Shown: piece by piece, positions 1 through 64,000 of the stretch | Layout: each line of letters begins with the position of its first letter | Position numbering within the stretch: position 1 is the first letter of the stretch | Assembly: GCF_000974985.2 (NCBI RefSeq) | Contig: NZ_LAVA02000005.1 | Location: 1 to 64,000 of the forward strand | DNA: 64,000 nt | Direction of reading: 5' to 3' | Source: Streptomyces mangrovisoli | GTDB lineage: Bacteria; Actinomycetota; Actinomycetes; Streptomycetales; Streptomycetaceae | Made by a program: the position numbers and the translations under genes | Notes under the pieces: generated by a model | Told to the model about the DNA's origin: nothing | Databases searched by the model: none | Seen by the model: the letters and a program-made list of their open reading frames with translations, nothing else

Positions 1-40
1 GCAGGTGCGCTACGACCCGCAGGCACGTCGTGGCTGATCG

Positions 41-182
41 CGCAGTTCCCCGCGCCCCTGGGGGAGCCGCCCAGCCGTACTCCCAGGGGCGCGGGGAACT
101 GCGCGAAAGAGCCCCACCGGGTCGCAGGCGCAGGACGACCCGCGGGCACGTCATGGCCGGTCGCGCGGTTCCCCGCGCCCCT
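41..182. repeat. Intergenic repeat array A (three 19-bp units)
   Basis: Units of CGCAGTTCCCCGCGCCCCT lie at 41-59 (direct), 85-103 (inverted) and 164-182 (direct, one A to G change). The direct and inverted copies could pair as a hairpin in the transcript beyond upp. The same unit recurs in two larger arrays near 41.5 kb and 46.7 kb. I see no gene in the first 200 bases. Confidence 0.85.
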
Positions 183-203
183 GGGGGGCGAACCGCCGGA
201 CCG

Positions 204-839
204 CTACTCCGCCGCGCCGTACAGGCGATCCCCCGCGTCCCCCAGGCCAGGGACGATGTAGCCGTGCTCGTTGAGGCGCTCGTCGACGGCCGCCGTCACG
301 ACCGTCACCGGCGTGCCCGCGAGCTCGCGCTCCATCAGCTCGACGCCCTCGGGGGCGGCCAGCAGCACCACGGCGGTGACATCGTCCGCGCCGCGCCGGA
401 TCAGCTCCTGGATCGCCGCGACCAGCGTGCCGCCCGTGGCGAGCATCGGGTCCAGGACGTACACCTGGCGCCCCGAGAGGTCCTCCGGCATCCGGGAGGC
501 GTACGTCGACGCCTGGAGCGTCTCCTCGTTGCGGACCATGCCGAGGAAGCCCACCTCGGCGGTCGGCAGCAGCCGCACCATGCCGTCCAGCATCCCGAGG
601 CCGGCCCGCAGGATCGGGACCACCAGGGGGCGCGGGTAGGAGAGCTTGACGCCGGTGGTGGCGGCGACCGGCGTCCGGATGTCGACGACCTCGGTGCGCA
701 CGTCCCGCGTGGCCTCGTAGGCGAGCAGGGTGACCAGTTCGTCGGCGAGCCGGCGGAAGGTCGCGGAGTCGGTGCGCTCGTCGCGCAGCGTGGTGAGCTT
801 GTGGGCGACCAGCGGGTGGTCGACGACGTGGAGACGCAT
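204..839 (-). CDS. upp: Uracil phosphoribosyltransferase
   Basis: Upp joins uracil to PRPP to give UMP in cytoplasmic pyrimidine salvage. The 211-residue protein starts [16 protein letters not shown], the usual N-terminus of bacterial Upp. It carries the PRPP-binding stretch [13 protein letters not shown] and the C-terminal GDAGDRLYG uracil loop. A GTG further upstream would add eleven residues ([11 protein letters not shown]) not expected in the family, so I chose the ATG. The length is normal. The gene is monocistronic as far as visible, with the repeat array at its 3' side. Confidence 0.97.
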
Positions 840-935
840 AAGCACCACATTAACCGTGCTCGATGTCCCCACGCGCCCGCATCAAACCGCCCGTCCGAGG
901 GAAAGTGGGAGGGACGGACCTGGGGTGATGCACCG

Positions 936-1130
936 ATGCCTGACCTGCCCGAGCGGAACGCCGAAGGACAGCAGCAGCCGCGCGAGACGGACGCCGAGCG
1001 CCGCCGACGGCGCGCCCAGTTCCTGCGCGATCTCGCCGAGGCGCGGGAGTTGCGCGACCGGGTGCAGCCGCGCCGCGCCAAGGCCGCCCGGCTGCGACAT
1101 GCCATGCGGATGCGGACGTTCCGCTGGTAA
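936..1130 (+). CDS. Small basic protein of unknown function
   Basis: A 64-residue, strongly charged protein, diverging from upp. Its middle (about residues 20-55) is rich in Arg, Glu and Ala with heptad-like spacing and probably forms one long helix, ending RMRTFRW. It has no signal peptide, membrane segment or Cys. I do not recognise a family. Small proteins of this look commonly sit beside upp in Streptomyces, as far as I recall. An ATG eight bases upstream is out of frame, so the start is secure only if the gene is real. Confidence 0.6.
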   Translation: MPDLPERNAEGQQQPRETDAERRRRRAQFLRDLAEARELRDRVQPRRAKAARLRHAMRMRTFRW

Positions 1131-1408
1131 AGAAGATCACGGCCGGTATCGGGGCGGGGCGGGCGGCCGTGCCGAGGCCGCGGCCAAACCCGCGTACGAT
1201 CCGCAGGTGGCGGCAACGAGCGCGCTGGTGAGTCGTTTTCGGATGTGCGATCAAAACCACCGGACACAGGGTGCCGAAGACGTCCCCTGAACGCTTTGTT
1301 TCTGCCACGATTCCGAGTGGGTGGGGCTCGGAGCACAGCTCTTCCCGCCCAGAACCTCCGCCGGGGGGACCCCCAACCGGCACGCCTATGACCAGTGGGA
1401 GAGTCACG

Positions 1409-1939
1409 GTGTACTTCGCCGCACTGCTCGCGCGCACCGAAGACGGGTGGGAAGCGAGCGACACAGAGCTCGACGATGTGGAGACCCTGTCGGACCTGGC
1501 CGACCTGGCCCGTGAAGCCTCGCCCGAGGACGACACGGTCCTGGTGCTCATCGAGCAGGAGGACGCGTGGTTCGGCGTCGTCCGCATCGACGGTGAGGAC
1601 GACCCGCGTATCTACGTCTCGGACGCCGCCGCCGCTGCCCGCAGCTCGTACGGCGAGATCCTGCTCACCGACGAACTGCTCGGGCGGGAGCCCGGCGACG
1701 ACGCGGCCGATCTGGACTCGCTGGACCTCGACGGCACCGAGGACGGTGAGCCCGACGACGATGACGACGAGGAGGGCTCCGGCGCCGATTCGGTGCCGCA
1801 CAGCCCCGTCGGCGACAGCGAGATCCTCGACGACCTGGGCGTCAGCGAGAAGGAGCTGCGCGCCCTGGACGCGGAGGACGCGCTGAACACGATCGCCGAG
1901 GCCCTCGGGGCCTCGGAGGTGCTGGAGACCGTCCGCTGA
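1409..1939 (+). CDS. tRNA adenosine deaminase-associated protein
   Basis: This 176-residue acidic protein lies directly upstream of tadA and, in actinomycetes, a protein of this kind is annotated as tRNA adenosine deaminase-associated. It begins MYFAALLARTEDGW from GTG, with a GGGAGAG ribosome site 5 bases upstream. In-frame starts at 1271 and 1388 exist but lack such a site. The middle (about residues 105-130) is a run of Asp, Glu and Gly, and the C-terminus LGASEVLETVR is helical. No catalytic motif is visible. Its role with TadA is inferred from position only. Confidence 0.8.
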   Translation: MYFAALLARTEDGWEASDTELDDVETLSDLADLAREASPEDDTVLVLIEQEDAWFGVVRIDGEDDPRIYVSDAAAAARSSYGEILLTDELLGREPGDDAADLDSLDLDGTEDGEPDDDDDEEGSGADSVPHSPVGDSEILDDLGVSEKELRALDAEDALNTIAEALGASEVLETVR

Positions 1940-2091
1940 CCGCACCGCACACCGGACCGGCCGCGCCCGCGGATCCGCCGGCGCACTCCGGCCACGGGCC
2001 CGGACCGCATTCCGGCCCCCGGCCCGGACCGCCCCCCGGTCGCGGACCGGGTCCGGCGCCGGACCCGGTCCGCGACCGCTGGCGGGCGGCC

Positions 2092-2523
2092 ATGCGGCTC
2101 GCCCTGGACGAGGCCGGGCTGGCCGTCCGGGGCGGGGACGTCCCCGTCGGCGCCGTCGTGCTGTCCGCGGACGGTACGACGGTGCTGGCGAGCGGCCACA
2201 ACGAGCGGGAGGCCACCGGGGACCCCACCGCGCACGCCGAGGTCCTCGCGATCCGGCGCGCCGCGGCGCGGCTCGGCGAGTGGCGGCTGGCGGGCTGCAC
2301 GCTGGTCGTCACCCTGGAGCCGTGCACGATGTGCGCCGGGGCGCTGGTGCAGTCCAGGGTGGACCGGGTCGTCTACGGTGCCCGCGACGACAAGGCGGGC
2401 GCGGCCGGCTCCCTGTGGGACGTGGTCCGCGACCGCCGCCTCAACCACCGCCCCGAGGTGATCGAGGGCGTCCTCGCGGACGAGTGCGCGCGGCTGCTCA
2501 CGGATTTCTTCCGGGACCGCTGA
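2092..2523 (+). CDS. tadA: tRNA-specific adenosine deaminase TadA
   Basis: TadA is a zinc hydrolase that converts A34 to inosine in tRNA-Arg(ACG), letting one tRNA read CGU, CGC and CGA. The 143-residue protein shows the deaminase signature: TAHAE holds the zinc His and catalytic Glu, and PCTMCAGAL holds the two zinc Cys. The dimer-interface/RNA-binding stretch ARDDKAGAAGS follows. Its likely substrate, a tRNA-Arg(ACG), is encoded at 24807-24879. The start is the first in-frame initiation codon. About 150 bases of GC-rich, Pro-coding-like sequence separate it from the gene upstream. Confidence 0.95.
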   Translation: MRLALDEAGLAVRGGDVPVGAVVLSADGTTVLASGHNEREATGDPTAHAEVLAIRRAAARLGEWRLAGCTLVVTLEPCTMCAGALVQSRVDRVVYGARDDKAGAAGSLWDVVRDRRLNHRPEVIEGVLADECARLLTDFFRDR

Positions 2524-2568
2524 ATACCGATTTCAGCGAGGGCGACACTGTGCTGTAGGGTCTCCCTC

Positions 2569-2653
2569 GGTAGCGTGTCCGAGCGGCCGAAGGAGCTCGC
2601 CTCGAAAGCGAGTGTGGCGCAAGTCACCGAGGGTTCAAATCCCTCCGCTACCG
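2569..2653 (+). tRNA. tRNA-Ser(CGA)
   Basis: The acceptor stem GGTAGCG pairs with CGCTACC. The anticodon loop CTCGAAA sits on a CTCGC/GCGAG stem and gives anticodon CGA. A long variable arm typical of serine tRNA and the T loop GGTTCAAATCC follow. CCA is not encoded. Confidence 0.97.
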
Positions 2654-2659
2654 CCGAAG

Positions 2660-2687
2660 AAGGGCCCCGTCGCGAGACGGGGCCCTT
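2660..2687 (+). terminator. Terminator after tRNA-Ser(CGA)
   Basis: A perfect 12-bp stem, AAGGGCCCCGTC with GACGGGGCCCTT, encloses a GCGA tetraloop just beyond the tRNA. No long T tract follows, as is usual in Streptomyces. Confidence 0.8.
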
Positions 2688-2835
2688 CGTGCGTCCGCGG
2701 GCGTGGACGTCGTGTCCGTGCGGGCCCTTCGGCCCCGGTCATCGCCCATCTGCGGCCACCCCTAAAGGCGTTGTGCCGGTTAAACTCGCGCCGGCAGGCA
2801 GAGGCATTGGCCAGGGCATCACAGGGGAGGCCGCG

Positions 2836-3015
2836 ATGGCGGTGAACGCGAAGAAGATCGCCGTCTATGCGCTCGTGGTCTTCGTGCTGTACGTGATCAT
2901 CACGGATCCGGCCAAGGCCGCGGACTACGTGCAGATAGGGTTCGAGGGCATATCGGACGCCGCCAAGGCCATCGGCACCTTCATGACCTGGCTGGCCGAC
3001 GGCGCCCAGAACTAG
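2836..3015 (+). CDS. Small single-span membrane protein
   Basis: A 59-residue protein with a strong GGGGAGG ribosome site ahead of ATG. Lys-rich residues 1-7 precede a hydrophobic segment (about residues 8-23, VYALVVFVLYVII), then an amphipathic C-terminal half. This looks like one membrane helix or an uncleaved signal anchor. I do not recognise a function. It is followed 55 bases later by the Dabb protein on the same strand, perhaps as one transcript. Confidence 0.75.
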   Translation: MAVNAKKIAVYALVVFVLYVIITDPAKAADYVQIGFEGISDAAKAIGTFMTWLADGAQN

Positions 3016-3070
3016 GGCCTGCCGACGGAACGGCCCAGGCCCCGCCGACAGAAAGGCCCCGGGAACCCGC

Positions 3071-3364
3071 ATGATGCGCCATCTGGTCCTCTTCAAGCTC
3101 AACGAAGGTGTCGAGCGCGACGACCCCCGGGTCGTGGCGGGCGTCGAGGCGTTCCGGGCACTGGACGGGAAGATCCCCGAGATCCGGTTCTGGGAGCTGG
3201 GCTGGAACGTCAGCGACCGGCCCATCGCCTACGACTTCGCCATCAACTCCGGCTTCGACGACGCCGAGTCGCTGCGCGCCTACGTGGAGCACCCCGAGCA
3301 CCAGGCGGGCGTCGCCCTCTGGCGCGAGTTCGCCACCTGGGTGATCGCCGACTACGCCTACTGA
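3071..3364 (+). CDS. Dabb (stress-responsive A/B barrel) family protein
   Basis: A 97-residue protein with the Dabb ferredoxin-like fold pattern: MMRHLVLFKL at the N-terminus, an internal DFAINSGFDDAESLRAY and the typical HPEHQ near residue 76. These proteins form small dimeric barrels. Their role in actinobacteria is mostly unknown, though some bind or process small ligands. Two adjacent ATG codons are possible starts. Confidence 0.9.
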   Translation: MMRHLVLFKLNEGVERDDPRVVAGVEAFRALDGKIPEIRFWELGWNVSDRPIAYDFAINSGFDDAESLRAYVEHPEHQAGVALWREFATWVIADYAY

Positions 3365-3430
3365 GCGCCCGCCGAGCCTTCCTCGGACCGGGGCGCGCGC
3401 CCGTTCGCGCGGCGCGATCCCGACCCTGTG

Positions 3431-3458
3431 CAGCCCCCCGCCGGAACGCGGGGGGCTG
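3431..3458 (+). terminator. Terminator after the Dabb gene
   Basis: An 11-bp perfect stem, CAGCCCCCCGC with GCGGGGGGCTG, around a CGGAAC loop lies about 70 bases past the stop and isolates sigF from upstream transcription. Confidence 0.75.
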
Positions 3459-3585
3459 TGCCACGTTGCGTACCTCGACGTGCCCTCAACACGACGTAAG
3501 GGGGTGCTTGCACACAGTGCACATGTCTTGTGATGCTATGACCGCTTTTGACGGTTGATTGATCGAAGAAGAGGTGGCGTTGACC

Positions 3586-4551
3586 GTGTCGGCCAGTACT
3601 GCGCCGCCCCAGGACGAGGTGCCCGCCCAGCCTCCCGCGCCCGACGAGCGCCCCGCGCCCGACGAGCCTCCGGGGAGCGGACCGGCCGCCGGGAACGCGC
3701 AGCCGCCGGGGAGCGGACCGGTCACCGAGACCGCGCAGACTCCCGGGCCGGCCCAGCCGCCCGCACCCGCACCCCCCGCGGAGAAGCGCCGCGGCGCGGA
3801 CACCCGGGCGCTCACCCAGGTGCTGTTCGCACAGTTGAAAGACCTCCGGCCGGGCACGCCGGAGCACGACCGCGTGCGCGGGGCGCTCATCGAGGCCAAC
3901 CTCCCGCTCGTGCGCTACGCGGCCGCCCGCTTCCGCTCCCGCAACGAGCCGATGGAGGACGTGGTCCAGGTCGGCACCATCGGGTTGATCAACGCCATCG
4001 ACCGCTTCGACCCCGAGCGCGGCGTGCAGTTCCCGACGTTCGCCATGCCGACCGTGGTCGGCGAGATCAAGCGGTACTTCCGGGACAACGTCCGCACCGT
4101 CCATGTGCCGCGCCGGCTCCACGAGTTGTGGGTCCAGGTCAACAGCGCCACCGAGGACCTCACCACGGCCTTCGGGCGCTCCCCCTCGACCGCCGAGATC
4201 GCCGAACGGCTGCGCATCGGCGAGGACGAGGTGCTCTCCTGCATCGAGGCCGGGCGGTCGTACCACGCGACCTCCCTGGAGGCCGCGCAGGAGGGCGACG
4301 GGCTGCCCGGACTGCTCGACCGGATCGGCTACGAGGACCCCGCCCTGGACGGCGTGGAACACCGCGATCTGGTACGGCATCTGCTGGTCCAGCTTCCCGA
4401 GCGGGAACAGAGAATCCTGCTGCTGCGGTACTACAGCAATCTCACCCAGTCGCAGATCAGTGCGGAACTCGGCGTCTCGCAGATGCACGTTTCCCGGCTA
4501 CTCGCGCGTAGCTTCCAGCGCCTCCGATCCGCAAACAGGATCGAGGTGTAA
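3586..4551 (+). CDS. sigF: SigB-type RNA polymerase sigma factor, SigF-like
   Basis: A 321-residue sigma factor of the SigB/SigF group. Residues 1 to about 75 are a Pro/Ala-rich tail. Region 2 follows with [19 protein letters not shown] and the core- and -10-binding stretch [19 protein letters not shown]. Region 3 and region 4 ([20 protein letters not shown] helix-turn-helix) complete the protein. GTG at 3586 is preferred because GAAGAGGTGG sits 8 bases upstream; the TTG codons at 3559 and 3580 are poorly placed. In S. coelicolor SigF acts late in sporulation. Its neighbour at 4794 is a close paralogue, so this is an ancient tandem pair. Assignment as sigF rests on order and memory. Confidence 0.9.
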
Positions 4552-4644
4552 CCGGCACGAGCGAATCGCTCACCAGGGCGGTTCCCGACAGTTGTGCGCC
4601 GATAGACCGTCAGACCCCCTCTTTCCAGGGCCGATTCGCGCTCA

Positions 4645-4682
4645 ACATGTCGACTTATCACTTCAGGGTGTTGCCGACATGT
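4645..4682. promoter_or_regulatory. Inverted repeat upstream of sigN
   Basis: ACATGTCG at 4645-4652 is exactly complemented by CGACATGT at 4675-4682, with 22 bases between. It lies just upstream of the candidate sigma-B-type promoter of the next gene and could be a protein-binding site. No regulator is indicated. Confidence 0.35.
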
Positions 4683-4701
4683 GACATTCTGCGGGAAGCG
4701 C

Positions 4702-4727
4702 GTTTGCCGCGGCTCCGGCTCCGGTAT
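4702..4727 (+). promoter_or_regulatory. Candidate SigB/SigN-type promoter of sigN
   Basis: GTTTGC and CGGTAT are separated by 14 bases. This fits the GTTT-N14-16-GGGTAT consensus used by SigB-family factors in Streptomyces, and lies about 65 bases before the sigN start codon. It would permit autoregulation, which has been reported for sigN as far as I recall. Confidence 0.5.
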
Positions 4728-4793
4728 TCAGGTGAAGGCATCGTTCCTCCACGGAACGACGCCGCGACCGTCCCGCGACCCAAAGGGGGTGGC

Positions 4794-5699
4794 ATGTCCG
4801 CAGAACAGGGCAGCTCGAAGGTGCTCACGCTCCAGAAGAGCGACACCACGACCGAGGCGCTCGACACACTCGGCGGCCCCATCGATGAGGTCGTGGCTCC
4901 CGAGACCGAGCCGGCTCCGGCTCCTCCCGTCTCGGAAGCCATCGACACCCGCACCCTGTCCCGCTCCCTGTTCCTGCGGCTCGCCGCACTCGACGAGCAC
5001 AGCCCCGAACGCGCCTACGTCCGGGACACCCTCATCGAGCTCAACCTCCCCCTGGTCCGCTACGCGGCCGCCCGCTTCCGCTCCCGCAACGAGCCGATGG
5101 AGGACATCGTCCAGGTCGGCACCATCGGCCTGATCAAGGCGATCGACCGGTTCGACTGCGAGCGCGGCGTCGAGTTCCCGACGTTCGCCATGCCGACCGT
5201 GGTCGGCGAGATCAAGCGGTTCTTCCGCGACACGTCGTGGTCGGTGCGGGTGCCGCGGCGGCTCCAGGAGCTGCGCCTGGCCCTGACGAAGGCCAGCGAC
5301 GAGCTGTCCCAGAAGCTCGACCGCTCCCCGACGGTGACCGAACTGGCCGCCGTGCTCGGGGTGTCCGAGGAGGACGTGGTCGACGGCCTGGCGGTCGGCA
5401 ACGCCTACACCGCCTCCTCGCTGGACTCCCCCGCCCCGGAGGACGACGGCGGCGAGGGCTCCCTGGCCGACCGCCTCGGCTACGAGGACACGGCCCTGGA
5501 GGGCGTCGAGTACCGCGAGTCGCTGAAGCCGCTGCTGGCCAAGCTGCCGCCCCGCGAGCGGCGGATCATCATGCTGCGGTTCTTCGCCAACATGACCCAG
5601 TCGCAGATCGGCGAGGAGGTCGGCATCTCCCAGATGCACGTCTCCCGGCTGCTCACCCGGACCCTGGCCCAGCTGCGCGAGGGTCTCATCTCGGACTGA
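4794..5699 (+). CDS. sigN: SigB-type RNA polymerase sigma factor, SigN-like
   Basis: A 301-residue paralogue of the gene upstream. Residues 1 to about 55 are divergent. Region 2 shares near-identical blocks with SigF ([26 protein letters not shown]), and region 4 ends [18 protein letters not shown]. The ATG is preceded by AAAGGGGGTGG, making it a better start than the upstream in-frame GTG or TTG codons. In S. coelicolor SigN is needed for development and drives nepA; a NepA-like gene lies at 35673-35984. The -35/-10 pair at 4702-4727 suggests control by itself or a sister sigma factor. Confidence 0.9.
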   Translation: MSAEQGSSKVLTLQKSDTTTEALDTLGGPIDEVVAPETEPAPAPPVSEAIDTRTLSRSLFLRLAALDEHSPERAYVRDTLIELNLPLVRYAAARFRSRNEPMEDIVQVGTIGLIKAIDRFDCERGVEFPTFAMPTVVGEIKRFFRDTSWSVRVPRRLQELRLALTKASDELSQKLDRSPTVTELAAVLGVSEEDVVDGLAVGNAYTASSLDSPAPEDDGGEGSLADRLGYEDTALEGVEYRESLKPLLAKLPPRERRIIMLRFFANMTQSQIGEEVGISQMHVSRLLTRTLAQLREGLISD

Positions 5700-5756
5700 C
5701 CCCCGCCGGGTCCCGGTCGGGCCGGGTCTCGCGGATCCGCCGCGAGGGTTCCTATT

Positions 5757-5770
5757 TGACGGAGCGTCAG
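5757..5770. promoter_or_regulatory. TGACGGAGCGTCAG inverted repeat before the lipoprotein gene
   Basis: TGACG and CGTCA flank GAG, 14 bases before the lipoprotein start. The 14-mer matches 12 of 14 positions of a site on the minus strand at 35462-35475 ahead of the steroid-type operon. It has the look of a TetR-family operator. Confidence 0.4.
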
Positions 5771-5783
5771 CCACCATGGCGCG

Positions 5784-6512
5784 ATGCTTCGAGCGACAGT
5801 GACGCATGGCCGTCGGGGCGCCGCGATCGGCGCGTCGGCGGCCGTCGCCGTGCTGGGCGTGGCGCTCGCGGCCTGCGGCGGGGGCGCGGGCGGCGGCTAC
5901 GCGGCGGTGGGGCCCGCGGACGGCCCCTCGGGGACTCCGACGACGGGTCCGACGGGAGCGGTACGGCTCGTCCCGCTGGACGGCGCCTCCGACTCCCCAC
6001 GGCCCGGAGGCGGTTCGGGCGACAGCAGCGACACGAGCGACAGGAGCGGCAGCCGCGGCGAGGGCGCCGAGGACCGCGAGAGCGGCGCGGGCGGCTCGCC
6101 CGCCGCCGCGGCAGCGGGTCCGGGAACGGACGCCGGCGCCACGGCCCCCTCCGGAGCACACGGCTCCCACACGTCACCCACGCCCACGTCGTCCCGTACG
6201 GCCGCGCCCGCGGCGCTCGCCTGGAGCGGTCCCGCATGGCAGGCCGGAGACCGGCGCTGGTGCGACGAGGTGACCGTGGAGTTCCGCAACTCCGGCGGCA
6301 CACCGGTGCGTTCGGGCACGGTGACGTTCGGGACGCACATCATCGGGGCGCTCGGCATCGACTGGGCGACCGTCACGTCCACCGAGGACCTCCCGGCGCC
6401 GATCGGCGCCGGGGCGCGCACGTCGGCGACCTGGACGGTGTGCGTCGACGCCTGGCGGGTTCCGCTGGGGATGCACGTCGAGACCCGCGACGCGTCCGTC
6501 CGGTGGACGTAG
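5784..6512 (+). CDS. Secreted lipoprotein of unknown function
   Basis: A 242-residue protein. Residues 1-30 form a lipoprotein signal peptide ending in lipobox LAAC. A Gly/Ser/Pro low-complexity spacer runs to about residue 145. A compact C-terminal domain (about 148-242) contains two Cys (RRWCDEV and WTVCVDAW), probably disulphide-bonded, with a beta-rich pattern such as VEFRNSGGTPVRSGTVTFG. The domain suggests an extracellular Ig-like or carbohydrate-type module, but I cannot name it. No clear ribosome site precedes the ATG; a GTG 15 bases later (MTHGRRG) is also possible. Confidence 0.8.
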   Translation: MLRATVTHGRRGAAIGASAAVAVLGVALAACGGGAGGGYAAVGPADGPSGTPTTGPTGAVRLVPLDGASDSPRPGGGSGDSSDTSDRSGSRGEGAEDRESGAGGSPAAAAAGPGTDAGATAPSGAHGSHTSPTPTSSRTAAPAALAWSGPAWQAGDRRWCDEVTVEFRNSGGTPVRSGTVTFGTHIIGALGIDWATVTSTEDLPAPIGAGARTSATWTVCVDAWRVPLGMHVETRDASVRWT

Positions 6513-6573
6513 CCACGGGTCCGTGCGAACCCCGGCCGTGAAGTGGAACGGGCGTGCCCCGCAGGGCACTTCG

Positions 6574-6771
6574 TCACATCAGCGCCAGCCAGGCCACCGC
6601 CGCGACGATCACGACCGCGGCGACCACGCCGACGATCAGGCCGATGCGCGGGCCCGCGGGCGCCGCCTGCTGCTGCTGTTGGCCCTGCGGGGCCTCGTCG
6701 ACGAAGGCGCGGAACATCTGGGTGCTGCCGGCGGGGTCGTAGTTGCCCTGGGGGCCCTGGGTGTTAGCCAT
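6574..6771 (-). CDS. Small C-tail-anchored membrane protein
   Basis: A 65-residue protein, MANTQGPQGNYDPAGSTQ at the start. Residues 30-42 are Gln-rich, and the C-terminus is one hydrophobic helix (IGLIVGVVAAVVIVAAVAWL). This is a tail-anchor layout with the N-terminus probably in the cytoplasm. A GTG four codons upstream (MSRAM) is an alternative start. It diverges from the MarR gene. Function unknown. Confidence 0.7.
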   Translation of the reverse strand: MANTQGPQGNYDPAGSTQMFRAFVDEAPQGQQQQQAAPAGPRIGLIVGVVAAVVIVAAVAWLALM

Positions 6772-6916
6772 GGCCCGAGACACTAGCGAATCGGCGGCAG
6801 CGGCCCAAGTGGGGGACCGTGCGCAAAACCGGCCGTAGCCGTACGCGGATTTACGGTTGCCATACTTGCCTTTGCCAAGTTTTTAGCCCTGAAGCCCCCC
6901 AATTATTTGCCTGTAA

Positions 6917-6938
6917 CAACCAACCGGTCATATGGTTG
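6917..6938. promoter_or_regulatory. Candidate MarR operator
   Basis: CAACCA at 6917-6922 is complemented by TGGTTG at 6933-6938, with a ten-base centre, about 28 bases before the MarR start codon. Position and symmetry fit autoregulation of the marR-exporter operon. Nearby TTGCC motifs (6857-6874, 6907-6912) may belong to the promoter. Confidence 0.5.
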
Positions 6939-6966
6939 CCCAAAGCAACGAGTAGCGGGAGGTGTG

Positions 6967-7467
6967 ATGGCGGAGCAGGCGCAGTTCGAGGAGCTGGCCC
7001 GTCAGCTCAGCGCCGTCGGAGCCGTGAAGCGGGACATGGGCCGGATCCTGCCGCCCGACTGTCCGGCCGGCTCCGCGGCCGTGCTGACCGTGCTCGGCCG
7101 TCACGGGGACATGCGCATGAGCCGGCTCACCGAGCTGCTCGCCGTCGACATGTCCGTGACCAGCCGGCATGTCGCGCACCTCGCCGACCGCGGCTGGCTC
7201 GAACGGTCCCCCGACCCCGCGGACGGACGCTCCCGGATCCTGCGGCTCACCCCCGCGGGCCGGACCATGCTCGGCGAGCTCTACGAGCGGATGACCGAGC
7301 TGCTGGCCCACCGGCTGAGCGACTGGACCGACGACGAGATCGGGCAGCTGACCGGTCTGATGACCCGGCTGCGGGAGAGCTTCGGCGACTGCCGCTCCCC
7401 GCACTCCCGGGCGCCCGCCCTCACCCCCGCACTCACCCCGACCACCCGTACACCCGCGACCACGTAG
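6967..7467 (+). CDS. MarR-family transcriptional regulator
   Basis: A 166-residue winged-helix regulator. The core contains the recognition region MRMSRLTELLAVDMSVTSRH (about residues 51-70) and the wing DPADGRSRILRLTPAGR (about 83-99) with the conserved D-R-S/R pattern. Helices at both ends would form the dimer. The Pro/Ala-rich tail SRAPALTPALTPTTRTP is unstructured. GCGGGAGGTG precedes the ATG. It lies 12 bases before the exporter, so the two are one operon, and it most likely represses that operon until a drug or metabolite binds. Confidence 0.93.
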   Translation: MAEQAQFEELARQLSAVGAVKRDMGRILPPDCPAGSAAVLTVLGRHGDMRMSRLTELLAVDMSVTSRHVAHLADRGWLERSPDPADGRSRILRLTPAGRTMLGELYERMTELLAHRLSDWTDDEIGQLTGLMTRLRESFGDCRSPHSRAPALTPALTPTTRTPATT

Positions 7468-7479
7468 AAAAGGAAACCC

Positions 7480-10074
7480 ATGGCAACGACCACACCAGCA
7501 GGTGTGCGGGCCCACGCGAAGCACGGGGGAGGCGCAGGCCAGGCCCCGATGTCCCATCGGCAGATCATGGAGGCGCTCTCCGGTCTGCTGCTCGGCCTGT
7601 TCGCCGCGATCCTCTCGTCGACGATCGTCACCAACGCCCTGCCGACCATCATCGGCGACCTCGGCGGCGGCCAGTCCGCCTACACCTGGGTCGTCGCGGC
7701 CGCCCTGCTGGCGATGACCGCCTCGGTCCCGCTGTGGGGCAAGATGGCGGACCTGGTCAGCAAGAAGACCCTGGTCCAGACGTCCCTCGGGATCTACATC
7801 GTCGGCTCGATCGTCGCCGGTCTCTCGCAGAACCCGGCGATGCTGATCAGCGCCCGTGTCATCCAGGGCCTCGGCGCCGGCGGTCTGTCCGCCCTGGTGC
7901 AGGTCATCCTGGCCGCGATGATCTCCCCCCGGGAGCGCGGCCGGTACTCCGGCTACACCGGCGCCACGTTCGCGGTCGCGACCGTGGGCGGCCCGCTGCT
8001 CGGCGGCGTGATCACCGACACCTCGTGGCTCGGCTGGCGCTACTGCCTGTTCGTCGGCATCCCCTTCGCGCTGATAGCGCTCGTGCTGCTGCAGAAGACG
8101 CTGCACCTGCCCGTCGTCAAGCGCCAGGTCAAGGTCGACTGGCTGGGCGCCTTCTTCATCACCGCCGCGGCCTGCCTGCTGCTGCTCTGGGTGACCTTCG
8201 CCGACGACAAGTACGACTGGGTCTCCTGGCAGTCCGGCGTGATGGTCGGCGGCACGATCGTGCTGACGCTGCTGTTCCTGCTCACGGAGACGAAGGCCAG
8301 CGAGCCGATCATCCCGCTGCGCCTGTTCCGCAACCGCACCATCTCGCTCGCGTCGCTCGCCTCGATGTTCGTCGGCGTCGGCATGTACGCGGGCACCGTG
8401 TTCTTCTCGCAGTACTTCCAGCTGGCCCGCGACAAGTCCCCGACGATGTCCGGCGTCATGACCATCCCGATGATCGGCGGCCTGTTCCTGTCGTCGATGG
8501 TCTCCGGCCAGGTCATCACCCGCACCGGCCGCTGGAAGGCCTGGCTGGTCGCCGGCGGCGCCTCGCTCACCGCGGGCCTCGCCCTGCTCGGCGGGATGCG
8601 CTACGACACCCCGTACTGGGAGCTGTCGATCTACATGGCGCTGCTGGGCATCGGCGTCGGCATGATGATGCAGAACCTGGTGCTCTCCACGCAGAACCAG
8701 GTCGCCCCGCGCGACCTCGGCGTGGCCTCCTCCGTCGTCAGCTTCTTCCGCTCCCTGGGCGGCGCGGTCGGCGTCGGCGTGCTCGGCTCGGTGATGTCCA
8801 CCCGGATCACCCACTACGCCAAGGACACCATCACCGCCCTGGACCCGCAGAGCCAGGCGGCCGCGGCCAAGGCGGTCGGCGGCAGCGCGCTGCCCGACAT
8901 GGACGCCCTGCCCGGCCCGATCCGCACCTGGCTGGAGGGCGCCTACGGCCACGGCATCGGAGACGTCTTCCTCTTCAGCGCGCCGGCCGCGTTCATCGCC
9001 TTCCTGGTCGTGATCTTCATCAAGGAGGTCCCGCTGCGGACCACCGGCGCCCTCGCGCAGGCCGCCGAGCAGGAGGGCCTCGCCGTCGCGGACGCCGCGG
9101 CCGTCGCCGGGGCCCCGGTCCCGGTGGAGCCGGTCTCCGACGCCGATGTGGAGGGCGCCCCGACCGGGTCGGCCGCCCCGGTCCCCGACCCGGTCCCCGC
9201 CGCGGCGTTCGCCGGGGCACCGGCCGCCCACGCCCCGGCCACCGAGGGCACGGCCCGGCTCGCCGCCGTCGCCGCACCGGCCGCCGCCTCGGCGACCGTC
9301 ACCGCCCACGGCGCGGGCGTCCCGGTCCGCGGCCAGGTCCGCGGCGCCGAGAGCGCGCCCGTCGCGCAGGCCGCGGTCACCCTGATCTCGCTGACCGGCA
9401 GCCAGCTCGGCCGCTCGGTCGCGCGGGCCGACGGCTCCTACGCGGTGAGCGCGCCGGGCGCGGGCAGCTACGTCCTGATCGCCTCCGCCGACGGCTACCA
9501 GCCGCAGGCCTCCACGATCGTGGTGAACGGCGAACCCGTCGACTACGACATCCTGCTCAGCGGCACCAGCGGCCTCGGCGGCACGGTGCGCGCCACCGAG
9601 AGCGGGCAGCCGGTCAAGGACGCGATGGTGATCGTCACCGACGTGCGCGGCGATCTGCTGGCCACCGGCACCACCGGCGAACAGGGCGAGTTCGCCTTCG
9701 CCGAGCTGGTGCCCGGCACCGTGACCCTCGCGGTGAACGCGGCCGGCTTCCGGCCCCGGGCGCTGCCGGTCGAGGTGGGCGGCACCGGCGTCACCCGGAT
9801 CGAGGTCGACCTCGACTCCGGCGCCCGGCTCCTGGGTGTCGTACGGGCCCCGCACGGCCCGCTGGCCGACGCCCGGGTCACCCTGGTCGACGCGGCGGGC
9901 AACGTGGTCGCCACCGCCACCACCGGCGCGGACGGCGCGTACGCCTTCGGCGATCTGGACGGCGGCGAGTACACCGTCATCGCGACGGGCTACCCGCCGG
10001 CCGCGACCGCGCTGACGGTCACCGGCCAGGGTGTCGACGGACACGACATCGAACTGGCCCACCCGGACGAGTAG
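7480..10074 (+). CDS. DHA2-type MFS drug exporter with C-terminal CarboxypepD_reg-like repeats
   Basis: An 864-residue protein. Residues about 30-530 are a 14-helix proton-antiport exporter of the EmrB/QacA kind, with GKMADLVSKK in the loop after helix 2, RVIQGLGAGG (motif B) and TVGGPLLGG (antiporter motif C). After an Ala/Val/Pro linker (about 527-610) come three repeats of about 80 residues (about 612-690, 692-775, 778-855), each with the pattern DG-Y-G-YTV typical of CarboxypepD_reg/SdrD-like beta domains. Fourteen helices would put both ends in the cytoplasm, an odd place for such domains. The same repeat begins the YceI protein downstream. The exporter part is secure; the job of the tail is unknown. 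Confidence 0.92.
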   Translation: MATTTPAGVRAHAKHGGGAGQAPMSHRQIMEALSGLLLGLFAAILSSTIVTNALPTIIGDLGGGQSAYTWVVAAALLAMTASVPLWGKMADLVSKKTLVQTSLGIYIVGSIVAGLSQNPAMLISARVIQGLGAGGLSALVQVILAAMISPRERGRYSGYTGATFAVATVGGPLLGGVITDTSWLGWRYCLFVGIPFALIALVLLQKTLHLPVVKRQVKVDWLGAFFITAAACLLLLWVTFADDKYDWVSWQSGVMVGGTIVLTLLFLLTETKASEPIIPLRLFRNRTISLASLASMFVGVGMYAGTVFFSQYFQLARDKSPTMSGVMTIPMIGGLFLSSMVSGQVITRTGRWKAWLVAGGASLTAGLALLGGMRYDTPYWELSIYMALLGIGVGMMMQNLVLSTQNQVAPRDLGVASSVVSFFRSLGGAVGVGVLGSVMSTRITHYAKDTITALDPQSQAAAAKAVGGSALPDMDALPGPIRTWLEGAYGHGIGDVFLFSAPAAFIAFLVVIFIKEVPLRTTGALAQAAEQEGLAVADAAAVAGAPVPVEPVSDADVEGAPTGSAAPVPDPVPAAAFAGAPAAHAPATEGTARLAAVAAPAAASATVTAHGAGVPVRGQVRGAESAPVAQAAVTLISLTGSQLGRSVARADGSYAVSAPGAGSYVLIASADGYQPQASTIVVNGEPVDYDILLSGTSGLGGTVRATESGQPVKDAMVIVTDVRGDLLATGTTGEQGEFAFAELVPGTVTLAVNAAGFRPRALPVEVGGTGVTRIEVDLDSGARLLGVVRAPHGPLADARVTLVDAAGNVVATATTGADGAYAFGDLDGGEYTVIATGYPPAATALTVTGQGVDGHDIELAHPDE

Positions 10075-10081
10075 TCCGGCC

Positions 10082-10114
10082 CCGGCCCGTGGCGCGCCCC
10101 GCGCCACGGGCCGG
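10082..10114 (+). terminator. Terminator after the marR-exporter operon
   Basis: A 14-bp perfect stem, CCGGCCCGTGGCGC with GCGCCACGGGCCGG, around loop GCCCC begins 8 bases after the exporter stop codon. Confidence 0.75.
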
Positions 10115-10178
10115 TTCCCTTACAGGCACGTACCGGCATTCGCCGGCAATCGCAGCGCTTTCTCCAGGAGTTGACGGG

Positions 10179-11000
10179 ATGGGACTGACCGCGAAGATCC
10201 GTACGCGGGACGGCTGGGCCGTGTCGCACGCGGTCGTCACGGTGACCGACATGACGGGCGCGCAGGTGCTGCGCGCCGAGGCGGACCCCGAGGGGGCGGT
10301 GCGCGATGCCACCGCTCTCGCGCCGGGCCCGTACACGGTGATCGTCACGGCCGTCGGCTACGCCCCCGCCGCCGCGACCGCGCTGGTCACCGCGAGCGGC
10401 CGGGCCGAGGTCGGCACGGTGACGCTGACCCGGCAGGGCGGCACCGAACTGCCCCCGCCCGGCCCGTGGACGATCGACCCGGCGCACTCCGCGGTCGCCG
10501 CCGTCGCCCAGCACCTGGGGATCTCCAGCGTGCGGGGCCGGTTCACCGCGTTCACGGGCGCGATCGAGATCGCCCCGGACGACGTCGCCAAGTCCCGCGT
10601 GGAGGCGGTGATCGAGGCCGCGTCCATCGACACCGGCAACCACACCCGGGACGAGCACCTGCGCTCCGCCGACTTCCTCGACGTGGCGAACCACCCGGAG
10701 ATCACCTACCGGAGCACCGGCCTGACCGCGGCGGGCCCGGACCGCTGGACGGTCCACGGCGACCTCTCGATGCGCGGTGTCGTACGGCCCGTCGACCTCG
10801 ACCTCGCCTACCTCGGCACCGGCGCCGACCCCTGGGGCGGCACCCGGGCGGCGTTCCGCGCCACGGCCGAGCTGCGCCGCGAGGACTTCGCGATGAACTA
10901 CAACCAGGTCCTCCAGGCGGGCATCGCCGCCATCGGCACCACGCTGCGGATCGAGCTGGACGTCCAGGCGGTCCAGGGCGAGTCCCTGCCGGCCGTCTGA
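10179..11000 (+). CDS. YceI-family protein with N-terminal CarboxypepD_reg-like domain
   Basis: A 273-residue protein. Residues 1-90 repeat the beta-domain found three times in the exporter upstream (TAKIRTRDGWAVSHAVVTVTD and GPYTVIVTAVGYAPA). Residues about 97-270 are a YceI lipocalin-like barrel: WTIDPAHSAVAAVAQHLGIS, VEAVIEAASIDTGNHTRDEH, RSADFLDVANHPEITYRS and the closing LRREDFAMNYNQ. YceI proteins bind isoprenoid or other amphiphilic lipids. No signal peptide is visible, so it is probably cytoplasmic. AGGAG lies 9 bases before ATG. The shared domain suggests the exporter and this protein act together. Confidence 0.9.
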   Translation: MGLTAKIRTRDGWAVSHAVVTVTDMTGAQVLRAEADPEGAVRDATALAPGPYTVIVTAVGYAPAAATALVTASGRAEVGTVTLTRQGGTELPPPGPWTIDPAHSAVAAVAQHLGISSVRGRFTAFTGAIEIAPDDVAKSRVEAVIEAASIDTGNHTRDEHLRSADFLDVANHPEITYRSTGLTAAGPDRWTVHGDLSMRGVVRPVDLDLAYLGTGADPWGGTRAAFRATAELRREDFAMNYNQVLQAGIAAIGTTLRIELDVQAVQGESLPAV

Positions 11001-11048
11001 CGACCGCGGCGACCTGGCCCCGGCGGTCGTACGTCCTTCATCAGGACG

Positions 11049-11735
11049 TCAGTTGTCCGTCGACGCGACGATCCGCCGGGCCAGGTCGCGGAGCTTGACG
11101 TTCTCCCGCTGCGAGGCGCGCACCAGGCTCTCGAACGCGGCGACCGCGTCGATGTCCAGCCGCTCCATGAGGATGCCGGTGGCCTGCCCGATCAGATCGC
11201 GGGTGTGCATGGCCTCGGTGAGCTGCTCCCGCACGGTGACGGAGTTCAGCGCGAGGCCGACATGCGCCGTGAGCAGCCGCCCGACCCGGGTGGCGGACTC
11301 GTCGAAGGCGTACGGGTCCCGGGAGTACGCGGTCAGGACGGTGAGCCTGCGCTTGTCCGCGCGCAGCCTGAGCGAGAGCACCGAGCGCACCCCGACGCCG
11401 GCCAGCGGTCCCTCGCCGAGACCGTTGTCACCGGCCGCCACGCGCACCACCGGCGAGGCCCACAGCCGCTCCCGGTGCGGGAGTTCGGGGCTCGCGGCGT
11501 CTCGCACCAGGTCGTCGCTCCAGGCGAGAGTCCGCAGGCCCTCACCGCGGTCGATCTCCGACACACCGGCGTGGTCCGCGCCGGGCAGCAGGTCCACCGT
11601 CAGCCGGACGGCCGTGCGCAGCGTGTCCTGCGGAGTGGTCGTCCCGTGCAGTTGCCGAGCAGCATCGGTGAGTGCCTCGGCCAGCTCAAGACCGGCCGAC
11701 AGGCGCGTCATATCGGAAAATTCAGACGAAGCCAC
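11049..11735 (-). CDS. GAF and ANTAR domain protein
   Basis: A 228-residue regulator. Residues about 10-150 are a GAF sensor domain (GADHAGVSEIDRGEGLRTLA), and about 160-225 an ANTAR RNA-binding domain (REQLTEAMHTRDLIGQATGI then LVRASQRENVKLRDLARRIV). ANTAR proteins bind paired hexaloop RNA hairpins and prevent transcription termination. I chose GTG with GAGAGG 6 bases upstream; an ATG seven codons earlier is possible. It diverges from the PPOX gene. Its RNA targets are not visible here. Confidence 0.9.
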   Translation of the reverse strand: MASSEFSDMTRLSAGLELAEALTDAARQLHGTTTPQDTLRTAVRLTVDLLPGADHAGVSEIDRGEGLRTLAWSDDLVRDAASPELPHRERLWASPVVRVAAGDNGLGEGPLAGVGVRSVLSLRLRADKRRLTVLTAYSRDPYAFDESATRVGRLLTAHVGLALNSVTVREQLTEAMHTRDLIGQATGILMERLDIDAVAAFESLVRASQRENVKLRDLARRIVASTDN

Positions 11736-11871
11736 CACGAACCTCTCGAATGGCATGGCCCTCGGCCATGCTCAGGGAGAGCTCCGCAGCACATTCCCGA
11801 CTGCGAGCACACGACACCTGCACTTTATCTGTTCCGACTCGATCCCGGACATGCCGTCTAGGCTCGGCCCC

Positions 11872-12345
11872 ATGGCACCCACTATCGCGACGAACACCCG
11901 TGTATCGCTGGCCGAACTGCTGGACTTCGTGCGCCCCCGGCACCGCGCGCTCCTGCTCACCCGCCGTGCCGACGGCGGTCCTCAGGGCTCCCCGCTGACC
12001 TGCGGGGTCGACGACTCGGGGCGGATCGTGGTGTCGACGTATCCGGAGCGGGCCAAGACCCGCAACGCCAAGCGCGACGAGCGCGTCGGGCTCATCGTGC
12101 TGAGCGACGAGTGGAACGGCCCGTGGGTGCAGATCGACGGCACGGCGGAGGTGATCGACGCGCCCGACTCCGTCGAGCCGCTCGTGGAGTACTACCGCAA
12201 CATCGCCGGTGAGCACCCGGACTGGGACGAGTACCGGGCAGCGATGCTCAAGCAGGGCAAGTCGATCATCCGGATCACCCCGGAGCGCTGGGGGCCGGTG
12301 GCCACCGGCGGCTTCCCGGCACGGCTGGTGGACGAGGAGGCGTAG
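11872..12345 (+). CDS. PPOX-class (F420-type) flavin/deazaflavin oxidoreductase
   Basis: A 157-residue split-barrel protein of the pyridoxamine-phosphate-oxidase fold, in the group often annotated as PPOX-class F420-dependent. Features include RHRALLLTRRADGGPQGSPL (strands 1-2), the AKTRNAKRDERVGLIVLSDE phosphate-binding stretch and WVQIDGTAEVI. Such enzymes reduce or bind small redox substrates with F420 or flavin; the substrate cannot be inferred. The last 71 bases overlap the convergent tetR gene. Confidence 0.88.
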   Translation: MAPTIATNTRVSLAELLDFVRPRHRALLLTRRADGGPQGSPLTCGVDDSGRIVVSTYPERAKTRNAKRDERVGLIVLSDEWNGPWVQIDGTAEVIDAPDSVEPLVEYYRNIAGEHPDWDEYRAAMLKQGKSIIRITPERWGPVATGGFPARLVDEEA

Positions 12346-13132
12346 GCCGGCCCTCGCGGGCGACCGTCGCCTCGATGCCCGCGACCAGCAGGTCCAGGGC
12401 GACGGCGAAGTCCCGGTCCAGGGGCTCCGCGAGCGAGTCGGCGGCCGCCCGCTCGTCCCGGGCGGCGACCCGGCCCTCGACCGTCCCGTGGCCGTAGACG
12501 AATCCGAAGACGGCCGAGATGGCGCCGGTGATGCCGTGGGCGGGCAGGCCGGTGCGGCCGACGACCTGGCGCACGGCCCGGGAGAAGGCCGTGGAGCGCG
12601 GGCCGATGTCGGGGTAGCGGCCGACGAGCGGGGAGAGCCAGGGATGGCGGACCAGCAGCGCGCGGTACTGCGCGGCGAGCGCGCGCAGTTGGTCCCGCCA
12701 GTCCTCGGCCCCCCGGTCCCCGCCCCGGTCTTCCCGGTCCCCGCCACCCACACCGCCCTCCCCGTCCTCGCCGCCCTCTCTGTCCTCGCCACCCGCTCCG
12801 TCCTCGCCACCCGCTCCGTCCTTGCCTCCCTCTCCGTCCTGCGGTGCGGTCGGCAGGTCCAGTTCGCCGTGGACGGCGTCCAGGGCCAGTTCGAGGAGGT
12901 CGTCCTTGGTGTCGACGTACCAGTAGACGGACATCGCCGTCACGTTCAGCTCGGCGGCGAGGCGGCGCATGGAGAACCGGGCGAGGCCCTCGGCGTCCAG
13001 CAGCCGTACAGTGGCCTCGGTGATCCGTTCCCGGTCGAGCCCGGAGGGCTGCCCGCCGCCGCGGCCGCCGCGCCGCGGCCGGTCCGTGAGCCAGACGCTG
13101 GTCCGCGCGGGCCGCTCGGCCGCCTTCGCCAT
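12275..13132 (-). CDS. TetR-family regulator with an acidic Gly-rich insert
   Basis: A 285-residue repressor. The N-terminal helix-turn-helix (about residues 33-80) reads ITEATVRLLDAEGLARFSMR then AELNVTAMSVYWYVDTKDDL. The C-terminal ligand domain resembles TetR_C (DWRDQLRALAAQYRALLVRH). Between them (about residues 97-142) is an insert of repeated Gly-Gly-Glu-Asp units, which makes the protein some 40 residues longer than usual. Its 3' end overlaps the convergent PPOX gene by 71 bp, and the last 30 or so residues are Pro/Arg-rich, so the true C-terminus may be poorly conserved. Confidence 0.88.
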   Translation of the reverse strand: MAKAAERPARTSVWLTDRPRRGGRGGGQPSGLDRERITEATVRLLDAEGLARFSMRRLAAELNVTAMSVYWYVDTKDDLLELALDAVHGELDLPTAPQDGEGGKDGAGGEDGAGGEDREGGEDGEGGVGGGDREDRGGDRGAEDWRDQLRALAAQYRALLVRHPWLSPLVGRYPDIGPRSTAFSRAVRQVVGRTGLPAHGITGAISAVFGFVYGHGTVEGRVAARDERAAADSLAEPLDRDFAVALDLLVAGIEATVAREGRPTPPRPPAVPGSRRWPPAPSAPG

Positions 13133-13232
13133 GGCTCACCTTCCTCGGCAGTCGCTTCCTCGGTACTCGCGTCGCCGGGGCGAACACCCGGCCGCCGCCT
13201 TCGAGTCTGCCCGTCCGGCGGCGCGGACGCGA

Positions 13233-13262
13233 GAAGGGCGGTGACCGTGGTCACCGCCCTTC
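13233..13262. terminator. Terminator of the glycosyltransferase operon
   Basis: A 12-bp perfect stem, GAAGGGCGGTGA with TCACCGCCCTTC, lies about 30 bases past the stop of the GT39 gene, in front of the tetR promoter. Confidence 0.7.
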
Positions 13263-13292
13263 GCTCCGCTCACCGCTTCCTGCGGCCGGCCG

Positions 13293-15677
13293 TCAGCTGC
13301 CGCTGCTCGTCTGCTGCGTGAGGTCGTAGAAGGTGGCCGAACCGACCGTCACCTTCTTGAAGTTGCTCTCGACCCACGAGGAGATCTGCGAGGCGGTGCC
13401 GTTGCTGCTGCCGCCCATGCCACCGCCCATGCCGCCGCCGGAGATGAAGTAGTGGATCTTTCCGTCGGCCACGTACTTCTTGAACTGCGCCAGCGTCGGG
13501 GACGGGTCGGTGCCGTTGAAGCCGCCGATCGCCATGACCGGGTCACCGGTGGCGAGCTGGTAGCTCGCGGCGTTCTGGGAGCCGATGGACGCGGCGACCC
13601 AGGTGTACGAACCGGCGTCCTTCTCCAGCAGGGTCTTCGCCTCGGAGGAGACGTTCGCGCCGTTCAGCAGGCCGCCGGCGCCACCGCCGCCGCCCATGCC
13701 GCCACCCATGCCGCCGCCCTCGCCGAAGCCGCCGCCGGGGAGGCCGCCCCCGTTCTGGGTGCTGCCGCCGCCGTTCTGCTGGTTCTGGCCCGGCATGTTC
13801 CCACCGGGGAAGCCGCCGTTGCCGTTGCCGTTCCCGTTCCCGTTGCCGCCGAAGCCGCCGCCGCCCGGGAAGCCGTTGCCGTTCTGCGTGTTCCCGCCGC
13901 CGTTCTGCTGGTTCTGGCCCGGCATGTTCCCGCCGAACCCGCCGCGGTTGCCGCCGAAGCCGCCCCGCCCGCCGCCCATGCCGCCGCCGAAGCCCATCGA
14001 GCTCGCGCCCGCCGGACCGGCCGTCGGGATGGAACCGGTGTGCGCGGAGTTCACCGTGCTCAGCGTGTACGCCGTCGGACCGGCCAGCGCCGCGACGATG
14101 CCCACGGCCGCGGCGCCCAGCGCCAGCTGCCGGGTCACGCGGCCCGCGAAGATCAGGCCGAGGGCGCCGGCCAGACCGCCGATGAGGACCAGGAACCGCA
14201 GCCAGGGCAGGTAGTCGGGGGTCCGGTTGAGCAGGACGTAGCCCCACACGGACGCCGCCACGACGGCACCGGCGAGGGTGATCGACGCCCAGTACTCCCG
14301 GCGCCGCTCCCACAGCAGGCCCGCGCCCATGCCGACCACGGCCGCGATGTACGGCGCGAGGGCGACCGTGTAGTACTGGTGGAAGATGCCCGCCATGTAG
14401 CTGAAGACGATCATGGTCATCAGCAGCGCGCCGCCCCAGACCAGGAACGACGCCCGGGTCACCGACGTCCGCCGCATCCTGCGCGTCGCGACCAGGCCGG
14501 CCACGAGCAGGACCAGCGCGGCCGGGATCAGCCACGAGACCTGGCTGCCGACCTCGGAGCCGAACATCCGGTCCCAGCCGGTCGAGCCCCAGCGCCCGCC
14601 GCCCATGCCGCCACCGCCGCCGACGCTGCCGGTCTCGTCGCCGCTGATGCGGCCGAGGCCGTTGTAGCCGAAGGTCAGCTCCAGGAAGCTGTTGTTCTGC
14701 GAGCCGCCGATGTACGGGCGCGACGAGGCCGGCCACAGCTCGACGATCGCGACCCACCAGCCGCCCGCCGCCACCAGCGCCGCCGTGGCCAGGGCCAGTT
14801 GCTTGCAGCGCTGCTTCACGCTCACCGGCGCGACCACCGCGTAGACGATCGCCAGCGGCGGCAGGACCACGAAGGCCTGGAGGGTCTTGGCGAGGAAGGC
14901 GAACCCGATCGCCACGCCCGCGTACACCAGCCACCTGGTACGGCCGTCCTCGACCGCGCGCAGCACGAAGTAGCAGGACAGCGCCATCAGGAGGGCGAGC
15001 ATCGCGTCCGGGTTGTTGAACCGGAACATCAGCGCCGCGACCGGAGTCAGCGCGAGCACGGCGCCCGCGATCAGACCGGCGGCGGGGCTGAACCGGCGGC
15101 GCACGGAGGCGTACACCACCGCGACCGCACCGACGCCCATGAGCACCTCGGGGGTGAGGATCGCCCAGGTGTTCAGGCCGAAGATCCGCACCGACAGCTC
15201 CATCGGCCACAGGAAGGCCGACGGCTTGTCCACGGTGATGGCGTTGCCCGCGTCCAGCGAGCCGAAGAAGAACGCCTTCCACGACTTGCTGCCCGCCTGG
15301 ACGGCCGCCGAGTAGAAGGAGTTGGAGTACCCGTTGACGCCCAGGTTGTACATGTACAGCACGAACGTGGCGACCAGCAGGCCGAGGAAGGCCGGGCGCA
15401 CCCAGCGCGGGTCCTCCGGCCGGCCCCGCCACAGCCGCCGGTGCAGCGGCTGCTTCGGCTCACCAGCGGCGGGCTCGGGCGCGGGGGACTCGGGCGCGGG
15501 GAGAGCCTGCGCGGGCTCCGCGCCGGACGCCGGGGGCGTCGGCGAGGGGTCCAGGGCGAGCGGGGTCGCGGCCCCCTCGATCGCCTTCGGGCCGGTCGGC
15601 GGGGCGGTCTCGGGCGGTCCCCAGACGGAGGGGCTGTCACCCCCCGCGGGGCTCGTCCGGTCGTAGTCCGTGCTCAT
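13293..15677 (-). CDS. GT39 (ArnT/YkcB-like) membrane glycosyltransferase
   Basis: A 794-residue polytopic enzyme that would transfer a sugar from a polyprenyl-phosphate donor to an acceptor outside the membrane. Residues 1-90 are a Pro/Ala-rich cytoplasmic tail. Helices start at about residue 96 (FLGLLVATFVLYMYNLG). The catalytic loop GSLDAGNAITVDKPS (about 139-153) supplies the acidic residue. About a dozen helices follow to about residue 560. The external C-terminus has long Gly/Asn/Gln-rich repeats (MPGQNQQNGGG twice) and a conserved end domain, YTWVAASIGSQNAASYQLATG, as in YkcA/YkcB. Its ATG overlaps the stop of the GT2-GtrA gene (ATGA), so the two are translationally coupled. Confidence 0.9.
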   Translation of the reverse strand: MSTDYDRTSPAGGDSPSVWGPPETAPPTGPKAIEGAATPLALDPSPTPPASGAEPAQALPAPESPAPEPAAGEPKQPLHRRLWRGRPEDPRWVRPAFLGLLVATFVLYMYNLGVNGYSNSFYSAAVQAGSKSWKAFFFGSLDAGNAITVDKPSAFLWPMELSVRIFGLNTWAILTPEVLMGVGAVAVVYASVRRRFSPAAGLIAGAVLALTPVAALMFRFNNPDAMLALLMALSCYFVLRAVEDGRTRWLVYAGVAIGFAFLAKTLQAFVVLPPLAIVYAVVAPVSVKQRCKQLALATAALVAAGGWWVAIVELWPASSRPYIGGSQNNSFLELTFGYNGLGRISGDETGSVGGGGGMGGGRWGSTGWDRMFGSEVGSQVSWLIPAALVLLVAGLVATRRMRRTSVTRASFLVWGGALLMTMIVFSYMAGIFHQYYTVALAPYIAAVVGMGAGLLWERRREYWASITLAGAVVAASVWGYVLLNRTPDYLPWLRFLVLIGGLAGALGLIFAGRVTRQLALGAAAVGIVAALAGPTAYTLSTVNSAHTGSIPTAGPAGASSMGFGGGMGGGRGGFGGNRGGFGGNMPGQNQQNGGGNTQNGNGFPGGGGFGGNGNGNGNGNGGFPGGNMPGQNQQNGGGSTQNGGGLPGGGFGEGGGMGGGMGGGGGAGGLLNGANVSSEAKTLLEKDAGSYTWVAASIGSQNAASYQLATGDPVMAIGGFNGTDPSPTLAQFKKYVADGKIHYFISGGGMGGGMGGSSNGTASQISSWVESNFKKVTVGSATFYDLTQQTSSGS

Positions 15678-17095
15678 CGGGTGTCCCTCGGGTCGGTGTC
15701 GTGCGGGCGCACGGGCTGCAGATGCATCGTGGCGTCCCTCCAGGTGCCGTCCGCGGCTGCACCGGCGCGGACCTGATCGGTGTCGTACGAGCGGGCGGCG
15801 GGGGCGCCCGGCTGGTGCCCGGCGACCACGGTCGAGGGCCGTCGTTCGCCCTCGTCGCCGTCGTCGGAGAACACCCACGCGCGGAAGAGCAGGAACCGCA
15901 GCACGGTCGCCGCCAGGTTGGCCGCGATCAGCACCGCCAGTTCGGTGGAGTGCGCCGGGTTGCCGGTGGCCGCGTTCAGGGCGGCCAGCGAGCCGCTGGT
16001 CAGGACGAGTCCGATGCCGAACACGACCAGGCCCTGCGCCTGGTGCCGTACGGCGCCGCCGCGGCCGCGCACCCCGAACGTCAGGCGCCGGTTGGCGGCC
16101 GTGTTGGCGACGGCCGAGACCAGCAGGGCCAGCGCGTTGGCGACCTGCGCCCCGGAGAACGTACGGAAGCCGCTGTAGAGCAGCAGATAGAACAGGGTCG
16201 ACAGACCGCCGATCACGCAGAACCCGACGAGCTGGCGGGCCAGCCCCTTGGGCACGTCCTGGATGTCGCGGTCGCGGGGGTCGTCGCCGAACGGCCGGGC
16301 GAGCCGGTCCAGCGGCAGGGACCCGGTCGCGAGGGCCTTGCCCACCCGCCACACCCCCTTCAGGTCGTCGGTGGCCGTCTTGACGATGTGCACCGTGGAG
16401 TCGGGGTCGTCGACCCAGTCCACGGGCACCTCGTGGATGCGCAGCCCGGCCCGCTCGGCGAGCACCAGCATCTCGGTGTCGAAGAACCAGCCGGTGTCCT
16501 CCACCAGCGGCAGCAGCGCCTGCGCGACGTCACGGCGGATCGCCTTGAAGCCGCACTGGGCGTCCGAGAAGCGGGCCTGGAGCGAGCCGCGCAGGATCAG
16601 GTTGTAGGCCCGGCTGATGAACTCGCGCTTGGGCCCGCGCACCACGCGGGAGCTGCGGGCCAGCCGGGAGCCGATCGCCAGGTCGGAGTGGCCGGAGATC
16701 AGCGGCGCCACCAGGGGCAGCAGCGCGTTCAGGTCGGTCGACAGGTCGACGTCCATGTAGGCGAGGATCGGCGCCTCCGAGGCGGACCACACCGTCCGCA
16801 GGGCGCGGCCCCGGCCCTTCTGTTCGAGACGGAAGTTGGAGACCTCGGGGATCTCCGCCTCCAGCCGGGCCGCCACCAGCGGGGTGGTGTCCGTGGACGC
16901 GTTGTCGGCGACGGTGATCCGGAACGCGTACGGGAACGTGCGGCTGAGGTGCTCGTGCAGTCTGCGCACGCACGGCTGGAGGTCCTTCTCCTCGTTGTAG
17001 ACGGGGATGACCACGTCGAGTACAGGCGTTCCGGCGTCACCGGCCGGGAGGTGCTCCCGCGCCGGCAGAGTGGGGGGTGCGGAGTCGGTTCGCAT
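15674..17095 (-). CDS. Fused GT2 polyprenyl-phosphate glycosyltransferase and GtrA protein
   Basis: A 473-residue fusion. Residues about 20-260 are a GT2 glycosyltransferase (VLDVVIPVYNEEKDL, DNASTDTTPLV, the YMDVDLSTDLN DxD motif, DAQCGFKAIRRD), of the dolichyl-phosphate-mannose-synthase kind. Residues about 285-410 are a four-helix GtrA domain (LARQLVGFCVIGGLSTLFYL). The pair would charge a polyprenyl phosphate and flip it for the GT39 enzyme encoded next. The start at 17095 is 14 bases past the kinase stop; an ATG at 17131 with AGGA 7 bases upstream would add 12 residues and overlap the kinase. Confidence 0.92.
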   Translation of the reverse strand: MRTDSAPPTLPAREHLPAGDAGTPVLDVVIPVYNEEKDLQPCVRRLHEHLSRTFPYAFRITVADNASTDTTPLVAARLEAEIPEVSNFRLEQKGRGRALRTVWSASEAPILAYMDVDLSTDLNALLPLVAPLISGHSDLAIGSRLARSSRVVRGPKREFISRAYNLILRGSLQARFSDAQCGFKAIRRDVAQALLPLVEDTGWFFDTEMLVLAERAGLRIHEVPVDWVDDPDSTVHIVKTATDDLKGVWRVGKALATGSLPLDRLARPFGDDPRDRDIQDVPKGLARQLVGFCVIGGLSTLFYLLLYSGFRTFSGAQVANALALLVSAVANTAANRRLTFGVRGRGGAVRHQAQGLVVFGIGLVLTSGSLAALNAATGNPAHSTELAVLIAANLAATVLRFLLFRAWVFSDDGDEGERRPSTVVAGHQPGAPAARSYDTDQVRAGAAADGTWRDATMHLQPVRPHDTDPRDTR

Positions 17096-17109
17096 AAAAG
17101 GGACTTTCG

Positions 17110-18759
17110 TCAGGCGCGCTGTCGCACCCATGTGGTGGTCCTGTGCTGTACCTGTGAGTGCGATTGCCAGTTTGTTTCGGGGGCCGGTCGGGGGGCCGTC
17201 GAGAGGGCCGGCAGATGCACGGTGAACACCGTGCGGCCGGGGACGCTGTCCACGGTCACCGCGCCGCCGTGGGCGGTGGCCACGGCCTGCACGATGGCGA
17301 GGCCGAGTCCCGTGGAACCGGTGGAGCGCGAGCGGGCGCTGTCGCCGCGCGCGAACCGCTCGAAGACGTGCGGCAGCAGATCGGGCGGGATGCCCTGGCC
17401 GTTGTCCTCGACGTCGATACACATCCACGGCCCGCGCCGCTGGAGCCGCGCCGTGACCGTGGTCCCGGGCGGGGTGTGGTTGCGGGCGTTGCCGAGCAGG
17501 TTGACCAGCACCTGCTGCAGGCGCGCCGCGTCCGCGGAGACCAGCGCCGGCTCGTCGGGCAGGTCGAGGCGCCAGTTGTGGTCCATGCCGGCCGCGCGGG
17601 CGTCGCTGATGGTGTCGACGACCAGCGGGATCAGGTCGGTCTGCTCGAACTGGAGCGGACGCCCGGCGTCCAGCCGCGCGAGCAGCAGCAGGTCCTCCAC
17701 GAGCAGGGTCATCCGGCCCGCCTCGGACTCGATGCGGCCGAGCGCGTGCCGGGTGTCGGGGCCGACCTGTTCGCGGCCGCGCCGGGTCAGCTCCGCGTAG
17801 CCGCGGATCGACGCGAGCGGGGTGCGCAGCTCGTGGCTGGCGTCGGCGACGAACTGGCGTACCCGCATCTCGCTCTGCTGGCGGGCGTGCAGGGCGCCGT
17901 GGACGTGGTCGAGCATCCGGTTGAGCGCGGCGCCGACCCGGCCGACCTCGGTGTGCGGGTCGGTCTCGGACTCGGGGACCCGCTCGCTGAGGTTGACCTC
18001 GCCGGTGTGCAGGGTCAGTTCGGAGACGCGGGTGGCCGTGGCGGCCACCTTGCGCAGCGGACGGGTGGCGACCCCGACGATGACCCAGCCGGCCAGCGAC
18101 GCGGCGATCAGGCCGGCCGCGCTGACGCTGACCTCGACGAGGATCAGGGTGCTGATGGTGTTCTGGACGTCCTTGGTGCTGACGCCGACGTAGTAGGTGC
18201 CGTTGTTGCCGTCCGCGTACTGGACGCGGTATCCGCCGAGGCCGGGGATGTCGACCGTGTGCTGCTTGCCGTCCTTGGGGACGGTCGCGAGCGCCGCGAT
18301 CTGCGCCGCGGAGAGGGTCTTGGGCTCCATCTGCGGCACGTTGTTGTCGTCGTTGGTCTTCTTGCTGACCTTGGCGTCGGTGACCGTGCCGTTCTCGACC
18401 GTGGCCGCTATCGTGCCCGTCGGCTGGGGGCCGTGCACGACGAAGTCGCTGGGCTTGGTGGCCTTGCTCTGCACCTGCGGCGCGGCGCCACCGCCGGCGG
18501 CGTTTGCGTTGCCGTTGCCGACGCCCTTGAGCCCGCCGCCGGGCGGACCGAAGCCGCCCGCCGCGCGGGCCGCGACCTCGGTCAGCTGCCCGTTGAGCTG
18601 GTCGTAGAGGTGGGACCGCAGCGCGAGCGTGGTGACCGTGCTGATCACCGCGCAGACCACGGCGATCAGCGTCACGGATGCGACGACGAGCCGGGTCCGC
18701 AGGGTGCGCGGCGTACCCGCAACTCGCTTCTGCGGACGAGGCCGTCGCCGCCCGCTCAT
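17110..18759 (-). CDS. Sensor histidine kinase
   Basis: A 549-residue membrane kinase. Helix 1 is at about residues 23-46, then an extracellular sensor domain (about 50-200) with a Gly/Asn-rich stretch. Helix 2 (about 203-230) leads into a HAMP domain. The H box ASHELRTPLASIRGY carries the phosphorylated His309. The N box NLLGNARNHTPPG and G boxes DNGQGIP and GSTGLGLAIV are intact. Its ATG overlaps the stop of the response-regulator gene (ATGA). Together with the two glycosyltransferases downstream it suggests envelope-stress control of a cell-surface glycan step; the signal is unknown. Confidence 0.95.
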   Translation of the reverse strand: MSGRRRPRPQKRVAGTPRTLRTRLVVASVTLIAVVCAVISTVTTLALRSHLYDQLNGQLTEVAARAAGGFGPPGGGLKGVGNGNANAAGGGAAPQVQSKATKPSDFVVHGPQPTGTIAATVENGTVTDAKVSKKTNDDNNVPQMEPKTLSAAQIAALATVPKDGKQHTVDIPGLGGYRVQYADGNNGTYYVGVSTKDVQNTISTLILVEVSVSAAGLIAASLAGWVIVGVATRPLRKVAATATRVSELTLHTGEVNLSERVPESETDPHTEVGRVGAALNRMLDHVHGALHARQQSEMRVRQFVADASHELRTPLASIRGYAELTRRGREQVGPDTRHALGRIESEAGRMTLLVEDLLLLARLDAGRPLQFEQTDLIPLVVDTISDARAAGMDHNWRLDLPDEPALVSADAARLQQVLVNLLGNARNHTPPGTTVTARLQRRGPWMCIDVEDNGQGIPPDLLPHVFERFARGDSARSRSTGSTGLGLAIVQAVATAHGGAVTVDSVPGRTVFTVHLPALSTAPRPAPETNWQSHSQVQHRTTTWVRQRA

Positions 18760-19496
18760 GACGCCGCGGGCTTGATCAGGTACCCGGCGCCGCGCCGGGT
18801 GTGGATCATCGGCTCGCGCCCGGCGTCGATCTTCCGCCGCAGGTAGGAGATGTACAGCTCGACCACGTTGGCCTGGCCGCCGAAGTCGTAGGACCACACC
18901 CGGTCCAGTATCTGAGCCTTGCTCAGCACCCGGCGCGGGTTGCGCATCAGGAAGCGCAGCAGCTCGAACTCGGTGGCGGTCAGGTGGATCGAGTCGCCGC
19001 CGCGGGACACCTCGTGGCTGTCCTCGTCGAGGGTCAGGTCCCCGACGACCAGCACGGAGTCGGAACGGCGGTCCGCGGCGCCGGAGCGGCGGATCAGCCC
19101 GCGCAGCCGGGCGACGACCTCCTCCAGGCTGAACGGCTTGGTGACGTAGTCGTCGCCACCGGCCGTGAGCCCGGCGATACGGTCCTCGACCGCGTCCTTG
19201 GCGGTCAGGAAGAGCACCGGCACGTCCGGCAGCTCGCGCCGCAGCCGGCCCAGCACGGTGAGCCCGTCCATGTCGGGCAGCATCATGTCGAGCACCACGG
19301 CGTCCGGCCGGAACTCCCGGGCCGTCTGGATCGCGCCCTGGCCGTCGCCCGCGCTCCTGATCTGCCAGCCCTCGTAGCGGAGAGCCATGGACAGGAGTTC
19401 GGTGATCGACAGCTCGTCGTCCACCACCAGCACGCGGACGGGGCTCCCGTCCGGCCTCAGCAGTTCGGTGCGCCCCTGGGGCGAGGTCGTGGTCAT
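18756..19496 (-). CDS. OmpR-family response regulator
   Basis: A 246-residue regulator. The receiver domain has the acidic pair in VLVVDDE, the phospho-acceptor Asp70 in VVLDMMLPDMDG and the switch Lys in DDYVTKPFS. The C-terminal winged helix (about 150-244) reads LTATEFELLRFLMRNPRRVL through RRGAGYLIKPA. ATG is preceded by AAGGTG at 6 bases. Upstream, two TTCTCAG elements about 30 bases apart (minus strand, 19520-19560 region) could be its own binding sites. It is first in an operon with the kinase and two glycosyltransferases. Confidence 0.95.
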   Translation of the reverse strand: MTTTSPQGRTELLRPDGSPVRVLVVDDELSITELLSMALRYEGWQIRSAGDGQGAIQTAREFRPDAVVLDMMLPDMDGLTVLGRLRRELPDVPVLFLTAKDAVEDRIAGLTAGGDDYVTKPFSLEEVVARLRGLIRRSGAADRRSDSVLVVGDLTLDEDSHEVSRGGDSIHLTATEFELLRFLMRNPRRVLSKAQILDRVWSYDFGGQANVVELYISYLRRKIDAGREPMIHTRRGAGYLIKPAAS

Positions 19497-19721
19497 GGTG
19501 GACACCTTGTCGGGGCGCTCTGAGAACACGCTTTCACGAATCTGTGATTTCCCTGAGAAACCCACAGGCGCCTCAAAGGGAACCCCTTGCATCCCCTTGG
19601 CCTGGACCTGGCGGGCACCGATCCCGCACGCCGGGGCCATGGGCCGGCGACCCGCGTCACATCGGAAGCACCCGGTCCGCAGGGCGGATCGACAGGTTCC
19701 ACACAGCCTGGAGGGGGGCGG

Positions 19722-20612
19722 TCACAGACCGAACAGCCGCGCCCCGTTGTCGTGGCAGACCGCCCGCAGCCAGGCGTCCCCGAGACCGAGCCGGGCCAGC
19801 GCGTCCAGCTGGTGGACGTAGGGGTACGGGATGTTCGGGAAGTCCGAGCCCAGCAGGATCCGCTCGCCCAGGCCGGCCAGCCGGGGCAGGGCGTCCTTCG
19901 GGAACGGGGCGAGCCGTTCGGCGAAGTCCGTGAACGCCATGGTGGTGTCCAGGCGCACCTCGGCGTACCGCTCGGCGAGGCCGAGGAAGTCCTCGTACTC
20001 GGGCATCCCGAGGTGCGCGACGACCAGCCGCAGCCGGGGGTGCCGGGCCAGCACCCGGCCGACCGGCTCCGGCCCGGTCCACCGGCCGGGCGCCGGTCCG
20101 GAACCGCAGTGGATCACCACGGGGATCCCGGCGTCGGCGAGCAGCCCCCAGGCCTCGTCGAGCAGCGGATCGCCCGGGTCGTACGCCCCCACCTGCACAT
20201 GCGCCTTGAAGACCCGCGCCCCGGCGTCGACGGCCTCCCGGACGTAGTCCCGTACGTCCGGTTCGGGGAACAGGGTCGCGGTGTGCAGGCAGTCGGGGGT
20301 GCGGCGGGCGAAGTCCACGGCCCAGGCGTTGAGCCAGCGGGCCATCTGGGGCTTGTGCGGGTAGAGCATCGCGGTGAAGGCCCGCACGCCGAAACTCCGC
20401 AGCAGGGCGGCCCGTTCGTCCTCTTCCTTGCGGTAGCGGATGGGCCATGCGACGCCGCCGGTGAGCGGCCCCAGGGAGTCGAAGTAGCCCCAGACCTTGG
20501 CGAGTACGCGCTCGGGCATGAAGTGGGTGTGCACGTCGACGAGGCCGGGCAGGCCGAGGCTCTGCCAGAAGTGGCGTACACCGGCGGCCTCTTCGAGGGG
20601 CTGATCACTCAT
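19722..20612 (-). CDS. Amidohydrolase (TIM-barrel, ACMSD-like)
   Basis: A 296-residue cytoplasmic hydrolase or decarboxylase of the amidohydrolase-2 family. Metal ligands are visible: VDVHTHFMP (the HxH pair, about residues 26-34), PVVIHCG (His), VVAHLGMPEY (His) and the active-site Asp in LLGSDFPN. The barrel spans the whole length. The substrate is not inferable. It ends with the typical HDNGARLFGL helix. About 225 bases upstream of the OmpR gene and downstream of this one hold nothing I recognise. Confidence 0.9.
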   Translation of the reverse strand: MSDQPLEEAAGVRHFWQSLGLPGLVDVHTHFMPERVLAKVWGYFDSLGPLTGGVAWPIRYRKEEDERAALLRSFGVRAFTAMLYPHKPQMARWLNAWAVDFARRTPDCLHTATLFPEPDVRDYVREAVDAGARVFKAHVQVGAYDPGDPLLDEAWGLLADAGIPVVIHCGSGPAPGRWTGPEPVGRVLARHPRLRLVVAHLGMPEYEDFLGLAERYAEVRLDTTMAFTDFAERLAPFPKDALPRLAGLGERILLGSDFPNIPYPYVHQLDALARLGLGDAWLRAVCHDNGARLFGL

Positions 20613-20681
20613 ACGGCCACCTTGTGCCGCGGGACGGCCCGGAGTCCAGGGACCTTGCCGGACGGGATTGCGGAGACCTTC

Positions 20682-21599
20682 TCAGAACAGTCCGTCCTGC
20701 ACCCCGGGCGCCTCCTTGAACTCTCTTACAGGCACGGTGAGTTCGCCCTCCCGCGGCGACGCGGGCCCGGCTGCGCCCGGCGCCGACGAGCGCGCCTGGG
20801 CCGGAACGAGCTGCCACCCGGTCATCAGCCGGGTGTCGAGCACGACCACCCCGCGTCCGGTCGCCAGGTGCAGATCGGGCCCGGCGGCGGCCACCAGTTC
20901 CCCGCCGACCGTGCCGCCGCCGGTCAGCTCGGTCACCTCGGCGGCCGCGGCGGGCAGCCCGGCGAGCCCGAACACCCCCACGTGGTCGACGACTTCGCAG
21001 GGCGAGCGGGTCAGCGACTCGGGCCAGCCGCCGAGCGCCACGGCCCGCGCGTGCAAGGCCTCGACCTCGGCGGCCCGCTCCGCCGGGGACCCCGGCAACC
21101 GGGACCGCACCGCCCGCTTGGCGCCGTAGGGGATGCGGTCCGGCACCCCGAGCGCGGCGCGCAGCAGTTCCTCGGCCCGCCGCGCGGCCATCAGCGGCCC
21201 GGCGCCCAGCCAGCTGAAGCAGACCGCGCCCTGCTCCAGCAGCCGCGCGGGCCCCCGCTCCAGGGCGGTGATCCCGACCTTGACCATGCCCGGCCCGAAC
21301 CAGGCGAGATAGACGCGGTAGGGCCGCGGGTCGTCGGCCAGGGTGTCGGCGGCCACCGAGTGCGCCCGGTCCAGCCGCGCGCACTCCTCGCACCGGGCAC
21401 CCCTGCTCCGCCCGGACACGGCCGCCCGCACGGGACACGGGTTGCCCCGCGCCCCCACGCAGCCGCGCACGGCCCCCGCGGCGACCCCGAAGGCCACCCG
21501 CTTCCCCCGCGGCAGCGGGCTCGTCCGCCCCCCGCCCCACACCAGCTCGGGCCCGCTCCCCGGCCAGCGCAGCCCCGTGCACGTCCATGCCTGTCCCAT
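20682..21599 (-). CDS. DUF2797 family protein
   Basis: A 305-residue protein. A Cys-rich section early in the chain (GCVGARGNPCPV about residues 46-57, then RCEECARLD about 70) suggests a zinc knuckle. It is followed by VYLAWFGPGMVKVGITALER, which resembles a GIY-YIG-like strand pair seen in DUF2797 proteins. The function is unknown. The start ATG lacks a strong ribosome site, and a GTG one codon upstream is equally likely. Next to the amidohydrolase on the same strand, 69 bases apart. Confidence 0.8.
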   Translation of the reverse strand: MGQAWTCTGLRWPGSGPELVWGGGRTSPLPRGKRVAFGVAAGAVRGCVGARGNPCPVRAAVSGRSRGARCEECARLDRAHSVAADTLADDPRPYRVYLAWFGPGMVKVGITALERGPARLLEQGAVCFSWLGAGPLMAARRAEELLRAALGVPDRIPYGAKRAVRSRLPGSPAERAAEVEALHARAVALGGWPESLTRSPCEVVDHVGVFGLAGLPAAAAEVTELTGGGTVGGELVAAAGPDLHLATGRGVVVLDTRLMTGWQLVPAQARSSAPGAAGPASPREGELTVPVREFKEAPGVQDGLF

Positions 21600-21730
21600 C
21601 ACCGTCGAGGGTAGGCGGTGGGACCGACAGCGACCGGCGCCTCGAACGCGTTCACCTGGCGCCCCATCCGGCACAACCCTTTGTTCACCACGCAGGTCAT
21701 ATCCCGCTGAAGCACCTCGCTGACAGGAGC

Positions 21731-23149
21731 ATGACTTTGCGGACTCGTACCTGCGCCGCCGTGCTGGTGGCCGCGCTCGCCCTCGCCGGGGCGGCCGCCC
21801 CGAGCGCCTCCGCGGCGCCGTCCCGGCTGTGGGACGACTTCAACGGCGACGGCTATCGCGACCTGGCCATCGGCACGCCCGGGGAGGGCGGCGGCACGGT
21901 CACCGTCCTGTTCGGCTCGGCCTCCGGCGTCGCTCCCTCCCGCTCGGTGAACATCACGCAGAACACCGCGGGCGTCCCCGGCACCGCCGAGCCCGAGGAC
22001 CGGTTCGGCGCGAACGTCACCAGCGGCGACGTCGACGGCGACGGCTACGCCGACCTGATCGTCGGCGCGCCCGGCGAGCGGGTCGCGGGCAAGCCCGACG
22101 GATCGGTGACCGTCGTCTGGGGCGGAGCGCACCCCTTCACCTCCGGCGCCACCGTGCTCGACGCCCCCACTGCCGACGCGACCGCCTTCGGCACCGGCGT
22201 CGCCTTCGCCGACCTCGACGGCGACGGCATGGGCCAGCTGGCCGTCGTCGGCGACCACTCCTTCTTCTACTACGGCGAGGGGAAGCCCGGTCTCGGCGGC
22301 CGGGCGCTGCCGCCGGACGTGGACTTCCTGCCCGCGGGGGTGCGCCTGACCGGCGTCGCCGCCGGTCTCTTCTCCGACAGCGGCGTCCACGACTACGTCC
22401 TCTACGGCACCCGGACGGACGGCGGCGGCACCTATCTGGGCCTGCTGGGCGGCGGCTCCGGCGACATCGGCTATTCCTACTCCGTACTGGCCGACGGCGG
22501 CGGCGAGGCCGGCACCGGCGACCCGTCCGTCGCCACCGGCGACCTCAACGGCGACGGCTACGACGACCTCGTCACCGGCGACACGCGGGCGGGCAGGGGC
22601 GGCGCGGTCACCGTGCGGTACGGCAGGGCGGCCGGTCTGGCCACCAAGGCAACGACCTACACCCAGGACAGCCCCGGCGTGCCCGGGGCCGACGAGACCG
22701 GCGACGACTTCGGCGCGTCGGTCGCGGTGGGCGACGCCACCGGCGACGGCTACGCGGACATCGCGGTCGGCGCCCCGCAGGAGGACGTGGACGGCCACCA
22801 GGACGTCGGCGACATCGTGCTCCTCAAGGGCGGCCGCTCCGGGGTGACCACGACCGGGGCCCAGGCCTTCCACCAGGCGACGCCGGGCGTACCGGGCGCG
22901 GCCGAGGACGGCGACCGCTTCGGCTCCGCCGTGCGGCTGCGCGACATCAACCGCAACGGCAGGGCCGACCTGGCGATCGGCGCGTCCGGCGAGGACGTGG
23001 CGGGCGGCGGCCGGGACGACGGGGCGGCGTGGGTGCTGCGCGGCACGGCCACGGGCCTGACGGCGTCGTACGCGACGGCCTTCAGCGCCCCGGCCTTCCA
23101 CTACCCGGTCGTCGCCGGCAGCGGCTTCGCGGACGTCCTCGCCCGCTGA
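21731..23149 (+). CDS. Secreted FG-GAP (integrin-like) repeat protein
   Basis: A 472-residue exported protein with a Sec signal peptide (residues 1-28, cleavage after ASA). At least five FG-GAP blades carry calcium-type loops such as DFNGDGYRDLAIG, DVDGDGYADLIVG, DLNGDGYDDLVTG and DATGDGYADIAVG, with the phrase GVPGTAEPEDRFG between them. These would fold into a beta-propeller. No enzymatic domain is attached. GACAGGAG lies just before ATG. A homologous gene follows 50 bases later, so this is a tandem duplication. Confidence 0.92.
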   Translation: MTLRTRTCAAVLVAALALAGAAAPSASAAPSRLWDDFNGDGYRDLAIGTPGEGGGTVTVLFGSASGVAPSRSVNITQNTAGVPGTAEPEDRFGANVTSGDVDGDGYADLIVGAPGERVAGKPDGSVTVVWGGAHPFTSGATVLDAPTADATAFGTGVAFADLDGDGMGQLAVVGDHSFFYYGEGKPGLGGRALPPDVDFLPAGVRLTGVAAGLFSDSGVHDYVLYGTRTDGGGTYLGLLGGGSGDIGYSYSVLADGGGEAGTGDPSVATGDLNGDGYDDLVTGDTRAGRGGAVTVRYGRAAGLATKATTYTQDSPGVPGADETGDDFGASVAVGDATGDGYADIAVGAPQEDVDGHQDVGDIVLLKGGRSGVTTTGAQAFHQATPGVPGAAEDGDRFGSAVRLRDINRNGRADLAIGASGEDVAGGGRDDGAAWVLRGTATGLTASYATAFSAPAFHYPVVAGSGFADVLAR

Positions 23150-23200
23150 CGCCTCGCGCCGCGTACACACATACACACACGCACTGGAGACACGACGACG

Positions 23201-24688
23201 ATGAGCAACAAGATCCTCTCCGCGGCAGTGGTCTGCGCGGCGACCCTGCTGGGTCTCGCCGTGCCCGCGGCGGCCCACGCCGCGCCCGCCGCCCCGCCGC
23301 AGGGGGACTTCAACGGCGACGGCTACCCGGACCTGGCGGTGGGCGTGCCCGCCGCCGCGGTCGACGGCAAGGCCGGGGCCGGCTATGTGAACGTCGTGTG
23401 GGGCGGCCCGGACGGACCCGGGAAGTACGGCTCCGTACGGATCAGCCAGGCGACGAGCGGAGTGCCGGGCACCCCCGAGGCGGGTGACTCCTTCGGCTCC
23501 GCGGTCGCCGTCACGGACGTCGACGGCGACCGCTACGCCGACCTGGTCGTGGGCGCCTCCAGCGAGTCGCTCACCTCGGACAAGAACGCCGAGCAGGGCA
23601 CGGTCACCGTGCTGCGCGGCGCCGCCTCCGGTCTCACACGCGGCGGCTACACGGTCGCCCGGGGCACGAACCCGTACTCCAAGGTCGGCGCGAAGATCGC
23701 CGCCGCGGACGTGACCGGCGACGGCCGGGCCGACCTCGTGCTCAGCCTCAACGCGTCGGAGCACGGCGGCGCGGTGCTGCGTCCGGGTCCGCTCACCGCC
23801 GACTCCCCGGACACCCTGAGCGGGGAGATCGCCGGGGCCGACGAGGGCGCCGGTGTGATCGCCCTGGCCACCGGCGACTTCGACGGCGACGGCGCCGACG
23901 ACCTCGCGGTCTCCCTCCAGGGTTCGGAGAGCAGGACGGTCCAGGTCTACCGCTGGCGGGCCGGTGCCCCGGAGCGGCTGTGGAGCACCCCGGCCGCCGC
24001 CTCCCTCGCCGCCGGCGACTTCGACGGTGACGGCACGGACGACCTGGCCCTCGGCTCCTGCTCGCCCGACTACGAAGCCGACACCCCGGACTGCGCGGAC
24101 CGCTCCACGGGCACGCCCGAGATGTTCAAGGGCGGCCTGGTGAAGGTGGCGTACGGCTCCAAGTCGGGCGCTTTCGGCGCGCGCACCGCGGAGATCCAGC
24201 AGGACACCCCCGGCATCGCGGGCGCCGCCGAGTCCGAGGACCGCTTCGGCGCGTCGCTCTCCGCGGGCGACGTCGACGGCGACGGCTACGCCGACCTCGC
24301 CGTGGGCGACCCGTACGAGGCGGTCGGCACCCTGCAGAACGCGGGCTCCGTGGTCCTCGTGCACGGCACCGCCACCGGCCTGCTGACCGCCGCCGGCACG
24401 GCCGTCGGCACCGGTTTCACGCAGAACAGCGCCTCGGTCCCGGGCACCGCGGAGATCGGCGACCGCTTCGGCGCGTCGGTCGTCCTGCGGGACTACGACG
24501 CCGACGGCCACGCGGACCTCGTGACGGGCGCCCCCGGCGAGAACTCCTCCTCCGGCGGCGCCTGGTTCCTGCCCGGCACGGCCACGGGCCTCACGGGCAC
24601 GGGCTCCCGGTCCCTGACCCCCCGAAGCCTCGGCCTCCCGGCACCGACGAGCGCCCTCCAGTACGGGCTGGTGACCGAACGCGGCTAG
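23201..24688 (+). CDS. Secreted FG-GAP repeat protein, second copy
   Basis: A 495-residue exported protein with signal peptide residues 1-28 (ending AHAAPA). Blades include DFNGDGYPDLAVG, DVDGDRYADLVVG, DFDGDGADDLAVS, DFDGDGTDDLALG and DVDGDGYADLAVG. One loop adds a probable disulphide (SCSPDYEADTPDC). It is organised like its upstream neighbour and probably cotranscribed. The role may be adhesion or envelope binding; nothing in the sequence identifies a ligand. Confidence 0.92.
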   Translation: MSNKILSAAVVCAATLLGLAVPAAAHAAPAAPPQGDFNGDGYPDLAVGVPAAAVDGKAGAGYVNVVWGGPDGPGKYGSVRISQATSGVPGTPEAGDSFGSAVAVTDVDGDRYADLVVGASSESLTSDKNAEQGTVTVLRGAASGLTRGGYTVARGTNPYSKVGAKIAAADVTGDGRADLVLSLNASEHGGAVLRPGPLTADSPDTLSGEIAGADEGAGVIALATGDFDGDGADDLAVSLQGSESRTVQVYRWRAGAPERLWSTPAAASLAAGDFDGDGTDDLALGSCSPDYEADTPDCADRSTGTPEMFKGGLVKVAYGSKSGAFGARTAEIQQDTPGIAGAAESEDRFGASLSAGDVDGDGYADLAVGDPYEAVGTLQNAGSVVLVHGTATGLLTAAGTAVGTGFTQNSASVPGTAEIGDRFGASVVLRDYDADGHADLVTGAPGENSSSGGAWFLPGTATGLTGTGSRSLTPRSLGLPAPTSALQYGLVTERG

Positions 24689-24768
24689 GACCTGTCCCAC
24701 CGTCAGGTGCGGCCGCCCACCGCGAGGTGCGCGGCCGCACCTGCCACACCACCGCACCTCGGAAACGC

Positions 24769-24798
24769 CAGAGGCCCCGGATCTCTCCGGGGCCTCTG
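24769..24798. terminator. Bidirectional terminator between FG-GAP gene and tRNA-Arg
   Basis: A 12-bp perfect stem, CAGAGGCCCCGG with CCGGGGCCTCTG, around ATCTCT serves the convergent FG-GAP operon and the tRNA. Confidence 0.8.
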
Positions 24799-24806
24799 AA
24801 CCGATG

Positions 24807-24879
24807 TGCACTCGGCAGGATTCGAACCTGCAACCTTCTGATCCGTAGTCAGATGCTCTATCCGTTAAGCTACGAGTGC
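24807..24879 (-). tRNA. tRNA-Arg(ACG)
   Basis: Read on the minus strand, acceptor GCACTCG pairs with CGAGTGC, with discriminator A. The loop CTACGGA gives anticodon ACG, whose first base is the substrate of TadA (encoded at 2092-2523). CCA is not encoded. Confidence 0.97.
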
Positions 24880-25035
24880 TTGTTCTGTTGTTGTCTTCGC
24901 TTCCGGCCTTTTCGGCCGCTCGCGGCGACAGGAAGAACATTACATGACTGCCGCCGTCATGTGAAATCCATTCCGTCCACCCCTTGTGACCTGCGAAAAC
25001 GCCGTACGGGTGGTCTCGGAGGCGCAGTGCGTGAA

Positions 25036-25072
25036 CGCCGAAGCCCCGGTCCTCAGGACCGGGGCTTCGGCG
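25036..25072 (-). terminator. Terminator after tRNA-Ser(GCT)
   Basis: A 16-bp perfect stem (25036-25051 with 25057-25072) around CTCAG lies directly downstream of the tRNA on the minus strand. Confidence 0.8.
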
Positions 25073-25080
25073 ATCAGGTG

Positions 25081-25171
25081 CGGAGGCGGAGGGATTTGAA
25101 CCCTCGATGGAGCGTAAACCCCAAACCGCATTAGCAGTGCGGCGCCATAGACCGGACTAGGCGACGCCTCC
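25081..25171 (-). tRNA. tRNA-Ser(GCT)
   Basis: Read on the minus strand, GGAGGCG pairs with CGCCTCC, with discriminator G. Anticodon loop CTGCTAA gives GCT, and the long variable arm is typical of class II tRNA-Ser. Confidence 0.97.
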
Positions 25172-25355
25172 AGCACAACCTCCCGCGCGACTACGCGAGT
25201 GGTGCGTGCAGATGATGACACAGTCGAGCGTGCTGTCACCAATCGCCCCCCACGGTACTAGGAGGGGCGGCCGGAGGGCAAAGGACTTCGGGACGGGTGG
25301 GCCGGGTGTGGCGCGCGGGGCGTAGCCGGGGCACTGGCCGCGGGGGCGCCCACAG

Positions 25356-25385
25356 GGGAGTCATGACGGAGTCATAGAGACTCCG
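25356..25385. promoter_or_regulatory. Repeated GGAGTCAT elements in a 520-bp gap
   Basis: The gap 25172-25692 has no convincing gene. It holds GGAGTCAT at 25358-25365 and again at 25368-25375, followed by GACTCCG at 25379-25385 that can pair with the second copy. This may be a regulator site for the large sensor gene downstream. A TAGACT hexamer at about 25606-25611 is a plausible -10 element. Confidence 0.25.
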
Positions 25386-25692
25386 GGACCGTTGCGCGGA
25401 GGGTGTGAAGAGCGCGCTCCCGGGCCGGCGCGCGCCCGGGGACGCGGGCCTCGCCGTCCGGGACGTGAAGGGCGCGGTCACCGAGGGCCGGACCCGCCGG
25501 AGGGCGCCGCTCGTGACCGGTTCCGGCGGGCCGCCGCCGTCACGCCGTCGTCACGTCGGCGTGCGACCTCCCTCTCATCCGGCGTCGCGAGCGCAACCAC
25601 AGCCCTTAGACTCCCTCGCGTGACACGCCGCGGGCCGATTGGCAAGATGGCCTCCGCGGTCGGCAACACGCGGTAACAGGGAGGAAGCGCTC

Positions 25693-28600
25693 GTGAGCAG
25701 CAGGCCATCCCGAGGCGCTGCTCGCCTCGCAGCCATACTCGACGCGCTTCCGGACGCGTTGGTGCTGGTCAACGCCAACGGAACAGTCGTCAACGCCAAC
25801 ACGATCGCCCTCGAGGCGTTCGAGGCGCCGGGCACCGCCCTGGTCGGGCGGGGCCTTTTGGACCTGTTGCCGGAGTTCGACTCACGGCTGATCCCGGGCT
25901 CCATGCGGCGACCCGACCACATGGACCCGCAGGGCCGCACCAAGCCGACCCGCATGGTCGCCCGACGCACCGACGGCAGCGAGTTCCCGGTCGAGGTCAC
26001 CAGCGCCAACCTGGAGAACGGACAGCAGGCGTACGACGGCTACGGCTACACGGGCGACGAGCTGCTGATGCTCGTCGTACGCGACCTGTCCGGGACCGTC
26101 GACACCGAGGCGGAGCTGGCGCGTTCCCAGCGCCAGACCGAGATGATCCTGCGGGCCGCGGCCGAGGGCGTCGTCGGCACCGACACCGACGGACGGGTCG
26201 TGCTCGTCAACCCGGCCGCCGCCCAGATCCTCGGCTACCGGGCCAGCGACCTCGGCGGCAAGGAGCTGCACACCCTCGTCCTGCACTCGCGGGCCGACGG
26301 CTCGCCGTTCCCGTACGACGAGTCCCCGCTCGCCGACACCCTGCGCTCCGGCCGCAAGCACCGGGTGCGCGGACAGGTGCTGTACGCCAAGAACGGCGAC
26401 AAGGTCTCCGTCGACCTGACCACCGCGCCGGTGCGCGACGGGGACCAGCTCGTCGGCGCCGTCATGACCTTCACCGACCGGCGGCCCTACGACCAGCTCG
26501 CGCAGGAGAAGGTCGACGACGAGAAGAAGTACGAGGAGGAGCTGGAGCGGCTCTCCGAGGAGCACGCCTCCGACCTCACCGCGCTGCGCCAGAAGCACGT
26601 CACCGAGATCGAGGACCTCGAGGAGCGGCACGCCGAGGAGCTGGCCGCGGGCGAGGAGCGCTACGCCGCGCTCGGCGAGCGCGAGAAGGACCGCTTCGAC
26701 GCGCTGGCCGGCCGCCACGACCAGCTGCTCACCCTGCTCGGCGGCTCGCTGCGCGGCCCCCTCGACGAGCTGCGCCGCGAACTGGCCGCGCTCGCCGCGG
26801 ACGACGCCGGGCAGCTGTGGCCGGAGGCCAACCAGGTGCTGCACCACCTGTCGGCCGGCTACGCGCGGATCACCACCCTCATCGACAACGTCCTCGCCTT
26901 CCAGCGCCTGGACGCGGGCGGCGAGGAGATCAGCCGTACGAACGTGATGCTCGACGCCGTCGTCGCGGCCGGTGTGGAGGGCGCCGTCGACCTGATCGGG
27001 CCCGGCCGGGTGCAGTTCGCCGTGCACGCGCCGCCCATCGAGGCCGAGGTCGACCCGCAGCGGCTCGCGACCGCGCTCGCGCATCTCGTCGCGGACGTCG
27101 CCGGCGTCGACGCCACCGGCAACGCGCCCGTCTCCGCGGGCGGTTACATGGACAACACGGTCGTCGTGGCGGCCGCCCAGCGCGGCGAGGTCGTCCGCAT
27201 CGAGGTGCGCGGGCCGTACGCCGGCGGGGACGCGGTGCACGAGCCGATCGTGCGCGGGATCGTGCGGGCGCACGGCGGCGTGCTCCAGACGCACGAGGTG
27301 CCGGGCATGAGCGGCAGCGCCTACGTCCTGGAGGTGCCCCTCGGCGGTGGCGCGGGAGCCGTGCAGGCTCCGCAGCCGCTCGCCGTGGAACCGCCGGCCG
27401 CCACCGGGGAGCCCGGCCGGGTCACCGGCGGACGGCGCCGGGCCCGGCGCTCCTCCGTGGACGCCTTCCTGGAGAGCGAGACGCCCGCCGAGACCGAGAG
27501 CACGGAGGCCCCCGCGCCGACCGGCCGACGGCGGCGCCGCGCGGCCGAGCAGGCCGCGATGGCCGCCCTTCCCGCCGCCGAGAGCACCGAGGCCTCGAAC
27601 GGCACCGGGCGCCGGCGCGGACGTGCGGCCGACGGCTCCGCGGACGGCGGCGGCGTCGACGCGGTGAGCGAGGGCGCCGTCATGACGGCCGCCGAGCACG
27701 CCGCGGGCACCGCGGCCGTCGGCACCGGTCTCGGCGGCACCGTGCCGCCGGGCGGCGTGCCCGCGCCGAACGGCGCCCAGGACGGCGACGGCCCGCAGGC
27801 CCTGCCGGCCGCGCTGCCCGCGGGCGGCGAACAGCCGGACGACTCCGACGGCGGCGGACAGCCGACCGGGCGGCGCCGGCGTGCCCTGGCGGCGGCCAAC
27901 GAGCGGGCCGCGGCGGCTCAGGAGGGCCCCCGACCGGTCTTCGCGCTGCCGCCCGCCGAGGCGGACCGCACCCCCGACGACGCGGGCGCCCAGGCGGCCG
28001 TCGCCGTGCCGGTGCCCGGTCAGCCGGTGGCCCCGGGCGTGCCGGGTGGCGCGGCCGGCGACTCCGGGCGGCACGACGCCGCCCCGCACGACCAGGCCGA
28101 CGACCACACCCCGCCGCAGCCGCACCCCACGGCCGCCCCCACGGGCCGCCGTCGCCGGGCCGCCGCCCAGGCGGCGGAGCAGCAGGGCGTCGTGCAGGTG
28201 CCGGAGCAGGCTGTACCGGCGCAGGGTCTTCCACAGCAGGGACTTCCGCAGCAGAGCCTTCCCCAGCAGGCCGTGGCGCTCCCGGCGGGTGCCGAGGCGC
28301 CGCAGGCCGTGCCGGTGGCGCAGAACGTGCCGGTCGCGCCGGGGCACCCCGCTCCGGGGCAGGCCGTGCAGATGGCGCCGGGTGCGCCGGTCCAGGTCGC
28401 CCCCGGGCAGGCCGTGCCCCTCCCCGCGCAGGCGTTCGCCGCTCAGCCGGTCCCGGCGCAGGGCGTGCCCGGTCAGCCGGTCCCGGCCCAGGGCGTGCCC
28501 GGTCAGCCCGTGCCCATGTACGGCGCCCCCGCGCAGGCCCCCGTGAACCCGGCCGTCCCCGGCGGTCCCGCCGCACCCGTCGGCCAGGGCCCCGCCGGAC

Positions 28601-30054
28601 AGCCGCAGCCCCAGCCGCTGCCGCTGCCGCCCGAGGCGGTGCCGGCCCAGGGCGGCCCCGTCGCGAGCGAGCAGGCGCAGGCGCCCCAGGCACCGCAGCC
28701 CGGCGCGCTGCCCGCGGCCCCCGGCACCGGCGCTCCCGGCACCGCTCCCGCGGCCGCCGCCCCCGGTGTCACGCCCGGCGCGGGCACCCCGCTGCCCCCC
28801 GAGCACCTCTCCGCCGTCCGGCCGCGCCCCGCGCAGCCGCTGCCGGCCGAGGCCGCCGCCCCGGTCGACCCGCACTCCACGCAGGGGCGGGCCATAAGCG
28901 TCCGCACGCTGGGCCAGGGTGTGCCGTTCAGCAGGCAGGCGGCGCAGGTGCAGGCCCCGGTGCCGGCCTCGGCGACGCCGCCGCACGGCACGTCCAGTGC
29001 GGGCCGCCGCCGCAAGCTGGGCACCCCGCCCGACCCGGCCGCGGGCCGTACGGACCAGACCGGCCGCCCGCATCCGCCGGCCGAGCAGCCCGCCCCTCAG
29101 GCGCCCGCGCCCGCGCAGCCGGCCCCGGCCGTGGCGCAGCAGGCCGCCCCGCCGGCCCAGCCGTCGCCTGCCGGTCAGGCGCTGCCGGGCCAGCCCGTCG
29201 AGCAGGCCGGACGGTCGTACGCCATAGGAGCACCGGACGAGAACGCCGCCGAGGGGCCCGAGCCGCTGGACGGTCCGGGCGGTGCCGTGGAGATCGCGGA
29301 CAGCCCGCGGCTGCAGCCCATGGACGACGAGCTGCCGCCGGAGCCGCTGGACAACCCGCGGCGGCTGCTGGTGTGGCCCGCGCCCGACGCGATGACCCAG
29401 CAGGCGCTGAGCGACCGCGGCTACCGGCCGGTCATCGTGCACTCGCGCGAGGAGGTCGACGCGCAGATCGCGGCCTTCCCCGCCGCGCTGTTCGTGGACC
29501 CGCTGACCGGCCCGATCACCCGCACCGCGCTCCAGTCGCTGCGCCAGGCCGCGGTGGCGGCCGAGGTGCCGGTGATGGTGACAGCCGGTCTCGGGCAGGC
29601 GACCCGTGAGGCGGCGTACGGCGCCGACCCCGCCGTACTGCTGAAGGCGCTCGCGCCGCGGGACAGCGAGCAGCACCCGCCGCGGGTGCTGCTGATCGAG
29701 GAGCACGCGGAGATCGCGCTGGCCCTGACCGCGACGCTGGAGCGGCGCGGGATGCAGGTGGCGCGGGCCGCGAGCGACGCCGACGCGGTGGCGCTCGCCG
29801 GGCAGCTGCGGCCCAACCTGGTGGTGATGGACCTGATGCAGGTGCACCGCCGGCAGGCCGGGATCGTGGACTGGCTGCGCGCGAACGGGCAGCTCAACCG
29901 GACCCCGCTGGTCGTCTACACGGCCGCGGTGGACCAGGCGGACCTGCCCCGGCTGGCCTCGGGCGAGAAGGTGCTGTTCCTCGCCGAGCGCTCGACCAGC
30001 GACGAGGTCCAGACCCGGATCGTGGACCTGCTGGCCCGCATCGGCACCAACTGA
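25693..30054 (+). CDS. Large PAS / degenerate histidine-kinase / tandem-receiver protein
   Basis: A 1453-residue cytoplasmic protein. Two PAS domains (about 8-130 and 135-250) are followed by a charged coiled coil (about 265-335). A kinase-like region (about 340-545) has LLGGSLRGPLDELRRELAAL where the H box should be, with no phosphorylatable His, and LAHLVADVAGVDATGN in place of the N-box Asn. Residues about 550-1190 are a Pro/Gln/Ala-rich linker with several GRRRR blocks and GQPVPAQGVP tandem repeats. Two receiver-like domains end the protein (about 1210-1325 with FVDPLTG, about 1330-1453 with Asp1380 in VVMDLM). GTG with AGGGAGGAAG upstream is the start. It probably senses redox or ligand state and signals by protein contact rather than phosphotransfer. 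Confidence 0.85.
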   Translation: MSSRPSRGAARLAAILDALPDALVLVNANGTVVNANTIALEAFEAPGTALVGRGLLDLLPEFDSRLIPGSMRRPDHMDPQGRTKPTRMVARRTDGSEFPVEVTSANLENGQQAYDGYGYTGDELLMLVVRDLSGTVDTEAELARSQRQTEMILRAAAEGVVGTDTDGRVVLVNPAAAQILGYRASDLGGKELHTLVLHSRADGSPFPYDESPLADTLRSGRKHRVRGQVLYAKNGDKVSVDLTTAPVRDGDQLVGAVMTFTDRRPYDQLAQEKVDDEKKYEEELERLSEEHASDLTALRQKHVTEIEDLEERHAEELAAGEERYAALGEREKDRFDALAGRHDQLLTLLGGSLRGPLDELRRELAALAADDAGQLWPEANQVLHHLSAGYARITTLIDNVLAFQRLDAGGEEISRTNVMLDAVVAAGVEGAVDLIGPGRVQFAVHAPPIEAEVDPQRLATALAHLVADVAGVDATGNAPVSAGGYMDNTVVVAAAQRGEVVRIEVRGPYAGGDAVHEPIVRGIVRAHGGVLQTHEVPGMSGSAYVLEVPLGGGAGAVQAPQPLAVEPPAATGEPGRVTGGRRRARRSSVDAFLESETPAETESTEAPAPTGRRRRRAAEQAAMAALPAAESTEASNGTGRRRGRAADGSADGGGVDAVSEGAVMTAAEHAAGTAAVGTGLGGTVPPGGVPAPNGAQDGDGPQALPAALPAGGEQPDDSDGGGQPTGRRRRALAAANERAAAAQEGPRPVFALPPAEADRTPDDAGAQAAVAVPVPGQPVAPGVPGGAAGDSGRHDAAPHDQADDHTPPQPHPTAAPTGRRRRAAAQAAEQQGVVQVPEQAVPAQGLPQQGLPQQSLPQQAVALPAGAEAPQAVPVAQNVPVAPGHPAPGQAVQMAPGAPVQVAPGQAVPLPAQAFAAQPVPAQGVPGQPVPAQGVPGQPVPMYGAPAQAPVNPAVPGGPAAPVGQGPAGQPQPQPLPLPPEAVPAQGGPVASEQAQAPQAPQPGALPAAPGTGAPGTAPAAAAPGVTPGAGTPLPPEHLSAVRPRPAQPLPAEAAAPVDPHSTQGRAISVRTLGQGVPFSRQAAQVQAPVPASATPPHGTSSAGRRRKLGTPPDPAAGRTDQTGRPHPPAEQPAPQAPAPAQPAPAVAQQAAPPAQPSPAGQALPGQPVEQAGRSYAIGAPDENAAEGPEPLDGPGGAVEIADSPRLQPMDDELPPEPLDNPRRLLVWPAPDAMTQQALSDRGYRPVIVHSREEVDAQIAAFPAALFVDPLTGPITRTALQSLRQAAVAAEVPVMVTAGLGQATREAAYGADPAVLLKALAPRDSEQHPPRVLLIEEHAEIALALTATLERRGMQVARAASDADAVALAGQLRPNLVVMDLMQVHRRQAGIVDWLRANGQLNRTPLVVYTAAVDQADLPRLASGEKVLFLAERSTSDEVQTRIVDLLARIGTN
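28441..28520. repeat. Tandem repeat inside the sensor linker
   Basis: About 30-bp units encoding QPVPAQGVPG occur at least twice in a row, part of the Gln/Pro-rich linker. Units like this vary in number between strains by slippage. Confidence 0.6.
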
Positions 30055-30072
30055 CCTTCGACAGGACGCAGT

Positions 30073-30106
30073 CGAGCCCCGGGCACCTTCTGGCGCCCGG
30101 GGCTCG
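30073..30106. terminator. Bidirectional terminator
   Basis: A 12-bp perfect stem, CGAGCCCCGGGC with GCCCGGGGCTCG, around ACCTTCTGGC separates the convergent sensor and ligase genes. Confidence 0.8.
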
Positions 30107-30114
30107 CGCCGTAC

Positions 30115-31776
<1,662 letters not shown>

Positions 31777-31835
31777 GGCGTCCTCCCAAGGCGACATTGC
31801 CTGCGTGGCGGTGAGTGTTCGCGCTGATTCTGCGC

Positions 31836-31853
31836 ACATACCACGCGGTATGT
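31836..31853. promoter_or_regulatory. Palindromic operator ACATACC-ACGC-GGTATGT
   Basis: Seven-base arms ACATACC and GGTATGT flank ACGC, 60-77 bases upstream of the ligase start. The form matches TetR-family operators of actinobacterial fatty-acid genes. The regulator is not encoded next to it. Confidence 0.65.
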
Positions 31854-31949
31854 CACTAGGGGAGGCGGTACGACGATGATCGATCAGGCGGCGGAAGCCC
31901 TGGGCTTCTCGGACCGGGCTCTTCGGGCCGGACTGGGGGAGGGCCGGGT

Positions 31950-32504
31950 TCAGGCCGCCGGGGCCTGCCGGGCCAGGCCCAGTTCGGGGTCCTCGCGCAG
32001 TTTGCCGAGGGCGCGGGAGACCGCGGACTTCACCGTCCCTATCGAGACCCCGAGCACCTCGGCCGTCTGCGCCTCGCTCAGGTCCTCGTAGTACCGCAGC
32101 ACCACCATCGCCCGCTGCCGGGAGGGGAGTTTGAGGATCGCCCGCCACATCGCGTCGTGCAGCGCCTGCCGCTCCGCGAGGTCACCGGCGGCCGTGTCGG
32201 GCTCCGGCTCGGGCAGCTCGTCACAGACGAACTCGTCGACCTTGCGCTTGCGCCACTGCGAGGTACGGGTGTTGAGCAGCGCCCGGCGCACGTAGCCGTC
32301 CAGCGCCCGGTGGTCCTCGATCCGCTCCCACGCCACGTAGGTCTTGGCGAGCGCGGTCTGGAGCAGGTCTTCCGCGTCGTTCGGATTGGCGGTCAGCGAC
32401 CGGGCGGTACGCAGCAGCACCGGCTGGCGGGCCCGGACGTACGACGCGAACGACGCGTAGGCGTACGCCGCGTTCGAAGCGCTGGTGCAGACGGGTGTGG
32501 TCAT
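31950..32504 (-). CDS. SigE-family (ECF) RNA polymerase sigma factor
   Basis: A 184-residue sigma-70 factor lacking regions 1 and 3. Region 2 (about 15-85) contains ANPNDAEDLLQTALAKTYVA and RALDGYVRRALLNT. Region 4 (about 120-175) contains LPSRQRAMVVLRYYEDLSEA and the helix-turn-helix VLGVSIGTVKSAVSRAL. It belongs to the actinobacterial SigE-family (TIGR02983-like) type, usually without a neighbouring anti-sigma gene, and none is visible. The start is ATG. Targets unknown. Confidence 0.92.
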   Translation of the reverse strand: MTTPVCTSASNAAYAYASFASYVRARQPVLLRTARSLTANPNDAEDLLQTALAKTYVAWERIEDHRALDGYVRRALLNTRTSQWRKRKVDEFVCDELPEPEPDTAAGDLAERQALHDAMWRAILKLPSRQRAMVVLRYYEDLSEAQTAEVLGVSIGTVKSAVSRALGKLREDPELGLARQAPAA

Positions 32505-32630
32505 GACTCCACGCTAGGAGCGGGCCTCTCGCGGCGGATCGGCCGCAGGTCCCGAAGCGGACTCCGCCTCAGGTTGTAGGGGTGGGGCCGACCCCACCTC
32601 CTGAAGGTGGACAAAGAGGTGGGGTGTACT

Positions 32631-32698
32631 GCGGGATGACCCCTGGGGGGCGCGCCCGCATCCCACCCGGGGGCGCGCCCCTACAGGGGTCATCCCGC
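32631..32698 (-). terminator. Long hairpin terminator of the steroid-type operon
   Basis: Outer arms of 15 bp (GCGGGATGACCCCTG with CAGGGGTCATCCCGC) and inner arms of 11 bp (GGGGCGCGCCC with GGGCGCGCCCC) form one long stem with a two-base bulge and a 13-base loop. It sits downstream of the Ltp2-like gene. Confidence 0.75.
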
Positions 32699-32724
32699 CC
32701 GGGGGCGCGTCCGCGTCCCGGGGC

Positions 32725-32803
32725 CGTCAGCGGTCGCCGGTGAGGACCAGACCCGACGCAGCCGCTGGCCGTCAGCCGTCATCGGTGAGGACCAGACCCG
32801 ACG
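32725..32803. repeat. Direct repeat duplicating a gene end
   Basis: About 35 bp containing the stop codon and last codons of the Ltp2-like gene occur twice, 45 bp apart. The core CGGTGAGGACCAGACCCGAC is at 32738-32757 and 32783-32802. The outer copy is a fossil of the C-terminus SGLVLT followed by its own stop. Confidence 0.8.
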
Positions 32804-33938
32804 TCGGCACCCCGGTCCCCGCCGTGACCAGGACCGCAGCGGCCCCCGGCACCTGGTTCACGGCCGTGCCGCGCACCTGCCGTACCGCCTCCGCGATCCC
32901 GTTCATCCCGTGGAGGTACGCCTCCCCCAGCTGCCCCCCGTGCGTGTTGAGCGGCAGCGACCCGGCGGCCACGAAGTCCGCCCCCTCGCCCCGCCCGCAG
33001 AACCCGAACTCCTCCAGCTGCATCAGCACGAACGGGGTGAAGTGGTCGTAGAGGATGCCCACGTCGATGTCGTCGGGGCCGAGCCCCGAGGTCCGCCACA
33101 GCTGGCGGGCGACGACGCCCATCTCGGGCAGGCCGGTCAGGTCGTCGCGGTAGAAGCTGGTCATCTGCTCCTGCGCCCGGCCCGCGCCCTGCGCGGCGGC
33201 GGCGACGACGGCGGGCGGCCGGGGCAGGTCCCGGGCGCGTTCGAGGGAGGTCACGACGAGCGCCTGGCCGCCGTCGGTCTCCTGGCAGCAGTCGAGCAGC
33301 CGCAGCGGCTCGGCGATCCAGCGGGAGGCCGCGTGGTCGGCGAGGGTGATGGGCCGCCCGTGGAACCACGCCGCCGGGTTGGTCGCCGCGTGGCGCCGGT
33401 CCACGACGGCCACCTGCCCGAACGCCTCCGGGGTCAGCCCGTGGGCGTGCAGATAGCGCTGGGCCGCCATCGCCACCCAGGACGCGGGCGTGAGCAGCCC
33501 GAACGGCAGCGACCAGCCGAGCGCGGCTCCCTCCGCCGAGGGCTCCCGGTGGGTGACGCCCGAGCCGAAGCGGCGGCCCGAGCGCTCGTTGAAGGCCCGG
33601 TAGCAGACGACGACCTCCGCGACGCCCGCCGCGACCGCGAGGGCGGCCTGCTGGACGGTCGCGCAGGCCGCGCCGCCGCCGTAGTGGACCCGGGAGAAGA
33701 AGGACAGCTCGCCGATGCCGGCCGCCTGCGCGACGGTGATCTCCGGGCTGGTGTCCATGGTGAAGGTGACCAGGCCGTCGACGTCCGCGGGGGTGAGCCC
33801 GGCGTCGTCGAGGGCGGCGCGCACGGCCTCCGCCGCGAGGGCGAGTTCGCTGCGCCCGGAGTCCTTGGAGAACTCGGTGGCCCCGATCCCCACGACGGCG
33901 GCCCGGCCGCCCAGCCGGTCGGCGGTTCGCACGCTCAT
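32772..33938 (-). CDS. Thiolase-fold lipid-transfer protein, Ltp2-like aldolase
   Basis: A 388-residue thiolase-fold protein of the SCP-x/Ltp group. It opens RAAVVGIGATEFSKDSGRSE and holds GGGAACATVQQAALAVAAG in the place of the nucleophile loop, and an HGGQLGEAYLHG C-terminal motif with the conserved His. Ltp2 in Mycobacterium is a retro-aldolase that removes propionyl-CoA from the steroid side chain and works only in complex with the DUF35 domain of ChsH2. A ChsH2-like gene is first in this operon. Coupled by ATGA overlap with the gene upstream. I infer an aldolase, but the substrate here may be another branched acyl-CoA. Confidence 0.85.
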   Translation of the reverse strand: MSVRTADRLGGRAAVVGIGATEFSKDSGRSELALAAEAVRAALDDAGLTPADVDGLVTFTMDTSPEITVAQAAGIGELSFFSRVHYGGGAACATVQQAALAVAAGVAEVVVCYRAFNERSGRRFGSGVTHREPSAEGAALGWSLPFGLLTPASWVAMAAQRYLHAHGLTPEAFGQVAVVDRRHAATNPAAWFHGRPITLADHAASRWIAEPLRLLDCCQETDGGQALVVTSLERARDLPRPPAVVAAAAQGAGRAQEQMTSFYRDDLTGLPEMGVVARQLWRTSGLGPDDIDVGILYDHFTPFVLMQLEEFGFCGRGEGADFVAAGSLPLNTHGGQLGEAYLHGMNGIAEAVRQVRGTAVNQVPGAAAVLVTAGTGVPTSGLVLTDDG

Positions 33939-34453
33939 GCCGGACCTCCTGCCGGGCGTCCTGCCGGGCGTCCTGCCGGGGCTCCTGCCGGGCCTCCTGC
34001 CGGGCGTCCTGCCGGGCCTCCTGCCGGGCCTCCTGCCGGGGCTTCCTGATGATCGGCCGTGGCCGTCACCGTCACTGTCACCGTCACCGTCACCGTGCCG
34101 GTCACATGGCGGCCGAGGCTGTTGGCTCCGGTGATCCGCACGGTCGCGGTGTCCCCGTCCACCTCCTCGACCGTGCCGGTCAACACCATCGTGTCCCCCG
34201 GATAGTTGGGCGCGCCGAGCCGGATGGCGACCCGGCGCAGCACGGCGGTCGGGCCGAAGTGGTCGGTGACGTAGCGGCCGACGAGCCCGTTGGTGGTGAG
34301 GATGTTCATGAAGACGTCCGGGGCGCCCTTGCGGCGGGCCAGGTCGGGGTCGTGGTGGACGTCCTGGTAGTCGCGGGAGGCGATGGCCCCGGACACGACG
34401 AGCGTGCGGGTGATCTCGATCTCCAGCGGCGCGAGCCGCTCCCCGGCCTTCAC
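33935..34453 (-). CDS. MaoC-like hydratase, ChsH1-like
   Basis: A 172-residue single hot-dog domain (about residues 1-130): ISRDYQDVHHDPDLARRKG-like sequence in IASRDYQDVHHDP carries the hydratase catalytic Asp/His pair, and DVFMNILTTNGLVGRYV follows. The C-terminus is unusual: TVTVTVTVT from a hexanucleotide repeat, then a tail of repeated Pro-Ala-Gly units (about 138-172) coded by eight 12-bp repeats just upstream of the next gene. ChsH1 pairs with ChsH2 to hydrate enoyl-CoA steroids. GTG start overlaps the upstream stop (GTGA). Confidence 0.85.
   Translation of the reverse strand: MKAGERLAPLEIEITRTLVVSGAIASRDYQDVHHDPDLARRKGAPDVFMNILTTNGLVGRYVTDHFGPTAVLRRVAIRLGAPNYPGDTMVLTGTVEEVDGDTATVRITGANSLGRHVTGTVTVTVTVTVTATADHQEAPAGGPAGGPAGRPAGGPAGAPAGRPAGRPAGGPA
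33947..34042. repeat. Eight 12-bp tandem repeats in the ChsH1-like gene end
   Basis: Units of TCCTGCCGGGCG (variants in the last two bases) repeat eight times and code for the Pro-Ala-Gly tail. They end 9 bases before the start codon of the Ltp2-like gene, so copy number could alter coupling of translation. Confidence 0.9.
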
Positions 34454-35400
34454 GACGCCACCGGCCGGAACACGGGAAGCGTCAACTCGTCGTCGTAGGA
34501 CTGGAATTCCAGCCGTACCGGCATACCGATGCGCACTTTGTCGTACGGCGTCCCGACCACGTTGCTGACGATCCGCACGCCCTCGGCGAGTTCGACGAGG
34601 GCGACGGCGTGGGGCGGGTCGAAGGCGGGGAAGGGCGGGTGGTGCAGGACGGTGTACGAGTACACGGTCCCCTCGCCGCCCGCCTCCACGGTGTCCCAGC
34701 CGGCGCCGCCGCAGGCGTTGCAGCCGGGGATCCAGGGGTGCCGCAGGGTGCCGCAGCCGGTGCAGCGCTGGATGAGCAGCCGGTGGTCCCTGATCCCCTC
34801 CCAGAAAACGGAGTTGTCGCGGTTGACGACGGGGCGGGGGCGGCGGGGTGCGGAGATCCGCCGATCCTCGGCGCGCGGGGCGGAAGATTCGGCGACGGGA
34901 ATCCCGGCCGAACGCGCGGCTGCGGGGGCGTACTTGAGGACCCGGAAGCGGTGGGTGGCGACGAGTTCGCCGCCGACCCGGATGTCGGTGCGGGTGGTGA
35001 TGAAGTAGCCGGTGCCGAGCTTGGTCGTCTTCCGGCCGGAGACCGACTCGATCACCGTGCCGAAGACGATCTCGTCGCCGGGGCGCAGCGGACGCAGGTA
35101 CTCCTGCTCGCAGTCGGTCGCGACGATCGAGAGGTAACCGCCCTCGTCGAGGAGGTCGGACAGCTCGTCGTAGGCGCCGGTGCGGTCGGCGTGGCCACTG
35201 AGGCCGCCCATGGTCCAGGCCTGGAGCATGGTGGGCGGGGCGATCGCGTCCGGGCCGGTGTAGGCCGGGCTGGTGTCGCCGACGGCCTCGCACCAGTGGC
35301 GGATCATGGGGGCGTTCACCGGGTCCTTGCCCCTGACCGCCACGGCGGCGGCCCGCCCCTCGAACGCCCGCAGCCGCACCGCGAGTTCGTCGTCGTCCAC
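34450..35400 (-). CDS. MaoC hot-dog / DUF35 OB-fold fusion, ChsH2-like
   Basis: A 316-residue fusion. Residues about 1-155 are a hot-dog domain of the FAS1_DH_region type (IRHWCEAVGDTSPAY). Residues about 185-316 are DUF35: a rubredoxin-like zinc ribbon CTGCG-x11-CNACG (about 222-241), then an OB fold (GTVYSYTVLHHPPFPAF). This arrangement is characteristic of ChsH2, which hydrates with ChsH1 and recruits Ltp2 through the DUF35 part. GTG start with GGAAGGAG upstream. First gene of a three-gene operon joined by overlapping stops and starts. A palindrome at 35461-35477 is its probable operator. Confidence 0.88.
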   Translation of the reverse strand: MDDDELAVRLRAFEGRAAAVAVRGKDPVNAPMIRHWCEAVGDTSPAYTGPDAIAPPTMLQAWTMGGLSGHADRTGAYDELSDLLDEGGYLSIVATDCEQEYLRPLRPGDEIVFGTVIESVSGRKTTKLGTGYFITTRTDIRVGGELVATHRFRVLKYAPAAARSAGIPVAESSAPRAEDRRISAPRRPRPVVNRDNSVFWEGIRDHRLLIQRCTGCGTLRHPWIPGCNACGGAGWDTVEAGGEGTVYSYTVLHHPPFPAFDPPHAVALVELAEGVRIVSNVVGTPYDKVRIGMPVRLEFQSYDDELTLPVFRPVAS

Positions 35401-35460
35401 GGCCGTCCACTCCTTCCCGCACGGGCAGGTCGGGGCCGACGAGAGGGCCCGCGACAGATT

Positions 35461-35477
35461 TCTGACTGTCCGTCAGA
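35461..35477. promoter_or_regulatory. Inverted repeat TCTGAC-TGTCC-GTCAGA
   Basis: Six-base arms around a five-base centre, about 60 bases before the ChsH2-like start codon. On the minus strand it reads TCTGACGGACAGTCAGA, close to the 14-mer at 5757-5770. Probable TetR-type operator of the operon. The rest of 35401-35672 shows a repeat of CGCGCGGCG-like text and nothing else I recognise. Confidence 0.55.
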
Positions 35478-35672
35478 TATCGGGGCCTGTCAAGGTCGCC
35501 GCCCACACGTCCGCGCGGCGCGCGTCCACGGATCCGCAAGCCGACGCGCCCACACGTCCGCGCGGCGGCGCCGAAGCACCACCGCGCGGACGAGTCACCC
35601 CCGGAGGTCTACCGGAGCACTACCGGAGCCCCTGGCGATGCGCCCGGAACCCCTCCCCCCTCCCCCTCCGGC

Positions 35673-35984
35673 TCACCACAGGTTGACGAAGTTGACGTGG
35701 ACGGTCTCGTTGCCCTGGTTGAGGGCGGTGAAGGCGGAGCCGTTGACCTGCGCGGTGTTGCTCTGGTTCGTGGCGCCGGCGCCGACCGCGTTCTGTTGTG
35801 TGGTGGACGAGTTGCCGCTGTTGTCGCGGCCGACGCCGCTGCCGACGACGCTCGCCACCCCCGCGTTCGATCCGTCGCCCGCGCCGGCGCCGCTGTCCGC
35901 CGCGGCGACGCCGGTGAAGAGCGCGGCGGCCAGCGGAAGGGCGGCTACGGCGGCGAGTACGCGAGCGGTACGGGTGCTTGCCAT
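35673..35984 (-). CDS. nepA: NepA-like small secreted spore cell-wall protein
   Basis: A 103-residue protein with a signal peptide (residues 1-31, ending GVAAA). The mature chain is rich in Gly, Ser, Asn, Thr and Gln with strands such as GATNQSNTAQVNGSAFTA and the end HVNFVNLW. It has no Cys. The start has AGGAGGAAG upstream. Composition, size and position fit NepA, an insoluble spore-wall protein under SigN in S. coelicolor, and a SigN-like gene lies at 4794. A clear GTTT/GGGTAT promoter is not visible upstream, so the assignment rests on resemblance from memory. Confidence 0.6.
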   Translation of the reverse strand: MASTRTARVLAAVAALPLAAALFTGVAAADSGAGAGDGSNAGVASVVGSGVGRDNSGNSSTTQQNAVGAGATNQSNTAQVNGSAFTALNQGNETVHVNFVNLW

Positions 35985-36309
35985 GGTGCTTCCTCCAGAA
36001 CCCGGCCCGGTGGCCGGCGGTACGTCAGGTGGGTCCTTGCGCCGGGCGGTCGGCCGACCGCCCGAGGTGTGGTGCACGACGTCGCGGGACCAGGCTGACC
36101 CGCGAAAACCCCGGCGAACCACCCCATCAGGGCTGATTCCCACTGAAGCGTGATGACAAGTCGATAAACCAGTTCACTATCCCTGGAACGGCCTGCTCAG
36201 GACAGTTCGGGCCGCCCTTACCAACGGGGGCGGGCGAGGAAGCGTTCCGGCAGATTTCCGGCAGACCGCACCGCCCTGGGCGAGTCGTCGCCGCACCCCC
36301 TTTCTTTAT

Positions 36310-36325
36310 TCGAACGCTCGTACGA
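36310..36325. promoter_or_regulatory. Candidate LexA (SOS) box
   Basis: TCGAACGCTCGTACGA matches the actinobacterial SOS consensus TCGAAC-N4-GTTCGA with one mismatch. It ends 10 bases before the primase-polymerase start codon, so bound LexA would block expression. The AT-rich TTTCTTTATT beside it may be part of the promoter. The other bases of the 35985-36335 gap show no gene. Confidence 0.5.
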
Positions 36326-36335
36326 AAATGGAGTC

Positions 36336-37214
36336 ATGGCCACCACAGACCGGCAGGCCACCACGCTGGCCCTCGCCCACGCACTGTCAGCCGCCGAACG
36401 CGGGCTGGCCGTCATCCCTCTGTCCCGGACCAAACTCCCGGCCCTGCGCTCGCCCCACCGAGACGACCCCGCGCCCGCGCCGATCTGCCACGGCGAATGC
36501 GGGCGCTTCGGGCACGGGGTCTACGACGCCTCGACCGACCCGGTGCGCATCCGCGCGCTGTTCGCCGCCGCACCCTGGGCCACCGGCTACGGCATCGCCT
36601 GCGGGCTGCCTCCGCACCACCTCATCGGCCTCGACCTGGACACCAAGGCGGACACGGACTCCTCGGCCGCGCTGCGCGAGCTGGCGCTGCGTCACTTGTT
36701 CACCATCCCGCCGACGGTCGTCGTGCTCACCCCGTCCGGCGGGCGCCACCTCTGGCTCACGGGCCCGGCCGAGGCGGTGATCCCCAACTCGGCCGGGCGG
36801 CTGGCCCCGGGCATCGACATCCGGGGCGCCGGCGGCTACCTGGTCGGCCCCGGCTCCCGCACCGACCACGGCGTCTACCGGACCGCCCCCGGCACGGCGC
36901 ACCTGGCGCCCGCCCCGTGCCCCCGCGCCCTGCTGCGCCTGCTGCTGCCGCCGCCCCGCAACCCCGACCACGCCCCGCCCGCTGGGGCGGCGGGCGAGCG
37001 GCACGGGCAGGGGCTCGTGCAGTTCGTACTGGCCGCGCACGAGGGGCAGCGCAACACCCGCCTGTTCTGGGCCGCGTGCCGGGCCTACGAGGACGGCATC
37101 GGCGCCGCCCTGGTCGAGCCGCTGGTCGAGGCGGCCCTCAACACGGGCCTGACGGAACGCGAGGCCCGCACCACGATCGCCTCGGCGGCCCGCCTGACCG
37201 GCCACCACCCCTGA
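36336..37214 (+). CDS. Bifunctional DNA primase/polymerase (Prim-Pol) domain protein
   Basis: A 292-residue protein of the archaeo-eukaryotic primase superfamily, the type that can both prime and extend DNA. IGLDLDTK holds the metal-binding Asp pair (about residue 100), GGRHLW the catalytic His, and GIDIRGAGGYLVGPGS the next conserved block with an Asp. The C-terminal helical part (about 220-292) resembles the PriCT linker. No helicase domain is attached, unlike phage or plasmid primases. It is chromosomal and next to a candidate LexA box, which points to damage-tolerance synthesis. ATG is close to GGAG. Confidence 0.85.
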   Translation: MATTDRQATTLALAHALSAAERGLAVIPLSRTKLPALRSPHRDDPAPAPICHGECGRFGHGVYDASTDPVRIRALFAAAPWATGYGIACGLPPHHLIGLDLDTKADTDSSAALRELALRHLFTIPPTVVVLTPSGGRHLWLTGPAEAVIPNSAGRLAPGIDIRGAGGYLVGPGSRTDHGVYRTAPGTAHLAPAPCPRALLRLLLPPPRNPDHAPPAGAAGERHGQGLVQFVLAAHEGQRNTRLFWAACRAYEDGIGAALVEPLVEAALNTGLTEREARTTIASAARLTGHHP

Positions 37215-37263
37215 CAGCCCGCCCCTTCCCCTCGCACTCCTCATCTCTCCCGATCGGAGCCGA

Positions 37264-37728
37264 ATGCACCACCGCCCCAGGGTGCGGACCACGTTCTCGA
37301 CCCTGACCCAGCTACTCCTCGCCTCCGACCGGACGATCGGCCTCACCGACCTGCGGTTCTGCGCCACGTACGGCGGGATCCCGCCCGGCTATCCCTGCAA
37401 ACCGGTCAACGACCTGCGGATCGAGTCCTTACTCCGCCACGCCGAACTCGCCCACCCCACGGCCCCGGTCCACCTGCTGCCGCCCCCACGGGAACACCCC
37501 GCCCTGTACTCCGGCGCCTCGGGCCCGGTGGAGGTCCTCCCCCCGATCGCCTGCACGGGAACCTTCCACTCCGCCCCACTGGACCCGTCCCACGACCCGT
37601 CCCTCTACCGCTCGACCCTGACGATCGTCTGGTTCCAGCACACCCCGACCCTCCCGACGGCCACCGGAACGGACCCACCCCTGCACACCGTCCCCTGGGA
37701 CCACCTGGCCCGGGACCGACGACTGTGA
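37264..37728 (+). CDS. Conserved-type protein of unknown function with a TTA codon
   Basis: A 154-residue protein 49 bases after the primase-polymerase gene. No recognised domain. Notable are YGGIPPGYPC (about 36-45) and a Thr/Pro-rich C-terminal half. Leu56 (in RIESLLRHAEL) is coded by TTA at 37429-37431, a codon read by the bldA tRNA in Streptomyces, so expression may depend on development. Codon usage is otherwise typical. The gene could be cotranscribed with the primase gene. Confidence 0.65.
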   Translation: MHHRPRVRTTFSTLTQLLLASDRTIGLTDLRFCATYGGIPPGYPCKPVNDLRIESLLRHAELAHPTAPVHLLPPPREHPALYSGASGPVEVLPPIACTGTFHSAPLDPSHDPSLYRSTLTIVWFQHTPTLPTATGTDPPLHTVPWDHLARDRRL

Positions 37729-37743
37729 CCCCGAAAAACACGC

Positions 37744-37776
37744 CGGCCCCCGACCGGACTCGCCGATCGGGGGCCG
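37744..37776. terminator. Terminator after tRNA-Ser(TGA)
   Basis: A 10-bp stem, CGGCCCCCGA with TCGGGGGCCG, between the convergent unknown gene and the tRNA. Confidence 0.75.
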
Positions 37777-37794
37777 TGCGCTTCGCTCATCACG

Positions 37795-37879
37795 CGGTGG
37801 GTGTGGGATTTGAACCCACGGTGACTCGCGCCACGACGGTTTTCAAGACCGTTCCCTTAGGCCGCTCGGGCAACCCACC
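37795..37879 (-). tRNA. tRNA-Ser(TGA)
   Basis: On the minus strand GGTGGGT pairs with ACCCACC, with discriminator G. Anticodon loop CTTGAAA gives TGA, with a long variable arm. Confidence 0.97.
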
Positions 37880-37956
37880 AGAGCCCTCGCCCACCTGGGG
37901 CGGAGCGGGTACAGCCTACTGGGTGGGAGCGGGGTGGTGGGGGCGCGCGTCTGTAC

Positions 37957-37986
37957 GGCGGGCAGGGGTGGGTTCCCCTGCCCGCC
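37957..37986 (-). terminator. Terminator of the HtrA gene
   Basis: A 12-bp perfect stem, GGCGGGCAGGGG with CCCCTGCCCGCC, around TGGGTT lies 12 bases after the protease stop. Confidence 0.8.
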
Positions 37987-37997
37987 TCCTGGGTGGG

Positions 37998-39491
37998 TCA
38001 GTTGTCGCCGACGCGGGAGCCGAGGGTCAGTTCGACCGTGTGTTCCGAGCCGCCGCGCTTGTAGGTGATCTGGACCTTGTCGCCGGGCTGGTGGGTCCAG
38101 ATCTCGCCGATCAGGGTGGGGCCGGAGTCGATCACCGTGTCGTCGAGCTTGGTGATGACGTCGCCGGGCTTCAGGCCTGCCTTGTCGGCCGGGCCGCCGG
38201 ACTCGACCGCCGAGGCGCCGCTCGCGCCCTCCTCGGTGATCTGCGCCCCGTTCGTGGAGTCGCTCAGGGAGACCGACGCGCCGATCTTCGCGTACACCGG
38301 CTTGCCGGTCTTGATCAGCTGCTGGGCGACGTACTTCGCCTGGTTGATCGGGATGGCGAAGCCGAGGCCGATCGAACCGGACTGGCCGGAGCCGCCCAGG
38401 CCGCTGCTGCCGGTCGACTGGATCGCGGAGTTGATGCCGATCACCGCGCCGGAGGCGTCCAGCAGCGGGCCGCCGGAGTTGCCCGGGTTGATGGAGGCGT
38501 CCGTCTGCAGGGCGCTCATGTACGACGACTTGCTGGTGGAACTGCCGTCGCTGGAGGCCACCGGACGGTTCTTCGCGCTGATGATGCCGGTGGTCACCGT
38601 GTTGGACAGGCCGAAGGGCGCGCCGATGGCGATGGTCTCGTCGCCGACCGCCACCTTGTCCGAGTCGCCCAGCGCCAGCGGCTGAAGGTCGGACGGGGCG
38701 TTCTTGAGCTTGATCACCGCGACGTCGTAGCCCTGGGCGTGGCCCACGATCTCGGCGTCGTACTTCTTGCCGTCGGGGAACGTGGCGGTCAGCTTGCCGC
38801 CGTCCACCGCGTCGGCCACCACGTGGTTGTTGGTGACGATGTGGCCCTGCTTGTCGAAGACGAAGCCGGTGCCCGTGCCGCCCTCTCCGCTGGTCGACTC
38901 CGCCTCGATGGTGACGGTGCTGGGCAGCGCCTTGGCGGCCACCGCCGCGATCGTGCCGGGGCTGCGCTTGACCTGGGCCGCGCCGCTGTCGGTGGACGCG
39001 GAGACGGTGGTGGAGCCGGTGTCGTCGTTGTTCTTGGCCAGCGTGTAGCCGAGACCGCCGCCGAGGCCGCCCGCGACCAGCGCCGCGATCAGCACGGCCG
39101 CGATCAGACCGCCGCGGCCGCCGCCCGAGCGGGGCGCCGACTGCTGGTACGACGAGCCCCAGCCGCCCGCGCCGGAACCGCCGGCGTCGGCGTAGGACGG
39201 GGTGGCGGGGGGCGGGGGCGGCCACGCGCCCGCGCCCTCGGGGTTCTGCCCGCCGTACTGCTGGTCCCCGCCGCCGTACTGCGGGCCCCCACCGTGCTGC
39301 GGGTCCCCCGGCGCTCCCGCCGACGCGTACGCCGGCGCCGGCTCCGACGCGCCCTGGACCGGCGGGAGCGGCGCGGTGTGCGCGTTCCCGTCGTAGGCCG
39401 GCTGCTGCGGGGGAGCCGTGGGAGATTCCACCGGCACGGGGGGTGCTGACGGGGCCGGGGGTACCGCGGTGCCCTCGTTCTCGGTGCTCAC
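37998..39491 (-). CDS. HtrA/DegP-type membrane serine protease with PDZ domain
   Basis: A 497-residue quality-control protease. Residues 1 to about 125 are a Pro/Gly/Gln-rich cytoplasmic tail, then one membrane helix (about 128-152, GLIAAVLIAALVAGGLGG). The trypsin-like domain holds the triad His (NNHVVADAV), Asp (YDVAVIKL) and Ser (NPGNSGGPLLD). A PDZ domain (about 395-490, AGLKPGDVITKLDD) ends the protein. The active site faces outside. Three 10-bp phased repeats upstream (39525-39550) suggest control by a two-component regulator. Confidence 0.95.
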   Translation of the reverse strand: MSTENEGTAVPPAPSAPPVPVESPTAPPQQPAYDGNAHTAPLPPVQGASEPAPAYASAGAPGDPQHGGGPQYGGGDQQYGGQNPEGAGAWPPPPPATPSYADAGGSGAGGWGSSYQQSAPRSGGGRGGLIAAVLIAALVAGGLGGGLGYTLAKNNDDTGSTTVSASTDSGAAQVKRSPGTIAAVAAKALPSTVTIEAESTSGEGGTGTGFVFDKQGHIVTNNHVVADAVDGGKLTATFPDGKKYDAEIVGHAQGYDVAVIKLKNAPSDLQPLALGDSDKVAVGDETIAIGAPFGLSNTVTTGIISAKNRPVASSDGSSTSKSSYMSALQTDASINPGNSGGPLLDASGAVIGINSAIQSTGSSGLGGSGQSGSIGLGFAIPINQAKYVAQQLIKTGKPVYAKIGASVSLSDSTNGAQITEEGASGASAVESGGPADKAGLKPGDVITKLDDTVIDSGPTLIGEIWTHQPGDKVQITYKRGGSEHTVELTLGSRVGDN

Positions 39492-39524
39492 AGCTCTTCT
39501 CCTCGATCCACGGCTGTTGTCATC

Positions 39525-39550
39525 GGTCGCACTCGGTCACACTCGTTCAC
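39525..39550. promoter_or_regulatory. Phased direct repeats upstream of htrA
   Basis: GGTCGCACTC, GGTCACACTC and GTTCAC repeat at 10-bp spacing, one helical turn, 34-60 bases before the start codon. This is typical of binding sites for OmpR-type response regulators. The 39492-39778 gap also has three GTGCAGG copies at 39591-39616 and an AT-rich TTTATATACGACTAT stretch at about 39690. Confidence 0.4.
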
Positions 39551-39778
39551 GTTATGTCCACGGGCCGCGCGCGATTCAGCTGTGCAGGTTCTCGTGCAGG
39601 GTGCGGTGCAGGGTGTGCTTTTGTATGCCACTCAGCTTTTCCCATGGGCCGTCAGAGCACCATAAGGCGTCGCTGTGGGTGTGCGGCGAATCTTTATATA
39701 CGACTATCACGACATAGCAGACACTTTTCCCTCGGCTACGGCCGGACGGGCACCCCCGCGCGGTGGCACCATGACGCG

Positions 39779-40606
39779 GTGACCCACGCACGACAGCACC
39801 GCATCCAGGTCGTCGCCCACCGCGGAGCCTCCGAGGACGCCCCCGAGCACACCCTCGCCGCCTATAAGAAGGCCATCGAGGACGGCGCCGACGCCCTCGA
39901 GTGCGACGTGCGGCTGACCGCCGACGGCCACCTCGTCTGTGTCCACGACCGTCGCGTCAACCGTACGTCCAACGGCCGCGGAGCGGTCTCCGCGCTGGAG
40001 CTCGCCGACCTCGCCGCCCTGGACTTCGGCTCCTGGAAGTCGCGCGACGCATGGCGCGGCCGGGACGAGGAGCCCGACTGGGAGTTCCGCCCGGAGGACC
40101 TCCAGGACACCTCCGTCCTCACCCTGGAGCGGCTGCTCGCACTCGTCGCGGACGCGGGGCGCCGGGTGGAGCTGGCCATCGAGACCAAGCACCCCACCCG
40201 CTGGGCGGGCCAGGTCGAGGAACGGCTGCTGGTCCTCCTGAAGCGGTTCGGACTGGACGCCCCGGCCACCCCCGCCGAGTCCCCGGTGCGGATCATGAGC
40301 TTCTCGGCGCGCTCCCTGCACCGCGTGCGGGCGGCCGCGCCGACCCTGCCGACGGTCTCCCTCATGCAGTTCGTCTCCCCGCGGCTGCGCGACGGCCGGC
40401 TGCCCGCCGGAGTACGGATCGCGGGACCCTCGATCCGGATCGTGCGCAATCACCCCGCCTACGTGGAGCGGCTCAAGCAGGCCGGGCACCAGGTGCACGT
40501 GTGGACGGTGAACGAGCCCGAGGACGTCGATCTCTGCGTCGACCTGGGCATCGACGCCATCATCACCAACCGCCCCCGCGCGGTCCTCGCCCTGCTCGGC
40601 CGCTGA
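39779..40606 (+). CDS. Glycerophosphodiester phosphodiesterase
   Basis: A 275-residue TIM-barrel enzyme that cleaves deacylated phospholipids to glycerol-3-phosphate and an alcohol. The signature VVAHRGASEDAPEHT carries the catalytic His and Arg, LECDVRLTADGHLVCVHD the metal Glu/Asp and second His, and LAIETKHPTR another metal ligand. No signal peptide, so likely cytoplasmic. GTG is the start usual in Streptomyces; the ribosome site is weak. Diverges from htrA. Confidence 0.95.
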   Translation: MTHARQHRIQVVAHRGASEDAPEHTLAAYKKAIEDGADALECDVRLTADGHLVCVHDRRVNRTSNGRGAVSALELADLAALDFGSWKSRDAWRGRDEEPDWEFRPEDLQDTSVLTLERLLALVADAGRRVELAIETKHPTRWAGQVEERLLVLLKRFGLDAPATPAESPVRIMSFSARSLHRVRAAAPTLPTVSLMQFVSPRLRDGRLPAGVRIAGPSIRIVRNHPAYVERLKQAGHQVHVWTVNEPEDVDLCVDLGIDAIITNRPRAVLALLGR

Positions 40607-40799
40607 TCACACCCCCCGCGGCCCCCGCACGCCCCGTCGTTCCGTCACGGGGAGCGCCCGCGCGGTCACGGGGAGTGCTCCGGCGCGTTCGCCGCGTGTT
40701 CGATCGTTGCGAATGCGTCACCGGCCCGGGGATGGCCGGTTTCCGGTTCAGGCCAATGGGGCATCCACACCGTGGCGTGGGGCGAAGGAGGTCTCGGGG

Positions 40800-41381
40800 G
40801 TGGCGTTGGTGGTGGCACAGGAAGTGCCCACGTCGTCAAGCATGGCCGTACCCCATGGCCCTGCGGGCGTGGGGGAGGCGAGACACCGGATGCGGGCACA
40901 GCTGCGCAGCGGAGGCGTCGCCGAATCGGTCATCGACGACGCCGTTCTCATTCTTTCCGAACTGCTCAGCAACGCCTGCAAACACGGCCGCCCGCTGGGC
41001 GACGCCCTGGCGGGCGACGGCGACGTACGGGCCGCGTGGCGGGTGGACACGGACGGCCGGCTCGTCGTGGAGGTCACGGACGGCGGCGGGCCGACCCGCC
41101 CGGCCCCGGCCACCCCGTCGGTCACCGCGCACGGCGGCCGCGGGCTGAACATCATCACCGCGCTGGCCGACGACTGGGGCGTCCGGGACGACGCGCGTGG
41201 CGAGGTCACGGTGTGGGTGGTGGTCCACGAGGACGTGCACGACCCGGACGCGGGCGGCGGCGCCGCTCCGGCCGTCCGCGTGGTCGCGCCGCGGTCGCCC
41301 GCGCGGGCGCGGCAGTTGCCGGACGTGGCGGGGTTCGCCCTCGCGGAGTCCTTCGCGGACGCGTTCGACGACCTGGACTGA
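40800..41381 (+). CDS. ATP-binding (GHKL) anti-sigma-type regulatory protein
   Basis: A 193-residue protein with the RsbW/SpoIIAB-like GHKL fold: N box LILSELLSNACKHG (about 50-64), G1 VTDGGGP and G2 GGRGLNIITAL. Such proteins may bind and block sigma factors of the SigB group or act as protein kinases on antagonists. The C-terminal 55 residues are Ala/Pro-rich with an acidic end (FADAFDDLD). GTG is preceded by GGAGGT at 8 bases. No partner anti-antagonist is adjacent, as is common for the many Streptomyces copies. Confidence 0.88.
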   Translation: MALVVAQEVPTSSSMAVPHGPAGVGEARHRMRAQLRSGGVAESVIDDAVLILSELLSNACKHGRPLGDALAGDGDVRAAWRVDTDGRLVVEVTDGGGPTRPAPATPSVTAHGGRGLNIITALADDWGVRDDARGEVTVWVVVHEDVHDPDAGGGAAPAVRVVAPRSPARARQLPDVAGFALAESFADAFDDLD

Positions 41382-41440
41382 GGGTCCAGGGTCCCACCCG
41401 ACGCTCCCGCACCCGCCGCACCGTCCGTCGTGGTCGTTCG

Positions 41441-41770
41441 CGCAGTTCCCCGCGCCCCTTTGAATCCGCGGCCCGATGGGGGCCTTTCGCGCAGTTCCCC
41501 GCGCCCCTGTTCGTCTGCGGCTCGGTGGGGGCTGGTCGCGCAGTTCCCCGCGCCCCTGACGGGGCACGACCACCGAAGCCCCTGCAAGGGGCGCGGGGAA
41601 CTGCGCGAGGAACCACGACGGACCCGCACGTCTCCAGGGCCGCGGATTCAAAGGGGCGCGGGGAACTGCGCGAACAACCGACCACCAGGCCGCAAACGAA
41701 CAGGGGCGCGGGGAACTGCGCGAGCGACCGACCACCGGGCCGCAGACGAACAGGGCCGCCGGGAACTGCG
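41441..41770. repeat. Intergenic repeat array B (seven 19-bp units)
   Basis: Direct units of CGCAGTTCCCCGCGCCCCT at 41441, 41490 and 41539 are followed by inverted units at 41587, 41652, 41702 and 41752 (last one degenerate). The two halves can pair into a long branched hairpin. The stretch around the centre (GACGGGGCACGACCACCGAA) is shared with array C. Fills the 487-bp gap between two same-strand genes. Confidence 0.9.
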
Positions 41771-41868
41771 CGAACACCCCGAACGCCCCGCAGGGAACCG
41801 CGCCCGTGGAGACGGAACGGCTAGGCTCCCGCCCGTACGAGACGAGCCGTAACCGGGAGACACCCACG

Positions 41869-42834
41869 ATGGCCAAGAAGCGACCTCAGACGAAGGCCCA
41901 GCGGCCGCAGATCACCGACGGAGAGGTCCCGGTCGTCGGCGCCCGCGAGCCCTGCCCCTGCGGCAGCGGCCGGCGCTACAAGGCGTGCCACGGCCGGGCC
42001 GCCGCGCACGCGGTGACCGAGCTGGTGCACCGCCCCTTCGAGGGCCTGCCGGGCGAGTGCGACTGGGTGGCGCTGCGCGAGCTCGTGCCCGCGGCCACCG
42101 CCGAGCTGACGCTCAAGGACGGGCTGCCCGAGGGCGTCCCCTCCGTCACGCTCGCCACCGTCCTGCCGATGGCCTGGCCCGCGCTGCGCCGCGACGACGG
42201 CTCCGTGCTGATCGGCCTCCAGAACGACACCGCCTCCGGCGACATCAGCCGCGACATGGCCGACACCCTGCTGCGCGCCCTGGAGGCCGAGCCGGGCACG
42301 CCGGTGCCGGGCCGCCGCGCGCCGGCCGAGGGCCCGCGGCTCCAGGATCTGCTCGCCGAGGAAGGCGCGTTCGCGCCAGTTGTGCACAGCGGCTTCGAGT
42401 TCTGGGTGCCGGACGCGGAGAACGCGACCCCGGACGTCGCCGCGTCGCTGGAGCGGGCCAACGCCGCGGCCATCCCGACGGCGAAGCTGACGGGCGTGGA
42501 CGCGGCCTACTGGTGCCGTACGCCGGAGAAGAACCACCTGCGCTGGGTCATGCCGCATGCGGAGGAGCAGCTTCTGGACGCTCTCGCGCGGCTGCACGCG
42601 GCGGGCCGCTCCAGCCTCGGCGAAGGCACCCGACTGGTCGGTTCCTTCCGCGCTCACGGGCTCACCGTGCCGGTCTGGGACCTGCCGACCACGGTCGAGG
42701 CGGACGACATCGAGAAGCCGGCCGCCGAGTTCGCCGAGCGGCTGGCCGCAGCGCTCGCCACGGACGAGCCGCTCACGCCGGACGAGCGCCGGGCCCGCGG
42801 CGGTCTCACCAACCGCCAGGTCACGCTCAGTTGA
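41869..42834 (+). CDS. DUF5926 protein with SEC-C zinc motif
   Basis: A 321-residue protein. The N-terminus is basic (MAKKRPQTKAQRPQ). Residues about 27-42 are a SEC-C motif, EPCPCGSGRRYKACHG, binding one zinc, as at the C-terminus of SecA. The remainder (about 50-321) is a conserved actinobacterial domain with WVALRELVPAATAELTL and AAYWCRTPEKNHLRW. SEC-C may contact ribosomes or SecB-like partners; a role in protein export is only a guess. GGGAGA precedes the ATG. Confidence 0.9.
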   Translation: MAKKRPQTKAQRPQITDGEVPVVGAREPCPCGSGRRYKACHGRAAAHAVTELVHRPFEGLPGECDWVALRELVPAATAELTLKDGLPEGVPSVTLATVLPMAWPALRRDDGSVLIGLQNDTASGDISRDMADTLLRALEAEPGTPVPGRRAPAEGPRLQDLLAEEGAFAPVVHSGFEFWVPDAENATPDVAASLERANAAAIPTAKLTGVDAAYWCRTPEKNHLRWVMPHAEEQLLDALARLHAAGRSSLGEGTRLVGSFRAHGLTVPVWDLPTTVEADDIEKPAAEFAERLAAALATDEPLTPDERRARGGLTNRQVTLS

Positions 42835-42952
42835 CGGACCGGAACGGTCACGCGGTCTGCTGACCGACCGGTCAGCCGATCGCGTCCGGTCGGTTTCGGT
42901 GAATCCGGTCACAACTGCCGCATGAACGCGGCCGGTCCGTGTCCGAATAGCC

Positions 42953-43046
42953 GAGATCGAATTTGCTAACAGCCGATCTCTTGTTACCGTTCCAGTAGCC
43001 CGGTTGCTGGTGCATCCCCCGTCGCCAGCAACCGGGTCATTTTTAT
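42953..43046 (+). ncRNA. Candidate small RNA (6C-like)
   Basis: Hairpin GAGATCG with CGATCTC (42953-42980) is followed by a 12-bp hairpin CCCGGTTGCTGG with CCAGCAACCGGG (42999-43036), whose loop TGCATCCCCCGTCG has five C, then ATTTTTA. A T-run terminator is rare in Streptomyces and suggests a dedicated transcript. Two hairpins, a C-rich loop and this location recall the 6C RNA (scr3974 of S. coelicolor, from memory). The 5' end is not defined here. Confidence 0.5.
42999..43044 (+). terminator. Rho-independent terminator with T tract
   Basis: The 12-bp stem 42999-43010/43025-43036 is followed by TCATTTTTAT. It would end the candidate small RNA and any read-through from the SEC-C gene. Confidence 0.8.
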
Positions 43047-43079
43047 GCCCCGACGGTCTGTACACCGGAACGGGATACG

Positions 43080-43823
43080 TCAACTCCCGTTGGGCTGGGC
43101 GAAGTTGCTGCCGGAGCGCAGCAGCAGGGGACCGCCCTCGGACTCCGCGAACTCCGCCACCGCCGTATAGCCGCCGAGGGCGCCCACGGCCCGTTCGCGA
43201 GGGGTGTCGCAGCTCGCGGGTTCGGTGTCGGAGCCGATCGCGCAGTGCATCTCCACGATCCGGTCGTCCGGCCCCATGAGGGTCAGTACGGCGTCCAGCG
43301 CGCGGCCGGTCGCATTGCGGTAGTACGTGCGCGCCCAGGTCCGCGTGCCCTGCACCAGGACACAGGTCTGCGCCTCGACACCCTCTGGCGAGGTCAGCCG
43401 GGGGCCGCAGCGGGCGGCGGTGGCCAGCCCGATGCCCAGCGGGGAGGGGGAGGGGGAGGTGCGGGGCGCGGCGGTGGGCACCTTTCCGTCGTCGACCGCG
43501 CGCCCGGAGGCCGTGCCGTCGAACGAGCCGGCCGCCTCGCCGGGGCCGGCCGCAGCCGCCGCGTCGCCGGCACCCGCACCCGCACCCGCACCCGCACCCG
43601 CACCGAGTACACCGGCCGCGTCGCCGACGCCCGTCGAGCCGCCTGCCGCCGGACCGCCCGCCCTCGCCGAACCGGCCGTACCCGCGGGACCCGCCGACTC
43701 GTCCACCGGCCCCGCCGACGCGAACGCGAGCGGCAGCACGACGGCGCCGACGACGACGGCCGCCAGGGCCAGCAGACGGATTTTCCGAGGGTCCCGGGGT
43801 CGGCCCCCGGAAAGACGCAGCAT
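43080..43823 (-). CDS. Membrane-anchored extracellular protein of unknown function
   Basis: A 247-residue protein. After a basic start one hydrophobic helix (about 16-36, LLALAAVVVGAVVLPLAFA) acts as signal or anchor. An Ala/Gly-rich linker (about 40-130) includes a run of Ala-Gly repeats from a 6-bp DNA repeat (about 43570-43605). The C-terminal domain (about 137-240) has three Cys (CGPRL, QTCVLV, EMHCAIG) and a fourth at ASCDT, so two disulphides are likely, and a beta-rich pattern (TWARTYYRNATG). No known family comes to mind. Confidence 0.75.
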   Translation of the reverse strand: MLRLSGGRPRDPRKIRLLALAAVVVGAVVLPLAFASAGPVDESAGPAGTAGSARAGGPAAGGSTGVGDAAGVLGAGAGAGAGAGAGDAAAAAGPGEAAGSFDGTASGRAVDDGKVPTAAPRTSPSPSPLGIGLATAARCGPRLTSPEGVEAQTCVLVQGTRTWARTYYRNATGRALDAVLTLMGPDDRIVEMHCAIGSDTEPASCDTPRERAVGALGGYTAVAEFAESEGGPLLLRSGSNFAQPNGS

Positions 43824-43879
43824 GGTGCGGAAGATAACGGCCCGCGACGGGCGCGCCGTTCCGCGCGCGCCCGACACCC

Positions 43880-44545
43880 TTACAACTCGGGCGCGCTCAC
43901 ACCCGTACGAGTGAGGGCCTCGACCACCGCGTCGACGACGGCCTCCACGTCGGGCACCCAGGGGGTGGCCGAGCCGGGGAGCGGGGCGCGCTCCCAGCTG
44001 ATGCGGCCGAGGCCGGTCTCGGACGGCGGCAGCGCGAGATAGCCGCCCTCGCCGTGGAAGCGCAGGGAGCCGGGGACGAAGTCCTTGGCGTAGAGCAGCT
44101 CGCCCAGCTGCTCCATGGAGTAGGGCCGCACGAGCAGCGACCAGCGGGTGGGCGCGGCGATCACCGGCCCGAGCCGCATCCCCGCGCGGTCGAGGGCGTC
44201 GAGGGCGCGGGCGGCCGCCGGAGCGGGCAGGCTCACCGCGCAGGGCGCCTGGCCGCCGGTGGCGAGGACGATCGGGGCGGCCGGCCGGTTGGTCCACCAC
44301 CAGCGCACCATGCGCGGGTCGGTGGTGGCCGCGAGGAGGCCGGGGTCGAAGGGGTGGGCGCCGGGCACCGTGCACTCCGCGTCGGGACAGGCGCAGCGGG
44401 CCCGCCCCTGCGGATCCGGCGCCACACCCGGGAGTACGGGCCACTGCCATTCGGTCGCGAAGGCAAGAGCCGCGCCGAGCATGTCAGGCCGCCCGTCATT
44501 TCGCCTGGACAGGAGCCTGCGTCGCCTTCCGAGGATCTCGCGCAT
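43880..44545 (-). CDS. Second Prim-Pol-like protein, probably degenerate
   Basis: A 221-residue protein opening MREILGRRRRLLSRRND. WQWPVLPGVAPDPQGRARCA and the Cys pair CACPDAEC resemble the N-terminus of bifunctional primase/polymerase proteins, and HGEGGYLALPPSETG matches their closing block. The metal-binding Asp pair and GGRH motif of the gene at 36336 are not visible: VLATGGQAPCAVSLPAP stands in that place. It may be catalytically inactive or regulatory. It is conserved in form, not truncated. Confidence 0.75.
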   Translation of the reverse strand: MREILGRRRRLLSRRNDGRPDMLGAALAFATEWQWPVLPGVAPDPQGRARCACPDAECTVPGAHPFDPGLLAATTDPRMVRWWWTNRPAAPIVLATGGQAPCAVSLPAPAAARALDALDRAGMRLGPVIAAPTRWSLLVRPYSMEQLGELLYAKDFVPGSLRFHGEGGYLALPPSETGLGRISWERAPLPGSATPWVPDVEAVVDAVVEALTRTGVSAPEL

Positions 44546-45039
44546 GAGCGCTCGTTCCTTTCCGTTGCACCGCTGGCAACACCGTGGACCACATCACATC
44601 ATGTGTCGATCACTTCACTGTGCGTACCTGTTGGCGCATCACACCCCTGCGCGTGGCAAGGGGAACCCCTGTGGGTAGAGCGTTGGCTGCGTCCGCGTCC
44701 ATAGTGCGTCTAACAGAACCACGGCTGCGGCGTGGGGGTGGCGAAGCCTGGCGTTTTGCGGTTCCGCGTATTTCTCTCCGCCTCCGCCACGGGAGGATGG
44801 GGCACGGTCGTCGGTGGTTAAGACGCCCGGGTCCGTCGCCAGGTTCCGGGTGGCCCCCACCACCCCTGGCCTTCACCGAGTACGTACCCATCACGACCGC
44901 TGTGACGCTCCGTCGAGCAAGCCCAGTCGACCGCAATGAGCCCATACCCGAGTCAGTTTTAAGCCAACTTTGCTTTTCTGCAAGGGGTCCGGAGCCATTG
45001 CGCACAAAGCCCACGGACACCAGGAATCCCGGCAGGACA
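44546..45039. other. Gap of about 500 bp without a convincing gene
   Basis: The stretch is less GC-rich than its neighbours. It contains CACATCACATCATGTG near 44592-44607 just upstream of the Prim-Pol-like start and TTTTAAGCCAACTTTGC near 44958. Frames on both strands use codons rare in this genome. It may hold promoters for both divergent genes. Confidence 0.5.
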
Positions 45040-45159
45040 ATGCTGGACATCCCCTTACGAGTGCGTGTACATGTGGAGACACTGCTGCGACGCAGAATGA
45101 CATGGGGGTTTGCGATGCTTTTGAGCAGTAAGCACCGGTCGGAAAGCCGGATGCCATGA
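45040..45159 (+). CDS. Possible 39-residue leader peptide coupled to the phosphatase
   Basis: ATG (with AGGA two bases upstream) opens a 39-codon frame whose TGA overlaps the phosphatase ATG (ATGA at 45156-45159). The peptide is MLDIPLRVRVHVETLLRRRM at its start and basic overall. Codon use is unlike the genome: TTA, AGA, GTA, ACA, TTT and TTG occur. The sixth codon is TTA, so bldA would matter. It is either a translated leader that sets phosphatase translation, or chance. Confidence 0.3.
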   Translation: MLDIPLRVRVHVETLLRRRMTWGFAMLLSSKHRSESRMP

Positions 45160-46586
45160 GTGCCCCGCACCCTCCGAAAGTGGCCGGAATCGACTCAACG
45201 GTTCCCCCACCCGCACACACTGTCGCGCCCGCGCCCGCAGCCCCGGGTACCCCGGCCGCGCTCGGTTCGAACACCGTCCCCGACCGCACCGGCGCCGACG
45301 CCGGGCCCGGACCGGGCGTCCTGCTCCAGGACCGCCTCGCGGGCTGGGTCTCCGATCTCACGACCCTGCACGAACTGACCGAGCGGATGGCCCGCACGGC
45401 CTCGCTCGACGACGCGCTCCAGGAACTGCTGCGCGCCGGATCCGCCCTCGTCGGTGCCCGGCGCGGGCTGGTCGTGCTGGAGCCGGACGACGGGCTCGGT
45501 CCGACGACCACCATCGGCCTCGGCCTCGGCCGGGCCGAGCTCGGGCACATCGAGACCGTGCCGCGCGGCTCGATGGCGTACGGCAAGATCCTCGACGGGC
45601 TGCCCGGCGGGGAGGGCGAGGTGGTCTGCCCCGACCTGCTCGCCGAGGACGGCCTCGACCCGCGCCACCGCGAGGTCGCGGCGCGCCTCGGGTACGCCGC
45701 GAGTTACGCGCTGCCCCTCGCCACCGACGCGGCGGGCCGCCTCGGGGCCGCCGTGTGGCTGTACGACGAGCCCGCGGAACCGGACGAGCGGCGGCGGCAC
45801 CTGGTCGGCCTGTACACCCGGCACGCAGCCGAGCACCTGGCCCGGCTGCTGGACGTGCGGCGCGCCCGCGCGGATCTGGCCGTGCTGGCCGAGGAACTGC
45901 TGCCGTCCCGGCTCCCCCGGGTCGCGGGCGTCCAGCTGGCCGCCCGGCACCGGACCGGGCCGCGCGGTGGCGGCGACTGGTACGACGCGCTGCCGCTGCC
46001 GGACGCCGCGCTCGGGCTGGCCGTCGGCTCGGTGACCGGCTCCGGGCCCAGCGCCGTCGCGGCCATGGGCCGGCTGCGCGCGTCCCTGCGGGCGTACGCC
46101 GTGATGGAGGGCGAGGACCCGGTCGCGGTCCTGTCCGACCTGGAGCTGCTGCTGCGGCTGACCGAGCCGGCGCGCTCGGCCACCGCCCTGTTCGCCTACT
46201 GCGAGCCCGCGCTGCGCAAGATCACGCTGGCCGGGGCCGGGCACTGTCCGCCGCTGCTGGTCGGTGAGCGGCGCACCGAGTTCGCGGAGACGTCGGTGTC
46301 GGCGCCGCTCGGGATGCTCGCGTGCTGGGAGGCGCCGAGCGTGGAGTTCCAGGCGGAGGCCGGGGAAACGGTGCTGCTGTACACCGACGGGCTGCTGCGT
46401 CGGACCGGCGAGGCGACGGACCGGGCCTTCGCCCGGCTGCACGCGGCGGCGGCGGGGGTACCGCGGTCGCTGCGCGGCGAGCCTGCGGCCGTCGCCGATC
46501 ATGTGCTGCGCACGATGTTGCCGGACGGGCTGGACGCGGCGGACAGCGAGGAGGACGTGGTCCTCCTGGCAGCCCGCTTCGACTGA
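45156..46586 (+). CDS. GAF and PP2C (SpoIIE/RsbU-type) serine phosphatase
   Basis: A 476-residue cytoplasmic phosphatase. After a Pro-rich tail (1 to about 50), a GAF domain (about 68-240, ARRGLVVLEPDDGLGPTTTI) precedes a SpoIIE-type domain (about 262-475): GGDWYDALPL, ALGLAVGSVTG with a changed metal motif (VGSVTG in place of GDVxG), and LLYTDGLLRRTG. The missing Asp in GDVxG suggests altered or absent catalysis. Such proteins act on anti-anti-sigma factors in partner switching. The ATG lies 9 bases from GGAAAG and overlaps the small frame upstream. Confidence 0.88.
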   Translation: MSAPHPPKVAGIDSTVPPPAHTVAPAPAAPGTPAALGSNTVPDRTGADAGPGPGVLLQDRLAGWVSDLTTLHELTERMARTASLDDALQELLRAGSALVGARRGLVVLEPDDGLGPTTTIGLGLGRAELGHIETVPRGSMAYGKILDGLPGGEGEVVCPDLLAEDGLDPRHREVAARLGYAASYALPLATDAAGRLGAAVWLYDEPAEPDERRRHLVGLYTRHAAEHLARLLDVRRARADLAVLAEELLPSRLPRVAGVQLAARHRTGPRGGGDWYDALPLPDAALGLAVGSVTGSGPSAVAAMGRLRASLRAYAVMEGEDPVAVLSDLELLLRLTEPARSATALFAYCEPALRKITLAGAGHCPPLLVGERRTEFAETSVSAPLGMLACWEAPSVEFQAEAGETVLLYTDGLLRRTGEATDRAFARLHAAAAGVPRSLRGEPAAVADHVLRTMLPDGLDAADSEEDVVLLAARFD

Positions 46587-46613
46587 CCCCCCACGGCCGG
46601 CGAAGCCCTCTCG

Positions 46614-46976
46614 CGCAGTTCCCCGCGCCCCTCGAAACCCGCGGCCGCGTGGTGGCTGATCGCGCAGTTCCCCGCGCCCCTGGAAATCTGCGGCTCAGTG
46701 GGGGCTGATCGCGCAGTTCCCCGCGCCCCTGACGGGGCACGACCACCGAAGCCCCCGCAAGGGGCGCGGGGAACTGCGCGAGCAACCACGACGAACCCGC
46801 GGAGACCCACCCCCCGGACCACCCCAGGGGCGCGAGGAACTGCGCGACCAACCCCCACCGGCCCACGGAGACCCACCGGCCAGAACACCCCAGGGGCGCG
46901 AGGAACTGCGCGACCAACCCCCACCGGCCCACGGAGACCCACCGGCCAGAACACCCCAGGGGCGCGGGGAACTGCG
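46614..46976. repeat. Intergenic repeat array C (seven 19-bp units and a 66-bp tandem repeat)
   Basis: Direct units at 46614, 46663 and 46712, then inverted units at 46760, 46826, 46892 and 46958. Two consecutive 66-bp copies (46826-46891 and 46892-46957) are identical. The array fills most of the 570-bp gap between two same-strand genes and mirrors array B in order and spacing. Confidence 0.9.
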
Positions 46977-47155
46977 CGATCAGCGGTCACCGGCCCGCAG
47001 CCGCCCATCCGCCGCGCGCCAAGCCGCTCCTGCACCACGGTTCAGCAGCCCGCGCGCAGCGCCCCCGCACCGGTAAGAGTCACTCCGGCCCAGGACCCCC
47101 TTCCGCACGACCGTACGATGGAAGCCGGTCCAGTGCCGTAGCAAGGAGGATGACC

Positions 47156-48625
47156 GTGGCGGAAGAGCTCCCGGAGACCCCGGAGACTGCCGGCGATGAG
47201 CCCCAGGAGGAGCCCATCAAGCAGCGCAAGAACGGCCTGTACCCGGGCGTGTCCGACGAGCTGGCCGAGAGCATGCGCTCCGGCTGGGCCGACACCGAGC
47301 TGCACGGCCTGGAGCCGGTCGAGCAGGCGGAGCACACCGCCCGCCGCCGCGCCGACCTGTCCGCGCGCTTCCCGGGCGAGCGCATCGTCGTCCCCGCGGG
47401 CAACCTGAAGACCCGCTCGAACGACACGGAGTACGCCTTCCGCGCCTCCGTCGAGTACGCGTACCTGACCGGCAACCTGACCGAGGACGGCGTCCTCGTC
47501 CTGGAGCCGACCGCCGACGGCCACGCCGCGACGATCTACCTGCTCCCCCGCTCCGACCGCGAGAACGGCGAGTTCTGGCTCTCCGGCCAGGGCGAACTGT
47601 GGGTCGGCCGCCGCCACTCCCTCACCGAGGCCGAGAAGCTGTACGGCATCCCCGCGTCCGACGTGCGCGAGCTGCCCGCGAAGCTCAAGGAGGCCACCGG
47701 CCCGGTCCGCGTGGTGCGCGGTTACGACGCCGGCATCGAGGCGGCCCTCGCCGACAAGGTCACCGGCGAGCGCGACGAGGAGCTGCGGGTCTTCCTCTCC
47801 GAGGCCAGGCTGGTCAAGGACGACTTCGAGATCGCCGAGCTCCAGAAGGCCGTCGACTCCACCGTCCGCGGCTTCGAGGACGTCGTGAAGGTCCTCGACA
47901 AGGCCGAGGCCACCAGCGAGCGCTACATCGAGGGCACGTTCTTCCTGCGCGCCCGCGTCGAGGGCAACGACATCGGCTACGGCTCCATCTGCGCCGCCGG
48001 CGCCCACGCCTGCACCCTGCACTGGGTGCGCAACGACGGCCCGGTGCGCTCCGGCGACCTGCTGCTGCTCGACGCGGGCGTCGAGACGCACACGCTGTAC
48101 ACCGCCGACGTCACCCGCACCCTGCCGATCGACGGCACGTACACGGAGATCCAGAAGAAGATCTACGACGCCGTGTACGAGGCCCAGGAGGCCGGCATCG
48201 CGGCCGTGCAGCCGGGCGCCAAGTACCGCGACTTCCACGACGCCGCGCAGCGCGTGCTCACCGAGAAGCTCGTCGAGTGGGGCCTGGTCGAGGGCCCGGT
48301 CGAGCGCGTCCTGGAGCTCGGCCTCCAGCGCCGCTGGACGCTGCACGGCACCGGCCACATGCTCGGCATGGACGTCCACGACTGCGCCGCCGCGCGCACG
48401 GAGACGTACGTGGAGGGCGTGCTGGAGCCGGGCATGGTGCTGACCGTCGAGCCGGGCCTGTACTTCCAGGCCGACGACCTGACCGTGCCGGAGGAGTACC
48501 GCGGCGTCGGCGTGCGGATCGAGGACGACATCCTGGTGACCGCCGACGGCAACCGCAACCTCTCGGACGGGCTGCCCCGGCGGTCCGACGAGGTGGAGAG
48601 CTGGATGGCTTCGCTGAAGGGCTGA
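47156..48625 (+). CDS. pepP: Aminopeptidase P family (Xaa-Pro) metallopeptidase
   Basis: A 489-residue cytoplasmic enzyme removing N-terminal residues before proline. The N-terminal domain (to about 230) includes YLTGNLTEDGVLVL. The pita-bread catalytic domain has all five metal ligands: Asp in LLLDAGVETHT, Asp in YTADVTRT, His in HGTGHMLGMDVHD, Glu in LTVEPGLYF and Glu in VRIEDDILV. GTG lies 6 bases from AAGGAGG; the ATG two codons earlier touches the ribosome site and is less likely. Length fits the family. Confidence 0.95.
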   Translation: MAEELPETPETAGDEPQEEPIKQRKNGLYPGVSDELAESMRSGWADTELHGLEPVEQAEHTARRRADLSARFPGERIVVPAGNLKTRSNDTEYAFRASVEYAYLTGNLTEDGVLVLEPTADGHAATIYLLPRSDRENGEFWLSGQGELWVGRRHSLTEAEKLYGIPASDVRELPAKLKEATGPVRVVRGYDAGIEAALADKVTGERDEELRVFLSEARLVKDDFEIAELQKAVDSTVRGFEDVVKVLDKAEATSERYIEGTFFLRARVEGNDIGYGSICAAGAHACTLHWVRNDGPVRSGDLLLLDAGVETHTLYTADVTRTLPIDGTYTEIQKKIYDAVYEAQEAGIAAVQPGAKYRDFHDAAQRVLTEKLVEWGLVEGPVERVLELGLQRRWTLHGTGHMLGMDVHDCAAARTETYVEGVLEPGMVLTVEPGLYFQADDLTVPEEYRGVGVRIEDDILVTADGNRNLSDGLPRRSDEVESWMASLKG

Positions 48626-48703
48626 GCCGGGGATCGATGGCCGGGTACCGCGGGTACCCGGCCATCGGTCTGTCGGGAGCGAACGCAGCCGCATGGGGGG
48701 ATC

Positions 48704-50080
48704 GTGGACGACTTCTGGTCCGGCGTCGGTGTGGACCTGCACCTGGAACCGGACGCCGGTGACGGGCGGCGGGCCGGTCTGGAGCGGGCGCTGCGGGACG
48801 CCGTGCGCGGCGGCCGGCTCGCGCCGGGCACCCGGCTGCCCGCCACCCGGCGGCTCGCCACCGAACTCGGCATCTCCCGGGGCACCGCGAAGGCGGCCTA
48901 CGACCAGCTCGTCGCCGAGGGCTATCTGACCGCACGTCAGGGCTCGGGCACCCAGGTCGCGTCGCTGCCCTCCGTCGACACCGGGCAGCCCGACCGCACG
49001 GCCCGCGCCCGCGCGCCCCGGTTCGACCTGCGCCCCGGCAGCCCGGACGTCGGCGCGTTCCCGGCCGCCGCGTGGCTGCGCGCGCTGCGCCGCGCCATCG
49101 CCACGGCGCCGTCCCTGGCCTACGACTACGGCGACCCGCGCGGCCGCCTCGAACTGCGCACCGCGCTCTCCGGCTATCTGGGCCGGGCGCGCGGGGTGCT
49201 CGCGCCGCCCGAGCGGATCGTGATCACCTCGGGGTACGTCCAGGGGCTGGCGCTGCTCACCCGGGTGCTGGAGGGCGCCGGGATCGCGATGGAGGACCCG
49301 GGGCTGCCGTTCCACCGCGAGGTGGTCCGGCGGGCCGGCGGCACGGTCGTACCGGTGCCGGTGGACGAGCGCGGCGCCCGCGCCGACCGGCTCGGCGACG
49401 CGGCGGCCGTGGTGGTCACGCCCGCCCACCAGTACCCGACCGGCGTCACCCTGCACCCGGAGCGGCGCCGGGCGCTGACGGAGTGGGCCCGCGAGCGGGG
49501 CGGGCTGATCGTCGAGGACGACTACGACGGCGAGTTCCGCTACGACCGCCAGCCGGTGGGCGCGCTCCAGGGCATGGCCCCCGGTCAGGTGGTCTACCTG
49601 GGCACCGCGTCCAAGACGCTGGGGCCCGCGCTGCGGCTCGGCTGGATGGTGCTGCCGCCGGACCTGGTCGACGCGGTCGCCGACGCGAAGCTGCACAGCG
49701 ACCACCACACCGAGTCCATCGGGCAGTTGGCCCTCGCCGAGCTGATCGGTTCGCACGCCTACGACCGCCATGTGCGCGCCTGCCGGCTCCGCTACCGCAG
49801 ACGCCGCGACCAGCTGCTCGCCCGGCTCGGCTCCCGCCACCGGGTGCGCGGGATCGCGGCCGGGCTGCACGCGCTGGTCGAGGTCGACGACGAGGACGCG
49901 GTGCTGGCCCGCGCGGAGCGGGCGGGCCTCGCCGTGGGCCGCCTCGGCGAACACTGGCACGAGCCGGACGCCGAGGGGCGCCCGCAGGGTCTCGTCGTCG
50001 GTTACGGCACTCCGCGGGAACGGGCCTACCCGGAGGCGCTGGAGGCGCTCGGGACGGTGCTGGCGGGCGCGGGCGGGTGA
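48704..50080 (+). CDS. MocR-type regulator (GntR helix-turn-helix fused to PLP aminotransferase fold)
   Basis: A 458-residue protein. The winged helix (about 20-85) reads LPATRRLATELGISRGTAKA. The aminotransferase-like domain (about 105-455) has AYDYGDPRGRLELR, the PLP Asp in VEDDYDGEFRY and the Lys in GTASKTLGPALRLGW. MocR proteins sense PLP or amino compounds and bind direct repeats. Four such repeats occur just downstream (50105-50166), before an MFS gene, making that exporter the probable target. The GTG is preceded by GGGGGGA. Confidence 0.93.
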   Translation: MDDFWSGVGVDLHLEPDAGDGRRAGLERALRDAVRGGRLAPGTRLPATRRLATELGISRGTAKAAYDQLVAEGYLTARQGSGTQVASLPSVDTGQPDRTARARAPRFDLRPGSPDVGAFPAAAWLRALRRAIATAPSLAYDYGDPRGRLELRTALSGYLGRARGVLAPPERIVITSGYVQGLALLTRVLEGAGIAMEDPGLPFHREVVRRAGGTVVPVPVDERGARADRLGDAAAVVVTPAHQYPTGVTLHPERRRALTEWARERGGLIVEDDYDGEFRYDRQPVGALQGMAPGQVVYLGTASKTLGPALRLGWMVLPPDLVDAVADAKLHSDHHTESIGQLALAELIGSHAYDRHVRACRLRYRRRRDQLLARLGSRHRVRGIAAGLHALVEVDDEDAVLARAERAGLAVGRLGEHWHEPDAEGRPQGLVVGYGTPRERAYPEALEALGTVLAGAGG

Positions 50081-50104
50081 CGGCGGCCGAAGCGCGGGGG
50101 GATC

Positions 50105-50166
50105 GATCGGACCACTCTCGATCGGACACCACTCTCGATCGGACACCACTCTCGATTGGACCACTC
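50105..50166. promoter_or_regulatory. Four direct repeats, probable MocR operator
   Basis: GATCGGACACCACTCTC or close variants begin at 50105, 50120, 50137 and 50154 (steps of 15, 17 and 17). They lie between the MocR gene and the MFS gene. Direct, not inverted, repeats fit the MocR mode of binding. Confidence 0.65.
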
Positions 50167-50222
50167 GAAGCGCGGCGGATTGGTTCTGTCGGCAGGTCCA
50201 TCCGCTCCCTAACGTCGTCGGT

Positions 50223-51881
50223 ATGACGCATCGACCGCAGCGCACCCTGGCCCTCGCGCAGCTCACCGACGCCGTCGGCAACGGCGCCTACTACACGACC
50301 TCCGCGCTGTACTTCACGCAGGTCGCCGGTCTCCCGGCCACCCGGGTGGGGCTCGGTCTGACGGTGGGCTGGGCGGTGGGCTCGCTGGTGGGCGTGCCAC
50401 TCGGGCGGATCGCCGACCGGCGCGGGGCGCGCGGCACGGCGGTGCTGCTGGCGCTGGCCACGGCGGTAGCGGTGGCGGGGTTCACGGTGGTGCGCGGCTT
50501 CGTGCCGTTCGTGCTCGTCGCGTGCGGGTACGCGGCCGCGCAGTCGGGGCTCGCGGCGGCCCGGCAGGCGCTGCTGGCCGGGCTGGTCACGCCGGACGAG
50601 CGGACCGGGCTGCTCGCCCGCCTCCAGGCGACGCTGAACGCGGGCCTCGCGGTCGGCGCGGGCCTCGGCGGGCTCGCGCTGCGCGCGGGGACGCGGGAGG
50701 CGTACCGGGCGGTGTTCCTGCTGGACGCGGTGGCCTTCGCGGGGTGCGCGCTGCTGCTGCTCGCGCTGCCGGCCGTGGCGCCGGGCCCTGCACGGCCGAC
50801 ATCGGCGCCGGGTGCGGCGACGGGCACGGCGTCGGCGGTGCGCCGGCCGGCACGGCTCGGGGTGCTGCGGGACCGGCCGTACGCGCTCGTGGCGCTTCTC
50901 AACACCGTGCTGCTGCTGCGGATGCCGCTGCTGAGCCTGGTGCTGCCGCTGTGGATCACCGAGCGGACCGGCGCCCCCGTCTGGCTGGTGTCGGCGCTGT
51001 TCGTGCTCAACACCCTCGCGGTGATGGCGTTCCAGGTGCGGGTGGCGCGCGGGGTGCGGGGCCTTGCGACCGCGACCCGGGCGCTGCGCCGCTCCGGTCT
51101 GCTGATGGCCGCCGCGTGCGGGGTGTTCGCGCTGTCGGCGGGCGGGTCGGCGCTGTGGGCCGCCGGGGCGCTGGTGCTGGGCGCGGTGCTTCAGGTGGCC
51201 GCCGAGACGGGCCAGTCGGCCGGCGCCTGGCAGCTCTCCTTCGACCTGGCCCCGGCCGACCGGGTGGGCGAGTACCAGGGCCTGTTCGGCACCGGTGTCA
51301 CCGTCGCCCGCACCCTCGGCCCGCTCCTGCTGACCTGGCTGCTGGTGGACGGGGGGACGCCGGGGTGGCTGCTGCTGGGCGCCGTCACCGTCGGGGCGTC
51401 GTACGCGATGGGACCGGCGGCGCGGCGCGCGGCGGGGCCGGGCGCGCGGCGCTCACGCCGTCAGCAGCGACGGGTCCTTCTTCCACTTCAGCATCTTGTC
51501 GAAGCTGACGATCGTCCCGGCCCGGCCCGGCTTGTCGCCGATGTGGACGTGGTCGGCGAGTTCACGGATCAGGAAGAGGCCCCGGCCGTGCTCGGCGTCC
51601 ACGCGGACCGGCCGGGCCGACGGGGTGCGGCCGAGTCCGGGGCCGGAGTCGGTGACCTCGATCCGGCACTTCTCGCCGTCGAGGTACGCGGTGACGCGGT
51701 ACGCCTCCGAACCGGGGCCCGGCGCGTCCCCGCCGTGCTCGACGGCGTTGGCGCAGGCCTCGCTGAGGGCGACGGAGAGGTCGTAGGAGACGTCGGGATC
51801 GACGCCCGCGGTCTCCATCGTGCCGATCAGCAGACGCCGGGCCAGGGGCACGCTCGCGGCGTCACGGCGCAAGTGGAGTGA
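50223..51881 (+). CDS. MFS transporter with a read-through C-terminus
   Basis: A 12-helix exporter (about residues 1-410) with GRIADRRGARG as the motif A loop and YTTSALYFTQVAGLPATRVG at the start. After YAMGPAARRAAGPGARRSR, where the family normally ends, the frame has no stop for about 140 more codons and runs antisense through the ATP-binding gene (51453-51896). That tail is Ala/Gly/Arg/Val mixture with no fold and is probably not conserved. No ribosome site is visible; a TAACGT element 8 bases before ATG suggests a nearly leaderless message. Confidence 0.85.
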   Translation: MTHRPQRTLALAQLTDAVGNGAYYTTSALYFTQVAGLPATRVGLGLTVGWAVGSLVGVPLGRIADRRGARGTAVLLALATAVAVAGFTVVRGFVPFVLVACGYAAAQSGLAAARQALLAGLVTPDERTGLLARLQATLNAGLAVGAGLGGLALRAGTREAYRAVFLLDAVAFAGCALLLLALPAVAPGPARPTSAPGAATGTASAVRRPARLGVLRDRPYALVALLNTVLLLRMPLLSLVLPLWITERTGAPVWLVSALFVLNTLAVMAFQVRVARGVRGLATATRALRRSGLLMAAACGVFALSAGGSALWAAGALVLGAVLQVAAETGQSAGAWQLSFDLAPADRVGEYQGLFGTGVTVARTLGPLLLTWLLVDGGTPGWLLLGAVTVGASYAMGPAARRAAGPGARRSRRQQRRVLLPLQHLVEADDRPGPARLVADVDVVGEFTDQEEAPAVLGVHADRPGRRGAAESGAGVGDLDPALLAVEVRGDAVRLRTGARRVPAVLDGVGAGLAEGDGEVVGDVGIDARGLHRADQQTPGQGHARGVTAQVE

Positions 51882-51896
51882 CCACCAGATGCTCAT
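51453..51896 (-). CDS. ATP-binding (RsbW/GHKL) anti-sigma-type protein
   Basis: A 147-residue GHKL protein: N box LSEACANAVEHG (about 45-56), G1 VTDSGPGLG, G2 EHGRGLFLI, and a C-terminal strand IVSFDKMLKWK. This is the canonical Streptomyces anti-sigma/serine-kinase size. GGAGG lies about 8 bases before ATG. The gene is almost completely covered on the other strand by the extended MFS frame. Confidence 0.93.
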   Translation of the reverse strand: MSIWWSLHLRRDAASVPLARRLLIGTMETAGVDPDVSYDLSVALSEACANAVEHGGDAPGPGSEAYRVTAYLDGEKCRIEVTDSGPGLGRTPSARPVRVDAEHGRGLFLIRELADHVHIGDKPGRAGTIVSFDKMLKWKKDPSLLTA

Positions 51897-52107
51897 GCTC
51901 CAGCCTCCAGGCCGCGGCTCGACATACCGTTACGTTTGCCCCGAGTGGCCCGGCGTAAGCACCCAGTTGACGTGACGCCGCCCATACGGGGGATGCGTCG
52001 GGGGCCTGAACGGTGTATGGCGTGGCGAATCGTGATGTTCCCGTCGTACGGCATCAAGTGGACCTGCCGTCCGGGGCGGAGGGGGCCAGTGCGATGATGG
52101 GGCCGCC

Positions 52108-52989
52108 ATGAGTGCCCCTCACGCGCGCGCGACGCGCTCCGCAGACGGGCTGCGGACCCTGCGGGCCGCGGTGTTCGCCGCGGTCTGCGTCGTGCTGGCC
52201 GCGGCCGGTCACACCCTCGCCTCCTGCGGGACCGTTCCGCTGTGGGCGCTCGGGGCGGGCTTCGCGGGGACGCTCGTGGTCGCGATACCGCTCGCCGGGC
52301 GCGCCCGCGCGCTGCCGGGGATCGCGGTGCTGCTCGCCCTCGGGCAGACCGTGCTGCACACGCTGTTCGGACTGGGCCAGCAACTGGCCTCCTCCGGCAC
52401 GGCGTCCGGGGGCTCCCCGGGCATGGCGGGCATGAACATGGGCCTGACGGATTCCACGGGGTCGGGTTCCGTGACCGACGCCACCCTGATCGCGCGGGCC
52501 GCGCGACTGCTGTGCGGGACCACCGCGTCGGCCGTCACCCCGGACCGCGCGCGGGAACTGCTCACCCAGGCGCATCTCTACGACCCCACCACGGGGACGC
52601 TCGTCGGCGGCACCGCGGGCGGGCGGACGGCCGTCGCGCACGCGACCCTGGCCTCGCTGCTGCCCTCCCTGCCGATGCTGCTGTGCCACCTCCTCGCCGC
52701 CGTGGCCGCCGGATGGCTGCTGCGCCGCGGGGACCTGGCCCTGCTGCGGCTGATCGAACTGTCGGCGACCTCCGCGCACTCCGTCGCGGAGACGGCCGCC
52801 GCCCGCTCCCTGCGCGCCGCGCTCGCCCTGACCCGCGCCCTGTGCGCCGGGCTGCCGACGGCGCCCGGGACGGGCCCGCGCCCGCCGCGCACCGCGCCGC
52901 TCGCCGTACCCGAGCCGCGCACCGTCGCGCTCCAGCACACCGTGATCCGGCGCGGCCCGCCGGCCGCCGCGCTCGTCCTCGCCGCCTGA
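52108..52989 (+). CDS. Integral membrane protein beside the copper cluster
   Basis: A 293-residue protein with four to five hydrophobic segments (about 18-36, 46-64, 69-90, 188-212). A loop between helices 3 and 4 (about 95-115) contains GMAGMNMG, a Met-rich motif able to bind Cu(I). The C-terminal 50 residues are Pro/Arg-rich and cytoplasmic. No named family is recognised. Placement 125 bases before ycnI suggests a copper role, which is an inference from context. Confidence 0.8.
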   Translation: MSAPHARATRSADGLRTLRAAVFAAVCVVLAAAGHTLASCGTVPLWALGAGFAGTLVVAIPLAGRARALPGIAVLLALGQTVLHTLFGLGQQLASSGTASGGSPGMAGMNMGLTDSTGSGSVTDATLIARAARLLCGTTASAVTPDRARELLTQAHLYDPTTGTLVGGTAGGRTAVAHATLASLLPSLPMLLCHLLAAVAAGWLLRRGDLALLRLIELSATSAHSVAETAAARSLRAALALTRALCAGLPTAPGTGPRPPRTAPLAVPEPRTVALQHTVIRRGPPAAALVLAA

Positions 52990-53113
52990 CACGACCGCGA
53001 CCGCTCCACCGAACCGTTCGGGAGGAGGCCGCCGTCGTGCGGCCGTCCCACGCGCGCGCCCACGGCCGCGCGTTTCCCTCACGAACACTCACTCGAAGTG
53101 GAGTTCTCCGCGC

Positions 53114-53848
53114 ATGAAGGCTTCTCGTCTCGCCGCCGCCGGCGCCGTCGCCGGTCTCGCCGTCCTCTCCCTGGCCACCCCCTCCTTCGCGCACGTCAGC
53201 GTCGCGGCCGAGGGCACGGCCGCCAAGGGCGGCTACGCGGTGGTGGACTTCAAGGTCCCCAACGAGCGCGACGACGCCTCGACCACCAAGGTCGAGGTCA
53301 GCTTCCCCACCGACCACCCGCTCGCCTCCGTGCTGGCGCAGCCGGTGGCCGGCTGGAAGGTGCAGGTCACCAGGTCCACCCTGGCCAAGCCGATCGAGAT
53401 GCACGGCAAGAAGATCACCGAGGCCGTCACCAAGGTCACCTGGACCGCCGACGGCAAGGGCATCGAGCCCGGCTACTTCCAGAAGTTCCCGCTCTCCCTC
53501 GGCGCCCTGCCCGAGGACACCGACCAGCTCGTCTTCAAGGCCCTGCAGACGTACTCCGACAAGGAGGTCGTCCGCTGGATCGAGGTGCAGCAGAAGGGCC
53601 AGGAGGAGCCGGAGAACCCCGCGCCGGTGCTCGAACTGACCGACGCCGCCACCGAGGACACCGCGGCGGCGGGCTCGACCGCCGCGGAGAACACGTCCGA
53701 CAAGTCCACCGGCGCCACCACCGCCGCCGACTCCTCTTCCTCCGGCAGTGACACCACCGCCCGCGTCCTCGGCGGCGTGGGCATCGCGACCGGGGTGGCG
53801 GGTGTCGCCTACGGCGTGTTCGCCGGCCGCCGCCGCACCACCGTCTGA
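53114..53848 (+). CDS. YcnI-family (DUF1775) secreted copper-binding protein
   Basis: A 244-residue protein with a signal peptide (1-26) whose mature N-terminus begins HVSVAAEG, the His that coordinates copper in YcnI. The cupin-like domain (about 27-175) contains YAVVDFKVPNERDDASTTKV and GYFQKFPLSLGALP, including the conserved Trp in KVTWTADG. A Thr/Ser/Ala-rich stalk (about 180-215) leads to a C-terminal membrane helix and RRR end, anchoring it outside the cell. First of the copper cluster. Confidence 0.93.
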   Translation: MKASRLAAAGAVAGLAVLSLATPSFAHVSVAAEGTAAKGGYAVVDFKVPNERDDASTTKVEVSFPTDHPLASVLAQPVAGWKVQVTRSTLAKPIEMHGKKITEAVTKVTWTADGKGIEPGYFQKFPLSLGALPEDTDQLVFKALQTYSDKEVVRWIEVQQKGQEEPENPAPVLELTDAATEDTAAAGSTAAENTSDKSTGATTAADSSSSGSDTTARVLGGVGIATGVAGVAYGVFAGRRRTTV

Positions 53849-53946
53849 GACCCGACCGCCGTCTGACGCGCCGGGGGCGTGCAACTCTGTCGTATCCGCC
53901 GTACGCCCCCGGTGCGCACCGGAGCTCTCACCCCTGGGATTTCGCT

Positions 53947-54597
53947 ATGCGCAAGAAGACCCTCGCCGTGGCCGCGCTGCTGGCCGCCGCGGCTCTGACC
54001 CTGTCCGCGTGCGGCAGCGGCGACAAGGGCGACAGCCCGGTCGCCGTCGTGTCCGAGGACACCTCGCACAAGGCCGCGACGGTCCTCGACACACCGTTCG
54101 AGAAGCCCGACCTGGTGCTCACCGACACCCACGGCAAGAAGTACGACCTGCGGGCGGAGACCAAGGGCCGTCCGACGCTGATCTACTTCGGCTACACCCA
54201 CTGCCCCGACATCTGCCCGCTGACGATGAGCAACATCGCCGTCGCCAAGAAGGCGCTGCCCAAGGCCGAGCAGGCCGAGCTGCGCGTGGTCTTCGTCACC
54301 ACCGACCCCAAGCGGGACACCCCCAGCGAACTCGGCACCTGGCTCAAGGGCATCGACACCCAGTTCATCGGCCTGACCGGCGACTTCGCCACCATCCAGG
54401 CCGGCGCCCGCAGCATGGGCATCTCCATCGAGCCGACCACCAAGGACAAGAACGGCAAGACCGTCTCGGTGCACGGCACCCAGGTCGTGGCGTTCTCGCC
54501 GAAGACCGACGGCGGTTACGTCCTCTACGACCAGGACGCGACGGTCGACGACTACACCAAGGACCTCCCCAAGCTCATCAAGGGGGAGAACCCGTGA
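53947..54597 (+). CDS. sco: Sco1/SenC-type copper-delivery lipoprotein
   Basis: A 216-residue thioredoxin-fold protein anchored by a lipobox LSAC (Cys22). It has the metal motif CPDIC (in HCPDICPLTM, about residues 92-96) and the distal His in VSVHGTQVV. Sco delivers copper to the CuA site of cytochrome oxidase; in S. lividans it also acts in the GlxA/DtpA morphology pathway. Its stop overlaps the next GTG start (GTGA), coupling it to the chaperone. Confidence 0.95.
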   Translation: MRKKTLAVAALLAAAALTLSACGSGDKGDSPVAVVSEDTSHKAATVLDTPFEKPDLVLTDTHGKKYDLRAETKGRPTLIYFGYTHCPDICPLTMSNIAVAKKALPKAEQAELRVVFVTTDPKRDTPSELGTWLKGIDTQFIGLTGDFATIQAGARSMGISIEPTTKDKNGKTVSVHGTQVVAFSPKTDGGYVLYDQDATVDDYTKDLPKLIKGENP

Positions 54598-55052
54598 ACC
54601 GCCTGACCGTGCCCGGCTGCGCCCTCGCGGGCGCGCTGCTGCTCGCGGGCTGCGGGTCCGGCTCGGACGGCTCCTCCGCCGCCGAACTGTCCGTCAGCTC
54701 CTCCTACATGCCGCAGCCCGTCACCGCCGAGATGGCGGCGGGTTTCCTGACCATCGCCAACAAGGGCGGCACGAAGGACGAGCTGACCTCCGTCACCAGC
54801 GACGCGGCCGGCAGCGTCACCGTCCACGAGACGGTGGGGCAGTCGATGAAGGAGGTCAAGGCCCTCCCGGTGCCCGCGCACGGGCAGCTCGTGTTCCAGA
54901 GCGGCGGCAACCACCTCATGTTCGAGAACCTCAGGCGGCAGCTGAAGCAGGGCCAGACGGTGACCCTGAAGCTGCACTTCGCGAAGTCCCGTCCGCTCAC
55001 CGTCGAGATGCCGGTGAAGTCGGCCACGTACAACCCGGCGACCGGACACTGA
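54594..55052 (+). CDS. ecuC: Extracellular PCu(A)C copper chaperone (ECuC-like)
   Basis: A 152-residue lipoprotein with lipobox LAGC (Cys20). The PCuAC motif is complete: His in SVTVHETVGQSMKEV with Met ten residues later, and HLMFENL with the second His and Met. It hands Cu(I) to Sco. In S. lividans the equivalent is ECuC. The GTG start overlaps the Sco stop. Confidence 0.94.
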   Translation: MNRLTVPGCALAGALLLAGCGSGSDGSSAAELSVSSSYMPQPVTAEMAAGFLTIANKGGTKDELTSVTSDAAGSVTVHETVGQSMKEVKALPVPAHGQLVFQSGGNHLMFENLRRQLKQGQTVTLKLHFAKSRPLTVEMPVKSATYNPATGH

Positions 55053-55065
55053 CGGAGGGACCACC

Positions 55066-57510
55066 GTGACGCAGACCATCACCCCCCGCGCACGCACCCT
55101 GGTGCTGCTGCTCCTGGCCGTCGCCGGGATGCTGCTGGCCGGTGCCGCGCCGGCCTCCGCGCACGCCGCGCTGCTCGGCAGCGACCCCCAGCAGGGGGTG
55201 GTGGTCACCGAGCCACCGACGCAGGTGACGCTCACCTTCTCCGAGAGGGTGGCGATGAGCGACGACTCGCTGCGCGTGCTCGACCCCAAGGGCCGGCACG
55301 TGGAGGTCGGCAAGCCGGCCAACACCGGCGGCACCACCTACGCGATACAGCTCAAGAGCGGCCTGGGCGACGGCACCTACACCATCACCTACCAGGTGAT
55401 CTCCGCCGACAGTCACCCCGTCTCCGGTGCCCTCACCTTCTCCGTCGGCAAGCCGTCCGCGACCGCGGTCTCCGCGTCGTCCCCCGCCGTCGGCGGCGGC
55501 GTCGTGGGCTGGCTCTACGGCTTCGGGCGGTACGTCTCCTACGCCGGCTTCATCCTCATGGTGGGCGGCGCGACGTTCGTGCTCGCCTGCTGGCAGCGGG
55601 GTTCCGGCGTGCGGGCCGTGCAGCGGCTCGTGGTCTCCGGCTGGCTCTCGCTGACCGGCGCCACCCTCGCGCTGCTGCTGCTGCGCGGCTCCTACACCAC
55701 CTCCGGGAAGGTCGGGGACGTCTTCGACCTGGGCCTGCTCGGGCAGGTGCTCCAGACCAAGCCCGGCGCGGCCCTCGTCTCCCGGCTGCTGCTGCTCGCC
55801 GCAGGCGCGCTGTTCATCGCCGTCCTGTTCGGCGCGTACGACAAGCGCGAGGACGAGGAGAAGCGGGACCTGACGTTCGGGCTCGCGGTCGGCGGCGGGG
55901 TCGTCGCGGCCGGGCTCGCGGCGAGCTGGGCCATGGCGGAACACGCCTCGACCGGCCTCCAGCCCGGGATCGCGATGCCCGTGGACGTGGTCCATCTGCT
56001 CGCGGTGGCCGCCTGGCTGGGCGGGCTCGTCACCCTGCTCGTGGCGCTCTACCGGGCGCCCGCCGAGGCCCCCATCGAGGCCGCCGCCGTGCGCCGGTTC
56101 TCCCGCCTCGCGTTCGGTTCCGTGCTCGCGCTGATCGCCACCGGCACCTACCAGTCGTGGCGCCAGCTGGGCTCCTGGTCGGCGCTGGTCGACACGTCGT
56201 ACGGCCGTCTGCTGCTGGTCAAGATCGGACTCGTGACGGCGATGGTCGCCATCGCGACGGTGTCGCGTCGCTGGACGGGACGGCTGACGGCTCCCGCCGG
56301 GGAGGCGGCGGAGGCCTTCGAGGCCGGGGAGACCCGAGAGGTCGAGGAAGCCGCCCCGGAGTCCGGGGAGACCGCCGAACCCGCGGTGGCCATGGTGCCC
56401 GCGGGGCGGGGCACCTCCGCCGCGGAAGGCTCTGACGGGGCCGGGAGTTCCGCCGGGGCCGGGATGTCCGCGGCGGGGACCGCTGCCGTCTCCACCGACG
56501 TGGCCTCCGGCACCGAGCCCGGGGCTCCGGGCGAGGCCTCCGATGCGGGCGGCACGGCCGCCGGGTCCGGCACGAGCAGCCCCTCCGGCACGGGCAGCGC
56601 ATCCCCCGCATCCGGCACGGCCCCCGCCTCCGCCGGGTCCGGCACGAGCGGCCTGTCCGGCACGGGCAGCGCATCCCCCGCATCCGGCACGGCCCCCGCC
56701 TCCGCCGGGTCCGGCACGAGCGGCCTGTCCGGCACGGGCAGCGCATCCCCCGCATCCGGCACGGCCCCCGCCTCCGCCGGGTCCGGCACGGGCGGCGCGT
56801 CCGCCGCGCCGGGCACGGGCGGCGCGTCCGTCGCGGGCGGTGCGGCCGGGGACGGTCCGGCCGGGGACTCCGGTCGCGCGGGCGAGGCAGCGGAAGCGGC
56901 CGCCGGCTCCGGCGACGGTTCCCCCCGGGCCGCGCAGCTCGCCCGGCAGGAGGCCGCGCGGGAGTCGGCCCGCCGCAAGCGGCTGCGGGACGCCGATCCC
57001 CAGCGCTTCGGGCTGCGCCACTCCGTGCTCGCGGAGGCCGGCATCGCGGTCGTACTGCTCGCCGTCACCACCGTGCTGACCCAGACCGAGCCCGCCCGCA
57101 CCGTGGCCCAGGTCGACGCGGCGAAGGCCGCCGCGTCCTCGTCGTCCGGCGCCACCTCGCCCTCCGGCGCCGCGCTGACCCTGGACATGTCCTTCGACAC
57201 CGGCGGCACGGACGGCAAGGGCGTCGTACGGCTCGACCTCGACCCCGCGGCCACCGGCCCCAACACACTCGACCTCTACGTGCAGCGGCCCAACGGGCGG
57301 GCCTTCGACATCCCCGAGGTGAAGGTGGCCTTCACCCTGGAGACGAGGAACATCGGCCCGCTGACCGTCGCCCCCGACCATGTCGCCACCGGGCACTGGA
57401 AGGCCACCGGGGTCCAGCTCCCGCTGTCCGGCAGCTGGAAGGTCGCCGTGACCGTGCGCACCTCCGACATCGACCAGGTCACCATCTCCAAGAACGCGCA
57501 GATCGGCTGA
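55066..57510 (+). CDS. CopC-CopD fusion copper import protein with repeat insert
   Basis: An 814-residue protein. A signal peptide exposes mature AHAALLGSDP, so the N-terminal His can bind copper, and a CopC domain (about 32-130) includes ADSHPVSGALTF. A CopD-type eight-helix membrane domain (about 145-405) follows. A Gly/Ser/Ala low-complexity insert (about 410-640) is built largely of three 24-residue repeats coded by 72-bp tandem repeats. A further helix (about 675-695) precedes a YtkA/FixH-like external domain (about 720-814). It probably imports copper with Sco and the chaperone. GTG with GGAGG upstream. Confidence 0.92.
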   Translation: MTQTITPRARTLVLLLLAVAGMLLAGAAPASAHAALLGSDPQQGVVVTEPPTQVTLTFSERVAMSDDSLRVLDPKGRHVEVGKPANTGGTTYAIQLKSGLGDGTYTITYQVISADSHPVSGALTFSVGKPSATAVSASSPAVGGGVVGWLYGFGRYVSYAGFILMVGGATFVLACWQRGSGVRAVQRLVVSGWLSLTGATLALLLLRGSYTTSGKVGDVFDLGLLGQVLQTKPGAALVSRLLLLAAGALFIAVLFGAYDKREDEEKRDLTFGLAVGGGVVAAGLAASWAMAEHASTGLQPGIAMPVDVVHLLAVAAWLGGLVTLLVALYRAPAEAPIEAAAVRRFSRLAFGSVLALIATGTYQSWRQLGSWSALVDTSYGRLLLVKIGLVTAMVAIATVSRRWTGRLTAPAGEAAEAFEAGETREVEEAAPESGETAEPAVAMVPAGRGTSAAEGSDGAGSSAGAGMSAAGTAAVSTDVASGTEPGAPGEASDAGGTAAGSGTSSPSGTGSASPASGTAPASAGSGTSGLSGTGSASPASGTAPASAGSGTSGLSGTGSASPASGTAPASAGSGTGGASAAPGTGGASVAGGAAGDGPAGDSGRAGEAAEAAAGSGDGSPRAAQLARQEAARESARRKRLRDADPQRFGLRHSVLAEAGIAVVLLAVTTVLTQTEPARTVAQVDAAKAAASSSSGATSPSGAALTLDMSFDTGGTDGKGVVRLDLDPAATGPNTLDLYVQRPNGRAFDIPEVKVAFTLETRNIGPLTVAPDHVATGHWKATGVQLPLSGSWKVAVTVRTSDIDQVTISKNAQIG
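56569..56784. repeat. Three 72-bp tandem repeats in the CopC-CopD gene
   Basis: Units run 56569-56640, 56641-56712 and 56713-56784, with a partial fourth. Copies 2 and 3 are identical and copy 1 differs at a few bases. Each codes 24 residues rich in Gly, Ser, Ala and Thr. Confidence 0.95.
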
Positions 57511-57518
57511 ACGCACCC

Positions 57519-58820
57519 ATGCCTGAAAAGTCCGTCCCTCGGGCCCGCACCGCCGCCGCCGACGCGTCCGGTGCCGCGCCCGACACCGCCGAGAACGCCC
57601 GCGAGGGCGTCTCCCGGCGGCGGCTGCTCGGCACCGCGGGCGCGACCGGGCTGGTGCTCGGCGCGGCCGGTGCCGCCGCGGGCTACGCCTCCGCGCCCGC
57701 CGCCGCCACCCCCCTCACCTCGCTCGGCGCCGACCGCGCGATGTTTCACGGGAAACATCAGCCCGGCATCACCGAGGGCCTCCAGGCCAAGGGCCATCTC
57801 GTCGCCTTCGACCTGACGCCCGGCGCGGGCCGTACCCAGGCCGCCTCCCTGCTGCGGCGCTGGTCGGCGACGGCCGAACGGCTGATGGCGGGCGAGGCCG
57901 CCGACCACGACGACACGGACGTGGCCCGCGACGCCGGCCCCTCGTCCCTGACGGTCACCTTCGGCTTCGGGCACGGCTTCTTCTCCCGGACCGGCCTGGA
58001 GAAGCAGCGCCCGGCATCGCTCGACCCGCTGCCGGACTTCTCCTCCGACCACCTCGACAGGTCCCGCAGCGACGGCGACCTGTGGGTGCAGATCGGCGCC
58101 GACGACGCGCTGGTCGCCTTCCACGCGCTGCGCGCGATCCAGAAGGACGCGGGCGACGCGGCCCGGATCCGCTGGCAGATGAACGGCTTCAACCGCTCGC
58201 CCGGCGCCACCGCCCACCCCATGACCGCGCGCAACCTCATGGGTCAGATCGACGGCACCCGCAACCCCAAGCCGTCCGAGTCCGACTTCGACCAGCGGAT
58301 CTTCGTCCCGGCCTCCGGGTCGAGCGACCCGGCCTGGATGGCGAACGGCTCCTACGCCGTCGTACGCCGTATCCGGATGCTGCTCGACGACTGGGAGAAG
58401 CTGTCGCCCGGCGCGCAGGAGGCCGTCATCGGGCGCCGCAAGTCCGACGGCGCCCCGCTGTCCGGCGGGACCGAGACGACCGCGATGGACCTCGACAAGG
58501 TCGACAAGAACGGGGACTACGTCGTTCCGCTCACCGCGCACGCCCGCATCACCCGGCCCGACCGCAACGGCGGCGCGGCGATGCTCCGGCGCCCCTTCTC
58601 CTACCACGACGGCTACGAGGCGGACGGCACCCCGGACGCCGGCCTGCTCTTCGTCTGCTGGCAGGCCGACCCGCTGCGCGGCTTCGTCACCGTGCAGCGC
58701 AAGCTCGACCGGGGCGACGCGCTGTCGAAGTACATCCGGCACGAGGCCAGCGGCCTGTTCGCGGTGCCCGGCGGGGCGGCGAAGGGCGAGTACGTGGGGC
58801 AGCGGCTGCTGGAGAGCTGA
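57519..58820 (+). CDS. dtpA: Dyp-type heme peroxidase DtpA (EfeB family)
   Basis: A 433-residue heme peroxidase exported by Tat: SRRRLLGTAG with twin Arg at about residues 33-34, then a hydrophobic stretch to about 62. The DyP signature GQIDGTRN holds the distal Asp, and FHGKHQPGIT and FGFGHGFF are conserved blocks. In S. lividans DtpA works with Sco and the copper chaperone in maturation of GlxA and hyphal morphogenesis. It follows the CopC-CopD gene by 8 bases. A parS-like palindrome lies inside its codons 75-80. Confidence 0.94.
   Translation: MPEKSVPRARTAAADASGAAPDTAENAREGVSRRRLLGTAGATGLVLGAAGAAAGYASAPAAATPLTSLGADRAMFHGKHQPGITEGLQAKGHLVAFDLTPGAGRTQAASLLRRWSATAERLMAGEAADHDDTDVARDAGPSSLTVTFGFGHGFFSRTGLEKQRPASLDPLPDFSSDHLDRSRSDGDLWVQIGADDALVAFHALRAIQKDAGDAARIRWQMNGFNRSPGATAHPMTARNLMGQIDGTRNPKPSESDFDQRIFVPASGSSDPAWMANGSYAVVRRIRMLLDDWEKLSPGAQEAVIGRRKSDGAPLSGGTETTAMDLDKVDKNGDYVVPLTAHARITRPDRNGGAAMLRRPFSYHDGYEADGTPDAGLLFVCWQADPLRGFVTVQRKLDRGDALSKYIRHEASGLFAVPGGAAKGEYVGQRLLES
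57741..57758. promoter_or_regulatory. parS-like site inside dtpA
   Basis: ATGTTTCACGGGAAACAT has 8-bp arms and one central change from the ParB consensus GTTTCACGTGAAAC. It is coding (MFHGKH). Streptomyces chromosomes carry about 20 parS copies clustered near oriC. Confidence 0.6.
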
Positions 58821-58915
58821 GGGATGCACCCTCTCGCCCGTGGGCCCGTCACCCGCGGGTGGCGCTCTCGTGAGACGCCCGCCCCGCGTTCCCGCGAGGC
58901 CACTAGGGTGAGGAC

Positions 58916-59848
58916 ATGCCTGCGAGCTACGCCTATCTGGGCCCCGAGGGCACCTTCACGGAGGTCGCCCTGCGTACGCTTCCCGAAGCGGCCACCCGGG
59001 AGCTGATCCCGTACGTGTCGGTGCAGTCCGCGCTGGACGCGGTGCGCGGCGGGGAGGCCGAAGCGGCGTTCGTGCCGATCGAGAACTCCGTCGAGGGCGG
59101 CATCACCGCCACGCTCGACGAACTCGTCGCGGGCAGCCCGCTGATGATCTACCGCGAGGTGCTGCTGTCCATCACCTTCGCGCTGCTGGTCAGGCCGGGC
59201 ACGCAGCTGACGGACATCAAGACGGTCTCCGCCCACCCCGCAGCCCAGCCGCAGGTGCGCAACTGGCTGCGGGCCAACCTGCCCGACGCCGTCTGGGAGT
59301 CCGCCGCCTCCAACGCGGACGCCGCCCGGCTGGTCCAGGAGGGCCGCTACGACGCCGCCTTCGCGGGCGAGTTCGCGGCCGCCCGGTACGGACTCGTGGC
59401 CCTGGAGAGCGGGATCCACGACGCGGAGAACGCGCAGACGCGCTTCGTCCTGGTGGGCCGCCCGGCCCGGCCCGCGGCCCCGACCGGCGCCGACAAGACG
59501 TCCGTCGTGCTCTGGCAGAACGACGACCACCCCGGTGGGCTGCGCGATCTGCTGGGCGAGTTCGCCACCCGCGGCATCAACCTGATGCTGCTCCAGTCGC
59601 GTCCGACCGGCGAGGGCATCGGCAACTACTGCTTCTGCGTCGACGCCGAGGGCCACATCTCCGACCGCAAGGTCGCCGAGGCGCTGACGGGCCTGAAGCG
59701 GATCTGTCTCCAGGTGCGTTTCCTGGGCTCCTATCCGCGGGCGGACATCACGCTCGACGAGGTGCGCGCCCCGCTGCCGGGAACCTCGGACGAGGAATTC
59801 GTGGCTGCCTCCGACTGGGTGGCGCGCTGCCAGGACGGGCGTTTCTAG
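58916..59848 (+). CDS. pheA: Prephenate dehydratase
   Basis: A 310-residue enzyme converting prephenate to phenylpyruvate for phenylalanine. The catalytic domain (about 5-185) has YLGPEGTFTEVAL, PIENSVEGGI and the active-site TRF in NAQTRFVLVG. The C-terminal ACT domain (about 198-280) binds phenylalanine for feedback control, with GGLRDLLGEFATRGINLM and QSRP in place of the usual ESRP. GAGGAC precedes ATG. Confidence 0.96.
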   Translation: MPASYAYLGPEGTFTEVALRTLPEAATRELIPYVSVQSALDAVRGGEAEAAFVPIENSVEGGITATLDELVAGSPLMIYREVLLSITFALLVRPGTQLTDIKTVSAHPAAQPQVRNWLRANLPDAVWESAASNADAARLVQEGRYDAAFAGEFAAARYGLVALESGIHDAENAQTRFVLVGRPARPAAPTGADKTSVVLWQNDDHPGGLRDLLGEFATRGINLMLLQSRPTGEGIGNYCFCVDAEGHISDRKVAEALTGLKRICLQVRFLGSYPRADITLDEVRAPLPGTSDEEFVAASDWVARCQDGRF

Positions 59849-59888
59849 ACCGCCCCTCCGGGTTGCCGGGAGGCCCCCATTCGGGCTG

Positions 59889-59902
59889 CCGAAACGTTTC
59901 GG
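59889..59902. promoter_or_regulatory. Perfect palindrome CCGAAACGTTTCGG
   Basis: A 14-bp perfect palindrome 40 bases after the pheA stop. GAAACGTTTC fits LacI-family operators. No LacI gene is near. Confidence 0.35.
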
Positions 59903-59937
59903 GTATGTTTCCGGACGGTCCTACCTGCATATTGTGG

Positions 59938-60250
59938 TTATCCACAGGAGTTATCCACAGGGCCGCTTCTCGACCTGGGGACAAGTCGACAAGCAAGGGC
60001 CACTCAGTCGACAAATCCGCCTCGGGCGGCCCGACAGGGGCCACGCCACACGGGTCACCCTTCGTCCCTTCGTTTCCTTTGGTTCACCATATGGAGCGAC
60101 CTTTTTCCACCCGAATGCGAGCTTCACGCCGGTTTACACCGGGAATTCGTCGGTACCCGCCGAACTACCGGAGTGATCAATTCCGATATCCACAGATCGT
60201 CCACACACCCTGTGGATAACTCCTCCGGAGCGGTGCCCGGCTGTGGACAA
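59938..60250. promoter_or_regulatory. Cluster of six DnaA boxes
   Basis: Within 313 bp are TTATCCACA at 59938-59946 and 59951-59959, ATATCCACA at 60186-60194 and TCGTCCACA at 60197-60205 (all plus), and TTATCCACA at 60211-60219 and TTGTCCACA at 60242-60250 (minus). The last four lie in 65 bp and are closely spaced like boxes in oriC. The region between pheA and serS has no gene. There is no DnaN or DnaA gene, so this is not oriC itself but a titration or regulatory cluster. Confidence 0.8.
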
Positions 60251-60434
60251 CGACCCCCTCAAATCCCGGACCGCACAAGGGATGTGGGTCAACCCGCCGC
60301 CGCGCCCCTGCCTCCTCCCGGGGAGCGGGACCCACTTTATTGACACAGAGGGCAAATGCCGCATAACCGAACGTAAGCGGCGGTTCGGAATAGTGAGTCG
60401 TGAGCGATGACCACGCACCGGTAGCCTTGACCGC

Positions 60435-61712
60435 GTGATTGACCTTCGCCTGCTCCGTGAGGACCCCGACCGTGTGCGCGCCTCGCAGCGCGCCCGTGGA
60501 GAGGACGTCGCGCTCGTCGACTCTCTCCTCTCCGCCGACGAGCGGCGCAGGTCGTCCGGCGTCCGCTTCGACGAGCTGCGCGCCGAGCAGAGGACGCTCG
60601 GCAAGCTCGTCGCCAAGGCGTCCGGTGACGAGAAGGCCGAGCTGCTGAAGAGGGCCCAGCAGCTCGCCGCCGACGTCAAGACCGCCGACGCCGAGCGCGA
60701 CGCGGCCGACACCGAGACCCAGGAGCTGCTGCTCCAGCTCGGCAACCTCGTCCACCCCGACGTGCCCGTCGGCGGCGAGGAGGACTTCGTCACCCTCGAG
60801 ACGCACGGCACGATCCGCGACTTCGGCGCCGAGGGCTTCGAGCCCAAGGACCACCTGGAGCTCGGCCAGATCCTCGGCGCGATCGACGTGGAGCGCGGCG
60901 CCAAGGTCTCCGGCTCGCGGTTCTACTTCCTGACCGGCGTGGGCGCCCTGCTGGAGCTCGCCCTCGTCAACGCGGCGATCGCCCAGGCGACCGCGGCCGG
61001 CTTCACGCCGATGCTGACCCCCGCCCTGGTGCGCCCCCAGTCGATGGCGGGCACCGGCTTCCTCGGCCAGGCGGCGCAGGACGTCTACCACCTCGACAAG
61101 GACGACCTGTACCTGGTCGGCACGTCGGAGGTGCCGCTGGCGGCCTACCACATGGACGAGATCATCGAGGCGGACCGCCTGCCGCTGCGCTACGCGGGCT
61201 TCTCGCCCTGCTTCCGCCGCGAGGCCGGTTCGCACGGCAAGGACACCAAGGGCATCTTCCGCGTCCACCAGTTCGACAAGGTGGAGATGTTCACCTACGT
61301 CCTCCCCGAGGACTCGCAGGACGAGCACAAGCGCCTGCTGGAGTGGGAGAAGCAGTGGCTGACCTCGCTGGAGCTGCCGTTCCGGGTGATCGACGTCGCC
61401 ACCGGTGACCTCGGCTCCTCGGCGTCGCGCAAGTTCGACTGCGAGGCGTGGATCCCGACCCAGGGCAAGTACCGCGAGCTGACGTCGACGTCGGACTGCA
61501 CCGAGTTCCAGTCCCGCCGGCTCCAGATCCGGGTCCGCGACGGCAAGCAGGTCCGCCCGCTGGCCACGCTCAACGGCACCCTGTGCGCCGTACCGCGCAC
61601 GATCGTGGCGATCCTGGAGAACCACCAGCAGGCCGACGGCTCGGTGTGGGTCCCCGAGGTGCTGCGCCCGTACCTCGGCGGCCGGGAGGTCCTGGAGCCG
61701 GTGTCCAAGTGA
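60435..61712 (+). CDS. serS: Seryl-tRNA synthetase
   Basis: A 425-residue class II synthetase. The N-terminal coiled coil (about 25-105) grips the long variable arm of tRNA-Ser. Motif 2 ([14 protein letters not shown]), the TSEVPLA serine loop and motif 3 ([11 protein letters not shown]) are present. It charges the three serine tRNAs found here. A TAGCCT hexamer ending 7 bases before GTG suggests a leaderless message. GTGA overlap joins it to the HAD gene. Confidence 0.97.
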
Positions 61713-62512
61713 GCACGGCCTTTCCCTACCGGCTGATCGCCACCGATCTCGACGGCACGCTGCTGCGCTCCGACGAGTCGGTCTCCGCGCGCACCCGTGA
61801 CGCGCTCGCCGCGGCCACCGCGGCGGGCGCCGCGCACATCGTCGTGACGGGCCGCGCGGTCCCTTGGACCCGGCACATCCTGGACGACCTCGGCTACCGC
61901 GGCCTCGCGGTCTGCGGTCAGGGCGCCCAGGTCTACGACGCCGGCGAGCACCGCCTGCTCACCTCCGTGACGCTGGACCGGCAGCTGGCCGCGGTGGCGC
62001 TCGCGAAGATCGAGGCGGAGGTCGGCCCGCTGTTCCTGGCGGCCAGCCGCGACGGCCTCGACGGCGACGTCCTGGTCGGCCCCGGCTACGCGGTCACGGG
62101 CCACCTGCCGTCGACGCCGTTCACCGACCCGGCGGACCTGTGGTCGGCCCCGCTGAACAAGCTCTACATACAGCATCCGGAGCTCTCGGACGACGAGCTG
62201 GCCGAGGCGTCCCGGCAAGCCGCGGGCGGCTTCGTCGAGGTCGCGATGGCGGGCGAGGGGATCGTCGAGCTGCTGCCGCTCGGGCTGTCCAAGGCCACGG
62301 GCCTGTCGCTGGCGGCCCGCCGGCTCGGCCTGAAGGCCGCGGACACGATCGCGTTCGGCGACATGCCCAACGACATCCCGATGTTCGCGTGGTCCGCCCA
62401 CGGCGTCGCGATGGCCAACGCCCACCAGGAGCTGCACGCGGTGGCGGACGAGGTCACGGCCTCCAACGAGGAGGACGGCATCGCGGTCGTACTGGAGCGT
62501 CTGCTGCCCTGA
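61709..62512 (+). CDS. HAD-superfamily (Cof-type) phosphatase
   Basis: A 267-residue hydrolase. [11 protein letters not shown] gives the nucleophile and acid Asp, HIVVTGRA the Thr, [10 protein letters not shown] the Lys, and [10 protein letters not shown] the metal Asp pair. The C2-type cap lies between about 85 and 190. Substrates are usually sugar or nucleotide phosphates. The GTG start overlaps the serS stop, implying coupled translation. Confidence 0.93.
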
Positions 62513-62859
62513 CGTGCGTTCCGGCGCCGTGTCGCTCTGACGTCCGTACCGGAGCCTGTGCCCGCCCCTACCGGGCGGTGCGGTCCCCGGGGGGCGTGTC
62601 GGCGGCACCGGGGGTGGGCGGCCCACGCGAGAGCGACGTCGCGTGCTCGAAGCGGCCGCCCCGGGCGTCCCCGTGCGGGGCGGGCTCCATGGAGGAGTGG
62701 CGATCACTCCGGAGCCCGCCGGGAACTGCCCTGTCGGAAACCGGGCGCACTGCCGTGCAGGGGCGTTCGCCCGGTTCCTCCCCCAGTCGGTGCCAACACC
62801 ACTGTGCCGGTGGGCCGGGGGCGGACGCCATCGAATTACGCGCCCCCGGGCACGGATGC
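62513..62859. other. Gap of about 350 bp
   Basis: Between convergent genes. I see no gene, repeat or clear terminator. Confidence 0.5.
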
Positions 62860-63078
62860 CTACGTGCGGCGCCACCTGCGCCGCCGCGCCTTGCTGAAGA
62901 ACCAGCCCGCGGGCGGCTCGTCCGAACGCCACGGCTGCGGCTCGGGCCGCTCCGCGCGCCAGCGGGCGGCCAGCATCCTGGCCCGGGCGGACGGCTCGGA
63001 GGTCCCGGCGGCCCGTATGAAGTCCTCGTCGAGCACGACGCCGTCCCAGCCGTCGTGGCCCGCAACCTCTTCCGCCAT
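62860..63078 (-). CDS. Small conserved-type protein of unknown function
   Basis: A 72-residue protein beginning MAEEVAGHDGWDGVVLDEDF. The middle is Arg/Ala-rich with RARMLAARWRAERPEPQPW, and the end is strongly basic (KARRRRWRRT). GAGGAACGGGG lies upstream of the ATG. No Cys, signal or membrane segment. The basic tail could bind nucleic acid or membrane. Conserved-looking small proteins of this pattern are frequent in Streptomyces, but I do not recognise this one. Confidence 0.65.
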   Translation of the reverse strand: MAEEVAGHDGWDGVVLDEDFIRAAGTSEPSARARMLAARWRAERPEPQPWRSDEPPAGWFFSKARRRRWRRT

Positions 63079-63220
63079 CCCCGTTCCTCCTCGGACCGCC
63101 TCGCATCCCCTCGGCCCAGTGTGCCGGGAGGCAGGTGAAACCCCCGTCAAGAAGCCCGCGGCAGCGAAGCGAGCCGGTCTGAAGCCCGCTGGAGCGGAGC
63201 CCGCCGTCGGAGCGGAGCTC

Positions 63221-63943
63221 TCACTCCTCGCCCGCCAGCGTCAGCGACCGCAGCTTCTGGCCCGCGTACCAGGTGGCCCCGACGGTCACCGCCACCAGCA
63301 GCACCGTCGCGGTCGTCAGGCCCACGTCCGAGGTGATCAGGGTCTGGTCGCCGGAGACCTTGTGGGCGACGGCCAGCGACCACTGCTGGACGCTCAGCGT
63401 GCGCGCGCCCGGCACCAGGGAGCCGAACAGCGCCTCCCAGACCAGCGCGTAGACCAGACCGAACACGACGGCGTGCCGGGACACCGTGCCGAGCAGCAGG
63501 AACAGCGCCGCGTACGCGATCGAGGCGACCAGCGCGGCCACCGTGTAGGCGACGGCGACCTGCTGGCCGTTGCCGTTCAGGATCAGCCCGGCGATCAGGG
63601 TCGGCAGGGCGGAGAACACCATCGTCACGGCGATCGCCACGATGAGCTTGGTGAAGATGATCGTCGGCCGCTTCAGCGGCTTGGACAGCAGGTACACCAC
63701 CGAGCCGTCGTCGATCTCCGGACCGATCGCGCCGGTGCCCGCGATGACGCCGATGATCGGCACCATGGTGGCGAGCCCGAGCCCGCCGAGCAGGTCTGCC
63801 GCGGTCTGGTCGTCGGCGCCCGCGAGGCCCCGTACCACCGCCGCGATCACGATCAGCAGCAGCGGCAGCGCGCCCAGGATGAGGGCGCGGCGCCGGCCGA
63901 GCAGGGCCCGGTACGTCAGCCGGGCGACTGTGGGGTCGTACAT
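63221..63943 (-). CDS. ABC-2-type transporter permease
   Basis: A 240-residue membrane protein with six hydrophobic segments. The N-terminal soluble loop MYDPTVARLTYRALLGRRRA leads into helix 1 (about 20-42). The conserved EIDDGSVVYLLSKPLKR loop after helix 2 is typical of ABC-2 permeases of the NosY/YhaP kind. AGGAGG sits 6 bases before the ATG, just behind the stop of the ATPase gene. The substrate is unknown. Confidence 0.9.
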   Translation of the reverse strand: MYDPTVARLTYRALLGRRRALILGALPLLLIVIAAVVRGLAGADDQTAADLLGGLGLATMVPIIGVIAGTGAIGPEIDDGSVVYLLSKPLKRPTIIFTKLIVAIAVTMVFSALPTLIAGLILNGNGQQVAVAYTVAALVASIAYAALFLLLGTVSRHAVVFGLVYALVWEALFGSLVPGARTLSVQQWSLAVAHKVSGDQTLITSDVGLTTATVLLVAVTVGATWYAGQKLRSLTLAGEE

Positions 63944-63953
63944 CGTTGGCCTC

Positions 63954-64000
63954 CTACGCCGCGACCAGATACGAGAAGACGGACTCGAGGGACTCGTCGG
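63954..64000 (-). CDS. ABC transporter ATP-binding protein, C-terminal end only
   Basis: The window edge cuts this gene. The visible codons end DESLESVFSYLVAA before TAG, the usual ending of ATPases paired with ABC-2 permeases. It precedes the permease by about 10 bases. Confidence 0.75.
   Translation of the reverse strand, partial: DESLESVFSYLVAA

Follow-up and report, generated by a model that had tools for sequence, protein, structure and literature searches.

A conserved LexA-type operator in the predicted promoter of a chromosomal primase-polymerase gene of Streptomyces

A study of the PrimPol-PV1 families links bacterial AEP primase-polymerases with PriCT-type C-termini almost exclusively to mobile elements, and describes PriCT domains as confined to the primases of such elements (PMC5862659). 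Mobile elements of actinobacteria carry Prim-Pol genes (PMC3218068). In the 64,000-nucleotide stretch of Streptomyces DNA analysed here (the window), a stand-alone Prim-Pol gene is preceded by a candidate SOS box. The locus raises the question of whether such an enzyme can belong to the host and be placed under its DNA damage response. The two features at issue are:

36310..36325, plus strand: LexA-type operator (SOS box) TCGAAC-GCTC-GTACGA, assigned by consensus match and kept upstream of 89 of 90 orthologues
36336..37214 (with stop), plus strand: stand-alone primase-polymerase of 292 aa, with a Prim-Pol domain (PF09250) and a C-terminal helical PriCT-1-like domain

A preliminary description of this DNA had placed the box at 36310-36325, one mismatch from the SOS box and in the start region of the Prim-Pol gene, and in each of these respects it was exact. 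The positions read TCGAACGCTCGTACGA, which differs from TCGAAC-N4-GTTCGA at one base, and 10 nt separate the operator from the ATG (36336) of the 292-aa Prim-Pol ORF. The count of one mismatch is right, and the mismatched half, GTACGA, is the conserved form of the box and is common to dnaE2 boxes. The site also agrees at every specified base with tCGAAC-N4-GNNCGa, the consensus from LexA ChIP-seq in S. venezuelae (PMC9380542). Taken singly, the match of TCGAACGCTCGTACGA is nevertheless no better than chance, and site counts lie near the control. The window holds three sites with at most two mismatches against 2.0 expected, a number reached by 32 of 100 shuffles; across the whole genome, places with one mismatch number 23 (13 for the reversed control) and sites of the looser TCGAAC-N4-GNNCGA number 48 (33 for the control). 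What makes the case for an SOS operator is comparative evidence, not the single site.

Of 150 Streptomyces genomes, 133 have a match to the protein; the gene is not essential, since the other 17 have none. The preliminary description had staked its candidate on conservation of the half-sites upstream of orthologues, and this is what was found in 89 of the 90 orthologues examined (the best listed hits whose 5′ end was usable, to the exclusion of partial ones) and in all 80 loci from named Streptomyces, two sets that overlap, so that their counts are not additive. Each of the 89 has a dyad with at least 10 of the 12 consensus bases, and 84 of them have 11; the exception, L105, has no box in its upstream DNA. 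Among the named loci, 79 carry exactly TCGAAC-N4-GTACGA and the eightieth (L311) carries TCGAACATGCATACGA, with 10 of the 12 bases. Alignment on the box was possible for 87 of the 90 regions: L105 is boxless, and L102 and L104 gave no match in the 160-nt scan, the box of L102 sitting 224 nt upstream of the hit start. In 86 of the 87 the ATG follows exactly 26 nt after the first base of the box. All twelve half-site columns are identical in 85–87 of the 87 regions, and the four spacer columns vary, with a leaning towards R-Y-N-Y. When the regions were thinned to 49 non-redundant ones (less than 50% flank identity), mean pairwise identity was 0.986 in the half-sites, 0.416 in the spacer, 0.674 in the near flank and 0.315 in the far flank. 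Conservation of this kind lifts the predicted operator far above chance and marks it as strongly constrained. A chance one-mismatch palindrome, conserved merely because its promoter is conserved, would fit the near-control site counts in window and genome, but we reject it with hardly a reservation, because invariant half-sites flank a variable spacer across the 87 regions (98.6% identity against 32% in the far flank) and the dyad is kept in a sister genus with a different promoter layout and is missing from paralogues.

The position of the box relative to the gene can be read with the base just ahead of the ATG numbered −1, and three promoter features are then predicted:

36301..36306, plus strand: predicted −35 element TTTCTT (TTCCCT-like consensus)
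36324..36329, plus strand: predicted −10 element GAAAAT (GANNNT)
36336, plus strand: predicted transcription start at the A of the start codon, from its spacing to the predicted −10 element

A T is present at −35 in 87 and at −34 in 86 of the 87 upstream regions; position −11 is A and position −7 is T in all 87. The two predicted elements are separated by 17 bases, and the operator, from −26 to −11, occupies this gap and the first two bases of the predicted −10 element, which overlaps its last two. This is the layout of a repressor that would exclude RNA polymerase from the predicted promoter. The mRNA is probably leaderless; the scarcity of SD-like 4-mers, found in just 23 of the 49 non-redundant upstream regions, agrees with a leaderless start without proving it. 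As background, this reading of the promoter draws on the general −10 consensus and on how often Streptomyces genes are leaderless. A separate conserved block, GAAGCGTTCC ... TTTCCGGCCAATC, lies about 75–100 nt upstream of the Prim-Pol ATG in many species (window positions ~36238-36262; L016-L045), and is possibly the promoter of the divergent gene.

The strongest single argument for a LexA-type operator comes from a second genus of the same family (g7), which may be Kitasatospora. All 14 orthologues there carry the dyad, as ACGAAC-N4-GTTCGA in twelve, GCGAAC-N4-GTTCGA in one and TCGAAC-N4-GTACGA in one. The right half is thus perfect (GTTCGA) in 13 of the 14 loci and the outermost left base is altered; the imperfection has changed sides and now sits at the outer base of the left half. 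Spacing to the ATG, surrounding sequence and promoter layout are all unlike those in Streptomyces, and the element that the genera have kept in common is the CGAAC-N4-GT(T/A)CG dyad, not the promoter.

We think it very likely that the Prim-Pol gene is under LexA control, and LexA itself is strongly supported as the protein that would occupy the operator. The half-site pair of the Prim-Pol box is also that of the S. venezuelae dnaE2-2 box, TCGAACGTCCGTAC, a LexA operator validated by SPR and among the more tightly bound (PMC9380542). Exact copies of TCGAAC-N4-GTACGA were found in 29 of 30 genomes, a few in each. Ten of 20 such sites fetched from places other than Prim-Pol genes lie directly upstream of a DnaE2-type gene (four identified by NCBIfam profile, the rest by ORF length and place), a figure that gives no unbiased rate, as the 20 were enriched for R-Y-N-Y spacers. 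The dnaE2 gene of the window's own genome carries TCGTACAGATGTTCGG and GGGAACTGATGTTCGA, and five of six dnaE2 genes in g7 have 11/12 boxes that bear a GTACGA/TCGTAC half. The boxes of lexA (TCGAACGTGTGTTTGG) and recA (TCGAACATCCATTCTT) in the window's genome both depart more from the symmetric consensus than that of Prim-Pol does, and neither has the GTACGA half. It might be supposed that the operator is real but is bound by another repressor, for instance a second LexA-like protein or one of the phage-type S24 group. The genome does encode a second full-length LexA-like protein (G000:C101:91966-92568, 223.8 bits), and conservation of the right half GTACGA is stricter than a symmetric consensus would call for. 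However, a second lexA match above the family cut-off is present in only three of 30 genomes whereas the operator is kept in nearly all, and the same dyad stands at dnaE2 promoters, the boxes of which are bound by LexA in S. venezuelae (PMC9380542). We therefore regard a repressor other than LexA as improbable.

The claim that this Prim-Pol gene is chromosomal and has no link to a plasmid or phage was borne out at the loci compared. The window neighbours tested are ordinary chromosomal genes with no integrase among them. Five syntenic Streptomyces loci (L414-L418) share these neighbours: genes for a PAS-domain sensor protein, an AMP-binding ligase and a sigma factor are present in all five, those for a thiolase and a MaoC-like protein in four, and those for an HtrA-like protease and GDPD in two, within the stretch taken. 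Searches of 19-kb stretches of these loci by tblastn gave no match to integrase, Tra or SpdB in any of the five, with the limit that the integrase and Tra queries were the proteins of one AICE, from which divergent ones may escape, and that the 750-aa Tra-like query has no Pfam hit itself. Two box-bearing loci from g7 (L412 and L413) are located elsewhere, and likewise gave no match to integrase, Tra or SpdB. Linkage of the box-bearing copy to a mobile element was thus seen neither at the window neighbours tested nor at L414-L418, and the surroundings expected of an AICE replication protein of the RepPP type, an element with integrase and Tra genes, were not found.

More distant relatives of the gene have a different setting. 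None of 20 AICE-type paralogues (~40% identity) has the box, the best match over the same 530 bases scanned being 9 of 12. Proximity to an integrase gene was checked for four of these, the copy in the window's own genome by Pfam and L419, L420 and L421 by tblastn; an integrase is nearby in all but L419. The own-genome copy, which lies beside a tyrosine integrase gene, is 40% identical to the 292-aa Prim-Pol. A closer, box-less sister group (L403-L411) is ~50% identical, and Tra- or integrase-like genes are found near L405, L408, L409 and L411, only at the edge for L407, and not near L403, L404, L406 or L410. No box was seen in another ten homologues (L247-L256), of which nine belong to other families in the class and one is a paralogue from the same genus, although their matches start at query residues 5–99 and some true starts may be further upstream. 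Among 20 divergent or second copies, the dyad is present in promoter context in ten (L370, L371, L373, L375-L378, L380-L382), as it is in L362; seven of the 20 have no dyad of at least 10/12, and L364, L369 and L372 have one of 10–11/12 that lies 150–309 nt upstream of the hit start, outside promoter context. In a tree of 45 sequences, a single branch (100/97) sets 23 box-bearing genes apart from the rest, with labels judged by hand such that L364, L369 and L372 count as lacking the box; labelling them as box-bearing breaks the single clade. The tree and the synteny fit one domestication with gain of the operator, but as the tree is unrooted, loss of the operator in the sister group would also be compatible.

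These relationships bear on whether the gene could be an AICE remnant, with a replication Prim-Pol that the SOS response would switch on to let the element multiply in a host under threat. The Prim-Pol genes carried by AICEs (PMC3218068), the ties of AEP-PriCT proteins to mobile elements (PMC5862659), the tyrosine integrase adjoining the paralogue in the same genome and the tRNA-Ser gene downstream in the window would all suit such an origin. We nevertheless give this explanation little credence, as all five of L414-L418 lack an integrase- or Tra-like gene and share chromosomal neighbours, and as none of the 20 element-type paralogues has the box. Vertical inheritance is the best reading for the box-bearing Prim-Pol, which was probably domesticated from a mobile-element Prim-Pol of the AICE type.

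The protein itself is a clear member of the Prim-Pol family, with 128.5 bits against a Pfam cut-off of 22.8 for PF09250 (E 4e-37). PriCT-1 (PF08708) is matched weakly, at 18.1 bits under a cut-off of 21.1, and the protein is not assigned to that family, but a helical C-terminal domain is seen in the AlphaFold model (mean pLDDT 92.2). Residues D100, D102, H138 and D161 do not vary among 30 sequences, and we take them to be the catalytic residues of motif I (DxD; D100/D102), motif II (H138) and motif III (D161). The top structural match in the PDB is ORF904 of pRN1, for both 3m1m (Z 12.8, rmsd 3.5 over 160 residues) and 9aam (Z 12.5, rmsd 5.7 over 237 residues, including the C-terminal helices), and a sequence search of the PDB matched ORF904 weakly (E 0.0058). 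Lower scores were obtained for the NrS-1 phage Prim-Pol (Z 7.8), the LigD PolDom (2fao, 7.6) and Prim-PolC (5op0, 6.9). There is no helicase in the 292-aa protein. Because the modelled fold is like that of ORF904 and a helicase is lacking, the protein resembles a minimal primase, an AEP catalytic domain joined to a helix bundle for template binding, much as in the functional part of ORF904.

Sequence alone cannot tell a primase from a polymerase or a gap-filling enzyme. Given LexA control, repriming or gap synthesis under damage is a probable role; the label ‘translesion enzyme’, also offered in the preliminary description, is a guess. LexA on the operator would block RNA polymerase at the Prim-Pol promoter. 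RecA on single-stranded DNA would then bring about self-cleavage of LexA, and Prim-Pol would be switched on together with recA, lexA and dnaE2. At stalled or collapsed forks the enzyme would most likely synthesise short primers on the exposed ssDNA, or extend gapped ends there, which would let replication resume past the lesion and leave the gap to DnaE2 or recombination. A different possibility is that the SOS-controlled enzyme is chiefly a polymerase for gap filling or end processing, in the manner of mycobacterial Prim-PolC and the LigD PolDom. It shares the AEP fold with both (5op0, Z 6.9; 2fao, Z 7.6), and Prim-PolC performs short-gap repair (PMC7442782). Against this, ORF904 is clearly the better match, helix bundle included (Z 12.5 over 237 residues), and none of the seven window neighbours tested is a ligase or Ku gene. 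A mainly gap-filling or end-processing function consequently seems unlikely to us. We consider it likely, on the comparative data, that the gene encodes a core-genome Prim-Pol, repressed by LexA and induced by damage, which reprimes or extends gaps at stalled forks and whose probable ancestor was an AICE-type Prim-Pol.

Several known systems resemble parts of this arrangement. In regulation the resemblance is to the LexA regulon of S. venezuelae (Stratton et al., 2022; PMC9380542), dnaE2-dinP in particular, which shares the genus and the TCGAAC-N4-GTACGA operator type and also encodes DNA synthesis on damaged templates, but the product here is an AEP primase-polymerase and not a Y- or C-family polymerase. 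The main text of that study does not name the Prim-Pol gene, and the word ‘primase’ is absent from it; the gene may be listed unremarked in the supplementary tables. The AICE Prim-Pols (SLP1 SCO4617, RepPP/RepAM modules; PMC3218068) belong to the same Pfam family, PF09250, whereas the window gene is syntenic, core-chromosomal and preceded by a LexA operator, and the mobile-type copies are boxless. ORF904 of pRN1 (3m1m, 1rni, 9aam) has the same Prim-Pol domain and C-terminal helix bundle (Z 12.4–12.8), at 15–19% identity over aligned residues, but it comes from an archaeal plasmid rather than a bacterial chromosome and has the helicase domain that the window protein lacks. Mycobacterial Prim-PolC, also an actinobacterial chromosomal repair polymerase with the AEP fold, is a weaker structural match (Z 6.9) and is tied to LigC, and LexA control is not described for it in the parts of the literature consulted. 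With eukaryotic PrimPol the likeness is one of analogy only, in the suggested repriming after fork stalling. No report linking LexA with a Prim-Pol gene of this kind was found in the literature covered, a scope that leaves out most subscription journals and supplementary tables.

A copy that is genus-wide, syntenic and LexA-controlled would, if these readings hold, be a host gene, and a new enzyme class would join the SOS response. It would also let damage-induced repriming by a dedicated primase be tested directly in a bacterium that is amenable to genetics. More tentatively, and with somewhat less than even confidence, we suggest that Streptomyces and its sister genus possess a bacterial equivalent of the eukaryotic PrimPol. 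This enzyme would have been domesticated once from a mobile element and, with a LexA operator placed exactly inside a leaderless promoter, would provide inducible repriming that restarts chromosome replication past damage, beside the error-prone DnaE2.

Three further features adjoin the gene in the window:

37264..37728, plus strand: 154-aa ORF that lies 49 nt beyond the stop codon of Prim-Pol and has no match in Pfam or NCBIfam
35673-35983, minus strand: divergent gene for a small protein that looks secreted; 27 of 30 orthologous loci have a match to it
37794-37879, minus strand: tRNA-Ser gene (tga) on the downstream side of Prim-Pol; among 32 scanned loci, six have it, counting that of the window

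The 154-aa ORF is present in 15 of 30 orthologous loci, the window counted, and may be an operon partner that is co-transcribed with Prim-Pol and hence SOS-controlled too.

Follow-up and report, generated by a model that had tools for sequence, protein, structure and literature searches.

Replication control exerted from outside oriC has been well dissected only in Escherichia coli and, less so, in Bacillus subtilis. In Streptomyces coelicolor, three clusters of DnaA boxes were reportedly named D78, H24, and H69 after cosmids; D78 is said to be the cluster of highest affinity, and its deletion reportedly raised the origin-to-end ratio. Like the locus analysed here, these are clusters of TTRTCCACA sites that lie outside oriC in the oriC-centred part of the chromosome. 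The S. coelicolor clusters (Smulczyk-Krawczyszyn et al., 2006, J. Bacteriol. 188:6184, cited by PMC4585315 and PMC5742627) have been called analogous to E. coli datA by reviewers (PMC5742627; PMC10950094). The datA locus likewise carries DnaA boxes of conserved spacing in non-coding DNA away from oriC; it has no sequence relation to the Streptomyces element, however. Clusters near oriC in B. subtilis also lie outside the origin and, according to reviews, repress untimely initiation (Okumura et al., 2012, cited in PMC5742627), but they differ from the Streptomyces element in both loci and architecture. E. coli DARS1 and DARS2 resemble it in that each has a few DnaA boxes whose spacing is conserved (PMC4585315). 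Their effect differs, however: initiation is promoted by the DARS loci, which reactivate DnaA, and is reportedly repressed by the Streptomyces clusters.

The locus compared with these systems here lies in a 64,000-nt stretch of Streptomyces mangrovisoli DNA, hereafter the window, which forms the start of its contig (C145). A pattern scan of the window found six NNNTCCACA boxes between 59938 and 60250 (59938+, 59951+, 60186+, 60197+, 60211−, and 60242−), four of which, two on each strand, fall within 60186–60250. The initial annotation, which had reported six Streptomyces-type boxes in about 310 bp, four of them in 65 bp with mixed orientation, was thus correct in number and arrangement; its Y-Y-N-TCCACA form was too narrow, as ATATCCACA breaks the literal YYN while fitting the general 9-mer NNNTCCACA. 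The stretch is also gene-free, as had been stated: the cluster falls inside a 586-bp gap in the ORF table, between the stop of pheA at 59848 and the GTG start of serS at 60435. The upstream neighbour, pheA, encodes prephenate dehydratase (58916–59848, plus strand; Pfam PDT and ACT), and the downstream neighbour, serS, encodes seryl-tRNA synthetase (60435–61712, plus strand; orthologs by sequence). Rfam gave no structured-RNA match at the cluster, and tRNAs were its sole matches across the window. Just ahead of serS, the hexamer TAGCCT (60422–60427, plus strand) is a nearly invariant block in the alignment of 80 Streptomyces loci, and by its likeness to the Streptomyces −10 consensus it is probably the serS −10 element. 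Its end, 8 nt short of the GTG, suggests that serS mRNA is leaderless or has a very short leader.

Column conservation across the 80 Streptomyces loci, which were retrieved via serS, delimits a composite element of about 340 bp (59914–60252) made of two arms and a central block. Every one of these loci holds 4–8 NNNTCCACA boxes in the same layout. The initial annotation had named the absence of the boxes from close relatives that keep the serS spacing as an observation that would speak against it; the opposite was seen, at 80 of 80 loci. In addition to the six boxes, the same conserved element in S. mangrovisoli holds a seventh near-box, TTGTCCCCA, and two TTGTCGACT sites.

The aligned left arm reads TTATCCACA, 4 bp, TTATCCACAGG, then CTGGGGACAAGTCGACA, then GTCGACAAATC. 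In S. mangrovisoli its boxes are L1 (TTATCCACA; 59938–59946, plus strand), which is aligned across loci, L2 (again TTATCCACA; 59951–59959, plus strand), which starts 13 bp past L1, and the variant L3 (TTGTCCCCA; 59976–59984, minus strand), which starts 25 bp past L2 within the conserved CTGGGGACAAGTCGACA and forms a converging pair with it. Two copies of a GTCGACAA motif follow, at 59985–59992, where GTCGACA is invariant in 39 aligned sequences, and at 60007–60014, where the motif is nearly invariant in the same set. Both copies (59985–60014) are conserved more strictly than several of the DnaA boxes. The first copy, which reads TTGTCGAC on the minus strand, may be either a weak DnaA box or the site of another protein. 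A search for a second GTCGACAA pair near oriC of the S. mangrovisoli genome found none.

Between the arms, the central block has the consensus GTCACCCTTCGTCCACC.TTTCC, and beyond it lies a conserved TTTCCACCCGAA block that contains a weak box, TTTTCCACC (60103–60116, plus strand). The right arm is laid out as a TCGGAATGATCAATTCCGA palindrome, TCCACAG, CACA.CCTGTGGATAAC, and then CTGTGGACAACC. The palindrome, which is imperfect and for which TCGGAATGATCAATTCCGA is the majority form, occupies 60168–60186 in S. mangrovisoli and adjoins R1 (ATATCCACA; 60186–60194, plus strand), whose first bases vary among loci while TCCACAG is invariant. R1 pairs with R3 (TTATCCACA; 60211–60219, minus strand), which starts 25 bp further on; between them lies R2 (TCGTCCACA; 60197–60205, plus strand), found in only part of the loci, and the arm closes with R4 (TTGTCCACA; 60242–60250, minus strand).

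We could recognise both arms, each with its converging pair of boxes, in 144 of 151 sequences. With offsets of 22–28 bp allowed in the search, the start-to-start offset of the right-arm pair was 25 bp in 144/144, and that of the left-arm pair (L2–L3) was 25 bp in 140/144 and 24 bp in the other four. The distance between the arms was 256–261 bp in 116 of 142 sequences, while the distance from the right arm to serS ranged from 91 to 297 bp across loci. Thus, the internal geometry is held, including, as in datA, a conserved spacing between boxes, and the spacing to serS is not. Most exceptions in the inter-arm distance are off by about one or two helical turns (268–273 and 280–281 bp, with changes near ±10 and 20). 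Distances from the right arm to serS also shift mostly in steps of about 11 bp, and those from pheA to the left arm do so more weakly; the steps in the flanks could stem from helical coupling or from a bias in mutation. Because the flanks step similarly, we dropped helical phasing as proof of looping between the arms and regard the periodicity between them as no more than suggestive; that the distance between the arms varies so little is the firmer point.

The element also keeps its place on the chromosome. In S. mangrovisoli, dnaA shares the contig and lies near position 134,715, some 74.5 kb from the cluster, and a candidate oriC, dense with DnaA boxes, lies behind dnaA at 137,002–137,574, about 77 kb from the cluster. 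Cluster and dnaA were ~73–96 kb apart in 20 genomes that are complete or nearly so and ~74–100 kb apart in 13 named Streptomyces. With S. mangrovisoli added, the cluster lies in the oriC-centred segment in 34 genomes, at ~73–100 kb from dnaA. In the genomes compared, it is always on the same side of dnaA and in the same relative orientation.

Across the family, at E ≤ 0.01, a left-arm profile matched 366 of 395 Streptomycetaceae genomes and 13 of 17 genera, and the right arm was found in all 20 genomes tested for it. The serS loci of 15 other Streptomycetaceae genera mostly carry a cluster upstream of serS, with lineage-specific variants; among the 15 inspected, three (g2, g5, and g15) showed no cluster at serS, and g10 has a different arrangement. 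In other families of Actinomycetes, none of 19 serS loci had a box cluster (a twentieth offered 40 bp of upstream sequence only). In two genera (g3 and g4), a polysaccharide deacetylase gene intervenes, and the cluster, its core geometry kept, lies 1.1–1.4 kb upstream of serS. In S. indicus, ~375–400 bp containing the entire element are inverted relative to pheA and serS, whose ends are unflipped; within the 660 bp that precede serS, the inverted stretch lies at about 150–560 bp.

Taken by its sequence and its conservation, the element is a real, functional-looking cluster of predicted DnaA-binding sites. Most likely it is a dedicated DnaA-binding locus that would lower the DnaA available, or active, for oriC. 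Since serS (SCO3961) is, we presume, on S. coelicolor cosmid D78, the S. mangrovisoli locus is the probable D78 ortholog. The suggestion in the initial annotation that the cluster titrates DnaA and tunes initiation gains from its proximity to oriC, its conservation throughout the family, and its tolerance of inversion, which together fit such a role. We infer DnaA binding in S. mangrovisoli, an activity in titration or inactivation, looping between the arms, and identity with D78 from these comparisons. In the mechanism that we propose, DnaA would fill each arm cooperatively, by way of the converging pair 25 bp apart and the boxes that flank it, and may also bridge one arm to the other, so that the intervening DNA forms a loop. 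The features described fit a locus that would act by virtue of where it lies and of its internal geometry. The locus would reduce the amount of DnaA at the disposal of oriC, or its activity, and, being duplicated soon after initiation, would help to delay the next round. A lone box is bound only weakly by S. coelicolor DnaA (PMC4285127), as one would expect if boxes must act in pairs. We have not seen the fixed two-arm architecture, the natural inversion, the satellite cluster 8.6 kb away described below, or the match of the central block to an ScbR2 site described before, and these features are apparently new. As an element found family-wide, it offers a defined and easily mutated target in Streptomyces, through its arms, its 25-bp pairs, its central block, and its natural inversion.

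Simple titration leaves the invariant non-box motifs (the GTCGACAA copies, the palindrome, and the central block) unexplained. These motifs, between and beside boxes of fixed internal spacing, would be expected of a site that, like datA or DARS, switches the nucleotide state of DnaA instead of acting as a passive sink: a further protein, IHF-like or of another kind, would be recruited by the extra motifs, and together they would drive ATP hydrolysis by DnaA or release of ADP. In E. coli, both the sequence and the spacing of the boxes are kept in datA and DARS, and IHF is required by datA and by DARS2 (PMC4585315). However, the conserved spacing also fits simple cooperative binding. We regard nucleotide switching as a tentative possibility and do not favour it over a locus that holds DnaA away from oriC.

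The central block may have a partner of another kind. SCO3961, which is serS, is in the list of ChIP-seq targets of the antibiotic-sensing regulator ScbR2 in S. coelicolor and was confirmed by EMSA (Li et al., 2015; PMC4595836). The possible ScbR2 site given for serS in Table 2 of that paper, AGGCCACCCTTCGTCCACCTGTTTCTTG, is a prediction from a motif rather than a footprint at serS (PMC4595836), and by sequence match it corresponds to the block at the centre of the DnaA element. Its positional equivalent in S. mangrovisoli, GGGTCACCCTTCGTCCCTTCGTTTCCTT (60052–60079, plus strand), differs from it at 8 of 28 positions. A match with at most 9 mismatches in 28 was present at 57 of 81 loci, a level of match that 3 of 200 shuffles reach. 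The exact published site occurs once among the 393 genomes of the genus sampled; there (G236) it lies upstream of serS, between the two arms of this element, 35 bp past the left one. In S. indicus, an ScbR2-type block is inside the inverted element, on the minus strand. We rejected an ScbR2-type block outside Streptomyces, as the 11–13 mismatches in 28 found in other genera are at chance level.

This overlap suggests that ScbR2 or a paralog might act on the DnaA complex or be affected by it. One could go further and imagine the element as a composite switch. A TetR-type receptor for antibiotics or gamma-butyrolactones (ScbR2 or a paralog), seated between DnaA-filled arms, would alter the looping of the arms or the quantity of DnaA held, and signals from outside the cell would thereby tune initiation; we consider this speculative and rather unlikely. 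If it holds, the ScbR2 target listed under serS would be a site of replication control and not a serS promoter site, with which the unchanged serS mRNA would be consistent (0.947-fold in an S. coelicolor scbR2 mutant; PMC4595836). The link between ScbR2 and DnaA would then explain how a bound site can leave serS expression as it was, and a central ScbR2-type site acting on the DnaA arms would tie antibiotic or hormone signalling to chromosome replication.

The same report of ScbR2 bound upstream of serS (PMC4595836) could be read in favour of the boxes being a DnaA-responsive serS operator, or a terminator-proximal control of pheA, that couples translation capacity to replication. The initial annotation had given control of serS or pheA the same weight as titration. 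In most genomes the element is 170–500 bp upstream of the serS promoter, and the ~11-bp steps between the right arm and serS would allow a degree of coupling to its transcription. Yet about 170 bp separate the last box from the probable −10 element downstream, the distance to serS is as loose as 91–297 bp, and the nearly unaltered serS mRNA in the scbR2 mutant is hardly what an operator would predict. An operator would be expected to hold a fixed place and direction with respect to its promoter; the inversion of the whole element in S. indicus and the gene that separates it from serS by 1.1–1.4 kb in two genera indicate that it is not simply a serS operator. The balance struck by the initial annotation has therefore shifted: direct control of serS is less likely than titration, and we judge the operator reading improbable.

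Finally, the intergenic region is poorer in GC than the window (0.61 vs. 0.73), so that boxes might have gathered in AT-richer DNA by accident. Dinucleotide shuffles of the 586-bp region (n = 20,000) gave a mean of 0.30 NNNTCCACA sites and a maximum of 4, and six were never reached; shuffles of the whole window (n = 200) gave at most 3 sites per 313 bp. The remaining ~63.7 kb of the window hold 13 NNNTCCACA sites. The genome as a whole has 58 TTRTCCACA sites, compared with 12 of a reversed control pattern, and 4 of the 58 are within the 313 bp of the pheA–serS cluster, which gathers several boxes of the high-affinity type in non-coding DNA outside oriC. Given these shuffles, and a cluster kept in hundreds of independent assemblies, we rule out chance clustering and consider an accident of base composition or assembly extremely improbable.

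Smaller groups of boxes occur elsewhere in the genome. A satellite cluster 8.6 kb from the main one and outside the window (C145:68882–68935; L083:4882–4935) consists of TTGTCCACA on the plus strand, 25 bp, TTATCCACA on the minus strand, 20 bp, and TGATCCACA on the minus strand. It repeats the converging 25-bp geometry with one further box and lies upstream of a gene of the KptA/Tpt1 RNA 2'-phosphotransferase family. Weak matches to an R1 profile were found 8.5–11.5 kb oriC-ward of the main cluster in 10 of 20 genomes. A five-box cluster on another contig (C123:5091–5415; L143) is situated between a rhomboid-family gene and a neighbourhood of DUF881-like, sortase, and trpG-like genes, and may be of the S. 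coelicolor H69 type.
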